Below, piece after piece: positions 1 through 47,753 of a stretch of 47,753 nt of DNA. How positions within the stretch are numbered: the stretch's first letter is position 1; every line of letters begins with the position of its first letter. Under the pieces are notes generated by a model. It saw nothing but the letters and a program-made list of their open reading frames with translations. It was not told the origin of the DNA and ran no database searches. The stretch is taken from positions 1 through 47,753 of the forward strand of contig QIJL01000430.1 in assembly GCA_003232435.1 (NCBI GenBank), read 5' to 3'. This DNA comes from Flavobacteriales bacterium. GTDB lineage: Bacteria > Bacteroidota > Bacteroidia > Flavobacteriales > Flavobacteriaceae. The position numbers and the translations under genes were made by a program.

Positions 1-1
1 C

Positions 2-724
2 AACCAACATCCGATCTTACACCAGAGCCAGCAGGGTAGCCCCGATGGCTTTAATTTAGCGGAAAAGCTAATGGATGTCTTGCTCGCCATCGATGACCCC
101 AGGTTGCCGTTGTTGGGCGATCTTCCCGTTGATACGACTTTTACCGAGCATCGTGGAGTCAAGGTAGCCGAGACGGATGTTTATTACTCGGGACTGATTA
201 GAAGTCAATTCTCACAAATTTCATCCCTTACCTATTTTCACCCGGATCGCACTATTCCATTGCATGCGTTCAGCTTTGGGGAAGTGAGCTTCTTTAAGGC
301 AGAGGCCGCCTTGGAAGGTTGGGGCGGTCTGGGCGATGCAGATGCCGAAACTTTCTATCAGGAAGGTATCAGGGCCGCGATGTCAATGGAACCGTACAAC
401 ATCGCCGAGGCAGATATTCCCCAAGCATATCTTGATGCGGAGTTTTCTTTGGCCGGACTTACCAAGGATGAAAAACTGGAAAAGATCATGACCCAGAAAT
501 GGATTCTCCTGTTTGGAAAAAATATCGAATCATGGACGGAATGGAGAAGGACCGGATACCCGGTCTTAATACCGGGGCCTTTCGGAACTAGTGTCATTCC
601 AAGAAGGTTGATCTATCCTATAAATGAATCGGTATTGAACTCGGCCAACTATAGTGCGGCCGTTTCGACCCTGAGCAATGGCGATGCCTATCAGTCAAAA
701 GTTTGGTGGGATACGAAGAACTAA
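2..724 (+). CDS. SusD/RagB-like outer-membrane lipoprotein, C-terminal part
   Basis: The frame is open from the window edge, so the N-terminus is missing and the ATG at 71 is only an internal methionine. Residues around WTEWRRTGYP and a preceding QKWILLFGKN are typical of the SusD-like_2 branch of nutrient-binding lipoproteins, as is the stretch with EGIRAAMS. Such proteins sit on the cell surface over a SusC TonB-dependent channel and hold an oligomeric nutrient. The SusC partner would be expected just upstream, outside the window. The gene ends with TAA and is followed by a 420-bp spacer before the VCBS gene, which often accompanies SusCD pairs in this family. The ligand cannot be told from the sequence. 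Confidence 0.9.
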   Translation, partial: NQHPILHQSQQGSPDGFNLAEKLMDVLLAIDDPRLPLLGDLPVDTTFTEHRGVKVAETDVYYSGLIRSQFSQISSLTYFHPDRTIPLHAFSFGEVSFFKAEAALEGWGGLGDADAETFYQEGIRAAMSMEPYNIAEADIPQAYLDAEFSLAGLTKDEKLEKIMTQKWILLFGKNIESWTEWRRTGYPVLIPGPFGTSVIPRRLIYPINESVLNSANYSAAVSTLSNGDAYQSKVWWDTKN

Positions 725-867
725 GTGTCAAGCTATCAATAAGAGCGTAATATAGTTCTTATTTCAGACGAAATGCGTACCTATATGGCATGAAAGCAAA
801 GTTAAAGAAGCGTAATAATCAAGATGCCCAAGAGGAAACACGGTTTCGGGCGGCGGACTATCTGGGA

Positions 868-885
868 ACCTGCCTGCCGGCAGGT
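868..885. repeat. Short palindromic repeat (CCTGCC/GGCAGG type)
   Basis: The sequence ACCTGCCTGCCGGCAGGT folds on itself. Related palindromes occur at about 10619-10637, 14318-14336, 21396-21417 and 25316-25344 in this window. It is the only structure I can point to in the 725-1145 spacer; no credible gene lies there. Confidence 0.6.
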
Positions 886-1145
886 GCTCTAATTTTTTTT
901 CCTCAAAATTGAGTAACAATTCTTTCAGTAAAAAACTTCTGCGCTTTCCAATTCGACCATGCCCGAGGCAGGCGGGTTGGTATTTTGACTTTTCATAACG
1001 AAAACCCGTGAATAATGCGGGTTAATCGGGTATTGCCCTTTCAGCCATAACGTTTTAGCGGGACGCCTCCGCCAAAAAAAAAAGAGATTGCCCATCCTAG
1101 TATGAAAACGGAAAGTTTGTACATTTAGGTTTCCAATTTTTCTTG

Positions 1146-4100
1146 ATGAAAGCATTTAATAAACATTATTTGTGCCCGTTGGTGGTTCTTTTGCTTCTCC
1201 CTGTCGTAATTGCCGCGCAGTCATCAGATAAACTTTTTACTCCTCTTGATAACGAGTATACGAAAATTGATTTTCAAAACACCGTTATGGACACCAAGGC
1301 ACATAATATTTTGATCTATTCAAATTTCTATGGTGGGGCCGGAGTGGGGATTTCTGATATTAACAATGATGGCCTGCAAGATTTATTTTTTACGGGAAAT
1401 CTAGTAGGCGACAAGCTTTATATCAACCGTGGCAATTTGAAATTTGAAGATGTTACCAAGGTTTCGGGGATATTGGATAACGGGGGGTGGTCTTCTGGGG
1501 TGGCCATTGCAGATATCAACAATGATGGCCTGAACGATATATATGTTTGCCGTGAACTCTATGACGACCGTGCAGATCTCAGAAAAAATATGCTCTATAT
1601 AAATAAAGGGATGGGAGAAAATGGCGTTCCTATCTTTGTTGAAAGTGCCGCCAAGTATAATCTGGATGATGAACAACGTTCTCGGCATGCTGCGTTTCTC
1701 GATTATGACAAAGATGGCGATCTGGATCTTTTCGTTTTAAACCAACCCCCGAATCCAGGCAATTTTTCAGAATTTTACGGCATCAAGACCGGCCCGGAGT
1801 TTACTTCAAGACTTTATCAGAACAACGGTAATACTTTCCAAGATGTTACGGCCGAGGCCGGATTGATAAAGGGGGGATATCCGAATAGCCTTGCCGTAAG
1901 CGACCTGAACAATGATGGGTGGCAAGATATCTATATTGCCAATGATTTTGAAGCGCCCGATTTTTTATACCTCAACAATGGCGATGGAACCTTTACCGAT
2001 ATAATGGAAAAGGCCATGCGGCATATCTCCTATTTCAGCATGGGCGTCGATGCCGCCGATATAAACAATGATGGATGGCAGGATCTAATGGTCTTGGATA
2101 TGGTAGCCGAGGACAATTACCGATTGAAGGCCAATATGAGCGCAATGGATCCGCAGGCCTTTTGGGAAGTGGTGGGCAACGGCGGTCATTACCAATATAT
2201 GTTCAACGCAATGCATCTGAATCAAGGTGGGAAAGAAACCTTGTTCAGTGATATGGCCCAATTGGGTGGAATCTCGAGCACCGATTGGAGCTGGTCGAAC
2301 CTCATCGCCGATTTTGACAACGACGGTCATAAAGATATTCATGTGACCAACGGTCTGTTACGCGACATTAGAAACACCGATGCCGACAAAAAATTCTCTA
2401 ACCATGTACGGGAGGTCTCGTATAAATGGATCAATGAAAACCCCAATACGGGCGAAGTAAGCATTTGGGATATTCTAGATCTAGACGAAGCCTTAAAAAT
2501 CGTACCATCTCAAAAACTGCCAAACTATGCGTTTAAAAACAATGGCGATCTGACGTTCAGCAAAGTAACCGAAAGCTGGGGGCTTGATCAAGCTGGTTTT
2601 TCCAATGGTTCGGCTTATGGCGACCTAGATAATGATGGTGACCTTGACTTGGTCGTCAACAATGTGAACGAAAGGGCCTTCGTTTATCAAAACAATAGTG
2701 AAAACATCGAAAGGCCTCATTTTTTAAGAATTAAACTGACCGACCAAAGTGGAAACAGGCCCATTTTCGGTGCCAAGATAAAAATTGATCTTAATGGCGG
2801 TTCGCAGTGGTACGAATTTACCAATGTGAGGGGTATGTATTCAACAAGTGAAAATATAGCCCATTTCGGATTGGGCAAAACCACTGTTGTCGATGCGCTA
2901 ACAATAACATGGCCCGACGGCAAAATATCTCGCTTCAACGATGTGCAATCTGACCAATTACTTACAATAGATTACAGCGAGGCCGCCTTAGGCAAAAAAT
3001 CTGGGCTAAGCCAAAAAAAAATATTGTTCGAGGGCGGCACATTGGGCAAGTTCGTGCATCAAGAAAATTCATTTGATGATTTTCAAAAGCAGATTCTTCT
3101 ACCTCATAAAATGTCGCAATTCGGACCGGCCTTGGCAGTTGCCGATGTTAATAACGATGGGCTTCAAGATTTTTATCTGGGGGGGGCCAAGGGGTCGACG
3201 GGCCAATTGTACCTTCAAGAAGCTTCGGGGAAATTTTATCCTGCTTCGATTTCCAGTTTTCTCACGGATTCCTTTTATGAAGATGTCGATGCTTTCTTTT
3301 TTGATATCGATGGAGATGGCGATCTTGATCTTTATGTCGTTAGCGGGGGCAACGAATGGAAAAAAGATACCGACGCATATGAAGACCGCATTTATTTGAA
3401 TGACGGTGGTGGATCTTTCGTTCGATCAAATAATTCCCTGACGGCCAAAGACAGTGGCTCTTGCGTTCGCCCTTTCGATTTCGACAATGATGGGGATCTC
3501 GACCTATTTATCGGGGGAAGGCATATTCCATGGCAATATCCAGAACCTGCAAATAGCAAAATTCTCGAAAACCAAAACGGAATATTTGTCGATGTAACGA
3601 AATCGATCGCAAAAGATCTGGTTCAACTCGGCATGGTAACCGATGCCACTTGGGCCGATTTCGATGGCGACGGGTTCTCAGACTTAATTGTGGTAGGCGA
3701 ATGGATGCCCATTACATTTATTCGATATAATGGTAAAAAATTTGAAAAAGTCCCTCATGAAAATAGTGTCCCCGATTCCGAAGGATGGTGGTATAGTGTT
3801 GAGGCAAACGACATTGACAATGATGGCGACATTGACTTTGTTGCCGGAAATCTCGGATTGAACTATAAATACAGGGCTTCGCCAAAAGAGCCTTTCGAAG
3901 TCTTTTACAATGATTTCGATGAGGACGGAAATACGGACATTGTTTTGAGTTATTATAATTTTGGAGAACGGTATCCTCTGAGGGGCAGGTCTTGTTCGTC
4001 GCAACAAGTACCCTCCTTAAAAAATGAATTTCCGACCTATAGCCAATTTGCCTCTGCAGACCTGTTGGATGTATATGGCAACAAAAACCTGGGAGCCTCA

Positions 4101-4511
4101 CTAAACTATAGTGTCAAGACTTTCGCCAGTTCCTTTTTTGAAAACCTGGGCGACGGGAAATTCTCGATGCGCCCATTACCGAACGAGGCACAACTGTCTT
4201 CTATCAACGACATCATCATCGATGATTTTGACCATGATGGCAATAAAGATATTCTTGTCGCCGGTAATCTCTACGTCTCAGAGATTGAAACACCGAGGAA
4301 CGATGCCGGGGTCGGGCTGGTCTTGCTCGGCGACGGCAAGAACAATTTTGTGCCCCTTGCCACCAGATCAAGCGGTTTTTCGGTTCCTTACGATGTAAAA
4401 AAAATTGTCAAGATAAGTGTGGGTGATGAAAATTACGTGCTCTGCGGTGTGAACGATGGGCCGGTGCACTCGTTCAAATTAATTGGCCGAAACAACACCA
4501 AATCCAAATAA
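1146..4511 (+). CDS. VCBS/FG-GAP repeat protein with ASPIC/UnbV domain
   Basis: A protein of about 1121 residues that begins with a Sec signal peptide (MKAFNKHY, then a hydrophobic run ending IAAQ). It carries roughly ten FG-GAP/VCBS repeats with Asp-rich calcium-type loops such as DINNDGLQDLFF and DLDNDGDLDLVV. An ASPIC/UnbV domain lies near residues 505-590 (GLGKTTVVDALTITWPDG). The likely fold is a set of beta-propeller blades, exported and probably surface attached. I chose the ATG at 1146 over the TTG one codon earlier. The last base of the stop overlaps the ATG of a Tat-leader ORF. In Flavobacteriaceae such genes usually sit in SusC-SusD-VCBS-(PAP2/haloperoxidase) loci, which fits the neighbours. 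The function is unproven. Confidence 0.9.
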   Translation: MKAFNKHYLCPLVVLLLLPVVIAAQSSDKLFTPLDNEYTKIDFQNTVMDTKAHNILIYSNFYGGAGVGISDINNDGLQDLFFTGNLVGDKLYINRGNLKFEDVTKVSGILDNGGWSSGVAIADINNDGLNDIYVCRELYDDRADLRKNMLYINKGMGENGVPIFVESAAKYNLDDEQRSRHAAFLDYDKDGDLDLFVLNQPPNPGNFSEFYGIKTGPEFTSRLYQNNGNTFQDVTAEAGLIKGGYPNSLAVSDLNNDGWQDIYIANDFEAPDFLYLNNGDGTFTDIMEKAMRHISYFSMGVDAADINNDGWQDLMVLDMVAEDNYRLKANMSAMDPQAFWEVVGNGGHYQYMFNAMHLNQGGKETLFSDMAQLGGISSTDWSWSNLIADFDNDGHKDIHVTNGLLRDIRNTDADKKFSNHVREVSYKWINENPNTGEVSIWDILDLDEALKIVPSQKLPNYAFKNNGDLTFSKVTESWGLDQAGFSNGSAYGDLDNDGDLDLVVNNVNERAFVYQNNSENIERPHFLRIKLTDQSGNRPIFGAKIKIDLNGGSQWYEFTNVRGMYSTSENIAHFGLGKTTVVDALTITWPDGKISRFNDVQSDQLLTIDYSEAALGKKSGLSQKKILFEGGTLGKFVHQENSFDDFQKQILLPHKMSQFGPALAVADVNNDGLQDFYLGGAKGSTGQLYLQEASGKFYPASISSFLTDSFYEDVDAFFFDIDGDGDLDLYVVSGGNEWKKDTDAYEDRIYLNDGGGSFVRSNNSLTAKDSGSCVRPFDFDNDGDLDLFIGGRHIPWQYPEPANSKILENQNGIFVDVTKSIAKDLVQLGMVTDATWADFDGDGFSDLIVVGEWMPITFIRYNGKKFEKVPHENSVPDSEGWWYSVEANDIDNDGDIDFVAGNLGLNYKYRASPKEPFEVFYNDFDEDGNTDIVLSYYNFGERYPLRGRSCSSQQVPSLKNEFPTYSQFASADLLDVYGNKNLGASLNYSVKTFASSFFENLGDGKFSMRPLPNEAQLSSINDIIIDDFDHDGNKDILVAGNLYVSEIETPRNDAGVGLVLLGDGKNNFVPLATRSSGFSVPYDVKKIVKISVGDENYVLCGVNDGPVHSFKLIGRNNTKSK

Positions 4512-4735
4512 TGAAAGACTGCCCAAAGATAAATCGTAGGTCATTTGTCAAAAAGACGGGCATGTTGGCCGGTGCGTTGGTCTTTCCCAATGCAACTACG
4601 AGTTCTTTTTGGGCTACATCGACTCCCAGTATTTGCTTTAAGATTTGTTTCATATTATCCGGGTTTAGATTATATAATATGGCTATCGGATTCCTTGCAC
4701 ATGTCTCGAATATTCCGTATCTTATTGATAATTAA
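4511..4735 (+). pseudogene. Truncated Tat-exported protein (leader only)
   Basis: The ATG overlaps the VCBS stop codon (TAATG), a translational-coupling arrangement. The first 25 or so residues form a clear twin-arginine leader: NRRSFVKKTGMLAGALVF. After about position 4585 the reading frame runs into the antisense of an IS110-type transposase start and loses all sense. The locus type suggests the missing body was a vanadium haloperoxidase/PAP2-like protein; that is inference from gene order elsewhere, since nothing of the body remains. Confidence 0.7.
4585..4653 (-). mobile_element. IS110-family transposase, N-terminal 23-codon fragment
   Basis: Read on the minus strand from ATG at 4653, the fragment starts MKQILKQILGVDVAQKELVV, which matches the opening of DEDD (IS110-type) transposases, including the first catalytic Asp in GVDVAQ. 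Sense is lost after residue 23, exactly where the opposing Tat leader is still intact. The rest of the transposase and the body of the Tat gene are therefore gone, most simply by one deletion joining the two. Identification rests on a short stretch. Confidence 0.6.
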
Positions 4736-4910
4736 TGATATAGATATGAAGATTCGAGATTTTGTAACTGTTCACCCGTTATGTATTGGCTGCCAGATAT
4801 ATTATTACTGTGCCAGAAGCTGTTTATGAATCAATTTAAAGGTTTTTCGAAATCATTGAAGCATTAACGCATTAAAACATTAAACAATACTTCGGCTGAA
4901 CAGTTACTAA
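4654..4910 (-). mobile_element. Probable IS110 left-end non-coding region
   Basis: This is the gene-free stretch between the transposase start and the dienelactone hydrolase remnant, which begins at about 4915. In IS110 elements the long leader before the transposase encodes the bridge RNA. The stretch contains an 11-bp inverted repeat, GTAACTGTTCA at 4764-4774 and its complement at 4897-4907. I cannot confirm an RNA fold by eye, so the bridge-RNA reading is inference. Confidence 0.35.
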
Positions 4911-4914
4911 GCCT

Positions 4915-5705
4915 TTATCCAGTCCACTTTTAGTTGAAGGTTTACAGTCGGGCGACGCACTGGTCTTACAGGGTTTGTGTCATTGGCCCCTGATGCACTT
5001 ACCCCTTTAAGGAGGGTGTTCCCGGGAACCGATGATGAAGGTCGTAAATTACAGCGAAAGCGAGACCGAAACGAAATGCTCGAAGATTTTATAGCAGCCT
5101 TTTGAACATCTTAAATCACATCTCGAATGCACGGGCAAAATTGGTGTTGTAGGCTTCTGTTTTGGAGGATGGGTTTCAAATATGATGGCGGTCAAAGTTC
5201 CTGATTTGGGTGTGGCCGTTCCTTTTTATGGCGGGCAGTCCGAAGAAGATATCGAAAAAGTAATGCCCTGCTCCTACTCCATTTTGGAGCGTTAGACAAA
5301 CGAGTCAATGAAGGTTGGCCTACTTACGAAGAGGGTTTGAAAGAACATGGCAAAGAATATCAAGCATTCATCTATACTCGTGCCAAATGGAAATTCGAGA
5401 GAATCAAGGCAGGGCTTTTTTCTCATACCAAGGCAGGGCGGAGCGTTAAGAAAATGTCTTGCAGACATTTTTAGCGAACGAGCCAGCTGGCGCATTGGCA
5501 ACCGAAGTAAATTCGGGACGGCGATAAATTTTAACGAAGGTATAGGGAAAAAGACCAAGTAGAAATTTCGGATTTCCATTTGGCAGGAGTATATAAAAAT
5601 GCAAACCACGGTTTTCATGATGATACTACTCCAAGGTACGACCGCGAAGCAGCTGAATTGGCTTGGAAGCGCACAATTGACTTTTTTTATGAGAAGTTGG
5701 GTTGA
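4915..5705 (+). pseudogene. Dienelactone hydrolase family protein, decayed
   Basis: Pieces of one alpha/beta-hydrolase can be read in shifting frames: [19 protein letters not shown] near 4950-5005, then [12 protein letters not shown], the nucleophile elbow GKIGVVGFCFGGW near 5133-5170 (Cys in the catalytic slot), HFGALDKRVNEGWPTYEEG near 5281, and the end [20 protein letters not shown]. Frameshifts lie near 5020, 5101 and 5265, and a 217-bp element is inserted at 5375-5591. Removing that element and one TA rejoins [10 protein letters not shown] in frame. The N-terminal third is missing. It once would have been a periplasmic or cytosolic carboxymethylenebutenolidase-like hydrolase. It is not functional now. 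Confidence 0.85.
5375..5591. mobile_element. 217-bp MITE with TA target duplication
   Basis: The left end reads TACTCGTGCCAAATGGAAAT and the right end, complemented, TACTCCTGCCAAATGGAAAT, so the termini are near-perfect inverted repeats of about 24 bp. Each end is flanked by TA (5373-5374 and 5592-5593). Excising the element plus one TA restores the codons ATC TAT AAA AAT of the host gene. TA duplication is typical of IS630/Tc1-mariner transposases, which would have moved it in trans. The short ORF inside (5347-5562) has no recognisable content. Confidence 0.8.
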
Positions 5706-5726
5706 TCATCAACCTTTAAACCCAGT

Positions 5727-6545
5727 TTAGTTCGAGACTATGATGAAGTCGGAAAGAGAGCCATTAGCAGATTCTTGGCCTTGACAATCGAGGCCATCAG
5801 TGCAGTCGTTTTCTAAGCGTTCCGTGCCATAACCATTGGCGCGCTCAATTCTAGTGGGGTCGATTCCTTGTAAAATGAGATATCGTCTTGCAGCTTTCGT
5901 GCGGAAATATGATATCACCGAATTAGATACATCAGTACCTCCCGCATTCGAATGAGATTTAATTTTTATTCTAATCTCTGGAAATTTAAGCATCGTAAAA
6001 AGTACTTTATCAAGCGTCATTTTATCCCAGGCAACTGTTGTGGATTTATGGGAATCAAAAAAGATAGGGTCGACCTTTATTTTTTCAACACTGCCTTCCT
6101 TTTCAACCAAACTTTCGAAAGGTGTCAAATAGATTCGATTATTGATTGAAGGTGATTTCAGGTTCTCACCTGTTTTGACAATGCGGGATTCTTTGGAATA
6201 ACCTTCTCCGAAAAACACTATTTTGCTTTTCCCGTTGCAGGGTATTGTAAAACTATAGTATCCCGTTTTATTAGTTCTGATGGTTGCAACTAGTACGTTA
6301 TCGGAATTTTTCAATTCTACACCGGCATCGACAATCGGGTCACCTGTTTCTCTACTTACGACATAGCCTGAATATTCAAAACATCCTATCGGCTTTCGGT
6401 CGGCTTCAATCGTAAGGTTCGAGTTCGATAATTCATTTCGGTTATAACTTGCAGTCATGTCTCTCATTTCTTGGGCATATGAAATGGAACCAATAAGAAA
6501 GAGTAGAACTATAAATTTATGCTTTAAAATGGCATTACTTGTCAT
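5727..6545 (-). CDS. OmpA-like domain protein with carboxypeptidase-regulatory-like domain
   Basis: 272 residues: a signal peptide (LLFLIGSISYAQ), a Cna-B/carboxypeptidase-regulatory-like beta sandwich at about residues 50-130 (SGYVVSRETGDPIVDAGVELK), then an OmpA C-terminal domain at about 155-272. The OmpA core motifs are present (DPIFFDSHKS, ILQGIDPTRIERANGYGTERL), but the peptidoglycan-contact positions differ: the usual HTD is HSN, and the usual NRRxEF near the end is NGSLSDF. It probably sits in the periplasm or outer membrane, perhaps without normal peptidoglycan binding. No flanking gene suggests a partner. It stands alone, converging on the decayed dienelactone hydrolase. Confidence 0.75.
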   Translation of the reverse strand: MTSNAILKHKFIVLLFLIGSISYAQEMRDMTASYNRNELSNSNLTIEADRKPIGCFEYSGYVVSRETGDPIVDAGVELKNSDNVLVATIRTNKTGYYSFTIPCNGKSKIVFFGEGYSKESRIVKTGENLKSPSINNRIYLTPFESLVEKEGSVEKIKVDPIFFDSHKSTTVAWDKMTLDKVLFTMLKFPEIRIKIKSHSNAGGTDVSNSVISYFRTKAARRYLILQGIDPTRIERANGYGTERLENDCTDGLDCQGQESANGSLSDFIIVSN

Positions 6546-6745
6546 ATGTGTATTTTGTAGGTTAATTCTTATTTTAAGAACCGTTAATACTGATTATTAG
6601 TATCTTGGTCATTTCATTTTATCGTTGAACGGTAATTTTATTCGTTGAAAGGAATTGGGTTTCGATAAAATACACAATTCGGCATTTTACGGCCAAAATA
6701 ATATTCCTTTTCCCGATATTTTTAAATTGTACCCTTCAATATAAT

Positions 6746-7786
6746 TTATCTAGCAACCCGACCTGAGGCGTCACCGCCCATTAATTTTTCTACTTCAGAT
6801 ACTGTCACCAAATTCGCATCCCCTTTGATGGTATGTTTTAGGCAAGATGCCGCTACGGCAAAATCAAGTGCATTTTGGTCATCATCAGGATATTTCAATA
6901 AACCATAGATCAATCCTCCCATAAAAGAATCGCCACCACCTACTCTATCTACAATATCCGTAATCTGATATTGACATGTTTCATACATTTTAGCACCATC
7001 CCATAAAACTCCTGCCCAAGTGTTGTGCGATGCTGAAATGGAACCTCTTAAAGTGGTAATCACTTTTTTCGCTTTGGGAAATTTTTTCATCATCTGTTTG
7101 CAGACTGACAAAAAGGCCTCCGCTTTCACGTCATGGCCATCTTTATGAACATCCAATCCTTCGGGATGAATTCCAAAATGCTTTTCGGCATCCTCTTCGT
7201 TGCCCAATATTATGTCACAGTACGATGTCAGCTCGGTCATTATCGCTTCTCTATCTCCACCGTAGTTCCATAATTTAGCACGGTAATTCAAATCTGTAGA
7301 AATTGTTATGCCTTTTTTATCGGCCGCTTTCACTGCTTCCAAACAAACATCTGCTGCGCCTTGAGAAATTGCCGGGGTAATTCCCGTCCAATGGAACCAT
7401 TCCACATCCTCGAAAACTTCACCCCAATTGATCATACCCGATTCGATCTCGGCTATTGCGGAATGTGCGCGATCATAGACTACTTTACTTCCTCGACTTA
7501 CAGCACCTGTTTCCAAGAAATAAATACCCAATCTATCGCCACCGTATATGATCTTATCGGTTCCAACACCTCTTTTTCGCATTTCCATTAAGGCACATTC
7601 GCCAATATCGTTCTTGGGCAAACGGGTCACAAAATCGACAGGCACCCCGTAATTGGCCAAAGAAACCGCCACGTTCGATTCACCACCACCGTATACAATA
7701 TCAAAACTGTTGGCTTGTGAAAATCTTAAAAATCCCGGAGGTGTCAAGCGGAGCATTATTTCCCCGAAGGTTACTACTTTTTTCAT
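6746..7786 (-). CDS. kdgK: 2-keto-3-deoxygluconate kinase (PfkB family sugar kinase)
   Basis: 346 residues with the PfkB fold: an N-terminal GEIMLRLTPPG, the substrate segment GGGESNVAVSLANYG, STDLNYRAKLW in the middle, and the C-terminal anion hole and catalytic Asp in DRVGGGDSFMGGLIYGL. This combination is typical of KdgK, which phosphorylates 2-keto-3-deoxygluconate to KDPG in the cytosol during uronate (alginate, pectin) catabolism. Upstream on the same strand lies the tail of a short-chain dehydrogenase, the enzyme class that makes KDG from the unsaturated uronate, so this looks like the survivor of a larger catabolic operon. No aldolase gene is visible here. Confidence 0.88.
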   Translation of the reverse strand: MKKVVTFGEIMLRLTPPGFLRFSQANSFDIVYGGGESNVAVSLANYGVPVDFVTRLPKNDIGECALMEMRKRGVGTDKIIYGGDRLGIYFLETGAVSRGSKVVYDRAHSAIAEIESGMINWGEVFEDVEWFHWTGITPAISQGAADVCLEAVKAADKKGITISTDLNYRAKLWNYGGDREAIMTELTSYCDIILGNEEDAEKHFGIHPEGLDVHKDGHDVKAEAFLSVCKQMMKKFPKAKKVITTLRGSISASHNTWAGVLWDGAKMYETCQYQITDIVDRVGGGDSFMGGLIYGLLKYPDDDQNALDFAVAASCLKHTIKGDANLVTVSEVEKLMGGDASGRVAR

Positions 7787-7811
7787 TCCAAATCGTGATT
7801 GAGTTCTGCTA

Positions 7812-7974
7812 AGTAATTGTCAATAAATAAATGATGCAGAATCGGGGCAATTATTCTGCTTTTTTTTCGAAGTTGAAATTTTCAAGCATAGCCTTAGCTA
7901 CGGTTGTAAATTTCAACAAAATAAAAAGGCTGAAGAACAAGCCGAAATGTATTAGTTATTTATTAACAATTACT
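7812..7974. mobile_element. 163-bp MITE-like element
   Basis: The termini at 7812-7830 and 7956-7974 are inverted repeats matching at 18 of 19 positions (AGTAATTGTCAATAAATAA). Inside is a long imperfect hairpin (GTTGAAATTTTCAAGCATAGC against GCTACGGTTGTAAATTTCAAC). The hairpin resembles the core of the 8183-8334 and 41782-42011 elements, though the termini differ. It sits between the kdgK start and the dehydrogenase remnant and supplies the stop now read by the latter. Confidence 0.6.
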
Positions 7975-8150
7975 AAGTGCCGGTCCTCCGTTAATATCCA
8001 TATTGCTTCCCGTGATGAACAATGACCGGTCGGAAAGCAAATATACAATCAAATCGACTACATAAAACGGGGTGTCTTCTTGCCGGCGAAAAAATTCAAA
8101 AAGTGTTTTGAAGAGTGGATCGATGTGAAATTCGATAGTTATTAACGCCT
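7963..8150 (-). pseudogene. Short-chain dehydrogenase, C-terminal remnant
   Basis: On the minus strand an open stretch of about 60 codons reads IDPLFKTLFEFFRRQEDTP, then FYVVDLIVYLLSDRSLFITG, then SNMDINGGPAL. The last part (FITGxNxDINGG) is the standard C-terminus of SDR oxidoreductases. An in-frame TAG lies upstream, and the Rossmann and catalytic parts are absent, so this is a fragment. It points toward kdgK and may be the remains of an unsaturated-uronate (DEH) reductase. That role is inferred from the neighbour. Confidence 0.7.
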
Positions 8151-8182
8151 ATTCAAATCAACTGCCTCTTATGCCTTATTTA

Positions 8183-8334
8183 GAGACTGTTTTGAAATAT
8201 CTCGATTATTTTCTTATCGCCTCTTTTTGCGCATAACACCGTTAAAATTTTGAACCGTAGCCCTGCTATGCTTAAAAATTTTGCCTAGTTCTGCATCAAA
8301 AATAGGCTATAACAATTCTAACGACATATTTCTC
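8183..8334. mobile_element. MITE copy B, right end deleted
   Basis: The left end (GAGACTGTTTTGAAATATC) and interior match the complete element at 41782-42011. At the right end the match stops at ACATATTTC, and about nine bases of the terminal repeat are missing. TTA is found on both sides (8180-8182, 8335-8337), as for the other copy. It ends 22 bp before the FNR-type site of the downstream stress gene. Confidence 0.7.
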
Positions 8335-8356
8335 TTAATCTAGTTTTTAAGTTCCA

Positions 8357-8399
8357 TGACAAATATCATAATCCAATAAATGTTTCCGACCTAACTTTA
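8357..8399 (+). promoter_or_regulatory. FNR-type operator and -7 element before uspA-1
   Basis: The palindrome TGACAAATATCA (8357-8368, centre 8362.5) is followed 29.5 bp later by TAACTTTA (8392-8399), a Bacteroidota -7 element. This puts the operator near -41 from the predicted start, the class II activator position. No -33 box is evident. Confidence 0.7.
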
Positions 8400-8421
8400 T
8401 GGAAACAATTAAATCATTGTC

Positions 8422-9243
8422 ATGAAAAAAATAATCGTACCAGTAGATTTTTCAGAACAATCTGAAAATGCTTTGAAAGTGGCAGCCAATCTTGCTAAAA
8501 AGCACAATTCAGAAATTTTGGCGCTGCATATGCTCGAACTGAACTATAATATGATTTCCTCTTCGGAAGGGTTTCATCCCGAACAAACGGTTTTTTTGAT
8601 CAAATTGGCCGAGAAAAGGTTTGCTGGGTTTTTGAAGCGACCACATTTAGAGGGCGTCTCGGTCACTCCGATTATCAAGCATTACAAGGTTTTTAGCGAG
8701 GTCAACGAAGTTGCAAAGGAACACGACGCCGATCTGATAATCATGGGATCTCATGGCACGGACGGCCTCAAGGAAATTTTTGTGGGATCCAATACCGAAA
8801 GAGTTGTCAGAAATGCGAGTGTTCCCGTACTTGTAATTAAGGAGGCCTTCGATAACTTCAAGGTAGATCGCTTTGTTTTTGCAAGTGATTTTAACGTGGA
8901 TAACCTCCCAGCTTATCAAAAGGCGGAAAAATTCGCTAAAATGTTATCCGCCGAGATGAAATTGGTCTATATCAACGTACCTGGAGATGACTTTTTAAGC
9001 ACAGAGGATACCTATAAAAAAATAAACACTTTTTTGACCGCTGCCAATGCACCACAAGAGGTCAAAATTTATAATGACTACAGCGTTGAAAAGGGCATCC
9101 TGAATTATAGCGATAACATCAGTGCCGATATCATTGCAATTCCAACGCATGGCCGAAAAGGACTTTCACATTTCTTTATGGGCAGTATCGGGGAAGATGT
9201 GGCAAACCACTCTCAGATTCCGGTGGTTACTTTTAAGATTTAA
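8422..9243 (+). CDS. Universal stress protein, two UspA domains
   Basis: 273 residues forming two tandem Usp folds (about 1-140 and 150-273). Both keep the ATP-loop pattern G-x2-G-x9-GS: GSHGTDGLKEIFVGSN in the first and THGRKGLSHFFMGSIG in the second. It probably binds ATP in the cytosol. Such proteins help cells survive energy or oxygen limitation. It has its own FNR-type promoter and a strong terminator 27 bp after the stop, so it is monocistronic and sits directly before the nos cluster. A second, more diverged two-domain Usp lies beside fnr at 31468. Confidence 0.92.
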   Translation: MKKIIVPVDFSEQSENALKVAANLAKKHNSEILALHMLELNYNMISSSEGFHPEQTVFLIKLAEKRFAGFLKRPHLEGVSVTPIIKHYKVFSEVNEVAKEHDADLIIMGSHGTDGLKEIFVGSNTERVVRNASVPVLVIKEAFDNFKVDRFVFASDFNVDNLPAYQKAEKFAKMLSAEMKLVYINVPGDDFLSTEDTYKKINTFLTAANAPQEVKIYNDYSVEKGILNYSDNISADIIAIPTHGRKGLSHFFMGSIGEDVANHSQIPVVTFKI

Positions 9244-9270
9244 GTACACTTTTATTGTTTGATTTTTGTG

Positions 9271-9304
9271 GGGAGGAAACTAAGATATTGTTTCCTCCCT
9301 TTTT
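9271..9304 (+). terminator. Rho-independent terminator after the first usp
   Basis: A 10-bp perfect stem, GGGAGGAAAC (9271-9280) with GTTTCCTCCC (9290-9299), a 9-nt loop, then a T run. It separates the stress gene from the nos promoter. Confidence 0.85.
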
Positions 9305-9382
9305 GTCCTACTCCTACTCTATCGTCGATTTCTTGCCTAAAACCTGTTCGTTGATTGAAAAACAAGGTTCTTATGGCGTACA

Positions 9383-9425
9383 TGACATATATCATGTTTT
9401 CCTCGAATACCTACCCATACTTTTG
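9383..9425 (+). promoter_or_regulatory. FNR-type operator and -7 element of the nos cluster
   Basis: TGACATATATCA (9383-9394, centre 9388.5), inside the longer palindrome CATGACATATATCATG, lies 29.5 bp before a perfect TACTTTTG (9418-9425). The spacing is identical to that of the stress-gene and fnr promoters. The expected start is about 9430, leaving a leader of roughly 20 nt before the cytochrome gene. Confidence 0.8.
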
Positions 9426-9451
9426 AGGCATAAATCAATAACGATCAAATA

Positions 9452-9958
9452 ATGAAACTCGTAATTAAAGGTACCGCACTACTCTTTGCACTGCTATTGA
9501 TTGCCTGCGGGGGAAAAGAAGAAAAGAAAAAAGAGGGTTTTAGTGTAGAAAGGCAAAAAACAGGTATAGAACAGCCGAAAGCCGCTCTCGAAACTCCGAC
9601 CACAAAGGCCTCCGAACGAATAGACCTAACTAATAAAGGTATTGGCCCTATTACCTCGATCACTTTAAATGAAGGGATCGATGGGGTTATGGCAAATCAA
9701 GGGAAAGAAGTGTACGACCAAATGTGTATTGCCTGTCATAGATTGGGTAAAAAATTCATTGGCCCGGCTCCCAACGATATCCTGAAAAGACGTACCCCGG
9801 AATGGGTAATGAATATGATCCTGAATCCGGATGGAATGGTAAAAGAAGATCCCTTGGCAAAGGATCTGTTGATAGAGTTTAACGGCTCCCCAATGGCCAA
9901 TCAGGGTCTTACGGAGGAACAGGCCAGAGCCGTATTGGAATATTTTAGAACATTATAA
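9452..9958 (+). CDS. Nos-cluster c-type cytochrome lipoprotein
   Basis: 168 residues with a lipoprotein leader (LLFALLLIACGG, lipobox Cys 19), a charged low-complexity linker, and one class I cytochrome c domain. The heme motif is CIACH at about residue 89, and the likely distal Met is in SPMANQG. It is the first gene of the nos cluster, directly behind the FNR-type promoter. The probable role is membrane-anchored electron delivery to NosZ, since no NosR, NosG or NosH is present. That role is inferred from position. Confidence 0.88.
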   Translation: MKLVIKGTALLFALLLIACGGKEEKKKEGFSVERQKTGIEQPKAALETPTTKASERIDLTNKGIGPITSITLNEGIDGVMANQGKEVYDQMCIACHRLGKKFIGPAPNDILKRRTPEWVMNMILNPDGMVKEDPLAKDLLIEFNGSPMANQGLTEEQARAVLEYFRTL

Positions 9959-9968
9959 AAATACAAAC

Positions 9969-10544
9969 ATGAAAACAATCACCGACCTAAAGTTACTGAT
10001 CGGCTCGTTTCTTCTTCTGGGCCTTATGTTCAGTTGTAAAAACGAGGCCAAGCCCGAAGCAACAACTGCTACCCCTGAAAAGAAAGAAGTAGCCAAACAA
10101 GGCCAGGCCTTTATCGAAGATGACGAATCCACCCCCAATGTATTGGACATTGCGATCGGATCACCGGACCATACCACTCTCGTAGCTGCCGTACAGGCCG
10201 CGGAATTAGAGAATGCTTTGGTGAATGCAGGGCCATTGATGGTATTTGCACCTACCAATGCCGCTTTTGATGCATTGCCTGAAGGAACGGTGGAAGATCT
10301 GTTAAAACCGGAGAATAAGAATGCCTTGGCCGATATTTTAAAATACCATGTAACTCCCGGGAATTATTCGCAGGATCTATTAAAGAGGTTTAAAAAATTA
10401 GGTCAGGCCAATAACCAGGATGTTCCCATTGAGGTAAAAGGGAAGGATGTGTATATAGGTGGCGCCAAAATAGTTGCAAGTATTCGTGCCGGTAATGGTA
10501 TTGTGCATGTAGTGGATAAAGTATTGCTGCCTCCTAAAGAGTAA
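9969..10544 (+). CDS. Fasciclin-domain lipoprotein of the nos cluster
   Basis: 191 residues: a lipoprotein leader (LLLGLMFSCKN), a short spacer, then one FAS1 domain. Landmarks are TLVAAVQAAELENALVNAGP, the H1 box VFAPTNAAFDALP, the YHVTPGNYS segment, and the H2-like GNGIVHVVDKVLLPP. FAS1 domains usually act in adhesion or protein contacts. Its place between the cytochrome gene (10 bp away) and nosZ suggests an accessory role in N2O respiration, perhaps organising the periplasmic complex. No copper-site signature is visible. The stop codon lies inside the start of a dispersed repeat. Confidence 0.9.
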   Translation: MKTITDLKLLIGSFLLLGLMFSCKNEAKPEATTATPEKKEVAKQGQAFIEDDESTPNVLDIAIGSPDHTTLVAAVQAAELENALVNAGPLMVFAPTNAAFDALPEGTVEDLLKPENKNALADILKYHVTPGNYSQDLLKRFKKLGQANNQDVPIEVKGKDVYIGGAKIVASIRAGNGIVHVVDKVLLPPKE

Positions 10545-10662
10545 ACTACCTCGGGGGGCCAGCCCACGGGGCATTAAAAGGAACTGACATATCATTTCGG
10601 TGCAAGAATACGGGGTACCTGCCAGCCGGCAGGCTGGTTAAACCCACTGGTGGGAATAAAAC
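10541..10662 (+). repeat. Dispersed repeat, copy E1
   Basis: Begins GTAAACTACCTC, contains AGCCCACGGGGCATTAAAAG, a CCGGCAGG palindrome, and ends near AAACCCACTGGTGGGAATAA. An inverted copy lies between ccoP and ccoQ (25286-25404) and a short one at 19403-19440. It separates the fasciclin gene from nosZ, so it is transcribed if the cluster is one operon. Confidence 0.75.
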
Positions 10663-10689
10663 CCGAATAAACAATTTAAAACTAAAACA

Positions 10690-12651
10690 ATGAAAAAATC
10701 GAGCTTTTTAATATGTATCCTATTTGGCCTCACCGCGACTTTTACTTTTACAAGTTGTAATGATCAAAGTAAGAACTCTAAAGGTGCATTGGCCTCCAGT
10801 GCTGCCGAAAAGGTTTATATCGCCCCCGGCGAGCATGACGAGTATTATGCCTTTGTTTCGGGCGGATTTAGTGGGCAATTGTCCGTCTACGGGCTTCCCT
10901 CTGGGAGACTGTTCAAGGTAATTCCCGTATTCTCCCAAGATGCCGAAAAAGCTTATGGCTATAATGAAGAGACTAAACCTATGTTGAACACCTCTCATGG
11001 ATTTATTCCCTGGGACGATGCCCACCATCCGGATATTTCCCAAACAAATGGGGAGCTAGATGGCCGTTGGGTGTTTATCAATGGGAACAATACACCACGT
11101 ATTGCCAAGATAGACCTGACAACTTTTGAAACCACCGAGATCCTTGAAATTCCAAATTCCGCGGGTAATCACAGTTCTTCGTATGTAACCGATAATTCTG
11201 AATATGTAGTGGCCGGGACACGTTTTTCCATTCCGGTACCACAACGTGATATGTCTATTAAGGATTATAAAGGAAATTTTAAAGGGGCATTGTCTTTTAT
11301 CAGTGTTGACCCGGAGGATGGTAGAATGGACATTAAATTTCAATTGCTTATGCCAGGGTTCGCTTATGATAAAGCCCATCCCGGTAGAGGCAAATCCCAT
11401 GGTTGGTTTTTCTTTACTACTTACAATACGGAAGAAGCCAATACATTGTTGGAGGTAAACGCTTCTCAAAATGATAAGGACTTTATAGCTGCCATTAACT
11501 GGAAGAAAATCGAAGAATATGTAAATGGTGGTGGTGGTAAGATAATGCCGGCGAACTATGCGCACAACGTTTACGATGATAAGACCCATACAGCAACTTC
11601 TACAATGAAAAAAGAAGTTCTTATGGTAGACCCCAAAGATGTTCCGGGAGCAATATATTTTTTGCCGACACCTAAATCCCCACATGGATGTGATGTTGAT
11701 CCTTCCGGTGAATACATAGTTGGTAGCGGAAAATTATCTGCCGATGTTACGGTACACTCGTTTGATAAAATGCTAAAGGCCATTGAAAACAAAAAGTTCG
11801 ATGGGGAAGCATACGGAATACCGATCTTAAACTTTGAGGATGTATTGGCGGGTACGGTAAAGCAGCCGGGATTAGGGCCCTTACATACCGAGTTTGATGG
11901 CAAAGGTTATGCCTATACCACTTTCTTTATCTCATCGGAAGTGGTAAAATGGAAATTGGGAACCTGGGAAGTGATAGACAGACAACCCTGTTATTATTCC
12001 GTAGGGCATTTGATGATTCCTGGTGGAAATTCAAGAAAACCGGACGGAAAGTATTTATTGGCCATGAACAAAATTACCAAAGACCGTTATCTTCCCACGG
12101 GGCCCGAGGTTACCCAATCTGCCCAATTATATGATATTTCAGGCGGAAAGATGGAATTGCTGTTGGATTTTCCAACAGTAGGAGAACCCCATTATGCAGC
12201 AGGTATCTCAGCGGATATCATTAAGAAAAACTCCAAGAAAATCTTTAATCTAAGTGAGAACAAACACAAGTATGCAACAATTTCCGATAATGACGTCCGG
12301 GTAGAACGTAATGGAAAAGAAGTGCATATTTATATGACTACGATTCGTAGTCACTTTAATCCGGATAATATAGAAGGTGTAAAAGTGGGGGATAAAGTGT
12401 ATTTCCACGTTACCAACCTCGAACAGGATTATGATGTTCCCCATGGTATAGGTATGATCGGTGCCAGAACTTCGGAATTATTAATCATGCCCGGGCAGAC
12501 CGAGACTTTTGTATGGGAACCCAAGCAAGTAGGTGTATGGCCCTTCTATTGCACTGATTTCTGTTCGGCATTGCACCAAGAAATGCAGGGGTATGTCAGG
12601 GTATCCCCTGCAAACTCGAACCTAGAGCTTTCGTGGTCATTGGGCGAGTAG
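10690..12651 (+). CDS. nosZ: Nitrous-oxide reductase, Sec-type (clade II)
   Basis: 653 residues. The leader is a Sec or lipoprotein type (LTATFTFTSCN) and lacks the twin-arginine motif of clade I NosZ. The beta-propeller carries the CuZ histidines (DAHHPDISQTNGELDGRW, NHSSSYV, SPHGCDVDPSG, PLHTEFDGKGYAY, GHLMIPGG, EPHYAAG). The C-terminal cupredoxin has the CuA site CTDFCSALHQEM at residues 621-632. The enzyme reduces N2O to N2 in the periplasm. Downstream genes supply copper (nosL, nosDFY). A hairpin with a T run follows the gene and may reduce read-through. Confidence 0.97.
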   Translation: MKKSSFLICILFGLTATFTFTSCNDQSKNSKGALASSAAEKVYIAPGEHDEYYAFVSGGFSGQLSVYGLPSGRLFKVIPVFSQDAEKAYGYNEETKPMLNTSHGFIPWDDAHHPDISQTNGELDGRWVFINGNNTPRIAKIDLTTFETTEILEIPNSAGNHSSSYVTDNSEYVVAGTRFSIPVPQRDMSIKDYKGNFKGALSFISVDPEDGRMDIKFQLLMPGFAYDKAHPGRGKSHGWFFFTTYNTEEANTLLEVNASQNDKDFIAAINWKKIEEYVNGGGGKIMPANYAHNVYDDKTHTATSTMKKEVLMVDPKDVPGAIYFLPTPKSPHGCDVDPSGEYIVGSGKLSADVTVHSFDKMLKAIENKKFDGEAYGIPILNFEDVLAGTVKQPGLGPLHTEFDGKGYAYTTFFISSEVVKWKLGTWEVIDRQPCYYSVGHLMIPGGNSRKPDGKYLLAMNKITKDRYLPTGPEVTQSAQLYDISGGKMELLLDFPTVGEPHYAAGISADIIKKNSKKIFNLSENKHKYATISDNDVRVERNGKEVHIYMTTIRSHFNPDNIEGVKVGDKVYFHVTNLEQDYDVPHGIGMIGARTSELLIMPGQTETFVWEPKQVGVWPFYCTDFCSALHQEMQGYVRVSPANSNLELSWSLGE

Positions 12652-12684
12652 CGTTAGTTACCCTTTCGAGATTACTTTTTTCAG

Positions 12685-12720
12685 AAAAGCGGGTCGTGTT
12701 CTTAAACCTTCCCGCTTTTT
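12685..12720 (+). terminator. Hairpin with T run between nosZ and the next nos gene
   Basis: AAAAGCGGG (12685-12693) pairs with CCCGCTTTT (12711-12719) across a 17-nt loop and ends in T residues. It could be a partial terminator that gives more nosZ transcript than accessory-gene transcript, because no new promoter is obvious before 12746. Confidence 0.6.
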
Positions 12721-12745
12721 ACTCAAATTCTTAATCGTTTTCAAA

Positions 12746-13342
12746 ATGAAGAAGTCAAAAATACTTATGTTTCTTGGAGCCTTATTGCCATTGTTGCTCT
12801 TCCTTTTTCCACTTTGGAATATCACCTTGGAAGCGCCGCAATATCCAATTCCGTTGGGCATGGACATCTACATCAATGATTTTGCCGATGCCAATCCGCA
12901 TGATATCAAAAACATCAACCTGATGAACCACTACGTGGGTATGAAGTATATACCCGATGCAATTCCGGAGTTTAAAATATTTCCGATTGGTATTATCACG
13001 ACAACGGTCATAGGTCTTATCATCGCCTTTAAGGCCAACCATAAATGGTATTTGTATTGGTTTATTATGATGGTGCTCGTAAGTGCCGCGGGACTTTATG
13101 ATTTCTATTTATGGGAATACGATTATGGTCACAACCTTGACCCCAAGGCCATCATGAAATTCACGAACCCAGATGGTACCGCAATGGGTTTTCAACCCCC
13201 GCTTTTTGGCACTAGGGATATATTGAATTTTAGGGCCCATTCGTACCCGCAGCTCGGGGCTTATTTCCTCGGACTTGGCATTGCCCTAGGCTTGGGTGCT
13301 TATTTATTGGGAAGAAGGGAAAAGAAAAATGAAAACCTTTGA
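12746..13342 (+). CDS. Nos-cluster integral membrane protein, function unknown
   Basis: 198 residues with about four hydrophobic segments (near 8-25, 80-98, 103-122 and 170-190). Between the first two is a roughly 50-residue periplasmic loop containing GMDIYINDFADANPHDIKNI and several His residues. I do not recognise a named family with certainty. It lies between nosZ and nosL, and membrane proteins of unknown role (for example NosB in epsilonproteobacteria) occupy the same slot in other clade II clusters. The gene ends within the possible upstream start of nosL. A role in electron input or copper delivery is inference. Confidence 0.8.
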   Translation: MKKSKILMFLGALLPLLLFLFPLWNITLEAPQYPIPLGMDIYINDFADANPHDIKNINLMNHYVGMKYIPDAIPEFKIFPIGIITTTVIGLIIAFKANHKWYLYWFIMMVLVSAAGLYDFYLWEYDYGHNLDPKAIMKFTNPDGTAMGFQPPLFGTRDILNFRAHSYPQLGAYFLGLGIALGLGAYLLGRREKKNENL

Positions 13343-13352
13343 CACTACGATT

Positions 13353-13790
13353 ATGAAAAAGATTTTCGTTCTTTTTGCATTGACAGCCGTTCTTTTTATT
13401 GGATGCAAAGTGGCCCCCGAGCCAATCGATTATGGTTCCGATACCTGTCATTATTGCTCTATGACCATTGTAGATCGGCAACATGCCGCCCAATTGGTTA
13501 CCAAAAAAGGTAAGGTATTTAAGTTCGATGCTTCTGAATGTATGATAAACTATTTAAAGGAAGCTGATGCTATTGAAGTTGCCATGTTCTTGGTCAACGA
13601 TTACAATGCGCCCGGTGAATTGATAAACGCTACGACCTCGACCTATCTTATAAGCCAAGGTATTCCCAGCCCCATGGGGGAATTCTTGACCGCCTTTGAA
13701 AACAAGGAAGATGCGGAGAGGGCCAAAGACCGACATGGAGGGGATTTGTTCGTATGGAAAGAGCTACGGTCGAGATTTGAGAATAAATAA
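13353..13790 (+). CDS. nosL: Copper chaperone NosL, lipoprotein
   Basis: 145 residues from the chosen ATG: MKKIFVLFALTAVLFIGCK is a complete lipoprotein leader. An ATG at 13329 in frame would add eight residues and overlap the previous gene. The motif CHYCSMTIVD is the NosL copper-binding signature, followed by a conserved FDASECMINYL. NosL delivers Cu(I) to apo-NosZ in the periplasm. The gene is followed without a gap by the PNPOx-like gene. Confidence 0.92.
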   Translation: MKKIFVLFALTAVLFIGCKVAPEPIDYGSDTCHYCSMTIVDRQHAAQLVTKKGKVFKFDASECMINYLKEADAIEVAMFLVNDYNAPGELINATTSTYLISQGIPSPMGEFLTAFENKEDAERAKDRHGGDLFVWKELRSRFENK

Positions 13791-13817
13791 TTGAATGTTC
13801 GAAATATACAGCACCTC

Positions 13818-14273
13818 ATGATCAAAGATTTGGAACTATCGGAATGTCTTGACCTTCTCAGGAACAATTATATTGGCCGTTTGGCCTTTGTTTCCCATGG
13901 CGATCCCTATATAGTTCCTATAACATATTTTCACGATTCGGAAGAAAAAAATATTTTAAGCTACGCCGCCACAGGCCATAAAATCGAAGCAATGAGAAGA
14001 TATGGATCGGTCGCTTTACAGATAGATGAAATCAAATCCATACAACAATGGAGATCGGTACAGGTCCACGGCAAATTCGAGGAGCTTCATGGAAGTACGG
14101 CCAAAAAATATTTGCATAGGTTCGTGGAAGGTGTACAGGACACCATAATCCAAAAAAAGGGTATTAGCCCGAAATTCATACAAGATTTTTCGAGCCGATT
14201 GCAGAAACGCGGTATTCCCATTGTATATCGCATTTCCATAAATGATATCAATGGAAAATTCAGGGATGATTAA
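13818..14273 (+). CDS. PNPOx-like FMN-binding split-barrel protein
   Basis: About 151 residues from ATG 13818; a TTG at 13791 directly after the nosL stop could extend it. The pattern LLRNNYIGRLAFVSHGDPYIVPITYFHD, then ATGHKIEAMRRYGSVALQID and WRSVQVHGKFEEL, is that of pyridoxamine-phosphate-oxidase-like flavin proteins, which bind FMN, F420 or heme. No export signal is visible. It sits inside the nos cluster on the same strand, so it may serve flavin chemistry or NO/heme sensing there; the substrate cannot be told. Confidence 0.85.
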   Translation: MIKDLELSECLDLLRNNYIGRLAFVSHGDPYIVPITYFHDSEEKNILSYAATGHKIEAMRRYGSVALQIDEIKSIQQWRSVQVHGKFEELHGSTAKKYLHRFVEGVQDTIIQKKGISPKFIQDFSSRLQKRGIPIVYRISINDINGKFRDD

Positions 14274-14299
14274 TTTCCCCATGTATTGTCATTGCGAAT

Positions 14300-14348
14300 G
14301 TAATGTCATTCCGACGAACCTGCCAGCAGGCAGGTGCCCCGGAATGAC
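14300..14348. repeat. Palindromic intergenic repeat before the cupin gene
   Basis: GTCATTCCG and CGGAATGAC frame a smaller palindrome, CCTGCCAGCAGGCAGG. This is the common REP-like hairpin type of this chromosome. It lies inside the nos cluster and would form a strong hairpin in the message just upstream of the cupin start. Confidence 0.65.
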
Positions 14349-14363
14349 AAAAAAGTAGAAACT

Positions 14364-14657
14364 ATGAATCAGGTAAAAAATACAATAGCGTCCCAGCCCT
14401 ACGACAAGCTACAAGTACAAAAACTCGTAAAGTCCGATGGTTTTGAAATCTTGAGCATCAGCCTAGAAAAAGATGCCATTTTTCCAGAGCACACTTCCCC
14501 GACCGATGCACAATTGGTAGTGTTGGAAGGCAATATCGTTTTTCATATCAATGGGGAATCCTACCAGCTTAAAACGCAACAACATTTTAGTTTTCCTAAG
14601 AAAACCAAGCATTGGGTCAAGGCCAATGAAAATTCAAACTTTCTGATCATTAGATAA
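14364..14657 (+). CDS. Small cupin-domain protein of the nos cluster
   Basis: About 97 residues from ATG 14364; an in-frame GTG at 14334 falls in repeat DNA and is unlikely. It is a single cupin barrel: FPEHTSPTDAQLVVLEGNIVFHINGE, then QHFSFPKKTKHWVKANENS. Metal-ligand candidates are the His of PEHTS and the His of KHWV, with a Glu in VLEG. The role is unknown. Position between the PNPOx-like gene and nosD (9-bp gap) suggests it is co-transcribed with the N2O genes. Confidence 0.82.
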   Translation: MNQVKNTIASQPYDKLQVQKLVKSDGFEILSISLEKDAIFPEHTSPTDAQLVVLEGNIVFHINGESYQLKTQQHFSFPKKTKHWVKANENSNFLIIR

Positions 14658-14665
14658 GAATTGCC

Positions 14666-15898
14666 ATGACGATCAAGTACATTTTTGTTTTGTTTTTAGT
14701 GTCGACCATACAACTGACGGCAGGCACTATCGAGGTGTGTACAACTTGTGAAGTAAAATCAATTAAGGAAGGTGTTTCGATGGCCTCCGATTTTGACACG
14801 CTGCTTATCAAAAAAGGAACATATAGGGAATTCAATATCACCATCGACAAACCCCTGACCCTTTTGGGCGAAGACTACCCTATAATCGATGGGGAAGATA
14901 AAGGCGAGATCATCACGATCGTTTCTGACAATGTTACGGTAGACGGCCTTTTTATTATCAACGTAGGAACAAGTTATACTTCCGATTATGCTGCCATTCG
15001 GGTTGTAAAGAGCAAAAACTTCTTGATACAGAATGTTGTACTCGAAAAACTGTTTTTTGGCATCTATTTGGAAAAAGCCCAAAACGGAAAAGTCTATCAC
15101 AACAAAATTATCGGAGATGCCGTCGAGGAATTCAATTCCGGCAACGGCATTCAATTATGGCATTGCCAAAATATCGTTGTCGAAAAAAATATCATACAAC
15201 GCGTCCGTGATGGCATTTATTTAGAGTTCTCTGATAACATTACCATAAAGAATAACCTTAGCTCAGAAAATGTGCGTTACGGATTGCACTTTATGTTTTC
15301 GAACGACGATATCTACGAGAACAACATATTTGAGAATAACGGCGCGGGCGTTGCGGTCATGTTTTCGAAAAAGATTAAAATGCGCGACAATACTTTTAGA
15401 AAAAATTGGGGCAGCTCATCTTATGGTCTGCTTTTAAAGGAAATAAACGATGCCGAAATTTCAGGAAATACTTTTGAAGAAAACACTACCGGCATTACTG
15501 TTGAGGGATCAAACCGTATTACGTATAAGAATAACGACTTTATCAATAATGGCTGGGCATTGAAAGTTCGCGGCGCATGCTATGCCAACACCTTTACAGG
15601 TAATAACTTCAAGTACAATTCCTTCGATGTCTCTTATAACAGTAAACTCAATGATAATCTTTTTGACCAAAATTACTGGAGCAGCTATACCGGTTATGAT
15701 CTAGACAAAAACGGAATCGGGGATGTACCCTACCGACCTGTCAAATTGTTCTCGTACATCGTAAATCGAACTCCAGAGACCATTATTCTGCTTCGTAGCC
15801 TATTCATGGATATTATAGACTTTTCTGAAAAAGTATCCCCGGTTTTTACGCCGGACAAATTATTAGATGCAAATCCGTTAATGAAAGAATTGCAATGA
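14666..15898 (+). CDS. nosD: NosD, periplasmic copper-site maturation protein
   Basis: 410 residues: a Sec signal peptide (IFVLFLVSTIQLTAG) followed by a right-handed parallel beta-helix with many NNxxxxN rungs (CASH/NosD repeats), from about residue 60 to 330. In NosZ maturation NosD works with the NosFY ABC transporter to supply sulfur or copper to the CuZ centre. The stop overlaps the nosF ATG by four bases (ATGA), so the three genes are translationally coupled. Confidence 0.95.
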   Translation: MTIKYIFVLFLVSTIQLTAGTIEVCTTCEVKSIKEGVSMASDFDTLLIKKGTYREFNITIDKPLTLLGEDYPIIDGEDKGEIITIVSDNVTVDGLFIINVGTSYTSDYAAIRVVKSKNFLIQNVVLEKLFFGIYLEKAQNGKVYHNKIIGDAVEEFNSGNGIQLWHCQNIVVEKNIIQRVRDGIYLEFSDNITIKNNLSSENVRYGLHFMFSNDDIYENNIFENNGAGVAVMFSKKIKMRDNTFRKNWGSSSYGLLLKEINDAEISGNTFEENTTGITVEGSNRITYKNNDFINNGWALKVRGACYANTFTGNNFKYNSFDVSYNSKLNDNLFDQNYWSSYTGYDLDKNGIGDVPYRPVKLFSYIVNRTPETIILLRSLFMDIIDFSEKVSPVFTPDKLLDANPLMKELQ

Positions 15899-16605
15899 TA
15901 TCCATAGAAAATATACATAAGAAATTCGGAAAAAATCTTGTCCTCAAAGGAGTAGATCTGAATATTGAAGGCGGAGGAATTTTTGCCATACTGGGGCCCA
16001 ATGGATCTGGCAAGACCACCTTGATAAAAAGTATACTGGGGATGGTGATACCTAACAAAGGAATCATTAAGGTTCTTGAAAAGCCTGTAAAGAACAACTG
16101 GAAGTATCGCCAAGAAATAAGCTACTTACCTCAAATAGCTGACTTTCCAGGAAATCTTCGTGTCAAAGAATTGATACGAATGATCCAAGACCTGCGGCAA
16201 AAACCCAGCGATATGGTCAAATTGGTCGGTCTCTTTGGTCTTGAGCCGTTTCTGGACAAAAAACTGGCAACGCTTTCGGGTGGTACAAAACAAAAGGTAA
16301 ACATTGTGCTGACCTTGATGTTCGATTCCCCATTACTTATTCTGGATGAACCTACAACAGGCTTGGATCCCGCCGCTCTTATCTGTATTAAAAAATTAAT
16401 TAGAGAAGAAAAGGAAAAAGGAAAGACCATTCTGATCACCTCGCACATCATGCAATTTGTGGAAGAGATGGCGGACGAAATCGTATACCTCTTGGAAGGA
16501 AAAATTTACTTTCGAGGGAATATCGAACAATTGAAAGCCATGACCCGACAGACCGATTTTGAACATGCCATTGCGGCCATATCAAACCAAGCGGTAAATG
16601 CTTAA
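15895..16605 (+). CDS. nosF: NosF, ABC transporter ATPase
   Basis: 236 residues with Walker A GPNGSGKTT, Q-loop YLPQIAD, signature LSGGTKQKV, Walker B LLILDEPTTGLD and H-loop ITSH. It is the cytosolic ATPase partner of NosY and serves NosD-dependent assembly of the NosZ CuZ centre. It overlaps nosD by 4 bp and nosY by 8 bp. Confidence 0.95.
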   Translation: MISIENIHKKFGKNLVLKGVDLNIEGGGIFAILGPNGSGKTTLIKSILGMVIPNKGIIKVLEKPVKNNWKYRQEISYLPQIADFPGNLRVKELIRMIQDLRQKPSDMVKLVGLFGLEPFLDKKLATLSGGTKQKVNIVLTLMFDSPLLILDEPTTGLDPAALICIKKLIREEKEKGKTILITSHIMQFVEEMADEIVYLLEGKIYFRGNIEQLKAMTRQTDFEHAIAAISNQAVNA

Positions 16606-17380
16606 GATCCTAAAATACAGCTTTTATGACCTGATGCGCAGCCGCTGGAGCTATGTATATTTTCTGTTCTATCTCGCATTGGGGTTTGTATTGCTGTTCT
16701 TGAACAATGATCTTTCCAAAGCCGTAATTACCTTGATGAACGTTATCATCGTTTTAGTCCCCCTGATCGGCACAATTTTCGGGGTTATGTATTTCTATAA
16801 TTCGAAAGAATTTACCGAACTTTTGCTCGCGCAGCCCTTAAAACGGAATTCGATATTCTTGGGGCAATATTTGGGAGTTGCCGGGTCTTTAACGATGAGT
16901 TTGGTGTTGGGCCTTGGGGTTCCTTTTGTATTATACGGACTTTTTAGGAGCGATGCTATTTTTAATTTTTCATTATTATTGATTACGGGAGCATTCTTGA
17001 CCATGATTTTTACGGCCCTGGCCTTTAACATCGCCCTATCGAACGAAAATAAAATAAAGGGATTTGGTTATGCAGTCTTGCTCTGGCTCTTTTTAGCAGT
17101 AGTCTATGACGGATTATTTTTGTTGTCGCTGATAATGTTCGAAGAATATCCGTTGGATAAATTTTCATTGGCGGCTACGATGTTCAACCCAATAGACCTC
17201 TCCCGAACATTGATTTTATTAAAATTGGATATTTCAGCCCTGCTAGGATATACCGGAGCGGTGTTCAAGAAATTCTTTGGCACCAATTTGGGATTTTTCG
17301 TTTCGCTTGCCGTATTAATGCTATGGACCTTGATCCCGGTCTGGCGACTATCGTATAAATCAAAGCGAAAAGATTTTTAG
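16598..17380 (+). CDS. nosY: NosY, ABC transporter permease
   Basis: 260 residues with six hydrophobic spans (about 15-32, 42-62, 88-112, 125-145, 150-172 and 235-252) and the ABC-2 permease layout typical of NosY. The segment EFTELLLAQPLKRNSIFLGQY is characteristic of this family. It forms the inner-membrane channel for NosF and ends the nos cluster; the next gene is on the opposite strand. Confidence 0.93.
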   Translation: MLKILKYSFYDLMRSRWSYVYFLFYLALGFVLLFLNNDLSKAVITLMNVIIVLVPLIGTIFGVMYFYNSKEFTELLLAQPLKRNSIFLGQYLGVAGSLTMSLVLGLGVPFVLYGLFRSDAIFNFSLLLITGAFLTMIFTALAFNIALSNENKIKGFGYAVLLWLFLAVVYDGLFLLSLIMFEEYPLDKFSLAATMFNPIDLSRTLILLKLDISALLGYTGAVFKKFFGTNLGFFVSLAVLMLWTLIPVWRLSYKSKRKDF

Positions 17381-17411
17381 ATAGAAAGCCTAATAACCTG
17401 AGTTCGTTTAT

Positions 17412-19208
17412 CTAAAGATGCTCTATTTCTTGTTCTAAAAGGAGCAAAGTCTTTAAGCTTTTGTCCAGATTATATATAATTAAGGATCTTGAATCTTCAA
17501 ATCTCTCCTTTATTCCACTAAAAACGGAATGATAATAGGCTATGCCATCTTTAAGATTACTTGAAAAAGTCGACAAATACTTTTTTTGCTTATCGGTCAC
17601 GGCTTCCTTGGTCTCTTCTATTCTATTTTTTAGAAAATCGATATAGATGTGCAATTCTTTTATGAACATATTTGGGCGATCTGTTCTTGCAATTACATTA
17701 GTCCTCCCATAAATATGGTTTGTTAGCTCATTTAAACTCATGACTTTTGAGAAATAGGCCATATTCGGCCCCGGGCAAATAGAGACTCCCGCACCTTCCG
17801 TTTTTGTGTCCAGACCGTGGGCTAGCAGAGCAGAGGTCCCCAAACCAACACAAGTGCAGGATTTCTCCACTATTTTTTCATATTTAGATTGATATGCAGT
17901 AGTAGATAATTCTAAGCTATCTAGCTCCTTTAATTTTAAATGTTGGTATTGCCTTGATGCCATGCAAATTCCCTTATCGGTAAAATCTTTGTTCAATGCC
18001 ACGAATTTCTTGGGGCAAGAACTGCCGGGCCTTCCTTTGTTGATCAAATTTAGTTTCTCATCGTCTTTGGTGTTGCCTCTTAGGCTATGGAAAGGTATGC
18101 CCAATGGAGAAATATTACTTAAATACAAATCATCTTCTTTGGCCGCTACTAATTTTTCAACAGTGGCATTGTCAACGGTCGTTGCTTCTGGCACTAAAAG
18201 AAATGGTGTTCCCCATCCAACAGAATCCACCTTGTAATGATCTAGTATGAATTGATGCTCCTCGGCCGTGCCGACTCCGCCTTGAGCCGTTATTTTAAGG
18301 GGCAATGTGGTTTTCGGAACTATACGGTCTTTTTGGGCCAAGGCCGAAGTAAGAATCTCATGAACAGATCGTATCAGATCATTCCTGTTTTCCTTAAACT
18401 GATTTAATATCGGCCCCATCAAATAGCCATCGGTTGCAAAAGCGTGACCGCCGCAGTTGAGACCGGATTCGATGCGGTATTCCGATACCCACAATCCTTT
18501 TTTCGCCAAAAATTTTCCTTGGATCAGGGCAGAACGGAAGTCGCTCACTTTTAAGACTATTTTCTTTTTGATATTTCCGTCGACATCTGGATAAAAATCT
18601 TCGAACTGCCCCAAATAACTGTAAAGTCTTGGGTTCATGCCCGCCGAAAGTATAACGGATGAACTCAACTTACTGTTTGCGAAACCCCTCAGAGCAGCAT
18701 GCGCATCATTATATTCAGTAGGCAATTTCTCTTTTTCGGAGTAATTCTCCTTATCGACTTTTGTCATGATGTTCACATCGATATTTCCCATGGCCATGTG
18801 CTCCTTTGCCCAATTTCCGATTTCATCAAGATTAAAATAATCTTGGGTCAATTTCTTGAATTCTTGCTTTAGGCTTGATGTATCGGGCAGCATGTTGAAA
18901 TAGTCCTTGATACCGTTTGCCGTTTCGACGGTGGTATTTTTAAATTCCTCGAATTTTTTTCGGGAAAGTTCCTGCATAAGATCGAGGTATGAGGTAATGC
19001 GTTTTGCCCTAAAATCCTCTATTTTTTCAGTTAGTTCAGTGTACTTGATTTCAAACTTTTCACAGTACATTCTCCGTAACTTTTCTAGCAGAATGTCATC
19101 TACCAAGGAAATTACGGAGTCGATCCCGAACCGGGAAACTTTTAACGGGGTATCTATGGTAAACCCTATCCCCATAACAGGAATATGGAACGAATGTATG
19201 TTTGTCAT
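17412..19208 (-). CDS. Uncharacterised protein with nitronate-monooxygenase-like barrel
   Basis: 598 residues, no signal peptide. The middle part (about 140-345) resembles the FMN TIM barrel of nitronate monooxygenases and the PfaD family. ESGLNCGGHA (247-256) matches the EAGGH motif, KITAQGGVGT (305-314) the phosphate loop, and VGWGTPFLL (330-338) the following strand. The N-terminal 130 residues are helical and charged. The C-terminal part contains Cys 398, 415, 451, 453 and 478, which may bind a metal or Fe-S cluster. I know no function for the full architecture. It converges on nosY and has a weaker FNR-type site about 130 bp upstream, linking it to the low-oxygen regulon. The flavin assignment is inference. 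Confidence 0.8.
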   Translation of the reverse strand: MTNIHSFHIPVMGIGFTIDTPLKVSRFGIDSVISLVDDILLEKLRRMYCEKFEIKYTELTEKIEDFRAKRITSYLDLMQELSRKKFEEFKNTTVETANGIKDYFNMLPDTSSLKQEFKKLTQDYFNLDEIGNWAKEHMAMGNIDVNIMTKVDKENYSEKEKLPTEYNDAHAALRGFANSKLSSSVILSAGMNPRLYSYLGQFEDFYPDVDGNIKKKIVLKVSDFRSALIQGKFLAKKGLWVSEYRIESGLNCGGHAFATDGYLMGPILNQFKENRNDLIRSVHEILTSALAQKDRIVPKTTLPLKITAQGGVGTAEEHQFILDHYKVDSVGWGTPFLLVPEATTVDNATVEKLVAAKEDDLYLSNISPLGIPFHSLRGNTKDDEKLNLINKGRPGSSCPKKFVALNKDFTDKGICMASRQYQHLKLKELDSLELSTTAYQSKYEKIVEKSCTCVGLGTSALLAHGLDTKTEGAGVSICPGPNMAYFSKVMSLNELTNHIYGRTNVIARTDRPNMFIKELHIYIDFLKNRIEETKEAVTDKQKKYLSTFSSNLKDGIAYYHSVFSGIKERFEDSRSLIIYNLDKSLKTLLLLEQEIEHL

Positions 19209-19306
19209 ATTGTAGTCGATTTATACCCATGTTACGGCAAAGTGCTTTTTTGAAAAGTTTTCACGATCCTGGGAAGTCCTTTTGCTTGGGTTGGATTTAT
19301 ATCTTG

Positions 19307-19349
19307 CAAATTTTCGGGTTCTATCTGTTCTAGAATATGATTTTTATCA
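19307..19349 (-). promoter_or_regulatory. Probable FNR-type operator before the 598-residue unknown
   Basis: TGATTTTTATCA (19338-19349, centre 19343.5) has AAAATTTG on the minus strand at the same 29.5-bp distance seen at the other sites. Both halves are weaker than elsewhere: TGAT instead of TGAC, and AA instead of TA in the -7. The leader would be about 94 nt. Confidence 0.45.
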
Positions 19350-19402
19350 TGTTTGATAAAAAATTTGAAGTGTTCGTCGGTACTGATCGGCGGTCAATAA
19401 GA

Positions 19403-19440
19403 GTAAAGAACCTTCGGGGCAAGCCCACGAGGCATTAAAA
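19403..19440 (+). repeat. Dispersed repeat, partial copy E3
   Basis: GTAAAGAACCTTCGGGGCAA followed by GCCCACGAGGCATTAAAA matches the start of copies E1 and E2, then diverges. The rest of the 19350-19667 spacer holds a GCGAACCTTGCGG-type repeat and no gene. Confidence 0.6.
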
Positions 19441-19667
19441 TCCCAAATCCCAAGCACCAAATTCCAATTCGTGCAAAAGAGGATTTGTGAAAATTCGTGA
19501 AACCCGCAAAAGGCCTCCAAAACAATAACCTCTGCGACCTTTGCGTAAATCTGTTGCGAACCTTGCGGTTAAAACAAATAATTAAGACTGGAATACTATC
19601 CTGAAATTGTAAAAAGACCCTCTAAGCTACTCGATCAGGTCTTCTTAATATTCGTTAAGAGTCTAAT

Positions 19668-20576
19668 TCAAAAGTTTTCGTTTTTACCCCAATTCTGTTT
19701 TTCGGCTTCCGTCCAAAGTGTGGGGAAGAATTTACGCTGTTGATATTTTGGGTGCAGGTATTTTTTCCATTCAGAACCCCCGGTTGCCGCTTTATTTTCC
19801 CCTTTGCTATTCAGATAATGTTCTGCCGTTTTTAAATGTACAATGGGCCATTCCACATTATATAAATGGTCAAATTCCCTTAATTTTTTCTGTAATTCCG
19901 GTGAGGGGTTTGCCAATAGTTTGATTTTATCCTCCACGGTATTGTCTTGTACCTTCTCGGCATGGCTGATAAGGCTTTCAAGATATCTTTCCTCAAATTC
20001 CTTTAGTGTCAGGGTCTTTTCTCCGGTTTTGCGGTTAGTTCCGGCATCTTTCCAATATAGGTGCTCAAAATATTCCTCCACAGTAGGTTGGTCAGAGAGT
20101 CGCTTTTTGCCTTCATTGTTGACGAGATTTTCCAAGCGGGTACAGTACAGTTCGATGAAACGGAATTGCGCGCTTTGGAAACCGCTAGCCGGGGTCAACG
20201 TAGTTCTAAAAGTATTGTAATCGTCGTAGTCCATTCCATCCTTCATTATGTCGAAGGAAGTAATAAGCATTTTAGTATATCGGTTGAGCCTATTGATCTT
20301 TTTAATAAAAAAGGCTTCTGAAATTTTTTTTTCTTCCACAATCTGCTCGATTTCGTGACGCATCATTTTCAACAAAAGCTCTGTTACCTGATGGTACATG
20401 ATGAAAATGGTCTCGTCCTTAAAAAGGGTACGAGGTTTTTGCAAGGAAAGCAAAGTATCTACTTCAACATAATCCCAATATGAAATAGGTTTTGCATGCA
20501 GTAGGCCTTTTAGGTAGGTTTCGGGGTTCTCCCCGAGTAGTTCGTACTTTTGCTCGATTTTTTTGTTCGTGTTCAA
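19668..20576 (-). CDS. Tryptophan 2,3-dioxygenase family protein
   Basis: 302 residues, all helical in character. The signature MDYDDYNTFRTTLTPASGFQSAQFR matches the tryptophan 2,3-dioxygenase substrate/heme pocket, and the conserved FIMYHQVTELLLKMMRHEI supplies the distal pocket. The enzyme would open the indole ring of tryptophan to N-formylkynurenine with O2 and heme in the cytosol. The C-terminus (NVEWPIVHLKTAEHYL) carries a candidate proximal His. No other kynurenine gene is nearby. Both flanks carry GCAAAG-type repeats. Confidence 0.9.
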   Translation of the reverse strand: MNTNKKIEQKYELLGENPETYLKGLLHAKPISYWDYVEVDTLLSLQKPRTLFKDETIFIMYHQVTELLLKMMRHEIEQIVEEKKISEAFFIKKINRLNRYTKMLITSFDIMKDGMDYDDYNTFRTTLTPASGFQSAQFRFIELYCTRLENLVNNEGKKRLSDQPTVEEYFEHLYWKDAGTNRKTGEKTLTLKEFEERYLESLISHAEKVQDNTVEDKIKLLANPSPELQKKLREFDHLYNVEWPIVHLKTAEHYLNSKGENKAATGGSEWKKYLHPKYQQRKFFPTLWTEAEKQNWGKNENF

Positions 20577-20653
20577 AATAATTGTTTTAAAATTTTGTAA
20601 CTAATCAGTGTTGGGGAAAAAGGTAAAATATTGAAAATCAACTTGCCGTTGAG

Positions 20654-20776
20654 TTTAAACGCAAAGTTCGCCAAGATTTACGCAAAGTTCGCAAAGTCAT
20701 ATTAAACGAGTTCATTATATTGGTTTTAAATACTTTGCGAACCTTGTAATTTTTACTTGCGCTCCTTGCGTTTAAA
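20654..20776. repeat. Inverted repeat element upstream of the dioxygenase
   Basis: TTTAAACGCAA (20654-20664) and TTGCGTTTAAA (20766-20776) bracket internal repeats of the GCAAAGTTCGC type. Similar GCGAACCTTGCGG sequence lies on the other side of the gene at 19549-19567. No gene is visible in this 305-bp spacer. Confidence 0.6.
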
Positions 20777-20881
20777 TTTTCATTCTGATACTCAAGAGGT
20801 TGACTCTAAAACTTGATGCTGATTAGTTCCAAAATTTTTAAAATCATATACTCTTAAAATCGTCCCGTTAGGTTTGAAAAA

Positions 20882-21370
20882 TCAAGTCAAAACTTCCATC
20901 ATCAACTGATATAATTCTTGCATTTGGGGTTTTCCTTGACTTTTTCCAGCTCTTCCGAATAAATAAAGTGTAAACCAAAGGACTACCATAAAACCCATTA
21001 GACCCAACTGAACTCCATATGATTTGTCTAAGGCGGCGCTTGAATATGCCCAAATGCCCAAAATGATAAAGAGGGTCGCCACACCAAAATGTAGAAACAT
21101 AAAAAAAGTCCATAAGGAAGGGTTTGGGCCAAAGACACCAAAAAGTTTGCAGTTCTTTTCATCTACTTCATCAATCTCTAAGTGCAACTGCGGCGACCAA
21201 AAATTATTCTGCTCCGGTTTGAACTTGATGAAAATATGTTCATCCAAACGTTTGATTACGAAAGCATTTTTCTTCAAATCCTCAAAAGCTTTTAGAACCG
21301 TTTCTCTAGCTTCCGAAATTTCAAGTTGAAATCTGGGTCTAAGGATGATATCATTGGGAATCGGTTTCAT
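20882..21370 (-). CDS. Conserved-looking small membrane protein, function unknown
   Basis: 162 residues: a soluble N-terminal half of mixed beta/alpha character (about 1-85), then two hydrophobic spans (about 88-108 and 116-136) and a short polar tail (GKPQMQELYQLMMEVL). I do not recognise the family. It is the last gene on the minus strand after the SafE-like gene (102-bp gap), so it may be the tail of the cbb3 assembly operon, but nothing in the sequence ties it to oxidase function. Confidence 0.7.
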   Translation of the reverse strand: MKPIPNDIILRPRFQLEISEARETVLKAFEDLKKNAFVIKRLDEHIFIKFKPEQNNFWSPQLHLEIDEVDEKNCKLFGVFGPNPSLWTFFMFLHFGVATLFIILGIWAYSSAALDKSYGVQLGLMGFMVVLWFTLYLFGRAGKSQGKPQMQELYQLMMEVLT

Positions 21371-21472
21371 CTGTTCAAGTCTATGTTTTTTTATCAGCCG
21401 GGCCAGCCTACCGGCAGGCGTAATTCACCATTACAAATGTCGATTGGCACCGAGTTTTTATCATGGTCCATT

Positions 21473-22198
21473 TCATTCTATATATATTATAGCATCACTA
21501 TGGCATTCTATACTATCTGAGACCATTTCAACGGCTGGTTTGGGAGATACATAAGGAATTCCCAGCCCAAGTCCGCGAACTATAAACAGTGCTCCAACAA
21601 GAACTACAAATACAGGAATCAGTTTTTGAACTTTGCGCTTTGCAACACCTTTTAGAAGACCGCTAAAATAAATTACCGCTGTCATTAATGGGATTGTACC
21701 CAAACCAAAAAGTATCATATAAAGACTTCCTTCAAGGGCGCTACCCATTGCAACCGCTCCGAATAAAGCCATATATACCAATCCGCAAGGAAGAAACCCG
21801 TTTAAAAAACCGATGGTCAGAAAAGTATTCGATGATTTCTTTTTCAGTTCTTGACCCAATCGATTCTTGACTCTTGAAATCATCCTATAAAAAGGTTTTG
21901 AAAAATTATAGCGATTAAAAACCCGCACTGGTATAAAGACAATGGCAATCATCAAAATACCTATTACTATGGATAGTTTTTGTTGCATGCCGAAAACGTA
22001 AAGTCCTTTTCCGAGCAATCCGAACAACAATCCGATTATGCCATAAGCAAGCAATCGACCAAGGTGATAGAGAAAAACCTGAAAGAATTTCTTTCCCCCG
22101 TTCTCCCTATCGACCGGCAACATAAAAGCAATGGGGCCGCACATGCCGACGCAGTGTAAACTTCCCATTAAACCCAATATGATGGCTGATAATATCAC
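21473..22198 (-). CDS. SafE/UreH-like membrane protein of the cbb3 cluster
   Basis: 241 residues with about six membrane spans. The N-terminal MGSLHCVGMCGPIAF is the signature of the DsbD-like/sulfite-exporter SafE group (COG2836), whose paired Cys lie in the first span. Members beside ccoGHIS genes are thought to help copper or heme delivery to cbb3 oxidase. The gene lies 155 bp after fixH. That spacer contains a small perfect hairpin, GTCCCCTCAAGGGGAC, at about 22255-22270. Confidence 0.88.
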   Translation of the reverse strand: MILSAIILGLMGSLHCVGMCGPIAFMLPVDRENGGKKFFQVFLYHLGRLLAYGIIGLLFGLLGKGLYVFGMQQKLSIVIGILMIAIVFIPVRVFNRYNFSKPFYRMISRVKNRLGQELKKKSSNTFLTIGFLNGFLPCGLVYMALFGAVAMGSALEGSLYMILFGLGTIPLMTAVIYFSGLLKGVAKRKVQKLIPVFVVLVGALFIVRGLGLGIPYVSPKPAVEMVSDSIECHSDAIIYIE

Positions 22199-22353
22199 TT
22201 TCCCTTCAATTCGACTACGGAAAATTTATGGGGTATTCCGCAAGACACCCCTAAAGTCCCCTCAAGGGGACAATACTAAATTTATGAACTTTACACTTCG
22301 TACCTCTACTTTTTTCAGTCTCGATTCTTGGTTCTAGTCTCTTGTTTCTATTT

Positions 22354-22800
22354 TCAATAAGTAATGTTTTCTTTATGCAAATAGGGTGTACCCCCGTACT
22401 CCCAAAAAATCTTAATGTTCCAACGACCACCCAACAAACGTTCGTCAGGTATGAGCAAATGTGAATCGGACGGACTTATAGATAAGTCGAAATCCAATTG
22501 TTTATTGGATGGTCTATAGAGGAACACTGTTCCGGGAACTTTTTTGTTTCTTTGATTTGAAGGGAATTCAATTCTTAATCCCTCGTCGGTTTTTGTGATT
22601 GTTAAGCCTTCCTCCAAATTTTTTGCATTCTGCTCAGCGTCGATTTCCTTTTGGTAACCTAATTCGGCCTTGTAGTAATCTTCGGTAACCAAATCATGTT
22701 CTGCACGGTCTTCGATGTTCATTAGTACGACGAAATATAGTATGAATGCGATGAAGGCCATAAAGGCCATTACGATTCCTGTTCCCCAGTTTATTTTCAT
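22354..22800 (-). CDS. ccoH: FixH/CcoH family protein
   Basis: 148 residues: one N-terminal membrane anchor (GIVMAFMAFIAFILYFVVL), then a periplasmic domain with YYKAELGYQKEIDAEQNA, the FixH hallmark. FixH/CcoH is needed for assembly and stability of cbb3-type oxidase. It starts 7 bp after the ccoG stop, so the two are co-transcribed. Confidence 0.92.
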   Translation of the reverse strand: MKINWGTGIVMAFMAFIAFILYFVVLMNIEDRAEHDLVTEDYYKAELGYQKEIDAEQNAKNLEEGLTITKTDEGLRIEFPSNQRNKKVPGTVFLYRPSNKQLDFDLSISPSDSHLLIPDERLLGGRWNIKIFWEYGGTPYLHKENITY

Positions 22801-22807
22801 GATAGGT

Positions 22808-24226
22808 TTATTTATAACTCCTAGGTGCCAAGAACCTAGCAGTTGTTGTTTCTATTTTTTTGTCGCCGCTGTACACCCCGATCTTCAATTTTACCTTATT
22901 CCCTTCCAAGACGGAATTATTTATTTCGATGAACAAGGTGCCCTCTGCCAATTCTTGGGCAGGAACTACGAAATTCTCATGTCTGACCAATTCGATTTTA
23001 CCCTGATGTGAAAGGAGCTTAAAACTAACATCTGTAATCTCTTCAGTTGTTTTGTTCACTAGTTTGTAGGTATAAACATTACTAATGATACTGCCTTCTT
23101 TGTGTTCATACAGCTGCCCGGGAAGCCTTAGAATATTTGCTTCAAGGTCATTCCGAAGAAAGAGCATTCCCACGAATACTCCGGTCAAAATAACCAATAC
23201 AGCGCTATATCCTTTGAGGCGCGGAGTGAACTTGAATTTTTCCTTTTTAACGATTTCGTCTTCACTGGCATATCGAATCAATCCTTTGGGGAGGTTGACC
23301 TTTTCCATTATGGTGTCGCACTCATCTATACAGGCCGTACAGTTTATACATTCCAATTGCGTTCCGTTTCTAATGTCGATTCCGGTCGGGCATACATTCA
23401 CACACTGAAAACAATCTATGCAATCCCCATGACCTAAAGCTTCTCTATCTTCATTCTTCCTAAATTTTTTTCGTCCGTTTTCGGCCTCTCCCCTTTTGTG
23501 GTCATAGGCTACTACAATCGATTTATTATCGAGCAACACGCTCTGCATTCGGCCATAGGGACAGGCAATAATACACACCTGCTCACGAAACCAAGCGAAC
23601 ACAAAATAAAATACGGCCGTGAATATCAGTAGCGAAACCATAGTGCTAATGTGCTGCAATGGCCCATCGGTCATGTATTCCATCAATTTATCACTACCGA
23701 TCAAATAAGCCAAAAAGACATTCGCTATCAAAAAAGACATGATAAAAAAGACAAACCATTTTAAAACCCGTTTTCTGATTTTTTCGGCATTCCATTGCTG
23801 GCGATCCAGTTTGATCTGCGCGCCACGATCACCGTCGATCCAAAACTCTATCCTACGAAAAACCATTTCAAGAAATATGGTCTGCGGGCACATCCATCCA
23901 CAGAAAATCCGACCGAATGCAACTGTGAACAGGGCGACGAAAACCACCCCGATTATCATCGAGATCACGAACAGATGAAAATCTTGCGGCCAAAAAGGGA
24001 AACCGAAAATATTGAAACGACGTTCAAGCACATTGAACATCAAGAACTGGTTGCCATTGACTTTTACAAACGGAGCCGCAATTAAAAAAATGAGTAAAAA
24101 GTAACTGACATATTTGCGATACTTGTAAAATTTGCCACTAGGTTTTTTAGGAAATACCCACGCCCGATTGCCCTCCTTGTCGATGGTGCCAATGGAATCC
24201 CTGAAATTTTCTTGATCTTGTGCCAT
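22808..24226 (-). CDS. ccoG: CcoG (FixG/RdxA), cbb3 oxidase assembly ferredoxin-like protein
   Basis: 472 residues with five membrane spans. The NapH-like CGWMCPQTIF motif follows the second span, CPYGRMQSVL comes later, and two [4Fe-4S] ferredoxin motifs appear in CIDCFQCVNVCPTGID and CINCTACIDECD. The C-terminal 120 residues form an Ig-like domain (FixG C). CcoG reduces Cu(II) during cbb3 copper-site assembly. It is the fifth gene after ccoS on the minus strand. Confidence 0.96.
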   Translation of the reverse strand: MAQDQENFRDSIGTIDKEGNRAWVFPKKPSGKFYKYRKYVSYFLLIFLIAAPFVKVNGNQFLMFNVLERRFNIFGFPFWPQDFHLFVISMIIGVVFVALFTVAFGRIFCGWMCPQTIFLEMVFRRIEFWIDGDRGAQIKLDRQQWNAEKIRKRVLKWFVFFIMSFLIANVFLAYLIGSDKLMEYMTDGPLQHISTMVSLLIFTAVFYFVFAWFREQVCIIACPYGRMQSVLLDNKSIVVAYDHKRGEAENGRKKFRKNEDREALGHGDCIDCFQCVNVCPTGIDIRNGTQLECINCTACIDECDTIMEKVNLPKGLIRYASEDEIVKKEKFKFTPRLKGYSAVLVILTGVFVGMLFLRNDLEANILRLPGQLYEHKEGSIISNVYTYKLVNKTTEEITDVSFKLLSHQGKIELVRHENFVVPAQELAEGTLFIEINNSVLEGNKVKLKIGVYSGDKKIETTTARFLAPRSYK

Positions 24227-24243
24227 TTTACACCTCCCTCGAT

Positions 24244-24261
24244 CCCTCCTTATCAGGAGGG
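24244..24261. repeat. Small hairpin between ccoP and ccoG
   Basis: CCCTCCT (24244-24250) pairs with AGGAGGG (24255-24261) across TATC. There is no T run, so it is more likely an mRNA processing or stability element than a terminator. Confidence 0.45.
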
Positions 24262-24280
24262 AAGTATCGTTTTCGACTTT

Positions 24281-25255
24281 TTAGTTAACCGTCACTGTCT
24301 TGGAATCATTTACCGCGGAAATAGTATCGCTTGCCTGTTCAGGTATAGCATCTACAGGTCTATTTCTTGCAGGTGCATCTGGGTCCACCCAAATATCCCC
24401 TTCTACAGCTTTGGGGTTGGCGGGCATTTTTCCATTTATTTCGGTAAGGATATAACTCGATACCTGGGCCATTTCCAAAGGCTTTAAAATCTGTTTCCAG
24501 GCCACCATACCTTTTCCATCACGACCTCCTTCTGAGACGGTATTAAAAACATTTTTGATACCCCCGCCTAATATCCAATTAGCGTCGGCTAGGTTCGGTC
24601 CGATTCCGCCTCCACCATCTGCCATGTGGCATGCTACGCAACTCGCTTCATAAATCACCTTTCCGGCAGATAGGTCTCCGGCATCGGTAAGCAATTCCAC
24701 TGTATTGGCATCGACGAGACCTTTGGCCGTACGTTTATACGCTTCGACCTCTGCCCTGGCTTCTGCCATATCTTGTTCAAATTCCTCAGCTTGGGTATAA
24801 TCATGAAGGACTTCAAAGCGTACTAGATATACAATAGCGAATATAGCGGTCGCATAAAACATGTAGACCCACCAAGGCGGTAAATCATTATCAAGTTCAC
24901 GAATACCATCGTAATTATGATCTAGTATTATTTCGCCCTCCTCTTCTACGGGTTTAGAGCCCAACAATTTCGTATAGACGTTTTTTCCCCATGTCCATTC
25001 CCATTTTTTGGATTTTCTTTCCAAGTAACGTTTTTGTGCCTCATCGTTCAAAGTATTGAACATCACATTCTCAATGGCCTGAAGAATAATTTCCATAGCA
25101 ATCAAAATGAGCAAAACGAGGCCCATAAATGCCGTTATTATAGGGTATTCGATAAAAGCGGGTTTTTCGCCCGAATCGATAAAGTATTCTACCAATCCAA
25201 AAATGACAAAGAAAATTACGGGAACACGGATCCACCAAGTCGAATTATTTTTCAT
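24281..25255 (-). CDS. ccoP: cbb3-type cytochrome oxidase subunit III (CcoP), single heme
   Basis: 324 residues: two N-terminal membrane spans (about 8-25 and 33-57), a loop, a third span (about 128-147, PPWWVYMFYATAIFAIVYLV), then a cytochrome c domain with CVACH at about residue 211 and GIGPNLADANW after it. Textbook CcoP has two heme motifs; only one CxxCH is present here. The extra first span pair resembles the N-terminal extension common in Bacteroidota. It accepts electrons from periplasmic donors for the high-affinity oxidase. Confidence 0.94.
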   Translation of the reverse strand: MKNNSTWWIRVPVIFFVIFGLVEYFIDSGEKPAFIEYPIITAFMGLVLLILIAMEIILQAIENVMFNTLNDEAQKRYLERKSKKWEWTWGKNVYTKLLGSKPVEEEGEIILDHNYDGIRELDNDLPPWWVYMFYATAIFAIVYLVRFEVLHDYTQAEEFEQDMAEARAEVEAYKRTAKGLVDANTVELLTDAGDLSAGKVIYEASCVACHMADGGGGIGPNLADANWILGGGIKNVFNTVSEGGRDGKGMVAWKQILKPLEMAQVSSYILTEINGKMPANPKAVEGDIWVDPDAPARNRPVDAIPEQASDTISAVNDSKTVTVN

Positions 25256-25285
25256 TTTTATTTATTTAAAGCCGGTTAGAAACAT

Positions 25286-25404
25286 TTTATTCCCTCCAGT
25301 GGGTTTAATACCCCGACGCCTGCCTGCCGGTCAGGCAGGCTTGCGTCGAAATATAAAGATTAGTTCCTTTTAATGCCTCGTGGGCTTGCCTAGAGGTAGT
25401 TTAC
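25286..25404 (-). repeat. Dispersed repeat, copy E2
   Basis: The complement reads GTAAACTACCTC, then AAGCCCACGAGGCATTAAAA, ending AAACCCACTGGAGGGAATAA. It matches copy E1 between the fasciclin gene and nosZ. A large hairpin, CGCCTGCCTGCC with its complement, lies inside. It sits between ccoQ and ccoP and is transcribed with them. Confidence 0.75.
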
Positions 25405-25414
25405 TTCTGATTTT

Positions 25415-25585
25415 TCAATCTTCTTCTAGAGGTAATTCGCTAACTTCTTTGATATGTGCCTTTGAGGCCGTGAATACCCACCAAAAAAGAATGGTAAAAA
25501 AGATGAAAAAAATCAGCAATGATATCATCGGATAGGTGGCCACACCATCGATATTCTCCAAATGTCCCTTTATATATTTCAACAT
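25415..25585 (-). CDS. ccoQ: CcoQ-like small subunit
   Basis: 56 residues starting MLKYIKGHLENIDGVATYPM, then one membrane span (ISLLIFFIFFTILFWWVF) and an acidic tail ending LPLEED. Size, single span and position between ccoNO and ccoP identify it as the CcoQ/FixQ subunit, which stabilises the oxidase. It begins 94 bp after the ccoNO stop. Confidence 0.88.
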   Translation of the reverse strand: MLKYIKGHLENIDGVATYPMISLLIFFIFFTILFWWVFTASKAHIKEVSELPLEED

Positions 25586-25679
25586 ATTTCTTTAGATTTA
25601 AGAGTCTAGAACCAACAGGGAATACTTTAATTTTTCACTTTATAGTCTTGCATCTCGACCCTAACTTCTTGGTTCTTTT

Positions 25680-27881
25680 TTATTGATTTTCCGACGCCAC
25701 TTCGCCGGCATCTTTAACTTTAATATCGGTACCCAGACGTTGCAGATAAGCAATCAAGGCAACTATTTCACGGTCTTTCATTTCGACGAAAGTTTCATTG
25801 TTATCTCGGGCGTATTTTTTATCAGCCTCATATCCTTTGGCAAAGTCGGGATCGTTGTAAAGGTTTTTTTCGATTTGTTCGGCCTGTGCGGCCATTAACT
25901 GCCGTGCATTGGTGATCTCTTCGTCACTATAAGGTACGCCGAGCGTTACCATGGCCTCCATCTTTGTCTTGATGTTACTACGATCATGTTCGTTACGAAC
26001 CAACCATTGATATGCCGGCATTATCGATCCAGAAGAAGTACTCTGGGGGTCGTACATATGATTCAAATGCCAATTGTCGGAATACTTACCTCCTATTCTC
26101 GCCAAATCAGGCCCAGTTCGTTTACTGCCCCATAAGAACGGGTGGTCATAAACAAATTCCCCGGCTTTGGAATATTCGCCGTAACGTTCTACCTCTCCAC
26201 GAAACGGTCGCACCATTTGCGAATGACAACCTACACAACCTTCACGGATGTACAGGTCCCTTCCTTCCAGTTCAAGAGGCGTATAAGGTTTCACACTTGA
26301 TATTGTTGGAATGTTGGATTTGACCATAATCGTCGGAACAATTTGAACAATACCTCCAATTAAAATCGCCACAGTCGCCAAGATGGTCAATTGCACTGGC
26401 TTACGCTCTAACCACGTATGGAAAGTTTCCCCGGCGGTTCTTCTTTTTGATACCCTCGTCAGTGCAGGAGCCTCGGCCAATTCATCCTGAACGGCTTGCC
26501 CAGAACGAATGGTCATAATGATGTTATAGAGCATCACAAAGGTTCCGAGAATATACATACTACCGCCAATGGCACGCATCCAATACATCGGAATAATTTC
26601 GTTTACGGTTTCCAAGAAGTTACCGTAGACCAAGGTGCCGTCAGGGTTAAAATCTTCCCACATCAGAGCCTGGGTAAAACCTGCCACATACATGGGCAGG
26701 GCATAGAGTACGATTCCTAATGTGGCTATCCAGAAATGGGCATTGGCCAAGCCAACGGAATATAATTTGGTCTTTCCCATTTTGGGAATCAGCCAATAAA
26801 TCATCCCGAAGGCTAAAAAGCCATTCCATGCCAGAGCGCCGACATGTACATGTGCAATTATCCAATCACTGAAATGTGCTATCGCATTTACATTTTTCAA
26901 AGAGAGCAACGGCCCCTCGAAAGTTACCATACCGTAACCCGTAATCGCTACGACCATGAACTTCAAGGTGGGATCGGTACGGACTTTATCCCATGCCCCA
27001 CGTAAGGTCAAAAGTCCGTTTATCATACCGCCCCACGAAGGCGCAATAAGCATTATGGAGAATGCGACCCCAAGATTTTGAGCCCAATCAGGAAGGGAAG
27101 AATACAATAAATGATGAGGGCCCGCCCAGATATAAATAAAAATCAATGACCAAAAATGAACGATGGACAGGCGATATGAGTAAATCGGCCTGTTCGCCGC
27201 TTTAGGTACAAAATAGTACATCAGCCCCAAAAATGGAGTTGTCAAGAAAAAGGCCACCGCATTATGGCCGTACCACCATTGTACCAAGGCATCTTGTACC
27301 CCTGCATAGACCGAATAACTTTTTAAAGCACTTACGGGAAGTGCCAAGCTGTTGAAAATATGGAGCACCGCCACCGTTACAAATGTTGCCAAATAGAACC
27401 AAATCGCCACGTACATGTGGCGTTGACGTCTCTTTAAGATCGTTCCGATAAGGTTCCAACCAAAGACCACCCAGACCACTGCAATCGCCAAATCGATTGG
27501 CCATTCCAATTCTGCGTATTCTTTTGAAGTGGTGTAGCCCAAGGGCAAGGTAATAGCGGCCGCTACAATGATGGCCTGCCATCCCCAATAATTAATCTTA
27601 CTGAGAACGTCACTGAACATTCGAGCTTTCAACAAACGTTGGGTAGAATAATAGACTCCGGCAAAAATCGCATTTCCGACAAAAGCAAAAATAACGGCAT
27701 TGGTGTGCAAGGGTCGCAGCCTACCAAAACTCAGCCATGAAATTCCGTCGGTCAGGTTCGGAAAAAGAAACATAAAAGCAAGTAGCAAGCCGACCGACAT
27801 GCCGACGATCCCCCAAAAAATAGTGGCGTAGAGGAATTTTTTTACGATTTTGTTATCATAATAAAACTGTTGTACTTCCAT
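25680..27881 (-). CDS. ccoNO: cbb3-type cytochrome oxidase, fused subunits I and II (CcoNO)
   Basis: 733 residues. CcoN spans about 1-480 with twelve hydrophobic helices and the heme/CuB ligands LRPLHTNAV, WWYGHNAVAFFL, AGPHHLLY and IIAHVHVGAL. A linker leads to a membrane anchor near 500-520 and the CcoO cytochrome c domain with CVGCHSQMVRPF and GPDLARIGGKYSD. Fusion of the two subunits is usual in Bacteroidota. This is the catalytic core of the high-affinity terminal oxidase used at low oxygen. It starts 7 bp after ccoS. Confidence 0.97.
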   Translation of the reverse strand: MEVQQFYYDNKIVKKFLYATIFWGIVGMSVGLLLAFMFLFPNLTDGISWLSFGRLRPLHTNAVIFAFVGNAIFAGVYYSTQRLLKARMFSDVLSKINYWGWQAIIVAAAITLPLGYTTSKEYAELEWPIDLAIAVVWVVFGWNLIGTILKRRQRHMYVAIWFYLATFVTVAVLHIFNSLALPVSALKSYSVYAGVQDALVQWWYGHNAVAFFLTTPFLGLMYYFVPKAANRPIYSYRLSIVHFWSLIFIYIWAGPHHLLYSSLPDWAQNLGVAFSIMLIAPSWGGMINGLLTLRGAWDKVRTDPTLKFMVVAITGYGMVTFEGPLLSLKNVNAIAHFSDWIIAHVHVGALAWNGFLAFGMIYWLIPKMGKTKLYSVGLANAHFWIATLGIVLYALPMYVAGFTQALMWEDFNPDGTLVYGNFLETVNEIIPMYWMRAIGGSMYILGTFVMLYNIIMTIRSGQAVQDELAEAPALTRVSKRRTAGETFHTWLERKPVQLTILATVAILIGGIVQIVPTIMVKSNIPTISSVKPYTPLELEGRDLYIREGCVGCHSQMVRPFRGEVERYGEYSKAGEFVYDHPFLWGSKRTGPDLARIGGKYSDNWHLNHMYDPQSTSSGSIMPAYQWLVRNEHDRSNIKTKMEAMVTLGVPYSDEEITNARQLMAAQAEQIEKNLYNDPDFAKGYEADKKYARDNNETFVEMKDREIVALIAYLQRLGTDIKVKDAGEVASENQ

Positions 27882-27888
27882 AATCGTT

Positions 27889-28089
27889 CTAATTGTTCGG
27901 TTGGATTTTTTTGACCTTGGATTTTTTTTCTTCGGAAGGTTCCTTCACTATTTCATCTTCAAAAAGCATGCGAACAGAGGGTGTGTAGGCATCGTCATAT
28001 TGCCCATTCCTGACCGCTACTATAAACGCGACAAAAAAAAGTAAGGCAATGACGATGCTGATTGCCAATAGCACATAAATAACACTCAT
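27889..28089 (-). CDS. ccoS: CcoS, cbb3 oxidase maturation protein
   Basis: 66 residues: an N-terminal membrane span (VIYVLLAISIVIALLFFVAFI) followed by GQYDDAYTPSVRMLFED, the CcoS signature (GQFDDxxxPxxRxLxDD). CcoS is needed to insert heme and copper cofactors into CcoN. It is the first gene of the ccoS-NO-Q-P-G-H operon and has an FNR-type promoter. Confidence 0.93.
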   Translation of the reverse strand: MSVIYVLLAISIVIALLFFVAFIVAVRNGQYDDAYTPSVRMLFEDEIVKEPSEEKKSKVKKIQPNN

Positions 28090-28108
28090 ACCTACCTGAA
28101 TTTCGGTG

Positions 28109-28151
28109 TAAAACTACATTGCCGACTTTTCAATAAATATGATATCTGTCA
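28109..28151 (-). promoter_or_regulatory. FNR-type operator and -7 element of the cco operon
   Basis: TGATATCTGTCA on the plus strand (28140-28151, centre 28145.5). On the minus strand TAGTTTTA (28116-28109) begins 29.5 bp away, the same spacing as the other sites. The expected transcript start is about 28104, 15 nt before ccoS. Confidence 0.75.
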
Positions 28152-28180
28152 GGTTTTGTTTTATTTTTCACAATTAATCA

Positions 28181-30556
28181 TTACCTCAATCTGCTCCCTA
28201 GCAAATTCGTCATCACAGTTGTAAAGACTACGATACTTATCGAACTCAAAGGCATTAAAATAGCTGCGATAACAGGTTGTAATTGTCCGGTCACAGCGAA
28301 ATAAAGTCCGACTACGTTATATAATAGGGATAGTATAAAACTCAATTTGATGATTTTCATCGCCTTTTTGGAAGCCAAAATGTATTGATGCAATTGCCTG
28401 AATTTTGAGGCATCCAAAATTCCGTCGCAGGCGGGCGAAAACACGTTTATATTTTCTGAAATGGTAATACCTACTTCACTTTGCGCTAAGGCCCCGGCAT
28501 CATTGAGTCCGTCACCCACCATCAATACTTTTTTATCTTGTTGCTGAAGGCCTTTTATAAATTCGAGTTTATCTTTTGGTTTTTGATTGAAGTACATTGA
28601 GGTCGATTTGGGCAAGAGCATTTCCAGACGGGGCTTTTCGGCCTCGTTGTCCCCAGACAAAATGACCAGTTCCATTGTTTTCGACAAGGATCCGAACAAT
28701 TCGTGAACTCCATCTCTATATTCGTTATGAAAAATATATTTGCCTTTGTAAGTATCATTGCTACTGATATGTACCGAGGTATGCAATGCATCATGAACGC
28801 CGACCTTATCTATAAAATCGGCTGAACCGATTTTTATGTGGGCATCATCTTTTTTACCCTCTAGTCCTTTTCCCAAATGTTCTTCATATTCATCCAACGT
28901 TATAATGTTTTGTTCTGAGAGCATCTCGTACAAAGTTCGGCTGAGCGGGTGGTTCGAGGCACGCAGCGTATTCTTCAACAAAGATTCTTCAGCATCGGTC
29001 AAAGGCATTCCCTCGTAGTAGGCCGTACTTTTTCGCGAAGTGGTAATAGTACCCGTCTTGTCGAAAATAGCGGTATCGACCCGAGCCAATCGTTCAATTG
29101 TGCCGGTATCTTTGAGATAGAATTTTTTTCGTCCGAAAATTCGCAGCATATTGCCCAAGGTAAAGGGGGCTGCAAGGGCAATGGCACAAGGGCAAGCAAT
29201 TATAAGTACTGCGGTAAAGACGTTTATGGCTTTGCTCGGATCGTAGTAGATCCAAAACGAGGTCGCAACGAATGCAATCAGCAACACGGCAATGGTAAAG
29301 CGCTTTCCGATACTGTCTGTCAGGGTTTGGAACTTGCTCGACTTATCTGTTTCAAAAACCGAATTGCTCCATAATTGTGTCAGGTAACTCTGCGACATCG
29401 ATTTCAAAACCTCGATTTCGATCGCGCCCTTCAATTGCTTCCCGCCTGCAAATACCTTATCTCCCGATTTCTTACTTACGGGAACCGACTCGCCCGATAC
29501 AAAACTGTAATCGATTCGAGCGTTTCCTTTTATCAATATGCCATCCACAGGTATCAGTTCTGAATTGCGTATCAATAATCTATCTCCCGCGCCAATATCG
29601 TAAACCTGTGTCGCAATTTCTTTTCCTTTGGAAGTTATCCTCGTAACGGCAATGGGAAAATACGATTTGTAATCCCGCTCAAAGGAGAGAAAGGAATAGG
29701 TTTTTTGCTGGAAGAACCTTCCCAAAAGCAAAAAGAAAACCAATCCCGTTAGGGAATCGAAAAAGCCACTTCCCCAATCGAAAATTATTTCCAAAGTACT
29801 TCTGGCGAAAAGTACAAGAATGCCCAGGGCGATGGGTACGTCAATATTCAATATTTTTGAGCGCAGTCCTTTGTAGGCCGATATAAAATAATCCTGCGCG
29901 GCATAAAAAACGACAGGTAGCGAAAAGACGAACATCAACCAACGGAAAAGATCCTTGTATTTATCGAGCCAGAATCCCTGCTCCTGAAAATATTCCGGAA
30001 ACGAAAGAAACATCACATTGCCAAAAGCAAAACCGGCTATGCCCAATTTATAAATCAAACTTCGGTCGGCTCCCTTTTTCTTTTTGTCGAAGTCATTCAA
30101 TGAAATATTGGGTCCATAACCGATTCTTGCGAGGAGAACGACCAATTCCCTTAAGGAGATATTGTTACTGTGATAGGTTATACGGGCCGTCTTTTTAGGA
30201 AAATCGACTTGTGAGCTGCTTACAAACGGATTCAACTTATTCAGATTTTCAAGCACCCAAATGCAAGAGCTACAATGAATATGGGGAATATACAGATTGA
30301 CAATCTGTACGTTACCGCCTTGGAATTCCGTCAGTCTTTCGACAATCGCCGAATTATCCAGAAAATCGTATTTGCCTTCGATAACGCCAGGGGTCGCACC
30401 GGCCGCAGATTGCAAATCATAGTAATAGGACAGGTCATTAGCGGAAAAAATCTCGTAGACCACTTTGCAGCCATTACAACAGAATTTTTTTTTATCGAAT
30501 GTAACCACATTCCTGCCACAATGATCTCCGCAATGGTAACAGTGCTTACTATCCAT
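28181..30556 (-). CDS. ccoI: Copper-translocating P-type ATPase for cbb3 assembly (CcoI/FixI)
   Basis: About 791 residues. The N-terminal Cys-rich region CYHCGDHC and CCNGC is typical of CcoI, followed by an HMA domain (IHCSSCIWVLENL). The P-type core has the CPC motif CPCAIALAAPF, phosphorylation site DKTGTIT and hinge GDGLNDAGA. It exports copper for the oxidase. I prefer the start at 30556 (MDSKHCYHC) because the predicted transcript start is near 30575; the ATG at 30571 would leave only about 4 nt of leader. It is divergent from fnr and shares one operator with it. Confidence 0.94.
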   Translation of the reverse strand: MDSKHCYHCGDHCGRNVVTFDKKKFCCNGCKVVYEIFSANDLSYYYDLQSAAGATPGVIEGKYDFLDNSAIVERLTEFQGGNVQIVNLYIPHIHCSSCIWVLENLNKLNPFVSSSQVDFPKKTARITYHSNNISLRELVVLLARIGYGPNISLNDFDKKKKGADRSLIYKLGIAGFAFGNVMFLSFPEYFQEQGFWLDKYKDLFRWLMFVFSLPVVFYAAQDYFISAYKGLRSKILNIDVPIALGILVLFARSTLEIIFDWGSGFFDSLTGLVFFLLLGRFFQQKTYSFLSFERDYKSYFPIAVTRITSKGKEIATQVYDIGAGDRLLIRNSELIPVDGILIKGNARIDYSFVSGESVPVSKKSGDKVFAGGKQLKGAIEIEVLKSMSQSYLTQLWSNSVFETDKSSKFQTLTDSIGKRFTIAVLLIAFVATSFWIYYDPSKAINVFTAVLIIACPCAIALAAPFTLGNMLRIFGRKKFYLKDTGTIERLARVDTAIFDKTGTITTSRKSTAYYEGMPLTDAEESLLKNTLRASNHPLSRTLYEMLSEQNIITLDEYEEHLGKGLEGKKDDAHIKIGSADFIDKVGVHDALHTSVHISSNDTYKGKYIFHNEYRDGVHELFGSLSKTMELVILSGDNEAEKPRLEMLLPKSTSMYFNQKPKDKLEFIKGLQQQDKKVLMVGDGLNDAGALAQSEVGITISENINVFSPACDGILDASKFRQLHQYILASKKAMKIIKLSFILSLLYNVVGLYFAVTGQLQPVIAAILMPLSSISIVVFTTVMTNLLGSRLR

Positions 30557-30579
30557 TCTACATTTACTCATACCTTGTA

Positions 30580-30622
30580 CAAAAGTGCGACTACAAGGTT
30601 TCTAAAAATATGACTTTTGTCA
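30580..30622 (-). promoter_or_regulatory. ccoI promoter sharing the fnr operator
   Basis: The operator TGACTTTTGTCA (30611-30622) is symmetric. On the minus strand CACTTTTG (30587-30580) begins 29.5 bp from its centre, one mismatch from the TAnnTTTG -7 consensus. One dimer site could thus activate ccoI and fnr in opposite directions. Confidence 0.6.
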
Positions 30623-30653
30623 GGTTTTGCTTAACTTGTCCGTGCTACCTTTG
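30611..30653 (+). promoter_or_regulatory. fnr promoter with FNR-type operator
   Basis: TGACTTTTGTCA (30611-30622, centre 30616.5) is followed 29.5 bp later by a perfect -7 element TACCTTTG (30646-30653). It predicts positive autoregulation of the Crp/Fnr gene starting at 30680. Confidence 0.75.
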
Positions 30654-30679
30654 CGCTATCACGATTAAAGAAGAAGGCC

Positions 30680-31369
30680 ATGGAAAGTAGGTGTGAAAAT
30701 TGTATCGTTCGACAGTTCAATTCGTTACGCGCTATGAGCAATGAAGAATTGAAAAAGGTTTCCGATTCCAAAATCACTAAAAAATTCAAAAAAGGAGAGG
30801 CCCTTTTTGAGGAAGGTGAAAAATTAGATGGTGTCTTTTGCGTGCGTGACGGAGTATCAAAACTTTCGAAGCTGAGCGCCAATGGCAAAGATCAAATCGT
30901 GAAATTGGCCAGCAAGGGCGAGGTGATGGGGCAGCGTTCGGTAATCGCCGAGGAATCTACCAACCTCAGTGCCGTTGCGGTCAGTGACATGGAGGTCTGT
31001 TTTATTCCCAAGGAAAGCATTGTGCAGACCTTGAACACTAATCCGAATTTTGCCGTCGAGGTATTGCGACATATGGCCCACGACCTCAAGGAAGCCGATG
31101 ATGTAATCATAAACATGTCACAAAAAACGGTAAAGCAGCGTATCGCGGAAGCTTTCATTTATCTCAAAGATAATTTCGGGGAAGACGAAAACGGATTTCT
31201 ACGGCTCAACCTCTCTCGTGAAGATATGAGCAATGTGGTAGGCACTGCAACGGAATCGACAATTCGAATTATCTCTGAATTCAAAAAGAAAGGGCTAATA
31301 GAAACCTCAGGAAAAAAGACCAAGATCAAAGACTTAAAAAAATTACGGGATTTGGTCAACGGGATGTAA
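30680..31369 (+). CDS. Crp/Fnr-family regulator, likely FNR-type oxygen-responsive activator
   Basis: 229 residues: a cyclic-nucleotide-like effector domain (about 15-130), a dimer helix (about 120-150) and a winged-helix DNA-binding domain (150-229). Four Cys occur at 5, 8, 54 and 107. C5 and C8 mimic the FNR N-terminal CxxC, and C107 (VCFIP) aligns with FNR C122, but the usual third N-terminal Cys is absent. The recognition helix TESTIRIISEF keeps the FNR/CRP Glu and Arg that read TGA. It is flanked by ccoI and a usp gene, all with matching operators, so it is very likely their regulator. Fe-S sensing is inference. Confidence 0.9.
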   Translation: MESRCENCIVRQFNSLRAMSNEELKKVSDSKITKKFKKGEALFEEGEKLDGVFCVRDGVSKLSKLSANGKDQIVKLASKGEVMGQRSVIAEESTNLSAVAVSDMEVCFIPKESIVQTLNTNPNFAVEVLRHMAHDLKEADDVIINMSQKTVKQRIAEAFIYLKDNFGEDENGFLRLNLSREDMSNVVGTATESTIRIISEFKKKGLIETSGKKTKIKDLKKLRDLVNGM

Positions 31370-31399
31370 TCTGCAAAGGGGCCAAATTATTCTGAAACC

Positions 31400-31442
31400 T
31401 GACAAATGTCATTTTTTCTAGTTCGGCAAGCCACTACATTTA
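31400..31442 (+). promoter_or_regulatory. FNR-type operator and -7 element before the second usp
   Basis: TGACAAATGTCA (31400-31411), the most symmetrical site here, is followed at 29.5 bp by TACATTTA (31435-31442). The spacing equals that of all other sites in the window. Confidence 0.75.
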
Positions 31443-31467
31443 TTCCCATACTTTAATTCCGAGACAG

Positions 31468-32310
31468 ATGAAGAACATTCTCTTACCTACAGATTTCTCA
31501 GAGAACTCAAGCAATGCGGTGGCTTATGCGCTAGAACTTTTCAAAAAACAGGAGTGTAACTTTTATTTGCTGAACACCTATACGCCCGCTATCGCGCATA
31601 GTCGATTCATGGCCGAGACCTTAAGAGGTTCGGATCTCTCTGAAAACGAATGCAAGACCTCGGAAACCGGACTTCAAAAAACAATTGAAAGTATTCGCTC
31701 GATGACCAACGGCTCCGACCATCATTTTGAGGCGATTTCCTCATTCGATCTGTTGACCCATAAAGTAGCAGAGACCGTAAAACATAAAAACATCGATTTG
31801 ATAGTTTCCGGAACAAAAGGTGCCACGGGCTATAAACAGGTCTTTATAGGAACCAATACGTTACGCATGATAAAGACGGTAAAAGACTGTCCGATTATTG
31901 CAGTGCCTGAAAAATATTCTTTTTCGACTCCTAAACATGTCGCTTTTCCCACTGATTTCAAACATAGCTTTAGTGCCGATATTTTAGGTTCCCTTTTAAA
32001 AATCGCCTATCGATTTGGTTCGGAGATCCATATCGTTCATATCAACGAGGACGAAAGAATGGACAAATTTCAAGAATCAAATCGGTCTACGCTGATGGAA
32101 TATTTGGCTCCCGTTTCGCACAACATTCGTTTTATGCCGCACTTTTCAAGCAAGTCGAACGTAATAGCCAAATTTCTTGAAGAACAAGAAATCGATATGC
32201 TCGCCCTTGTCTATAACGAACATGGCTATCTCGATCGATTGATGCGCGAGCCCGTAGTCGCCAATATGGCCTATCACTGCAAAATTCCGCTATTGGTACT
32301 TCCAAATTAG
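31468..32310 (+). CDS. Universal stress protein, two UspA domains
   Basis: 280 residues. The first Usp domain keeps an ATP-loop pattern (SGTKGATGYKQVFIGTN). The second (about 150-280) has lost it: YNEHGYLDRLMREPVVANM lacks the G-x2-G spacing. It therefore probably binds one nucleotide at most. It lies 98 bp behind fnr with its own FNR-type promoter. Its partner at 8422 is related but keeps both loops. Confidence 0.88.
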   Translation: MKNILLPTDFSENSSNAVAYALELFKKQECNFYLLNTYTPAIAHSRFMAETLRGSDLSENECKTSETGLQKTIESIRSMTNGSDHHFEAISSFDLLTHKVAETVKHKNIDLIVSGTKGATGYKQVFIGTNTLRMIKTVKDCPIIAVPEKYSFSTPKHVAFPTDFKHSFSADILGSLLKIAYRFGSEIHIVHINEDERMDKFQESNRSTLMEYLAPVSHNIRFMPHFSSKSNVIAKFLEEQEIDMLALVYNEHGYLDRLMREPVVANMAYHCKIPLLVLPN

Positions 32311-32351
32311 ATCGCGCTATTTTCAAAATCTTTTTTGATTAATTTGGCCAA

Positions 32352-33359
32352 ATGCAGCAGCCGTTGGTCAGCATTTTGATTCCCTTTAAAAATACCGGGG
32401 ATTTTCTCTCGGAATGCCTTCGATCCATTCTAAATCAAGAATACCAAAATTGGGAGGTTCTTGCCGTAAATGATAGCTCCGACGATTCAAGTAAATCGAT
32501 TGTTGAAGAATTTTCCGAAAAAGATTCGCGAATAAGAGTTTTTGAAAACAATGGTTCGGGAATTATTCCCGCCCTGCGAAAAGCATATTCCGAGTGTAAA
32601 GGGGAATTCATAACCCGAATGGATTCCGACGATATTATGACCTCGGATAAATTAAATGTTATGGTCGAATCGCTCTTAAAATATGGAAAAGGCCATCTCG
32701 CTATCGGAAAGGTGAAATACTTTTCAGACCGGGGCATTAGTGATGGGTACGACCGTTATGAAAAATGGTTGAACAGGTTGACCGAAAAAGGAACGAATTA
32801 TTCCGAGGTCCATAAAGAATGTGTAATACCCTCCCCCTGTTGGATGGCCTATCGTGAAGATCTTGATTTGTGTGGGGCTTTTGAACCCAATCGCTATCCC
32901 GAAGATTATGACCTTACTTTTCGGTTTTACGAAAACGGATTGAAATGCATTCCCTGTAATCAAGTGCTGCACCATTGGCGCGATTACGACAATAGAACTT
33001 CACGCACAAATGAACATTATGCCCAGAACTACTTTTTGGATATAAAACTGCATTATTTCTTAAAACTCGATTATGATTCATCCCGTCCTTTGGCCATTTG
33101 GGGTGCTGGCAATAAGGGCAAGACAATCGCAAAAGGACTTCAAGAACGAGGTCTTGATTTTTATTGGCTATGCGACAACCCAAAGAAAATAGGTAAGAAA
33201 ATCTATGGAAAAGAGATGCTGCATTTTTCTCAATTGAGCGAATTAAAGAATCCGCAGAGCGTCATAACCGTTGCCAATGAAGAAGCACAGGCTATGATCA
33301 GGGAATATTTTTCAAAGCTTCAACAAAAACACATGGAAGATTATTTCTTCTTTTGTTGA
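32352..33359 (+). CDS. Family 2 glycosyltransferase with C-terminal Rossmann-like tail
   Basis: 335 residues. The GT-A domain (about 1-235) has VSILIPFKNTGDFLSECLRS, the metal-binding RMDSDDI and a catalytic-type EDYDLTFRF. The last 90 residues contain IWGAGNKGKTIAKGLQERG, which looks like a nucleotide-binding GxGxxG segment seen in some polysaccharide-modifying enzymes. The sugar donor and acceptor are unknown. It is on the same strand 41 bp after the usp gene but has no obvious link to oxygen metabolism. Confidence 0.9.
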   Translation: MQQPLVSILIPFKNTGDFLSECLRSILNQEYQNWEVLAVNDSSDDSSKSIVEEFSEKDSRIRVFENNGSGIIPALRKAYSECKGEFITRMDSDDIMTSDKLNVMVESLLKYGKGHLAIGKVKYFSDRGISDGYDRYEKWLNRLTEKGTNYSEVHKECVIPSPCWMAYREDLDLCGAFEPNRYPEDYDLTFRFYENGLKCIPCNQVLHHWRDYDNRTSRTNEHYAQNYFLDIKLHYFLKLDYDSSRPLAIWGAGNKGKTIAKGLQERGLDFYWLCDNPKKIGKKIYGKEMLHFSQLSELKNPQSVITVANEEAQAMIREYFSKLQQKHMEDYFFFC

Positions 33360-33576
33360 TCGAATTGGGTAAGGTGTTCTTTTTCCCCTTTTCTGTCGCC
33401 ATTCCGGGCCACAAATAATCCGTTCCTACTTCAATAGATTTCTCTCTCCGTTGCACTGCGATCGGAATGACAACTATGATTATTTGAAAGTGCCGCCCCG
33501 CGAACTACATACCGCCCACTTTTTTGGTCTCATATCTTAGGTCTAAAAGCGAAGTGGTCTTACGTCTTTTTTTAGT

Positions 33577-33584
33577 TATATTTG
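33577..33584 (+). promoter_or_regulatory. -7 element before the BatA-like gene
   Basis: TATATTTG fits TAnnTTTG, 17 bp before the chosen ATG at 33602. No clear -33 TTG is seen. The rest of the 33360-33601 spacer holds only a diverged GGAATGAC-type repeat. Confidence 0.4.
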
Positions 33585-33601
33585 CCCAATCAAAACAGGA
33601 A

Positions 33602-35524
33602 ATGCAGTTTAGACATCCAGAATTACTTTGGGCCCTACTTCTACTACTGATTCCGATTTTCATTCATCTTTTTCAGCTTCGAAGATTTAAGAAAACTCCT
33701 TTTACCAATGTGGCATTGTTGCAAAAGGTCGTTTCTAGTTCACGACGTAGCAATACCATAAAAAAATGGTTGCTCCTATTTGCAAGAATGTCGCTTTTGG
33801 CGGCAATTGTCGTTGCTTTTGCCCAGCCGTTTTTAGCTGAAAAAAGCGCGCTCAAAAAGAAGGAAACAACCATATATGTTGACGATTCTTTTAGCATGCA
33901 GGCGAAATCCGGCAATTCGACACTGTTACAGAACGCCATTCAAGAATTAATTCAAGCGGCACCTGAAACCGGTCACTTCAATTTATTTACCAATGAACGG
34001 GAATTCAGAAATATCACGATCAAGGATATTCAAAATGAACTTCTGAGCCTGTCGCATTCATCCAAACAATTGTCATTTGACGAAATCGAACTAAAGGGCA
34101 AAACCTTTTTTAGTTCGCAAAACGATACGCGCAAAGAATTGATTTTGATATCGGATTTTCAAAGGCGAATTGGGGCAGTTCAAGTAGATTCAATAACAAA
34201 TTCTGAAAATCATCTGGTCCAAATGGTATCCGATGGAATGCAAAATATTTCTCTTGACACGGTCTACATTAATCAGGAAAATCTTGAAAATATAGAAATC
34301 GAGGTATTAATATCCGGGACTTCGGAAAGTGGAAACATACCGGTTTCATTGTTTAACGGAGAGCTTCTTATTGCAAAAACCGCTGCTGAAACAGATGAAA
34401 AGAATAAGGGGGTGGTCAATTTTTCGATTCCCAATAAAGATGTAATCGATGGTCGCGTGGAAGTTTCCGATACCGGTCTCAGCTATGACAATGTGCTACA
34501 TTTCAATATCAACAAAAAGGAAAAAATAAAAATATTATCCATAGGAAATGGGGATACAAAATTCTTGGAACGCATTTTTACCGATGAAGAGTTTGAATTC
34601 ACGTCTAATTCTATAAATTCATTGAACTACAGTGATATCGAATCCCGGAACCTGATTATCTTAAACGAGCTGACAAGTATTCCGGCCTCATTACAGACCA
34701 GTCTCAAATCTTTTAAATCGAATGGGGGAAGTCTAGTCGTGATTCCTTCCGTCGATATTGATTTTACTTCTTACAACCAATTTTTGGTCGGCCTTTCGAA
34801 TACTTCGTTTGTGCAAAATGTGAATTACGAACGAAAGATTACAAATATCGATTTTTCCCATCCGCTGTATCGAAATGTTTTTGAGAAGAAAGTTTCCAAC
34901 TTTCAATATCCGATGGTCAAAAAGTTCAAAAGAATAAAAACAACCGCTTCTTCCATTTTATCTTTTCAAGACAAAGATCCCTTTTTAGTGGGTACTAACG
35001 GGGTGTACATATTTACGGCATCTATTTCAAATGAAAATTCCAATTTCAAGAATTCGCCATTGATCGTCCCGACCTTGTACAATGTGGGAATAAAAAGTCT
35101 TGAAACACCAAAGCTTTATTCATTGGTGGGAAGTCATGCAACAGTTGATATTCCCGTTCAGCTATCGAAAGATGATATTCTAATAATGAAAAAGTCGGAT
35201 TATGAATTTATTCCCCAACAGCGATCCTACGCGAACAAGGTTACCCTACGCTTTACGGAAAACCCCAAGGAAGATGGAATTTATTCCATTTCAGATAAAC
35301 AAAAAACGTATCAAAATCTGAGTTTCAATCATCCTCGTGACGAAAGTGATCTTTCATATATAGACCTTTCGACTATTGAAAGCACAAGCAAATCAAGCAC
35401 GATAAAAGATTTGTTCGACGCCTTACAAAAAGACAGTAGCATCACCGAGCTTTGGAAATGGTTTGTTATTTTAGCCCTACTATTTCTGATGATCGAGATC
35501 TTGATTCAAAAATTCCTTAAATGA
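33602..35524 (+). CDS. BatA-domain (aerotolerance-type) membrane protein
   Basis: About 640 residues from ATG 33602; 26 upstream codons also lie in frame but contain the -7 element. The N-terminal HPELLWALLLLLIPIFIHLF and LRRFKKTPFTNVALLQ form the BatA double-span domain, with a second span near 55-75. A long periplasmic region with von Willebrand-like folds follows (YVDDSFSMQAKSG near 95), and a single C-terminal span (WFVILALLFLMIEILI) ends the protein. Such proteins are linked to aerotolerance or envelope homeostasis in Bacteroidota; the precise role is unknown. The stop overlaps the next gene by 4 bp. Confidence 0.88.
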   Translation: MQFRHPELLWALLLLLIPIFIHLFQLRRFKKTPFTNVALLQKVVSSSRRSNTIKKWLLLFARMSLLAAIVVAFAQPFLAEKSALKKKETTIYVDDSFSMQAKSGNSTLLQNAIQELIQAAPETGHFNLFTNEREFRNITIKDIQNELLSLSHSSKQLSFDEIELKGKTFFSSQNDTRKELILISDFQRRIGAVQVDSITNSENHLVQMVSDGMQNISLDTVYINQENLENIEIEVLISGTSESGNIPVSLFNGELLIAKTAAETDEKNKGVVNFSIPNKDVIDGRVEVSDTGLSYDNVLHFNINKKEKIKILSIGNGDTKFLERIFTDEEFEFTSNSINSLNYSDIESRNLIILNELTSIPASLQTSLKSFKSNGGSLVVIPSVDIDFTSYNQFLVGLSNTSFVQNVNYERKITNIDFSHPLYRNVFEKKVSNFQYPMVKKFKRIKTTASSILSFQDKDPFLVGTNGVYIFTASISNENSNFKNSPLIVPTLYNVGIKSLETPKLYSLVGSHATVDIPVQLSKDDILIMKKSDYEFIPQQRSYANKVTLRFTENPKEDGIYSISDKQKTYQNLSFNHPRDESDLSYIDLSTIESTSKSSTIKDLFDALQKDSSITELWKWFVILALLFLMIEILIQKFLK

Positions 35525-36777
35525 ATATACTTTTAAAATCGGCCAAGATTATCGATGCGGGCAATAAAGGCTTGCATTTGAAAAAAAAGGATATTTGGAT
35601 CAAAAATGGCAAGATCGAAAAGATCGCGAACAAAATATCGCCCAAAGGCCAGACCAAAATTATCGAGCATAAAAACCTTCATGTTTCGATTGGTTGGTTC
35701 GATACTGGAGTCAGCTTTGGAGAACCGGGGTACGAAGAACGCGAAACGATCGAAAACGGACTTTTGACCGCTGCCAAAAGCGGATTTACCGATGTAGTAC
35801 TCAACCCTGATACCCATCCGGTACCCGATAGCAGCTCTGATATCATATTTCTTAAAAATGCAGCCAAGAACAGTGTTTCCGCATTACACCCGTTAGGTTC
35901 TTTAACGGTCAAATCGCAAAGCGAAGACCTTGCCGAACTATATGACATGACAAGTTCCGGCGCAGTGGGTTTTTACGATTATAAAAATCCGATTTCCAAT
36001 CCGAATCTTTTAAAGATCTCCTTGCAATATGCCCAAAATTTCGGGGGATTGGTTTTTTCTTTTCCTTTGGATAAAAACATTGCAGGAAAAGGGCAGGTAC
36101 ATGAGGGGCCTGTTTCAACTAAATTAGGCCTAAAGGGTATTCCCGCCTTGGCGGAAGAACTTCAAATAACCCGCGACCTTTTTATATTGGAATATACCGG
36201 TGGCAAATTACACATCCCGACCATCTCGACTGCCAATTCGGTAAAATTAATCGCGGCCGCAAGAAAGAAAGGACTTGATGTGACCTGTAGTGTTGCATTA
36301 CATAATCTATGGTATACCGACGAACTTTTAGAATCTTTTGACAGTAAATACAAAGTCATGCCCCCATTGCGTGAAAAGGTGGAAACAAAGGTCTTGGTCA
36401 ACGGATTGAAATCTGGAATCATAGATTTTGCGACTACAGATCATCGCCCCATGAACATCGAACACAAAGAACTGGAATTCGACAATGCCTCTTTTGGTAC
36501 TATCGGACTCGAAAGTGCCTTCGGAATATTGAACCGATTATTTGACACGACCACGGCAATATCTTTATTGACCAAAGGAAGGAGTCGATTCGGAATACCG
36601 GAAGTTATAATCAAAGAAGGGGAAGAAGCTTGTCTGACTCTTTTCGACCCAACGACCTCCCGTACATTCGAAATTGAAAATATCTCCTCGACTTCAAAGA
36701 ATAGCATGTTTCTAGGGGAAAAGCTGAAGGGCGAAGTTTTAGGCGTTATTTGCTCAAACAAGATACTTTTATGTTAA
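35521..36777 (+). CDS. Dihydroorotase-like protein, probably inactive
   Basis: 418 residues with an amidohydrolase fold: GEPGYEERETIENGLLTAA, LHIPTIST, CSVALHNLWYTDE, and KVMPPLREK with ATTDHRPM. The metal-binding HxH that should precede REPG is missing: the sequence reads FDTGVSFGEPG. Part of the second metal site is retained. It is thus a pseudo-dihydroorotase, which in other organisms can scaffold aspartate transcarbamoylase. Translational overlap with the BatA-like gene (ATGA) makes co-expression likely, though a shared function is not obvious. Confidence 0.88.
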   Translation: MNILLKSAKIIDAGNKGLHLKKKDIWIKNGKIEKIANKISPKGQTKIIEHKNLHVSIGWFDTGVSFGEPGYEERETIENGLLTAAKSGFTDVVLNPDTHPVPDSSSDIIFLKNAAKNSVSALHPLGSLTVKSQSEDLAELYDMTSSGAVGFYDYKNPISNPNLLKISLQYAQNFGGLVFSFPLDKNIAGKGQVHEGPVSTKLGLKGIPALAEELQITRDLFILEYTGGKLHIPTISTANSVKLIAAARKKGLDVTCSVALHNLWYTDELLESFDSKYKVMPPLREKVETKVLVNGLKSGIIDFATTDHRPMNIEHKELEFDNASFGTIGLESAFGILNRLFDTTTAISLLTKGRSRFGIPEVIIKEGEEACLTLFDPTTSRTFEIENISSTSKNSMFLGEKLKGEVLGVICSNKILLC

Positions 36778-36823
36778 AATTCGAGTTATTTAACTAAGTA
36801 ATCAACCCTTAAATTCAACTATT

Positions 36824-37141
36824 ATGGACCAAAGTACTATTGACGAAGGAAAAACCATAGCCATTATCAGCTATATTACCCTGATCGGCACATTGATAGC
36901 CTATTTGATGAACAATGACAAAAAGAACGAGTTTGCCAAATTCCATATTGGGCAGGCATTGAGAGCGTGGTTAGCGGGAATTGTAGTTTCCATAATCTCT
37001 ACTGTTTTAGTAACGGTAACAGGAGTAGGCATTTTAGGATATTTGACCTATACGGGATTGGTACTTGCCATTCTTGGACTAATCAATGCCATGAACGGAA
37101 AAATGGAAAAAATTCCTTTAGTAGGAAATATCGGTGGATAA
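36824..37141 (+). CDS. Small DUF4870/Tic20-like membrane protein
   Basis: 105 residues with three hydrophobic segments. GKTIAIISYITLIGTLIAYLM and the following AKFHIGQALRAWL are typical of the small DUF4870-like family. It is paralogous to the next gene (same KTxAIIxYxTxxGxLIAxxMNND opening). The function is unknown; it is probably an inner-membrane protein. Confidence 0.8.
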   Translation: MDQSTIDEGKTIAIISYITLIGTLIAYLMNNDKKNEFAKFHIGQALRAWLAGIVVSIISTVLVTVTGVGILGYLTYTGLVLAILGLINAMNGKMEKIPLVGNIGG

Positions 37142-37166
37142 TTCTTCTACCAACAAATAAATTTAA

Positions 37167-37300
37167 AGAGGCTGTCTAAAAGGTATAGTTCAATGTCATA
37201 TTGAGCCTGTCGAAATACTTTAACTTGTTGATAATCAACAATCGGTTTCGACAGGCTCAACCTGACAAACGAATTTAAATTGACTTTTTAGACACCCTCT
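37167..37300. mobile_element. 134-bp MITE-like element between two paralogous genes
   Basis: The ends are AGAGGCTGTCTAAAAGG and, complemented, AGAGGGTGTCTAAAAAG. Inside is a second inverted pair, TTGAGCCTGTCGAAA (37201-37215) with TTTCGACAGGCTCAA (37246-37260), around a small TTGTTGATAATCAACAA hairpin. The target duplication is not clear. Confidence 0.65.
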
Positions 37301-37341
37301 TCTTTTTTGCGTTAAATTTATACCTTGCGCAAAAAAGAACC

Positions 37342-37665
37342 ATGCCCGAAGAAATCGAAGGAAAAACTACAGCCATTATAGCATATTTTACAATAGTAGG
37401 GGCTTTGATCGCCATTTCGATGAACAACGATCCAAAACATGATTTTGCCCGTTTTCATGCAAGACAGGCTTTCGGCCTACACCTTGTTTTTATAGGATGC
37501 GCCATTTTCTTGAGTGTTTGGTTCAACCAATATGCCTGGTACGGACTTTATATCTTCTATCTTGTCCTTTGGTTTTACGGCTTTTTGGGTGCCCTAAACG
37601 GTAAAAAACAATCCGTTCCTGTTCTTGGGCCATATTTTCAAAAATGGTTTACATTTATAAGCTAG
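37342..37665 (+). CDS. Small DUF4870-like membrane protein, paralogue
   Basis: 107 residues: EGKTTAIIAYFTIVGALIAI and ARFHARQAFGLHLVF repeat the pattern of the upstream gene, with three membrane spans. The stop codon TAG is contained in the first unit of a 12-copy heptamer tandem repeat. The function is unknown. Confidence 0.8.
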   Translation: MPEEIEGKTTAIIAYFTIVGALIAISMNNDPKHDFARFHARQAFGLHLVFIGCAIFLSVWFNQYAWYGLYIFYLVLWFYGFLGALNGKKQSVPVLGPYFQKWFTFIS

Positions 37666-37744
37666 ATGCTAGACGTTAGACGTTAGATGTTAGATGTTAG
37701 ATGTTAGATGTTAGATGTTAGATGTTAGATGTTAGATGTTAGAA
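37661..37744 (+). repeat. Heptamer tandem repeat, 12 units
   Basis: Units GCTAGAT, GCTAGAC and GTTAGAC, then eight of GTTAGAT and a final GTTAGAA. The first unit overlaps the stop codon of the preceding gene. The period of 7 and uniform units suggest slippage. Spacers are absent, so it is not a CRISPR. Confidence 0.9.
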
Positions 37745-37796
37745 AAATATAAAATCCGCTAATCTACTAGACGTAAACCCCTGATCAAAAAACCGA

Positions 37797-38456
37797 ATGC
37801 AGCCCAAAAATCTATCTTTGTACCACTTAGTTAGGCCCTCCAACAAAAAAAGCGGTAAACCTCCAGTACTTTTTATGCTGCACGGTTACGGAAGCAACGA
37901 AGAAGATCTTTTTTCGTTTGCTGACGAACTACCAAAGAACATCTTTATTATTTCAGTACGTGCGCCCTACCCTCTTGAACCTTTCGGACATGCCTGGTAT
38001 GCCATACACTTTGACAATCAGAATGGCAAATGGAGCGATGATGAACAGGCTATTGCCTCGCGGGAGAAAATTGTGTCTTTTATTAACGAAGCTTGTACTG
38101 AATACGGTTTGAATTCAAATAATATCACTTTATTGGGATTCAGCCAAGGAACGGTTCTGAGCTACGCAGTCGCCTTATCCTATCCTGATAAAATTAAAAA
38201 TGTGGTGGGCCTCAGCGGTTATATAAATGTAGATATTCTAGTGGATGGATATACTGAAAAAGACCATTCCGAATTAAAAGTCTATGCCTCGCATGGGCAA
38301 GTCGACCAAGTCATACCGCCAGAATGGGCACAACGGATTCCTGATTTTTTAAACAACTTAGGAATTGAACATGTTTATGAGGAATTCCCGGTTGGTCACG
38401 GCGTGGCCCCACAGAATTTTCATTCCTTTAAAAAATGGTTGGAAGACAAAATTTAA
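37797..38456 (+). CDS. Phospholipase/carboxylesterase family alpha/beta-hydrolase
   Basis: 219 residues, no signal peptide. Nucleophile elbow GFSQG (about residue 117), oxyanion region LHGYGSNEEDL, acid in HGQVDQVIPP, and His in FPVGHGVAPQNF, matching the Abhydrolase_2 (acyl-protein thioesterase-like) group. It is a cytosolic esterase of unknown substrate. Its stop and that of the converging gene share TTAA at 38453-38456. Confidence 0.9.
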   Translation: MQPKNLSLYHLVRPSNKKSGKPPVLFMLHGYGSNEEDLFSFADELPKNIFIISVRAPYPLEPFGHAWYAIHFDNQNGKWSDDEQAIASREKIVSFINEACTEYGLNSNNITLLGFSQGTVLSYAVALSYPDKIKNVVGLSGYINVDILVDGYTEKDHSELKVYASHGQVDQVIPPEWAQRIPDFLNNLGIEHVYEEFPVGHGVAPQNFHSFKKWLEDKI

Positions 38457-38947
38457 TTGCTTCTTGTGTATAGCAAATGATCGATCATGGTAAAATCAAC
38501 CCCCATATCGTCCTTAAGTTCGTATTTCAAAAATAGTTCGCCCCAATATTTTCCGTCTGAAAAATCGCATACGATCCATTTATGATTTAAGATTTTGATC
38601 TTGTTGATTTTAAAATCACTTTCCATTCCCTCATAGGGTATCAATGGGTTATCCCCTTTTTTCTCATTGGTCTCCAACAATTTATCGGCAATATATCTAG
38701 ACGGGTCCGCAATATCAAGATGGTTATAATAAGCCAAGGCATCGTCATTGTTTTCTAAGGAGAAATATTGCACATCCAAAACTTTGAGGTGCAAAGACTG
38801 AATCGAATCTTGCCATTGTACCGACTCGGTCTTCAATTTTTCGATTTTGCCCTCACCTACCTTTTGCATATTCTTATTACTGACAATTAAATACAGGCAA
38901 ATCAAAGCTGCAAAAACGAATAAATAGAGGAATATGCTCTTTTTCAT
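38453..38947 (-). CDS. Membrane-anchored protein, function unknown
   Basis: 164 residues with one N-terminal anchor (IFLYLFVFAALICLYLIVS) and a compact extracytoplasmic domain. Landmarks are LDVQYFSLENNDDALAYYN, MESDFKINKIKILNHKWIVCDFSDG and WGELFLKYELK. I do not recognise the family. It starts 9 bp after the MBL-hydrolase stop, so both form one minus-strand unit. Confidence 0.8.
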   Translation of the reverse strand: MKKSIFLYLFVFAALICLYLIVSNKNMQKVGEGKIEKLKTESVQWQDSIQSLHLKVLDVQYFSLENNDDALAYYNHLDIADPSRYIADKLLETNEKKGDNPLIPYEGMESDFKINKIKILNHKWIVCDFSDGKYWGELFLKYELKDDMGVDFTMIDHLLYTRSN

Positions 38948-38956
38948 ATGGAACTA

Positions 38957-39742
38957 TTAAATATTGATTTTCAAATTGTCGTAGGCCAAATGTACATTAT
39001 CTGGAAGGTTTTTTTCCACAGCTTCGTGAAAGCCCAACATATGGCTGATATGGGTAAAATAAGCCGTCTCCGGACTGACACTTTCAACAAAGTCCAAAGC
39101 TTCCTTAAGGCTCAAGTGTGAATGATGTGGTTCGATTCTCAATGCATTGATTACTAAAATCTTGGAGTTCTTTATCTTTTCTAGTTCTTTATCTTTCATA
39201 TTCTTAACATCCGTAAGATAGGTAAAGCTATTTAGGCGAAATCCGTGTACTTTAAGTCGATTGTGCAAGGCTTCTATAACGGCCACTTTTTTATCCCCGA
39301 TCTTAAGGGAGTCATTCGTTTTGAATTCGTTGACCTTAATAGCCGGTGCCCCAGGATATCTGTCATCATCTGCAAAAATGTAGTCGAAACGTTTTCTTAA
39401 GGATTCGACAACCCGTTTATGAGCATATATAGGAATATCGCCCTGCCTAAAAAAGTAAGGCCGAATGTCATCAAGACCGGCGGTATGGTCTGAATGCTCA
39501 TGAGTGAATAGAATTCCATCTAATTTTTCGACATCGTTCGCCAGCATCTGTTGCCGGAAGTCAGGTCCACAATCGATTACAAAGTTATAATCCTTCCAAG
39601 AAAGTAAAACCGAACTGCGCAATCGTTTGTCCTTTGGATCGTTACTAAGACAGACTGGGTGTTTGCTGCCTATTACGGGTATGCCTTGAGAGGTTCCGGT
39701 ACCGAGAAAAGTAATTTGTAGTCCGTCTTTCATTAAATTCAA
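38957..39742 (-). CDS. MBL-fold metallo-hydrolase (PhnP-like)
   Basis: 261 residues. The N-terminus ITFLGTGTSQGIPVIGSKHP is typical of the PhnP/RNase Z-like branch. The metal motif THEHSDHTAGLDDIRPYF (HxHxDH) and later LHNRLKVHGFRLNSFTYLTD and HISH complete the active site. Members are phosphodiesterases. The start could be the ATG three codons in (39733). It is the promoter-proximal gene of a two-gene unit. Confidence 0.9.
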   Translation of the reverse strand: MNLMKDGLQITFLGTGTSQGIPVIGSKHPVCLSNDPKDKRLRSSVLLSWKDYNFVIDCGPDFRQQMLANDVEKLDGILFTHEHSDHTAGLDDIRPYFFRQGDIPIYAHKRVVESLRKRFDYIFADDDRYPGAPAIKVNEFKTNDSLKIGDKKVAVIEALHNRLKVHGFRLNSFTYLTDVKNMKDKELEKIKNSKILVINALRIEPHHSHLSLKEALDFVESVSPETAYFTHISHMLGFHEAVEKNLPDNVHLAYDNLKINI

Positions 39743-39781
39743 ATTTATAACTTATTTACCTAAAAGATTTCGCGAACTTCT

Positions 39782-39789
39782 TAACTTTG
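39782..39789 (+). promoter_or_regulatory. -7 element before the 489-residue conserved gene
   Basis: TAACTTTG fits TAnnTTTG, 20 bp before the ATG at 39810. No clear -33 TTG is seen at the usual distance. Confidence 0.4.
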
Positions 39790-39809
39790 TTCAACGCAAA
39801 ATATAGATA

Positions 39810-41279
39810 ATGGCCTCAGTTCTCAAGAGAGATACCGCATTTGAAAACATTCCCTCGATCAAAGCTAAAACGCTTCGAATAAACCTAAACCCGGATATTT
39901 ACGGAACATTTGCCGAAATCGGTGCAGGGCAAGAAACCGCAAGGCATTTTTTCAGGTCCGGTGGAGCGTCTGGCACCATAGCAAAGGCCATGAGCGCCTA
40001 TGACAAAGATTTTAGCGATGCTATTTATGGGATCGAAGATGATGGTCGTTACGTGACCCAGCCACGCTTGAAACGAATGTTGGCCCATGAAATGAACCTT
40101 ATGGAAGAACGGATCAGCAGGGAAAAACACCCTGAAAGATTGTTCTTTTCTTATGCCAATACTGTCGCTACAATCGATTTTTCGAAAAGATACTTGGGTC
40201 ATGGATGGGTTGGAATTCGCTTTCAATTGGACCCAAACCAAAAGGAGTTCGATGAAATAATCATGCACATTCGCTTCAAACAAAGCGAGGCGCGCTTGCA
40301 GCAAGAGACCCTTGGTATTATAGGGGTAAACCTCATATACGGTGCATTTTATAAATATCATAAACCCGTAAAACTTATAAAATATTTATACGATCACATT
40401 GATAAGGATACCGTTGAAGTCGATATGGTCAATTTCTCTGGCCCCAATTTCAAAGACGTTGATAATAGGCTGATCAGCTTACAATTGATCCGTAACGATA
40501 TGACCGATGCGGTCATGTTCGGGCCGGATGGCAATAACCTTTTGCCGGCGACCGTGTTGTACAAAAAGAATATTTTGGCCCTTCGAGGTAGTTATAGGCC
40601 CGTGACGAAGGTGAATATGGATATGTTCGAAAAATCGTACGACATCTTCATAAGGGACCAAACAGTAGATGTTGACAATAGTATTGTTGTTTTTGAAATA
40701 ACCCTCTCTAACTTGAAGGCATCAGGTGAAATAGACGAACGTGACTTTTTCGATAGGGCCGAACTACTCTGTTCGCTGGGTCATACCGTGATGATCTCGA
40801 AATTTCAAGAATATTACAAATTGGTCGAATATTTCAACAACTTTACCAAGAAACATATCGGCCTGACCATGGGGGTCAACAATCTTATCGAAGTTTTCGA
40901 CGAGAAATACTATAGACACTTAAGCGGTGGCATTTTGGAGGCCTTTGGTAAGCTTTTCTTCAAAGATCTTCAGGTCTACCTTTACCCTATGAAGGACACC
41001 GAGACCGGTCAGATAATGACCAGCAACAATGTGAAAGTTCATCCGAGGATGAAAGAACTTTACAAGTTCTTCAAGTACAACGGGAAGGTTATGGATATTA
41101 TCGACTACGATCCCGAAATCATGCACATTTTCTCAAGAGACGTTCTTAAAAAGATTGCCAACAATGAGGAAGGCTGGGAAGAAATGATTCCTGAAGGTGT
41201 TGCCGAGATCATCAAGAAGAAAAAATTGTTTACGAAGAAGGAAATAAAGGGGGGCAAAGAAAAAAAGGAGAAAGTATAA
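39810..41279 (+). CDS. Conserved cytosolic protein of unknown function
   Basis: 489 residues without signal or membrane spans. The opening MASVLKRDTAFENIP and INLNPDIYGTFAEIGAGQET, then HFFRSGGASGTIAKAMSAYD, looks highly conserved in character, but I cannot attach a biochemical function. The C-terminus is Lys/Glu rich (KKKKLFTKKEIKGGKEKKEKV). It stands alone between the divergent MBL gene and the converging bcp. The family is sometimes confused with TonB receptors, which the sequence does not support: it has no signal or beta-barrel pattern. Confidence 0.82.
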   Translation: MASVLKRDTAFENIPSIKAKTLRINLNPDIYGTFAEIGAGQETARHFFRSGGASGTIAKAMSAYDKDFSDAIYGIEDDGRYVTQPRLKRMLAHEMNLMEERISREKHPERLFFSYANTVATIDFSKRYLGHGWVGIRFQLDPNQKEFDEIIMHIRFKQSEARLQQETLGIIGVNLIYGAFYKYHKPVKLIKYLYDHIDKDTVEVDMVNFSGPNFKDVDNRLISLQLIRNDMTDAVMFGPDGNNLLPATVLYKKNILALRGSYRPVTKVNMDMFEKSYDIFIRDQTVDVDNSIVVFEITLSNLKASGEIDERDFFDRAELLCSLGHTVMISKFQEYYKLVEYFNNFTKKHIGLTMGVNNLIEVFDEKYYRHLSGGILEAFGKLFFKDLQVYLYPMKDTETGQIMTSNNVKVHPRMKELYKFFKYNGKVMDIIDYDPEIMHIFSRDVLKKIANNEEGWEEMIPEGVAEIIKKKKLFTKKEIKGGKEKKEKV

Positions 41280-41293
41280 CCACCCCGTATTGC

Positions 41294-41752
41294 TTATTGG
41301 CCCTGCAATATTTGCATCGCATGATCTTTTGCCTTTACCTTGTCGATAATCTTGATTACCAATCCATTACCGTCAATTACGAACGTTTTTCTATGGATTC
41401 CGTCAAAAGTGCGGCCCATAAATTTTTTCTTGCCCCAGACCCCGAAAATATTAAGTATAGTATGGTCTACATCAGCCAATAACGGGTAAGGGAAGTCAAA
41501 TTTCTTTTTAAAATTGGACTGTCTTTTCTGGGAATCGGCACTTACACCCAATAATTCATAGCCAAGATCTTGTAACTCTTTATAATTGTCCCGTAGGTTA
41601 CAAGCCTCAACGGTACAAGTAGGCGTATTGGCCTTCGGGTAGAAAAAAACGATCAATTTTTTTCCTTTAAAATCGGACAATTTGATTTCATTTCCGTCTT
41701 GGTCAAAACTGCTGAATTCTGTGACCTTATCCCCTACTTTCAACACATTCAT
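41294..41752 (-). CDS. bcp: Thioredoxin-dependent thiol peroxidase (Bcp/PrxQ)
   Basis: 152 residues, peroxiredoxin fold. FFYPKANTPTCTVEACNLRD carries the peroxidatic Cys (TPTC) and a resolving Cys five residues later, the PrxQ alpha2 arrangement. It reduces hydroperoxides in the cytosol. It converges on the 489-residue gene with a 14-bp gap. Confidence 0.95.
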   Translation of the reverse strand: MNVLKVGDKVTEFSSFDQDGNEIKLSDFKGKKLIVFFYPKANTPTCTVEACNLRDNYKELQDLGYELLGVSADSQKRQSNFKKKFDFPYPLLADVDHTILNIFGVWGKKKFMGRTFDGIHRKTFVIDGNGLVIKIIDKVKAKDHAMQILQGQ

Positions 41753-41781
41753 AGTTAATTTTTAATTACATTCGTCTCTTA

Positions 41782-42011
41782 GAGCCTGTTTTGAAATATC
41801 TCGATTATTTTCTTATACCTTCTTTTTGCGAAGCCAACGCCTCATCTGGCTCCTTATCAAAGGCCAAATCGTTGGCCTTTTCATTCGGCCCTGTTAAAAT
41901 TTTAAACCGTCCGCCATAGGCGGATGCTTATCCGCCTTATTTTGGCGGATGCCTCGTTCTGCATCAAAAATAGGGTATAACAATTCTAACGACATATTTC
42001 AAAACAGGCTC
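41782..42011. mobile_element. Complete 230-bp MITE, copy A
   Basis: The ends GAGCCTGTTTTGAAATAT and the exact complement (18 bp, no mismatch) are flanked on both sides by TTA (41779-41781, 42012-42014). The interior has a GGCGGATGC hairpin region and no coding capacity. A damaged relative lies at 8183-8334. It occupies nearly the whole bcp-nth spacer, so any promoter of either gene must lie at its edges. Confidence 0.8.
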
Positions 42012-42038
42012 TTAAAATCGAAGCGAAATTAAGCAAAA

Positions 42039-42701
42039 ATGACCAAAGCCGAAAAGGTAGATTTTACCATAAAGACCCTTCGGGAATTGTATCCTGAAAT
42101 ACCGGTTCCTTTGGAGCATAAAGACCCATATACCTTACTTGTTGCCGTTTTAATGTCCGCTCGGAGTACAGATGTTCGCGTCAATAAAATAACCCCGTTA
42201 TTGTTCGAAAAAGCTGATAATCCGTACGACATGGTTAAGTTATCCGTGGAGGAAATCCGTGAAATTATCAAACCGGTCGGACTATCGCCGATGAAGTCGA
42301 AGGGAATTCATGGGCTTTCGAAAATATTGATTGAAAAGTATGATGGAAAGGTTCCTAAAGAAATTGAACTTTTAGAAGAATTTCCTTCTGTAGGCCATAA
42401 AACTGCAAGCGTGGTAGTTTCACAGGCATTTGGTATTCCTGCTTTTCCAGTTGACACCCATATCCATAGACTAATGTATCGCTGGGGCTTCTCGAACGGC
42501 AAAAATGTCGTTCAGACCGAAAAAGACGCCAAACGATTGTTTTCCAAAGATTTATGGAATGATTTACATCTTCAGATAATTTGGTACGGTCGTGAATATT
42601 CCCCAGCACGAGGTTGGAATCTCGAAAAGGACATTATCACGAAAACCATCGGTAGAAAAAAAGTCGTAGACGCTTATTACAAAACAAAAAAGACCCGCTA
42701 A
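42039..42701 (+). CDS. nth: Endonuclease III lacking the Fe-S cluster
   Basis: 220 residues with the helix-hairpin-helix and catalytic residues of Nth: EEFPSVGHKTASVVVSQAF (catalytic Lys) and FPVDTHIHRLMYRWG (catalytic Asp). The C-terminal C-x6-C-x2-C-x5-C cluster of canonical Nth is missing; this region reads REYSPARGWNLEKDIITKT. It is a DNA glycosylase/AP-lyase for oxidised pyrimidines, predicted active without a [4Fe-4S] cluster. A bidirectional terminator overlaps its end. Confidence 0.9.
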   Translation: MTKAEKVDFTIKTLRELYPEIPVPLEHKDPYTLLVAVLMSARSTDVRVNKITPLLFEKADNPYDMVKLSVEEIREIIKPVGLSPMKSKGIHGLSKILIEKYDGKVPKEIELLEEFPSVGHKTASVVVSQAFGIPAFPVDTHIHRLMYRWGFSNGKNVVQTEKDAKRLFSKDLWNDLHLQIIWYGREYSPARGWNLEKDIITKTIGRKKVVDAYYKTKKTR

Positions 42702-42713
42702 CGGGTCTTTTTC
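42686..42713. terminator. Bidirectional terminator between nth and the microprotein gene
   Basis: AAAAAGACCCG-CTAA-CGGGTCTTTTT: an 8-bp GC-containing stem with A and T runs on both sides. It can stop nth on the plus strand and the sigma/microprotein unit on the minus strand. Confidence 0.85.
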
Positions 42714-42752
42714 AACAAAATTGTTCGCGCACTAGCGCACTCAAACAGTCTC

Positions 42753-42896
42753 TTAGTTCAAACTGCCTTCAAATGTAAATTCGGCATGTCTTACGATGTG
42801 CAAAGACTTGGAAAAGTTCAGTAAAAACTTGACTGTTTCCGGCGAAGCTTTCGCAAGACCGTACTTTTTAGGGTACTCAGAGTAGATTTTTTCCAT
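42753..42896 (-). CDS. 47-residue microprotein A downstream of a sigma factor
   Basis: It reads MEKIYSEYPKKYGLAKASPE, then TVKFLLNFSKSLHI, ending FEGSLN. It lies 73 bp after the sigma factor stop. A paralogue in the same position after the second sigma factor shares IYSE, KK, PETV, FLLN, SKSL and the FES/G-LN ending, so both are under protein-level constraint and real genes. There is no signal or span. A role in sigma control is possible but inferred from position only. Confidence 0.75.
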   Translation of the reverse strand: MEKIYSEYPKKYGLAKASPETVKFLLNFSKSLHIVRHAEFTFEGSLN

Positions 42897-42969
42897 ATCG
42901 ATTATATCTAGTTATGTTATAATAACGCAACCGAAATGGAAATATTGCTTGGTGTGTGCCTTTGTATTA

Positions 42970-43551
42970 CTAGTTGGTAAGTACGATATTATTCTTGTCG
43001 ATTATTTTTCTAAGGTTGATCAGGGCATATCGCATCCTACCTAGAGCGGTATTGATACTTACGCCGGTATTTTCAGAGATTTCCTTGAAACTCATATCCT
43101 TGTATATGCGCATCAAAAGAACTTCTCGCTGATCATCGGGCAATTCGTCTATTAAATACCTCAGATCGGTATTTATCTGGTCTTTGATGATCTGCTTTTC
43201 GGCATTCAATTTATCGTCTCCTATTACTGAAAAGATATTGAAATCATCACTGCCTTCGAACATTGGCATTCTTTTGTTCTTTCTAAAGTGATCGATGATC
43301 AAGTTATGTGCGATTCTCATGACCCAAGGTAAAAATTTACCTTCTTCACTATAAGATCCTTTTTTAAGGGTTTTGATAACCTTGATAAAAGTATCTTGAA
43401 AAATGTCTTCGGTAATGTCCCTATCCAAAACTTTTGAGTAGATAAAGCTCGAAATACGTTGGTTGTGTCGGTTGATCAGAACTTCGAGTGATTTTTCGTC
43501 TCCTGAAATGTAGTCTCTAACTAGTACTGAATCTTCAATTTGTAGGTTCAT
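42970..43551 (-). CDS. ECF-type sigma-70 factor A
   Basis: 193 residues: region 2 (about 20-90, SSFIYSKVLDRDITEDIFQDTF and FLPWVMRIAHNLIIDHFR) and region 4 (about 135-185, LPDDQREVLLMRIYKDMSFKEI with the helix-turn-helix ENTGVSINTALGRMRYAL). No classic anti-sigma gene is adjacent. The paralogue at 44174 has nearly the same region 4, so both probably recognise the same promoters. It is followed by microprotein A. Confidence 0.92.
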   Translation of the reverse strand: MNLQIEDSVLVRDYISGDEKSLEVLINRHNQRISSFIYSKVLDRDITEDIFQDTFIKVIKTLKKGSYSEEGKFLPWVMRIAHNLIIDHFRKNKRMPMFEGSDDFNIFSVIGDDKLNAEKQIIKDQINTDLRYLIDELPDDQREVLLMRIYKDMSFKEISENTGVSINTALGRMRYALINLRKIIDKNNIVLTN

Positions 43552-43902
43552 ACAGATTGTAATTTTTGGTTAAGATGAGTGCTTTCTTGAGGGAAAGCTT
43601 TTTTAAGCTATTAGTCCAATTTTCGAAACAATTTTTATTGATATAAATCGTTTCCATTTTTTAATTATGACCTAAAACTAGAGAAAAGGGGGTATCTGGA
43701 AAAAACATTGTTGTAAAACGACCGCTTTTTGATGTGAAACGGCGTTTTTCCAATTTTCCGGCAAATTTAGTGAGTCGGAAACGGTAATAATAATATAAGA
43801 AAATACATCTATCTTAATTTGACTTAATGATATACCCGTCCAAAAATAAAGCAGCTCAAGAGTAGACAACTTGTAGTAGTATGTAATTGATTTAATAGCA
43901 AT

Positions 43903-43936
43903 AAAAAATCCCCAAACTTGAAATCAAGCTTGGGGA
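43903..43936 (-). terminator. Terminator after microprotein B
   Basis: On the minus strand CCCCAAGCTTG pairs with CAAGTTTGGGG across ATTT and is followed by ATTTTTT. It ends the second sigma/microprotein unit. The remainder of the 43552-43956 spacer shows no gene. Confidence 0.85.
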
Positions 43937-43956
43937 GATATCGATGTATTTCCGGT

Positions 43957-44100
43957 CTAGTTCAAATTACTCTCGAACTTAAGGCCTTCGGCTTCTGTAA
44001 TTTTCAAAGACTTTGAATAGTTCAGCAAAAATTGAACAGTCTCGGGCTTGGCCTTTACCAGTTTACACTTTTTCCTATCTTCAGAGTAAATTTCCTTCAT
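43957..44100 (-). CDS. 47-residue microprotein B downstream of a sigma factor
   Basis: It reads MKEIYSEDRKKCKLVKAKPE, then TVQFLLNYSKSLKI, ending FESNLN. Same length as microprotein A and same 73-bp distance from its sigma factor. One Cys at position 12 is not shared. The function is unknown. Confidence 0.78.
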   Translation of the reverse strand: MKEIYSEDRKKCKLVKAKPETVQFLLNYSKSLKITEAEGLKFESNLN

Positions 44101-44173
44101 ATCGCTTTTGTTTTGTTATATAAGGATAACGCAACGAAAGCCAATATAATAATTCTATTCGACAGGTAGTCTA

Positions 44174-44758
44174 TTAATTCGTCAAAACAATGTTATTCTC
44201 TTCAATGATCTTTCTGAGGTTGATAAGTGCGTAGCGCATCCTGCCCAGGGCAGTATTGATACTAACGCCCGTGTTTTCTGAGATCTCCTTAAAACTCATG
44301 TCTTTATAAATGCGCATATTGAGCACTTCTTTCTGGTCTTCCGGCAACTCATCGATCAAAATGCCCAAATCAACATCGATCTGTTCTTTGATCAATTGTC
44401 CCTCAATATTCAAGCGTTCATCGCTTATTATTGAAAATACGTCAAAATTGTTGGTTCCCTCGAAAAAAGGCATTCGACTGCTCTTTCTGAAATAGTCGAT
44501 AATAAGATTGTGCGCTATGCGCATGACCCATGGCAAGAATTTACCCTCTTCGTTATACGTGCCTCTTTTTAGGGTACGTATTACCTTGATAAAGGTATCT
44601 TGAAATATGTCTTCCGTAATCTCGCGGTCACCGACCTTTGAATAAATAAAACTACTTAATCTTTGGTTGTGGCGATTGATAAGAGTATTGAGGGCTCGTT
44701 CATTGCCCTGAGCGTACAGTCTAATAAGTTGGGAGTCTTCAATAAGGTGTGTTTCCAT
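44174..44758 (-). CDS. ECF-type sigma-70 factor B
   Basis: 194 residues, clearly paralogous to the sigma factor at 42970: about three quarters identical by eye, with the last 45 residues (MRIYKDMSFKEISENTGVSI onward) almost unchanged. Regions 2 and 4 are intact. The N-terminus and the linker differ most, so the two may be controlled differently while reading the same promoters. Confidence 0.92.
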   Translation of the reverse strand: METHLIEDSQLIRLYAQGNERALNTLINRHNQRLSSFIYSKVGDREITEDIFQDTFIKVIRTLKRGTYNEEGKFLPWVMRIAHNLIIDYFRKSSRMPFFEGTNNFDVFSIISDERLNIEGQLIKEQIDVDLGILIDELPEDQKEVLNMRIYKDMSFKEISENTGVSINTALGRMRYALINLRKIIEENNIVLTN

Positions 44759-44988
44759 AACAACTACTTTTCTTGGTTAAAACTAGGATAATCAGTTACC
44801 ATTTAATGTTACAATGGACGTTTAGGTTGATCTCTAATTTTAAAAAAAGTAATTGTTCTCTATAGGCACCAATTGTGAAAGTGAACTTCAAATATAGAAA
44901 AAATAATGTGATACGAACAAATTTAGCCTGCAAGAAGTTGTTTTTTGATTCGTAATCAGGTTTGTTCGCTATTGAGATTTTCAAGTCG

Positions 44989-44996
44989 TATCTTTG
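44989..44996 (+). promoter_or_regulatory. -7 element of the uvrA promoter
   Basis: TATCTTTG fits TAnnTTTG and ends 17 bp before the ATG at 45014. A TTTG at 44961-44964 could be the -33 box, at a slightly long spacing of 24 bp. Confidence 0.45.
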
Positions 44997-45013
44997 CGCC
45001 CACATCGACGAAA

Positions 45014-47753
45014 ATGACTGCAATTAAAGACATCGACGCAAAAAAGAACATCATAATAAAGGGTGCCAAACTACACAATTTAAAAAACATCGATGTTGTC
45101 ATTCCAAGAAATAGGTTAGTGGTTATTACGGGCCTATCCGGCTCGGGAAAGTCGAGTTTGGCCTTTGACACCTTATATGCGGAAGGTCAACGGCGATATG
45201 TAGAAAGTCTTTCTTCATATGCCAGGCAGTTTTTGGGGAAATTGGACAAGCCTAAAGTAGATTACATCAAGGGCATTGCCCCTGCAATTGCAATCGAACA
45301 GAAAGTGAACTCAACAAACCCACGTTCAACGGTCGGCACCACCACTGAAATTTATGATTATCTTAAATTGCTGTATGCACGAATCGGAAAGACAATTTCC
45401 CCGATTTCTGGCAAAGAGGTTAAAAAACATAGGGTCAGCGATGTCATAGACCATGTCAAGACATTCAATGAAGGCACAAAATTGCTACTCCTCGCCCCTA
45501 TCAAAGTCGATAAAAAAAGGGAAACACTTAAATCGCTCCAAATTTTCGCCAAACAAGGTTATGCGCGAATAAAATATAAAGAGGAAGTTCTACGCATAGA
45601 AAAAGCCCCTAAAGACATCGGTCGCGAATTCCATTTGGTAATTGACCGGATTATTTATAAAGAGGATGAAGATTTCTTCAATAGATTGGCCAACGCCATT
45701 GATACCGCTTTTTTCGAAGGTAATGGTGAATGTGTCATCGAAGAACTCGATTCTGGGAAGCAAACTTCCTTTAGCAATAATTTTGTACTAGACGGGATGT
45801 CTTTTCTCGAGCCGAATGTACATTTGTTCAGTTTTAATAATCCTTATGGAGCTTGTCCAAAATGTGAGGGTTATGGCGATGTCATCGGTATCGATGAAGA
45901 TCTTGTAGTTCCGAATACGGCATTGTCGGTCTATGAAAATGCCATTTTTCCGTGGCGAGGAGAAAGTATGGGCAGATATCGGGACCAATTGGTGAATTCT
46001 GCCTATAAATTTGATTTTCCGATACACAAACCTTGGTTCGAACTTTCAGAAGAGCAAAAAAACCTCGTTTGGGAGAGCAACGACCATTTCATAGGCTTGC
46101 ACAAGTTCTTCGGAATGTTAGAGGAGAAAAGCTATAAAATACAGAATAGGGTGATGCTTTCTCGTTACCGTGGAAAAACACGATGTAGCACCTGCAAGGG
46201 AAAACGCCTAAGACAAGAAACAGATTATATTAAAGTAGGCGAAAAATCGATTTCAGATCTAGTAGAACTTCCCATCGAAGAATTGGCCGGTTTTTTCGGA
46301 AAGCTTTCTTTGGGGGAACATGATTCTCAAATAGCTAAAAGGCTTTTGAAGGAAATCAATACACGATTGGGGTTTTTGACAAAGGTCGGATTGAACTATC
46401 TGACCCTTAACAGAAAGTCGAATACACTTTCCGGTGGGGAAAGTCAGCGTATCAACTTGGCGACTTCACTTGGAAGCAGTCTTGTTGGAAGCATGTACAT
46501 TTTAGACGAACCGAGTATTGGCCTCCATCCAAAGGATACTGAAAACCTTATCGAAGTATTATTGTCGTTGAGGGATTTGGGTAATACGGTCATTGTAGTC
46601 GAGCATGACGAAGATATTATGAAAGCTGCTGATGAAGTCATTGATATCGGCCCCGAAGCCGGTACGCATGGCGGTGAAGTCGTTGCCTATGGCCCATTGA
46701 GTGAAATCTTGAAATCGAATTCGCTGACAGCGAGCTATTTGAACGGAACCAAAGAAATAGCCGTCCCCGCAAAAAGAAGGGAGTCAAAAAATTCCATTGA
46801 TATAATCGGGGCAAGGGAGAATAATCTTAAAAACATCGACGTTTCCTTTCCGTTGAATATGCTGACCGTAGTTACCGGGGTTTCCGGAAGCGGGAAAAGT
46901 ACCTTGGTCAAAAAACTATTATATCCTATTGTGCTCAAAGAAATCGGTGGCTATGGCCAAAAAGCCGGACAATTCACAAAAGCCGGGGGTAATTTCAAAT
47001 CACTAAAAACAGTTGAGTTTGTCGATCAGAATCCAATCGGGCGCTCTTCAAGGTCGAATCCTGTTACCTACATCAAGGCTTACGATGATATTCGAGCACT
47101 TTATGCCGCTCAAAAGCTCAGTAAAATAAGGGCGTATCAAGCAAAACACTTTTCTTTTAATGTGGATGGGGGTCGCTGTGAAAAATGCAAGGGCGAAGGC
47201 GAAATCACGGTGGAAATGCAGTTTATGGCCGATGTGCACCTGGAATGTGATACCTGCAAAGGCAAACGTTTCAAAAAGGAAGTTTTGGAAGTAAGATTCG
47301 ACGGTGCCTCCATCGATGATGTGCTCAATATGACCATCGACGATGCCATTGCGTTTTTTGGGAAGAACGATCAAACGAAGATTACCAACAAATTAGGTCC
47401 TCTTCAAGAGGTTGGGCTGGGCTATGTTACTTTGGGGCAATCGTCCTCTACCCTATCAGGCGGAGAAGCACAGCGTATTAAGCTGGCTTCCTTTCTGGTA
47501 AAGGGCAACACCAAGGTCAAAGCACTCTTTATTTTCGATGAGCCCACTACAGGTCTACATTTTCACGATATCAAAAAACTATTGAAATCCTTTGATGCCC
47601 TTATTACAAGGGGGCATTCCGTAATCGTCATCGAACACAACATCGAATTGATCAAATGTGCTGATCACATTATCGATTTAGGACTCGAAGGTGGAACGAA
47701 AGGCGGGCAACTTATTGCCCAGGGTACTCCCGAAGAAATTATCAAGAATACTA
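45014..47753 (+). CDS. uvrA: Excinuclease ABC subunit A, 3' end outside window
   Basis: About 913 residues are visible and the frame is still open at the window end. Two ABC modules: Walker A GLSGSGKSSLA and VSGSGKSTLV; signatures LSGGESQRI and LSGGEAQRI. Zinc motifs CSTCKGKRL, CEKCKGEGEI and CDTCKGKRF are intact. The zinc pair that should precede FSFNNPYGACPKC is missing (NNFVLDGMSFLEP), and the earlier CPxCG is SPISG. UvrA binds damaged DNA and loads UvrB in nucleotide excision repair. Start chosen at the ATG after a TATCTTTG -7 element. Confidence 0.95.
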   Translation, partial: MTAIKDIDAKKNIIIKGAKLHNLKNIDVVIPRNRLVVITGLSGSGKSSLAFDTLYAEGQRRYVESLSSYARQFLGKLDKPKVDYIKGIAPAIAIEQKVNSTNPRSTVGTTTEIYDYLKLLYARIGKTISPISGKEVKKHRVSDVIDHVKTFNEGTKLLLLAPIKVDKKRETLKSLQIFAKQGYARIKYKEEVLRIEKAPKDIGREFHLVIDRIIYKEDEDFFNRLANAIDTAFFEGNGECVIEELDSGKQTSFSNNFVLDGMSFLEPNVHLFSFNNPYGACPKCEGYGDVIGIDEDLVVPNTALSVYENAIFPWRGESMGRYRDQLVNSAYKFDFPIHKPWFELSEEQKNLVWESNDHFIGLHKFFGMLEEKSYKIQNRVMLSRYRGKTRCSTCKGKRLRQETDYIKVGEKSISDLVELPIEELAGFFGKLSLGEHDSQIAKRLLKEINTRLGFLTKVGLNYLTLNRKSNTLSGGESQRINLATSLGSSLVGSMYILDEPSIGLHPKDTENLIEVLLSLRDLGNTVIVVEHDEDIMKAADEVIDIGPEAGTHGGEVVAYGPLSEILKSNSLTASYLNGTKEIAVPAKRRESKNSIDIIGARENNLKNIDVSFPLNMLTVVTGVSGSGKSTLVKKLLYPIVLKEIGGYGQKAGQFTKAGGNFKSLKTVEFVDQNPIGRSSRSNPVTYIKAYDDIRALYAAQKLSKIRAYQAKHFSFNVDGGRCEKCKGEGEITVEMQFMADVHLECDTCKGKRFKKEVLEVRFDGASIDDVLNMTIDDAIAFFGKNDQTKITNKLGPLQEVGLGYVTLGQSSSTLSGGEAQRIKLASFLVKGNTKVKALFIFDEPTTGLHFHDIKKLLKSFDALITRGHSVIVIEHNIELIKCADHIIDLGLEGGTKGGQLIAQGTPEEIIKNT

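Follow-up and report, generated by a model that had tools for sequence, protein, structure and literature searches.

The window analysed here, a 47,753-nt stretch of DNA from a member of the Flavobacteriales, carries two tandem cassettes on its minus strand, flanked by uvrA and nth. Each begins with an ECF sigma gene, followed by a spacer of 73 nt, an open reading frame (ORF) of 47 codons and a terminator-like hairpin. The features of the region are as follows.

45014 onward, plus strand: uvrA, on the other flank of the cassettes
44889..44896, minus strand: TATATTTG, -7 box of the sigma-A type (TAnnTTTG), located upstream of sA (consensus from PMC9723704)
44174..44758, minus strand: sA, ECF sigma factor of 194 aa, first (uvrA-proximal) copy (Pfam Sigma70_r2 at 3e-15, r4_2 at 9e-10; orthologue search)
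44101..44173, minus strand: spacer A, 73 nt; its CGTTAT (44126-44131) lies 31 nt ahead of the start codon of mA, and A copies have a degenerate -35-like CAATA box
43957..44100, minus strand: mA, 47-aa microprotein of the A cassette (homologue in 158/158 units; family dN/dS 0.19)
43909..43936, minus strand: intrinsic-terminator-like hairpin and T run after mA (fold -20.3 kcal/mol, z -5.5)
43673..43680, minus strand: TAGTTTTA, -7-like but non-consensus box at the equivalent position ahead of sB (as in the consensus from 48 B copies)
42970..43551, minus strand: sB, ECF sigma factor of 193 aa, second copy (Pfam Sigma70_r2 at 4e-14, r4_2 at 3e-11)
42897..42969, minus strand: spacer B, 73 nt, with the two-box element CAATA-N15-CGTTA at 42923-42947 (boxes invariant in 48/48 B copies, aligned on CGTT)
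42753..42896, minus strand: mB, 47-aa microprotein of the B cassette (same homologue search as mA)
42690..42713, minus strand: bidirectional terminator-like hairpin common to mB and nth (z -2.3)
42039..42701, plus strand: nth, endonuclease III, convergent neighbour (TIGR01083, 8e-59)
41294-41752, minus strand: thiol peroxidase gene, beyond nth

These coordinates agree with the initial annotation, which described two ECF sigma genes, each followed exactly 73 nt downstream by a 47-residue ORF. Both sA and sB match Pfam Sigma70_r2 and r4_2 above the cut-offs, and TIGR02937 (sigma70-ECF) at 88 bits versus 42.9, and they contain sigma-70 regions 2 and 4 only, as expected of the ECF type. A SigP/T9SS identity was considered for the sigma factor in the light of PMC7712824. 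The two microproteins are 57% identical and share the motifs IYSE, PETV, FLLN and SKSL and a terminal LN, as was first noted; a third copy was not found in the source assembly, which is 84% complete. Both units were also said to end in terminators, and a terminator-like hairpin with a T run does follow each ORF, at -20.3 kcal/mol (z -5.5; none of 200 shuffles equally good) for A and -12.7 kcal/mol (z -2.3; 5 of 200 equally good) for B. A 40-aa ORF overlapping the start of sB (43535-43657) was by eye absent from 13 other second-copy upstream regions and was set aside.

The 47-codon ORF is a gene

A search model seeded with mA and mB alone detected the ORF downstream of the sigma gene in all 158 units of loci L001 and L003-L111, L002 being left out as a duplicate stretch of L001. 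Among these units, 38 had been reached via microprotein matches and 120, in 80 named contigs, were fetched via sigma similarity alone; the ORF is present in 120/120 of the latter. Each of the 120 thus shows the placement beside an ECF sigma gene, presumably the cognate one, that is characteristic of class I anti-sigma factors (ASDI). The linkage envisaged in the initial annotation therefore extends to related genomes, where homologous spacers keep the ORF.

After 27 of the 158 called frames, which were too long, had been trimmed to an internal ATG, the microprotein measured 47 residues in 131/158 units and began 52-77 nt past the sigma stop codon in 146/158. Lengths change only by whole codons, and the C-terminal residue is N in every one of the 158, preceded by L in 142. 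Across units the spacing is not constant at 73 nt, which makes this detail of the initial annotation a relative one.

For 19 disjoint close pairs, covering 897 codons, dN/dS was 0.194 for the microprotein, with off-frame ratios of 1.30 and 1.15; the sigma genes of these pairs gave 0.048. Third-position differences accounted for 205 of 360 (p = 4e-20), a strong codon-position bias, the absence of which would have told against the first description. One divergent pair of the 19 (L018-L109) shows microprotein dN > dS and was kept in the totals. Neither mA nor mB matched any Pfam or NCBIfam family, and among PDB sequences there was no significant match to the microprotein (best E 1). On this computational evidence the 47-codon ORF is a real gene.

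Linkage to the sigma gene and duplication of the cassette

In an even draw of 296 genomes from the order Flavobacteriales the sigma protein occurs in 229 and the microprotein model matches 181. Comparison of the two tables by hand gave 180 genomes with both, 49 with the sigma protein only and one (G196) with a weak microprotein match only. Twenty of the 49 sigma-only genomes were fetched and read downstream, using models that contained none of these loci, and 18 of them carry a homologue at E <= 1e-3; of the other two, L298 reaches only 0.052 and L308 gave no match. The antisense strand, scanned as a control, yielded 0/20. Frames as called in these loci begin 28-153 nt past the sigma stop codon and, in family f8 (L295, L297, L303, L304, L305, L309), they are 88-95 aa long. 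The microprotein adjoins the sigma gene in nearly all Flavobacteriales loci read. The G196 match (E 0.0097, no sigma match) and unlinked weak matches in G108, G123 and G187 (L192, L194, L195) were taken as chance.

In the 48 two-copy loci, nearest neighbours fall within the same copy for both partners (sigma, A-A 44/48 and B-B 48/48; microprotein, A-A 47/48 and B-B 48/48), counts that are inflated by near-duplicate loci such as L003 and L059. These sequence relationships suggest a single duplication of the entire cassette, in an ancestor of the group. Co-duplication, purifying selection and an ORF in every sigma-selected unit support the initial annotation in part, namely for a pair of genes kept together under selection.

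Two genomes carry copies placed apart from the sigma gene. In G331 the sigma gene lies at about 2.03 Mb of contig C1, adjoining an IS1182 transposase. Some 1.5 Mb away, at about 0.56 Mb, an ORF of 65 aa has stayed intact in front of nth; its survival apart from sigma is as expected of a trans-acting product. In G087 a microprotein homologue is also found apart from sigma.

Spacer element and promoters

The motif CGTT occurs in 157/158 spacers, 12-nt flanks included, where 30.5 would be expected from shuffles, and in 131 of the 157 its distance to the start codon is 29-35 nt. All second copies (48/48) have CAATA-N15-CGTTA without variation in the boxes, and conservation is weaker between them. 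Loci with a single sigma unit (n=62) carry the CAATA box at the same distance, each position being 85-98% conserved; in first copies this box is degenerate. Spacers of equal length are 84% identical (15 pairs). With its fixed gap and CGT box, this two-box element looks like an ECF promoter.

Upstream of the sigma genes we find TAnnTTTG, the consensus of the housekeeping (sigma-A type) -7 box (PMC9723704). It is present within 250 nt of 48/48 A-copy sigma genes (7.8 expected from shuffles), in 51/62 one-unit loci and in 2/48 second copies, which carry TAGTTTTA at the equivalent place. Judging by this box, transcription of the sigma gene appears to start from a promoter of the housekeeping type.

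Genome-wide, the spacer motif showed no enrichment in five genomes, with 64 sites versus 88 for the reversed control. The sites per genome, followed in brackets by the reversed-control and wrong-gap (18) counts, were: G000, 8 (13, 9); G001, 15 (20, 9); G002, 12 (26, 10); G003, 20 (12, 23); G034, 9 (17, 12). A large regulon behind the motif is therefore unsupported, and the spacer element, if it is a promoter, may serve mainly the microprotein gene. By inspection, sA and sB have identical region-4.2 helices, which led us to discard the idea of different -35 boxes for the A and B copies.

A size series through the phylum

An even draw of 292 genomes from the phylum contained a sigma orthologue (E <= 1e-35) in 140 of them, 36 from the order, 34 from other orders of the class and 70 from other classes by table count. 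Downstream regions were read for 59 sigma loci, comprising all 34 from those other orders, 24 of the 70 and one second copy (L256). In the other classes, 23 of 24 loci encode a protein of 180-291 aa whose N-terminal segment is conserved; relative to the end of the sigma stop codon, the protein starts anywhere from 35 nt before to 48 nt after. By a Kyte-Doolittle window, the sole measure of membrane helices used, 19 of the 23 contain a 19-residue stretch of mean hydropathy >= 1.6, as is typical of such helices; the remaining four peak at 1.0-1.5.

Other orders of the class yielded soluble forms in 18/34 loci, of 59-83 aa as called (L213, L219, L222, L223, L226, L228, L230, L233), 64-70 aa (L168-L170, L205-L208) or 39-43 aa (L218, L225, L229). 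After sigma in the other 16 loci no homologue was found (nine in f18, five in f19, one each in f20 and f17). The f17 locus has an IS1182 transposase downstream of sigma. The overall count of 41/59 loci with a homologue is to be read as a classification, the models having been built partly from the loci scanned; the antisense control, which is independent of model building, gave 0/59.

Within the order, families f8 and f14 retain forms of 88-90 aa (L155, L156, L295, L297, L303, L304, L305, L309) that bridge the two ends, having an anti-sigma-like N-terminal part together with an LN-ending tail. At one and the same position the series thus steps from 180-291 aa, through soluble forms of about 60-90 aa and then 39-70 aa, to the 44-50 aa type of the window. 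Moreover, in L205, L219, L222 and L223 (confirmed for L205 and L219) the sigma gene and its partner are followed by nth on the sigma strand; this synteny gives some support to a shared origin, although nth is convergent in the window.

Homology to anti-sigma factors

Profiles of the size classes were compared pairwise, each comparison being set against 60 column-shuffled controls, which are the true yardstick because the E-values are pairwise. The results were:

short versus intermediate: E 1.6e-12, score 55.5, control maximum 16.8
intermediate versus long: E 9.5e-7, score 35.1, control maximum 16.0
long versus group T: E 6e-9, score 48.5, control maximum 17.0
long versus group T2: E 3.6e-11, score 60.8, control maximum 14.3
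long versus short, direct: E 6.4e-5, score 25.9, control maximum 13.8

The two f14 bridges alone match group T at E 0.0036, and the soluble forms of other orders match the short forms at E 2.6e-4 with the bridges excluded. Compared directly by hhalign, short forms gave no significant match to T or T2 (E 0.029 and 0.45), so that the link to these long anti-sigma-like groups is transitive, its end points lacking a direct match. What the short forms retain of the chain is the post-proline segment PETVxFLLxYSKSL and the tail.

Scans against NCBIfam gave matches to NF052375 ('anti-sigma factor') for all four group-T proteins examined, at 1.9e-10, 5.5e-12, 2.4e-10 and 1.7e-13, and for both of group T2, at 4.6e-5 and 3.9e-4. 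Six soluble long forms were also scanned: the best match of bridge L155 (88 aa) is NF010501/PRK13920 ('putative anti-sigmaE protein'), at 0.0033, L156 and L295 match 'putative anti-sigmaE protein' at 0.026, and L213, L226 and L304 gave no anti-sigma match. All these NCBIfam anti-sigma matches fall below the curated cut-offs, and weaker unrelated families appear as well. Pfam revealed no anti-sigma domain in any form scanned, and the 47-aa forms matched neither NF052375 nor NF010501. A phmmer search of the PDB with one group-T protein returned only lymphotoxin/tumour necrosis factor beta and a coiled coil, taken as chance.

Common ancestry with recognised anti-sigma domain (ASD) proteins is therefore found through intermediates only, by the chain and the sub-cut-off matches. 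The four-helix ASD with its bundle of helices 1-3 is not seen in the 47-aa forms, which align to the helix-4 segment and tail only. At the level of profiles, the evidence makes the 47-aa protein the terminal reduction of a standard anti-sigma factor. The initial annotation, seeing no standard anti-sigma gene, had suggested perhaps a new type of sigma modulator; a modulating action would fit the model below, but the chain relates the microproteins to standard anti-sigma genes.

Predicted structure and proposed mechanism

AlphaFold models of stop-read-through fusions, made to dock the microprotein on its sigma factor, reached a pTM of only 0.37 and 0.52. Within the microprotein they predict a single helix, spanning residues 19-31 (block pLDDT of 85-91 in the deeper run), and a beta-hairpin formed from the conserved tail. 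The Foldseek matches listed (50 of 343) are sigma factors or complexes named for them and are thus uninformative on the microprotein. Mutual information was calculated for 230 distinct sigma-microprotein pairs (effective number 75) with lineage effects still in; with that reservation, the top two pairs join S34 and N30 of sigma region 2 to A17 of the microprotein, but sigma2-helix-4 pairs are not enriched overall, with 7 among the top 50 versus 8.6 expected.

According to a survey of class I factors (PMC7406223), helices 1-3 bind sigma4 in class I complexes and helix 4 binds sigma2 at regions 2.1/2.2, on the surface that docks on the polymerase clamp. We consider it fairly likely that each 47-aa protein is a minimal soluble anti-sigma factor, of class-I-like descent, for the sigma factor encoded just upstream. 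Its ancestor would have been an anti-sigma factor similar to class I, anchored in the membrane and with an anti-sigma domain of four helices. The membrane part may have been lost first and helices 1-3 of the domain later, so that what is left is the putative helix-4 segment (PETVxFLLxYSKSL) with a C-terminal tail that is lineage-specific and ends in LN. Since the helix-4 segment alone is kept, the simplest model is a cytoplasmic inhibitor covering sigma2: by analogy with class I complexes, helix 4 would occupy sigma region 2 (2.1/2.2) and keep it from docking on the clamp of RNA polymerase. Having lost the sigma4-binding helices, the lone helix may bind weakly.

In this model the sigma gene would be transcribed from a housekeeping-type promoter, and the ECF-like element in the spacer is positioned such that it could drive the microprotein alone. 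A negative feedback loop would arise if the cognate sigma factor reads that element; with the membrane sensor gone, homeostatic feedback would then take the place of envelope sensing.

The microprotein might instead bind its sigma factor and help it, as an anti-sigma-derived co-factor or stabiliser that aids core binding or protects against proteolysis once the inhibitory helices were lost. The loss of helices 1-3, the sigma4 binders of class I complexes (PMC7406223), fits this reading, and strict linkage and purifying selection suit either sign of action. However, in known complexes helix 4 occupies the sigma factor's clamp-binding surface, and the longer relatives match anti-sigma models; we regard a helper role as unlikely. 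Less probable still is a switch of the microprotein to another partner (a protease adaptor, the RNA polymerase or some other sigma factor), with nothing but co-regulation linking it to its neighbour. The 65-aa homologue kept beside nth in G331, the separate one in G087 and the conserved, lineage-specific tail could be so explained, but not readily the adjacency to sigma in nearly all Flavobacteriales loci read or the fact that the copies duplicated together and stayed matched. That the ORF goes untranslated, the conserved region being an RNA element or a frame that arose by chance in a 3' untranslated region, as conservation of the spacer itself might suggest, is very improbable given the third-position bias, a dN/dS of 0.19 with off-frames near 1.2, whole-codon length changes and the invariant terminal N.

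Significance and comparison with known systems

Taken as a whole, the preferred reading of a minimal inhibitor describes a stand-alone anti-sigma factor that consists of a single sigma2-binding helix and a short tail. It would rank with the smallest known, accompany its sigma factor almost universally in the Flavobacteriales, escape domain libraries and sit in its own feedback loop via an ECF promoter in the spacer. This full combination we put forward tentatively, as having somewhat less than an even chance of being correct. No earlier description of the microprotein was found in the open-licence literature searched.

In the survey of class I factors (PMC7406223), a class I anti-sigma domain is encoded near 6% of Bacteroidetes ECF sigma factors versus 32% on average, and the control of the remaining Bacteroidetes ECFs is left open there. 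If the reading is true, the minimal anti-sigma factor would fill part of that gap, in that one deeply conserved ECF lineage would have a partner that is present but shrunken below the survey's size limit: ASDIs of < 50 aa were discarded, so that a 47-aa form would be left out. There would also be a natural series in which a long anti-sigma factor, probably anchored in the membrane, shrinks step by step to a remnant of 44-50 aa; it directly raises the question of which part of the anti-sigma domain suffices for sigma control. Moreover, a single-helix minimal inhibitor would suit engineered gene switches as a compact part.

Among known systems, small soluble anti-sigma proteins are represented by CsfB/Gin of B. 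subtilis and the NepR type. The microprotein has no significant match to any PDB sequence. The curated families NF052375 and NF010501/PRK13920 provide the best matches of the group-T proteins and of bridge L155, respectively, but all lie below the curated cut-offs and none comes from the 47-aa forms.

The class II factor CnrY likewise has a very short sigma-binding part, and its last helix binds sigma2 as ASDI helix 4 does, according to the same survey (PMC7406223). However, CnrY has two sigma-binding helices, whereas one helix and a beta-hairpin are predicted for the microprotein; the two sigma-wrapping helices in a short cytosolic part that define class II were not found, nor was a significant PDB sequence match.

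The closest resemblance is to the class I factors (ASDI: RseA, ChrR, RskA, RsiW), with which the microprotein shares its position directly downstream of the ECF sigma gene. Its longer homologues carry an N-terminal segment, YxxGE..L..D..L...Y..L...K..L, followed by the post-proline helix, which together would correspond to ASD helices 1-4. The protein of the window differs from class I in lacking helices 1-3, a membrane helix, the Hx3Cx2C zinc motif (by inspection) and a domain match. Homologous to anti-sigma factors and without their four-helix fold, it probably works like their helix 4.

Conserved non-coding elements

The untranslated spacer separating sigma gene and microprotein gene within each cassette is strongly conserved, with 84% identity over 15 equal-length pairs, and it contains a two-box element with a fixed gap. 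Upstream of the second-copy sigma genes, TTTCACATCAAAAA, ACAACA and GTTTTTT blocks are conserved among second copies and the -7 box is altered to TAGTTTTA, both being features in which the first copies differ. The expression of the second-copy sigma genes is possibly controlled differently from that of the first copies. In the window these elements are located as follows:

42897-42969, minus strand: untranslated sigma-microprotein spacer
44101-44173, minus strand: untranslated sigma-microprotein spacer
43673-43745, minus strand: conserved blocks and altered -7 box upstream of sB, the second-copy sigma gene

Sigma genes and their partner ORFs in other genomes

No partner ORF was recognisable within 900 nt downstream of the sigma orthologue in any of 14 loci from two families in other orders of the class, f18 (L210, L217, L220, L221, L224, L227, L231, L232 and L234) and f19 (L209, L212, L214, L215 and L216). 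The sigma orthologue at these loci may be unregulated or controlled by an unlinked protein.

At sigma locus L245 of the phylum-wide survey, an ORF starting 19 nt past the sigma stop encodes an anti-sigma-like protein with an N-terminal segment that seems to be doubled as tandem copies; the ORF at L247 carries several loosely similar repeats and gave no match to the models.

Partner ORF and sigma gene lie at separate places in genome G331 (L171:1436-1633 and L204), where an IS1182-type transposase gene adjoins the sigma gene and the partner ORF is still intact, ahead of the endonuclease III gene nth. Genome G087 is a second case of such unlinking: its microprotein homologue (L163:1439-1595) occurs without a sigma gene across the fetched 3.1 kb and the sigma gene is present elsewhere in the genome.
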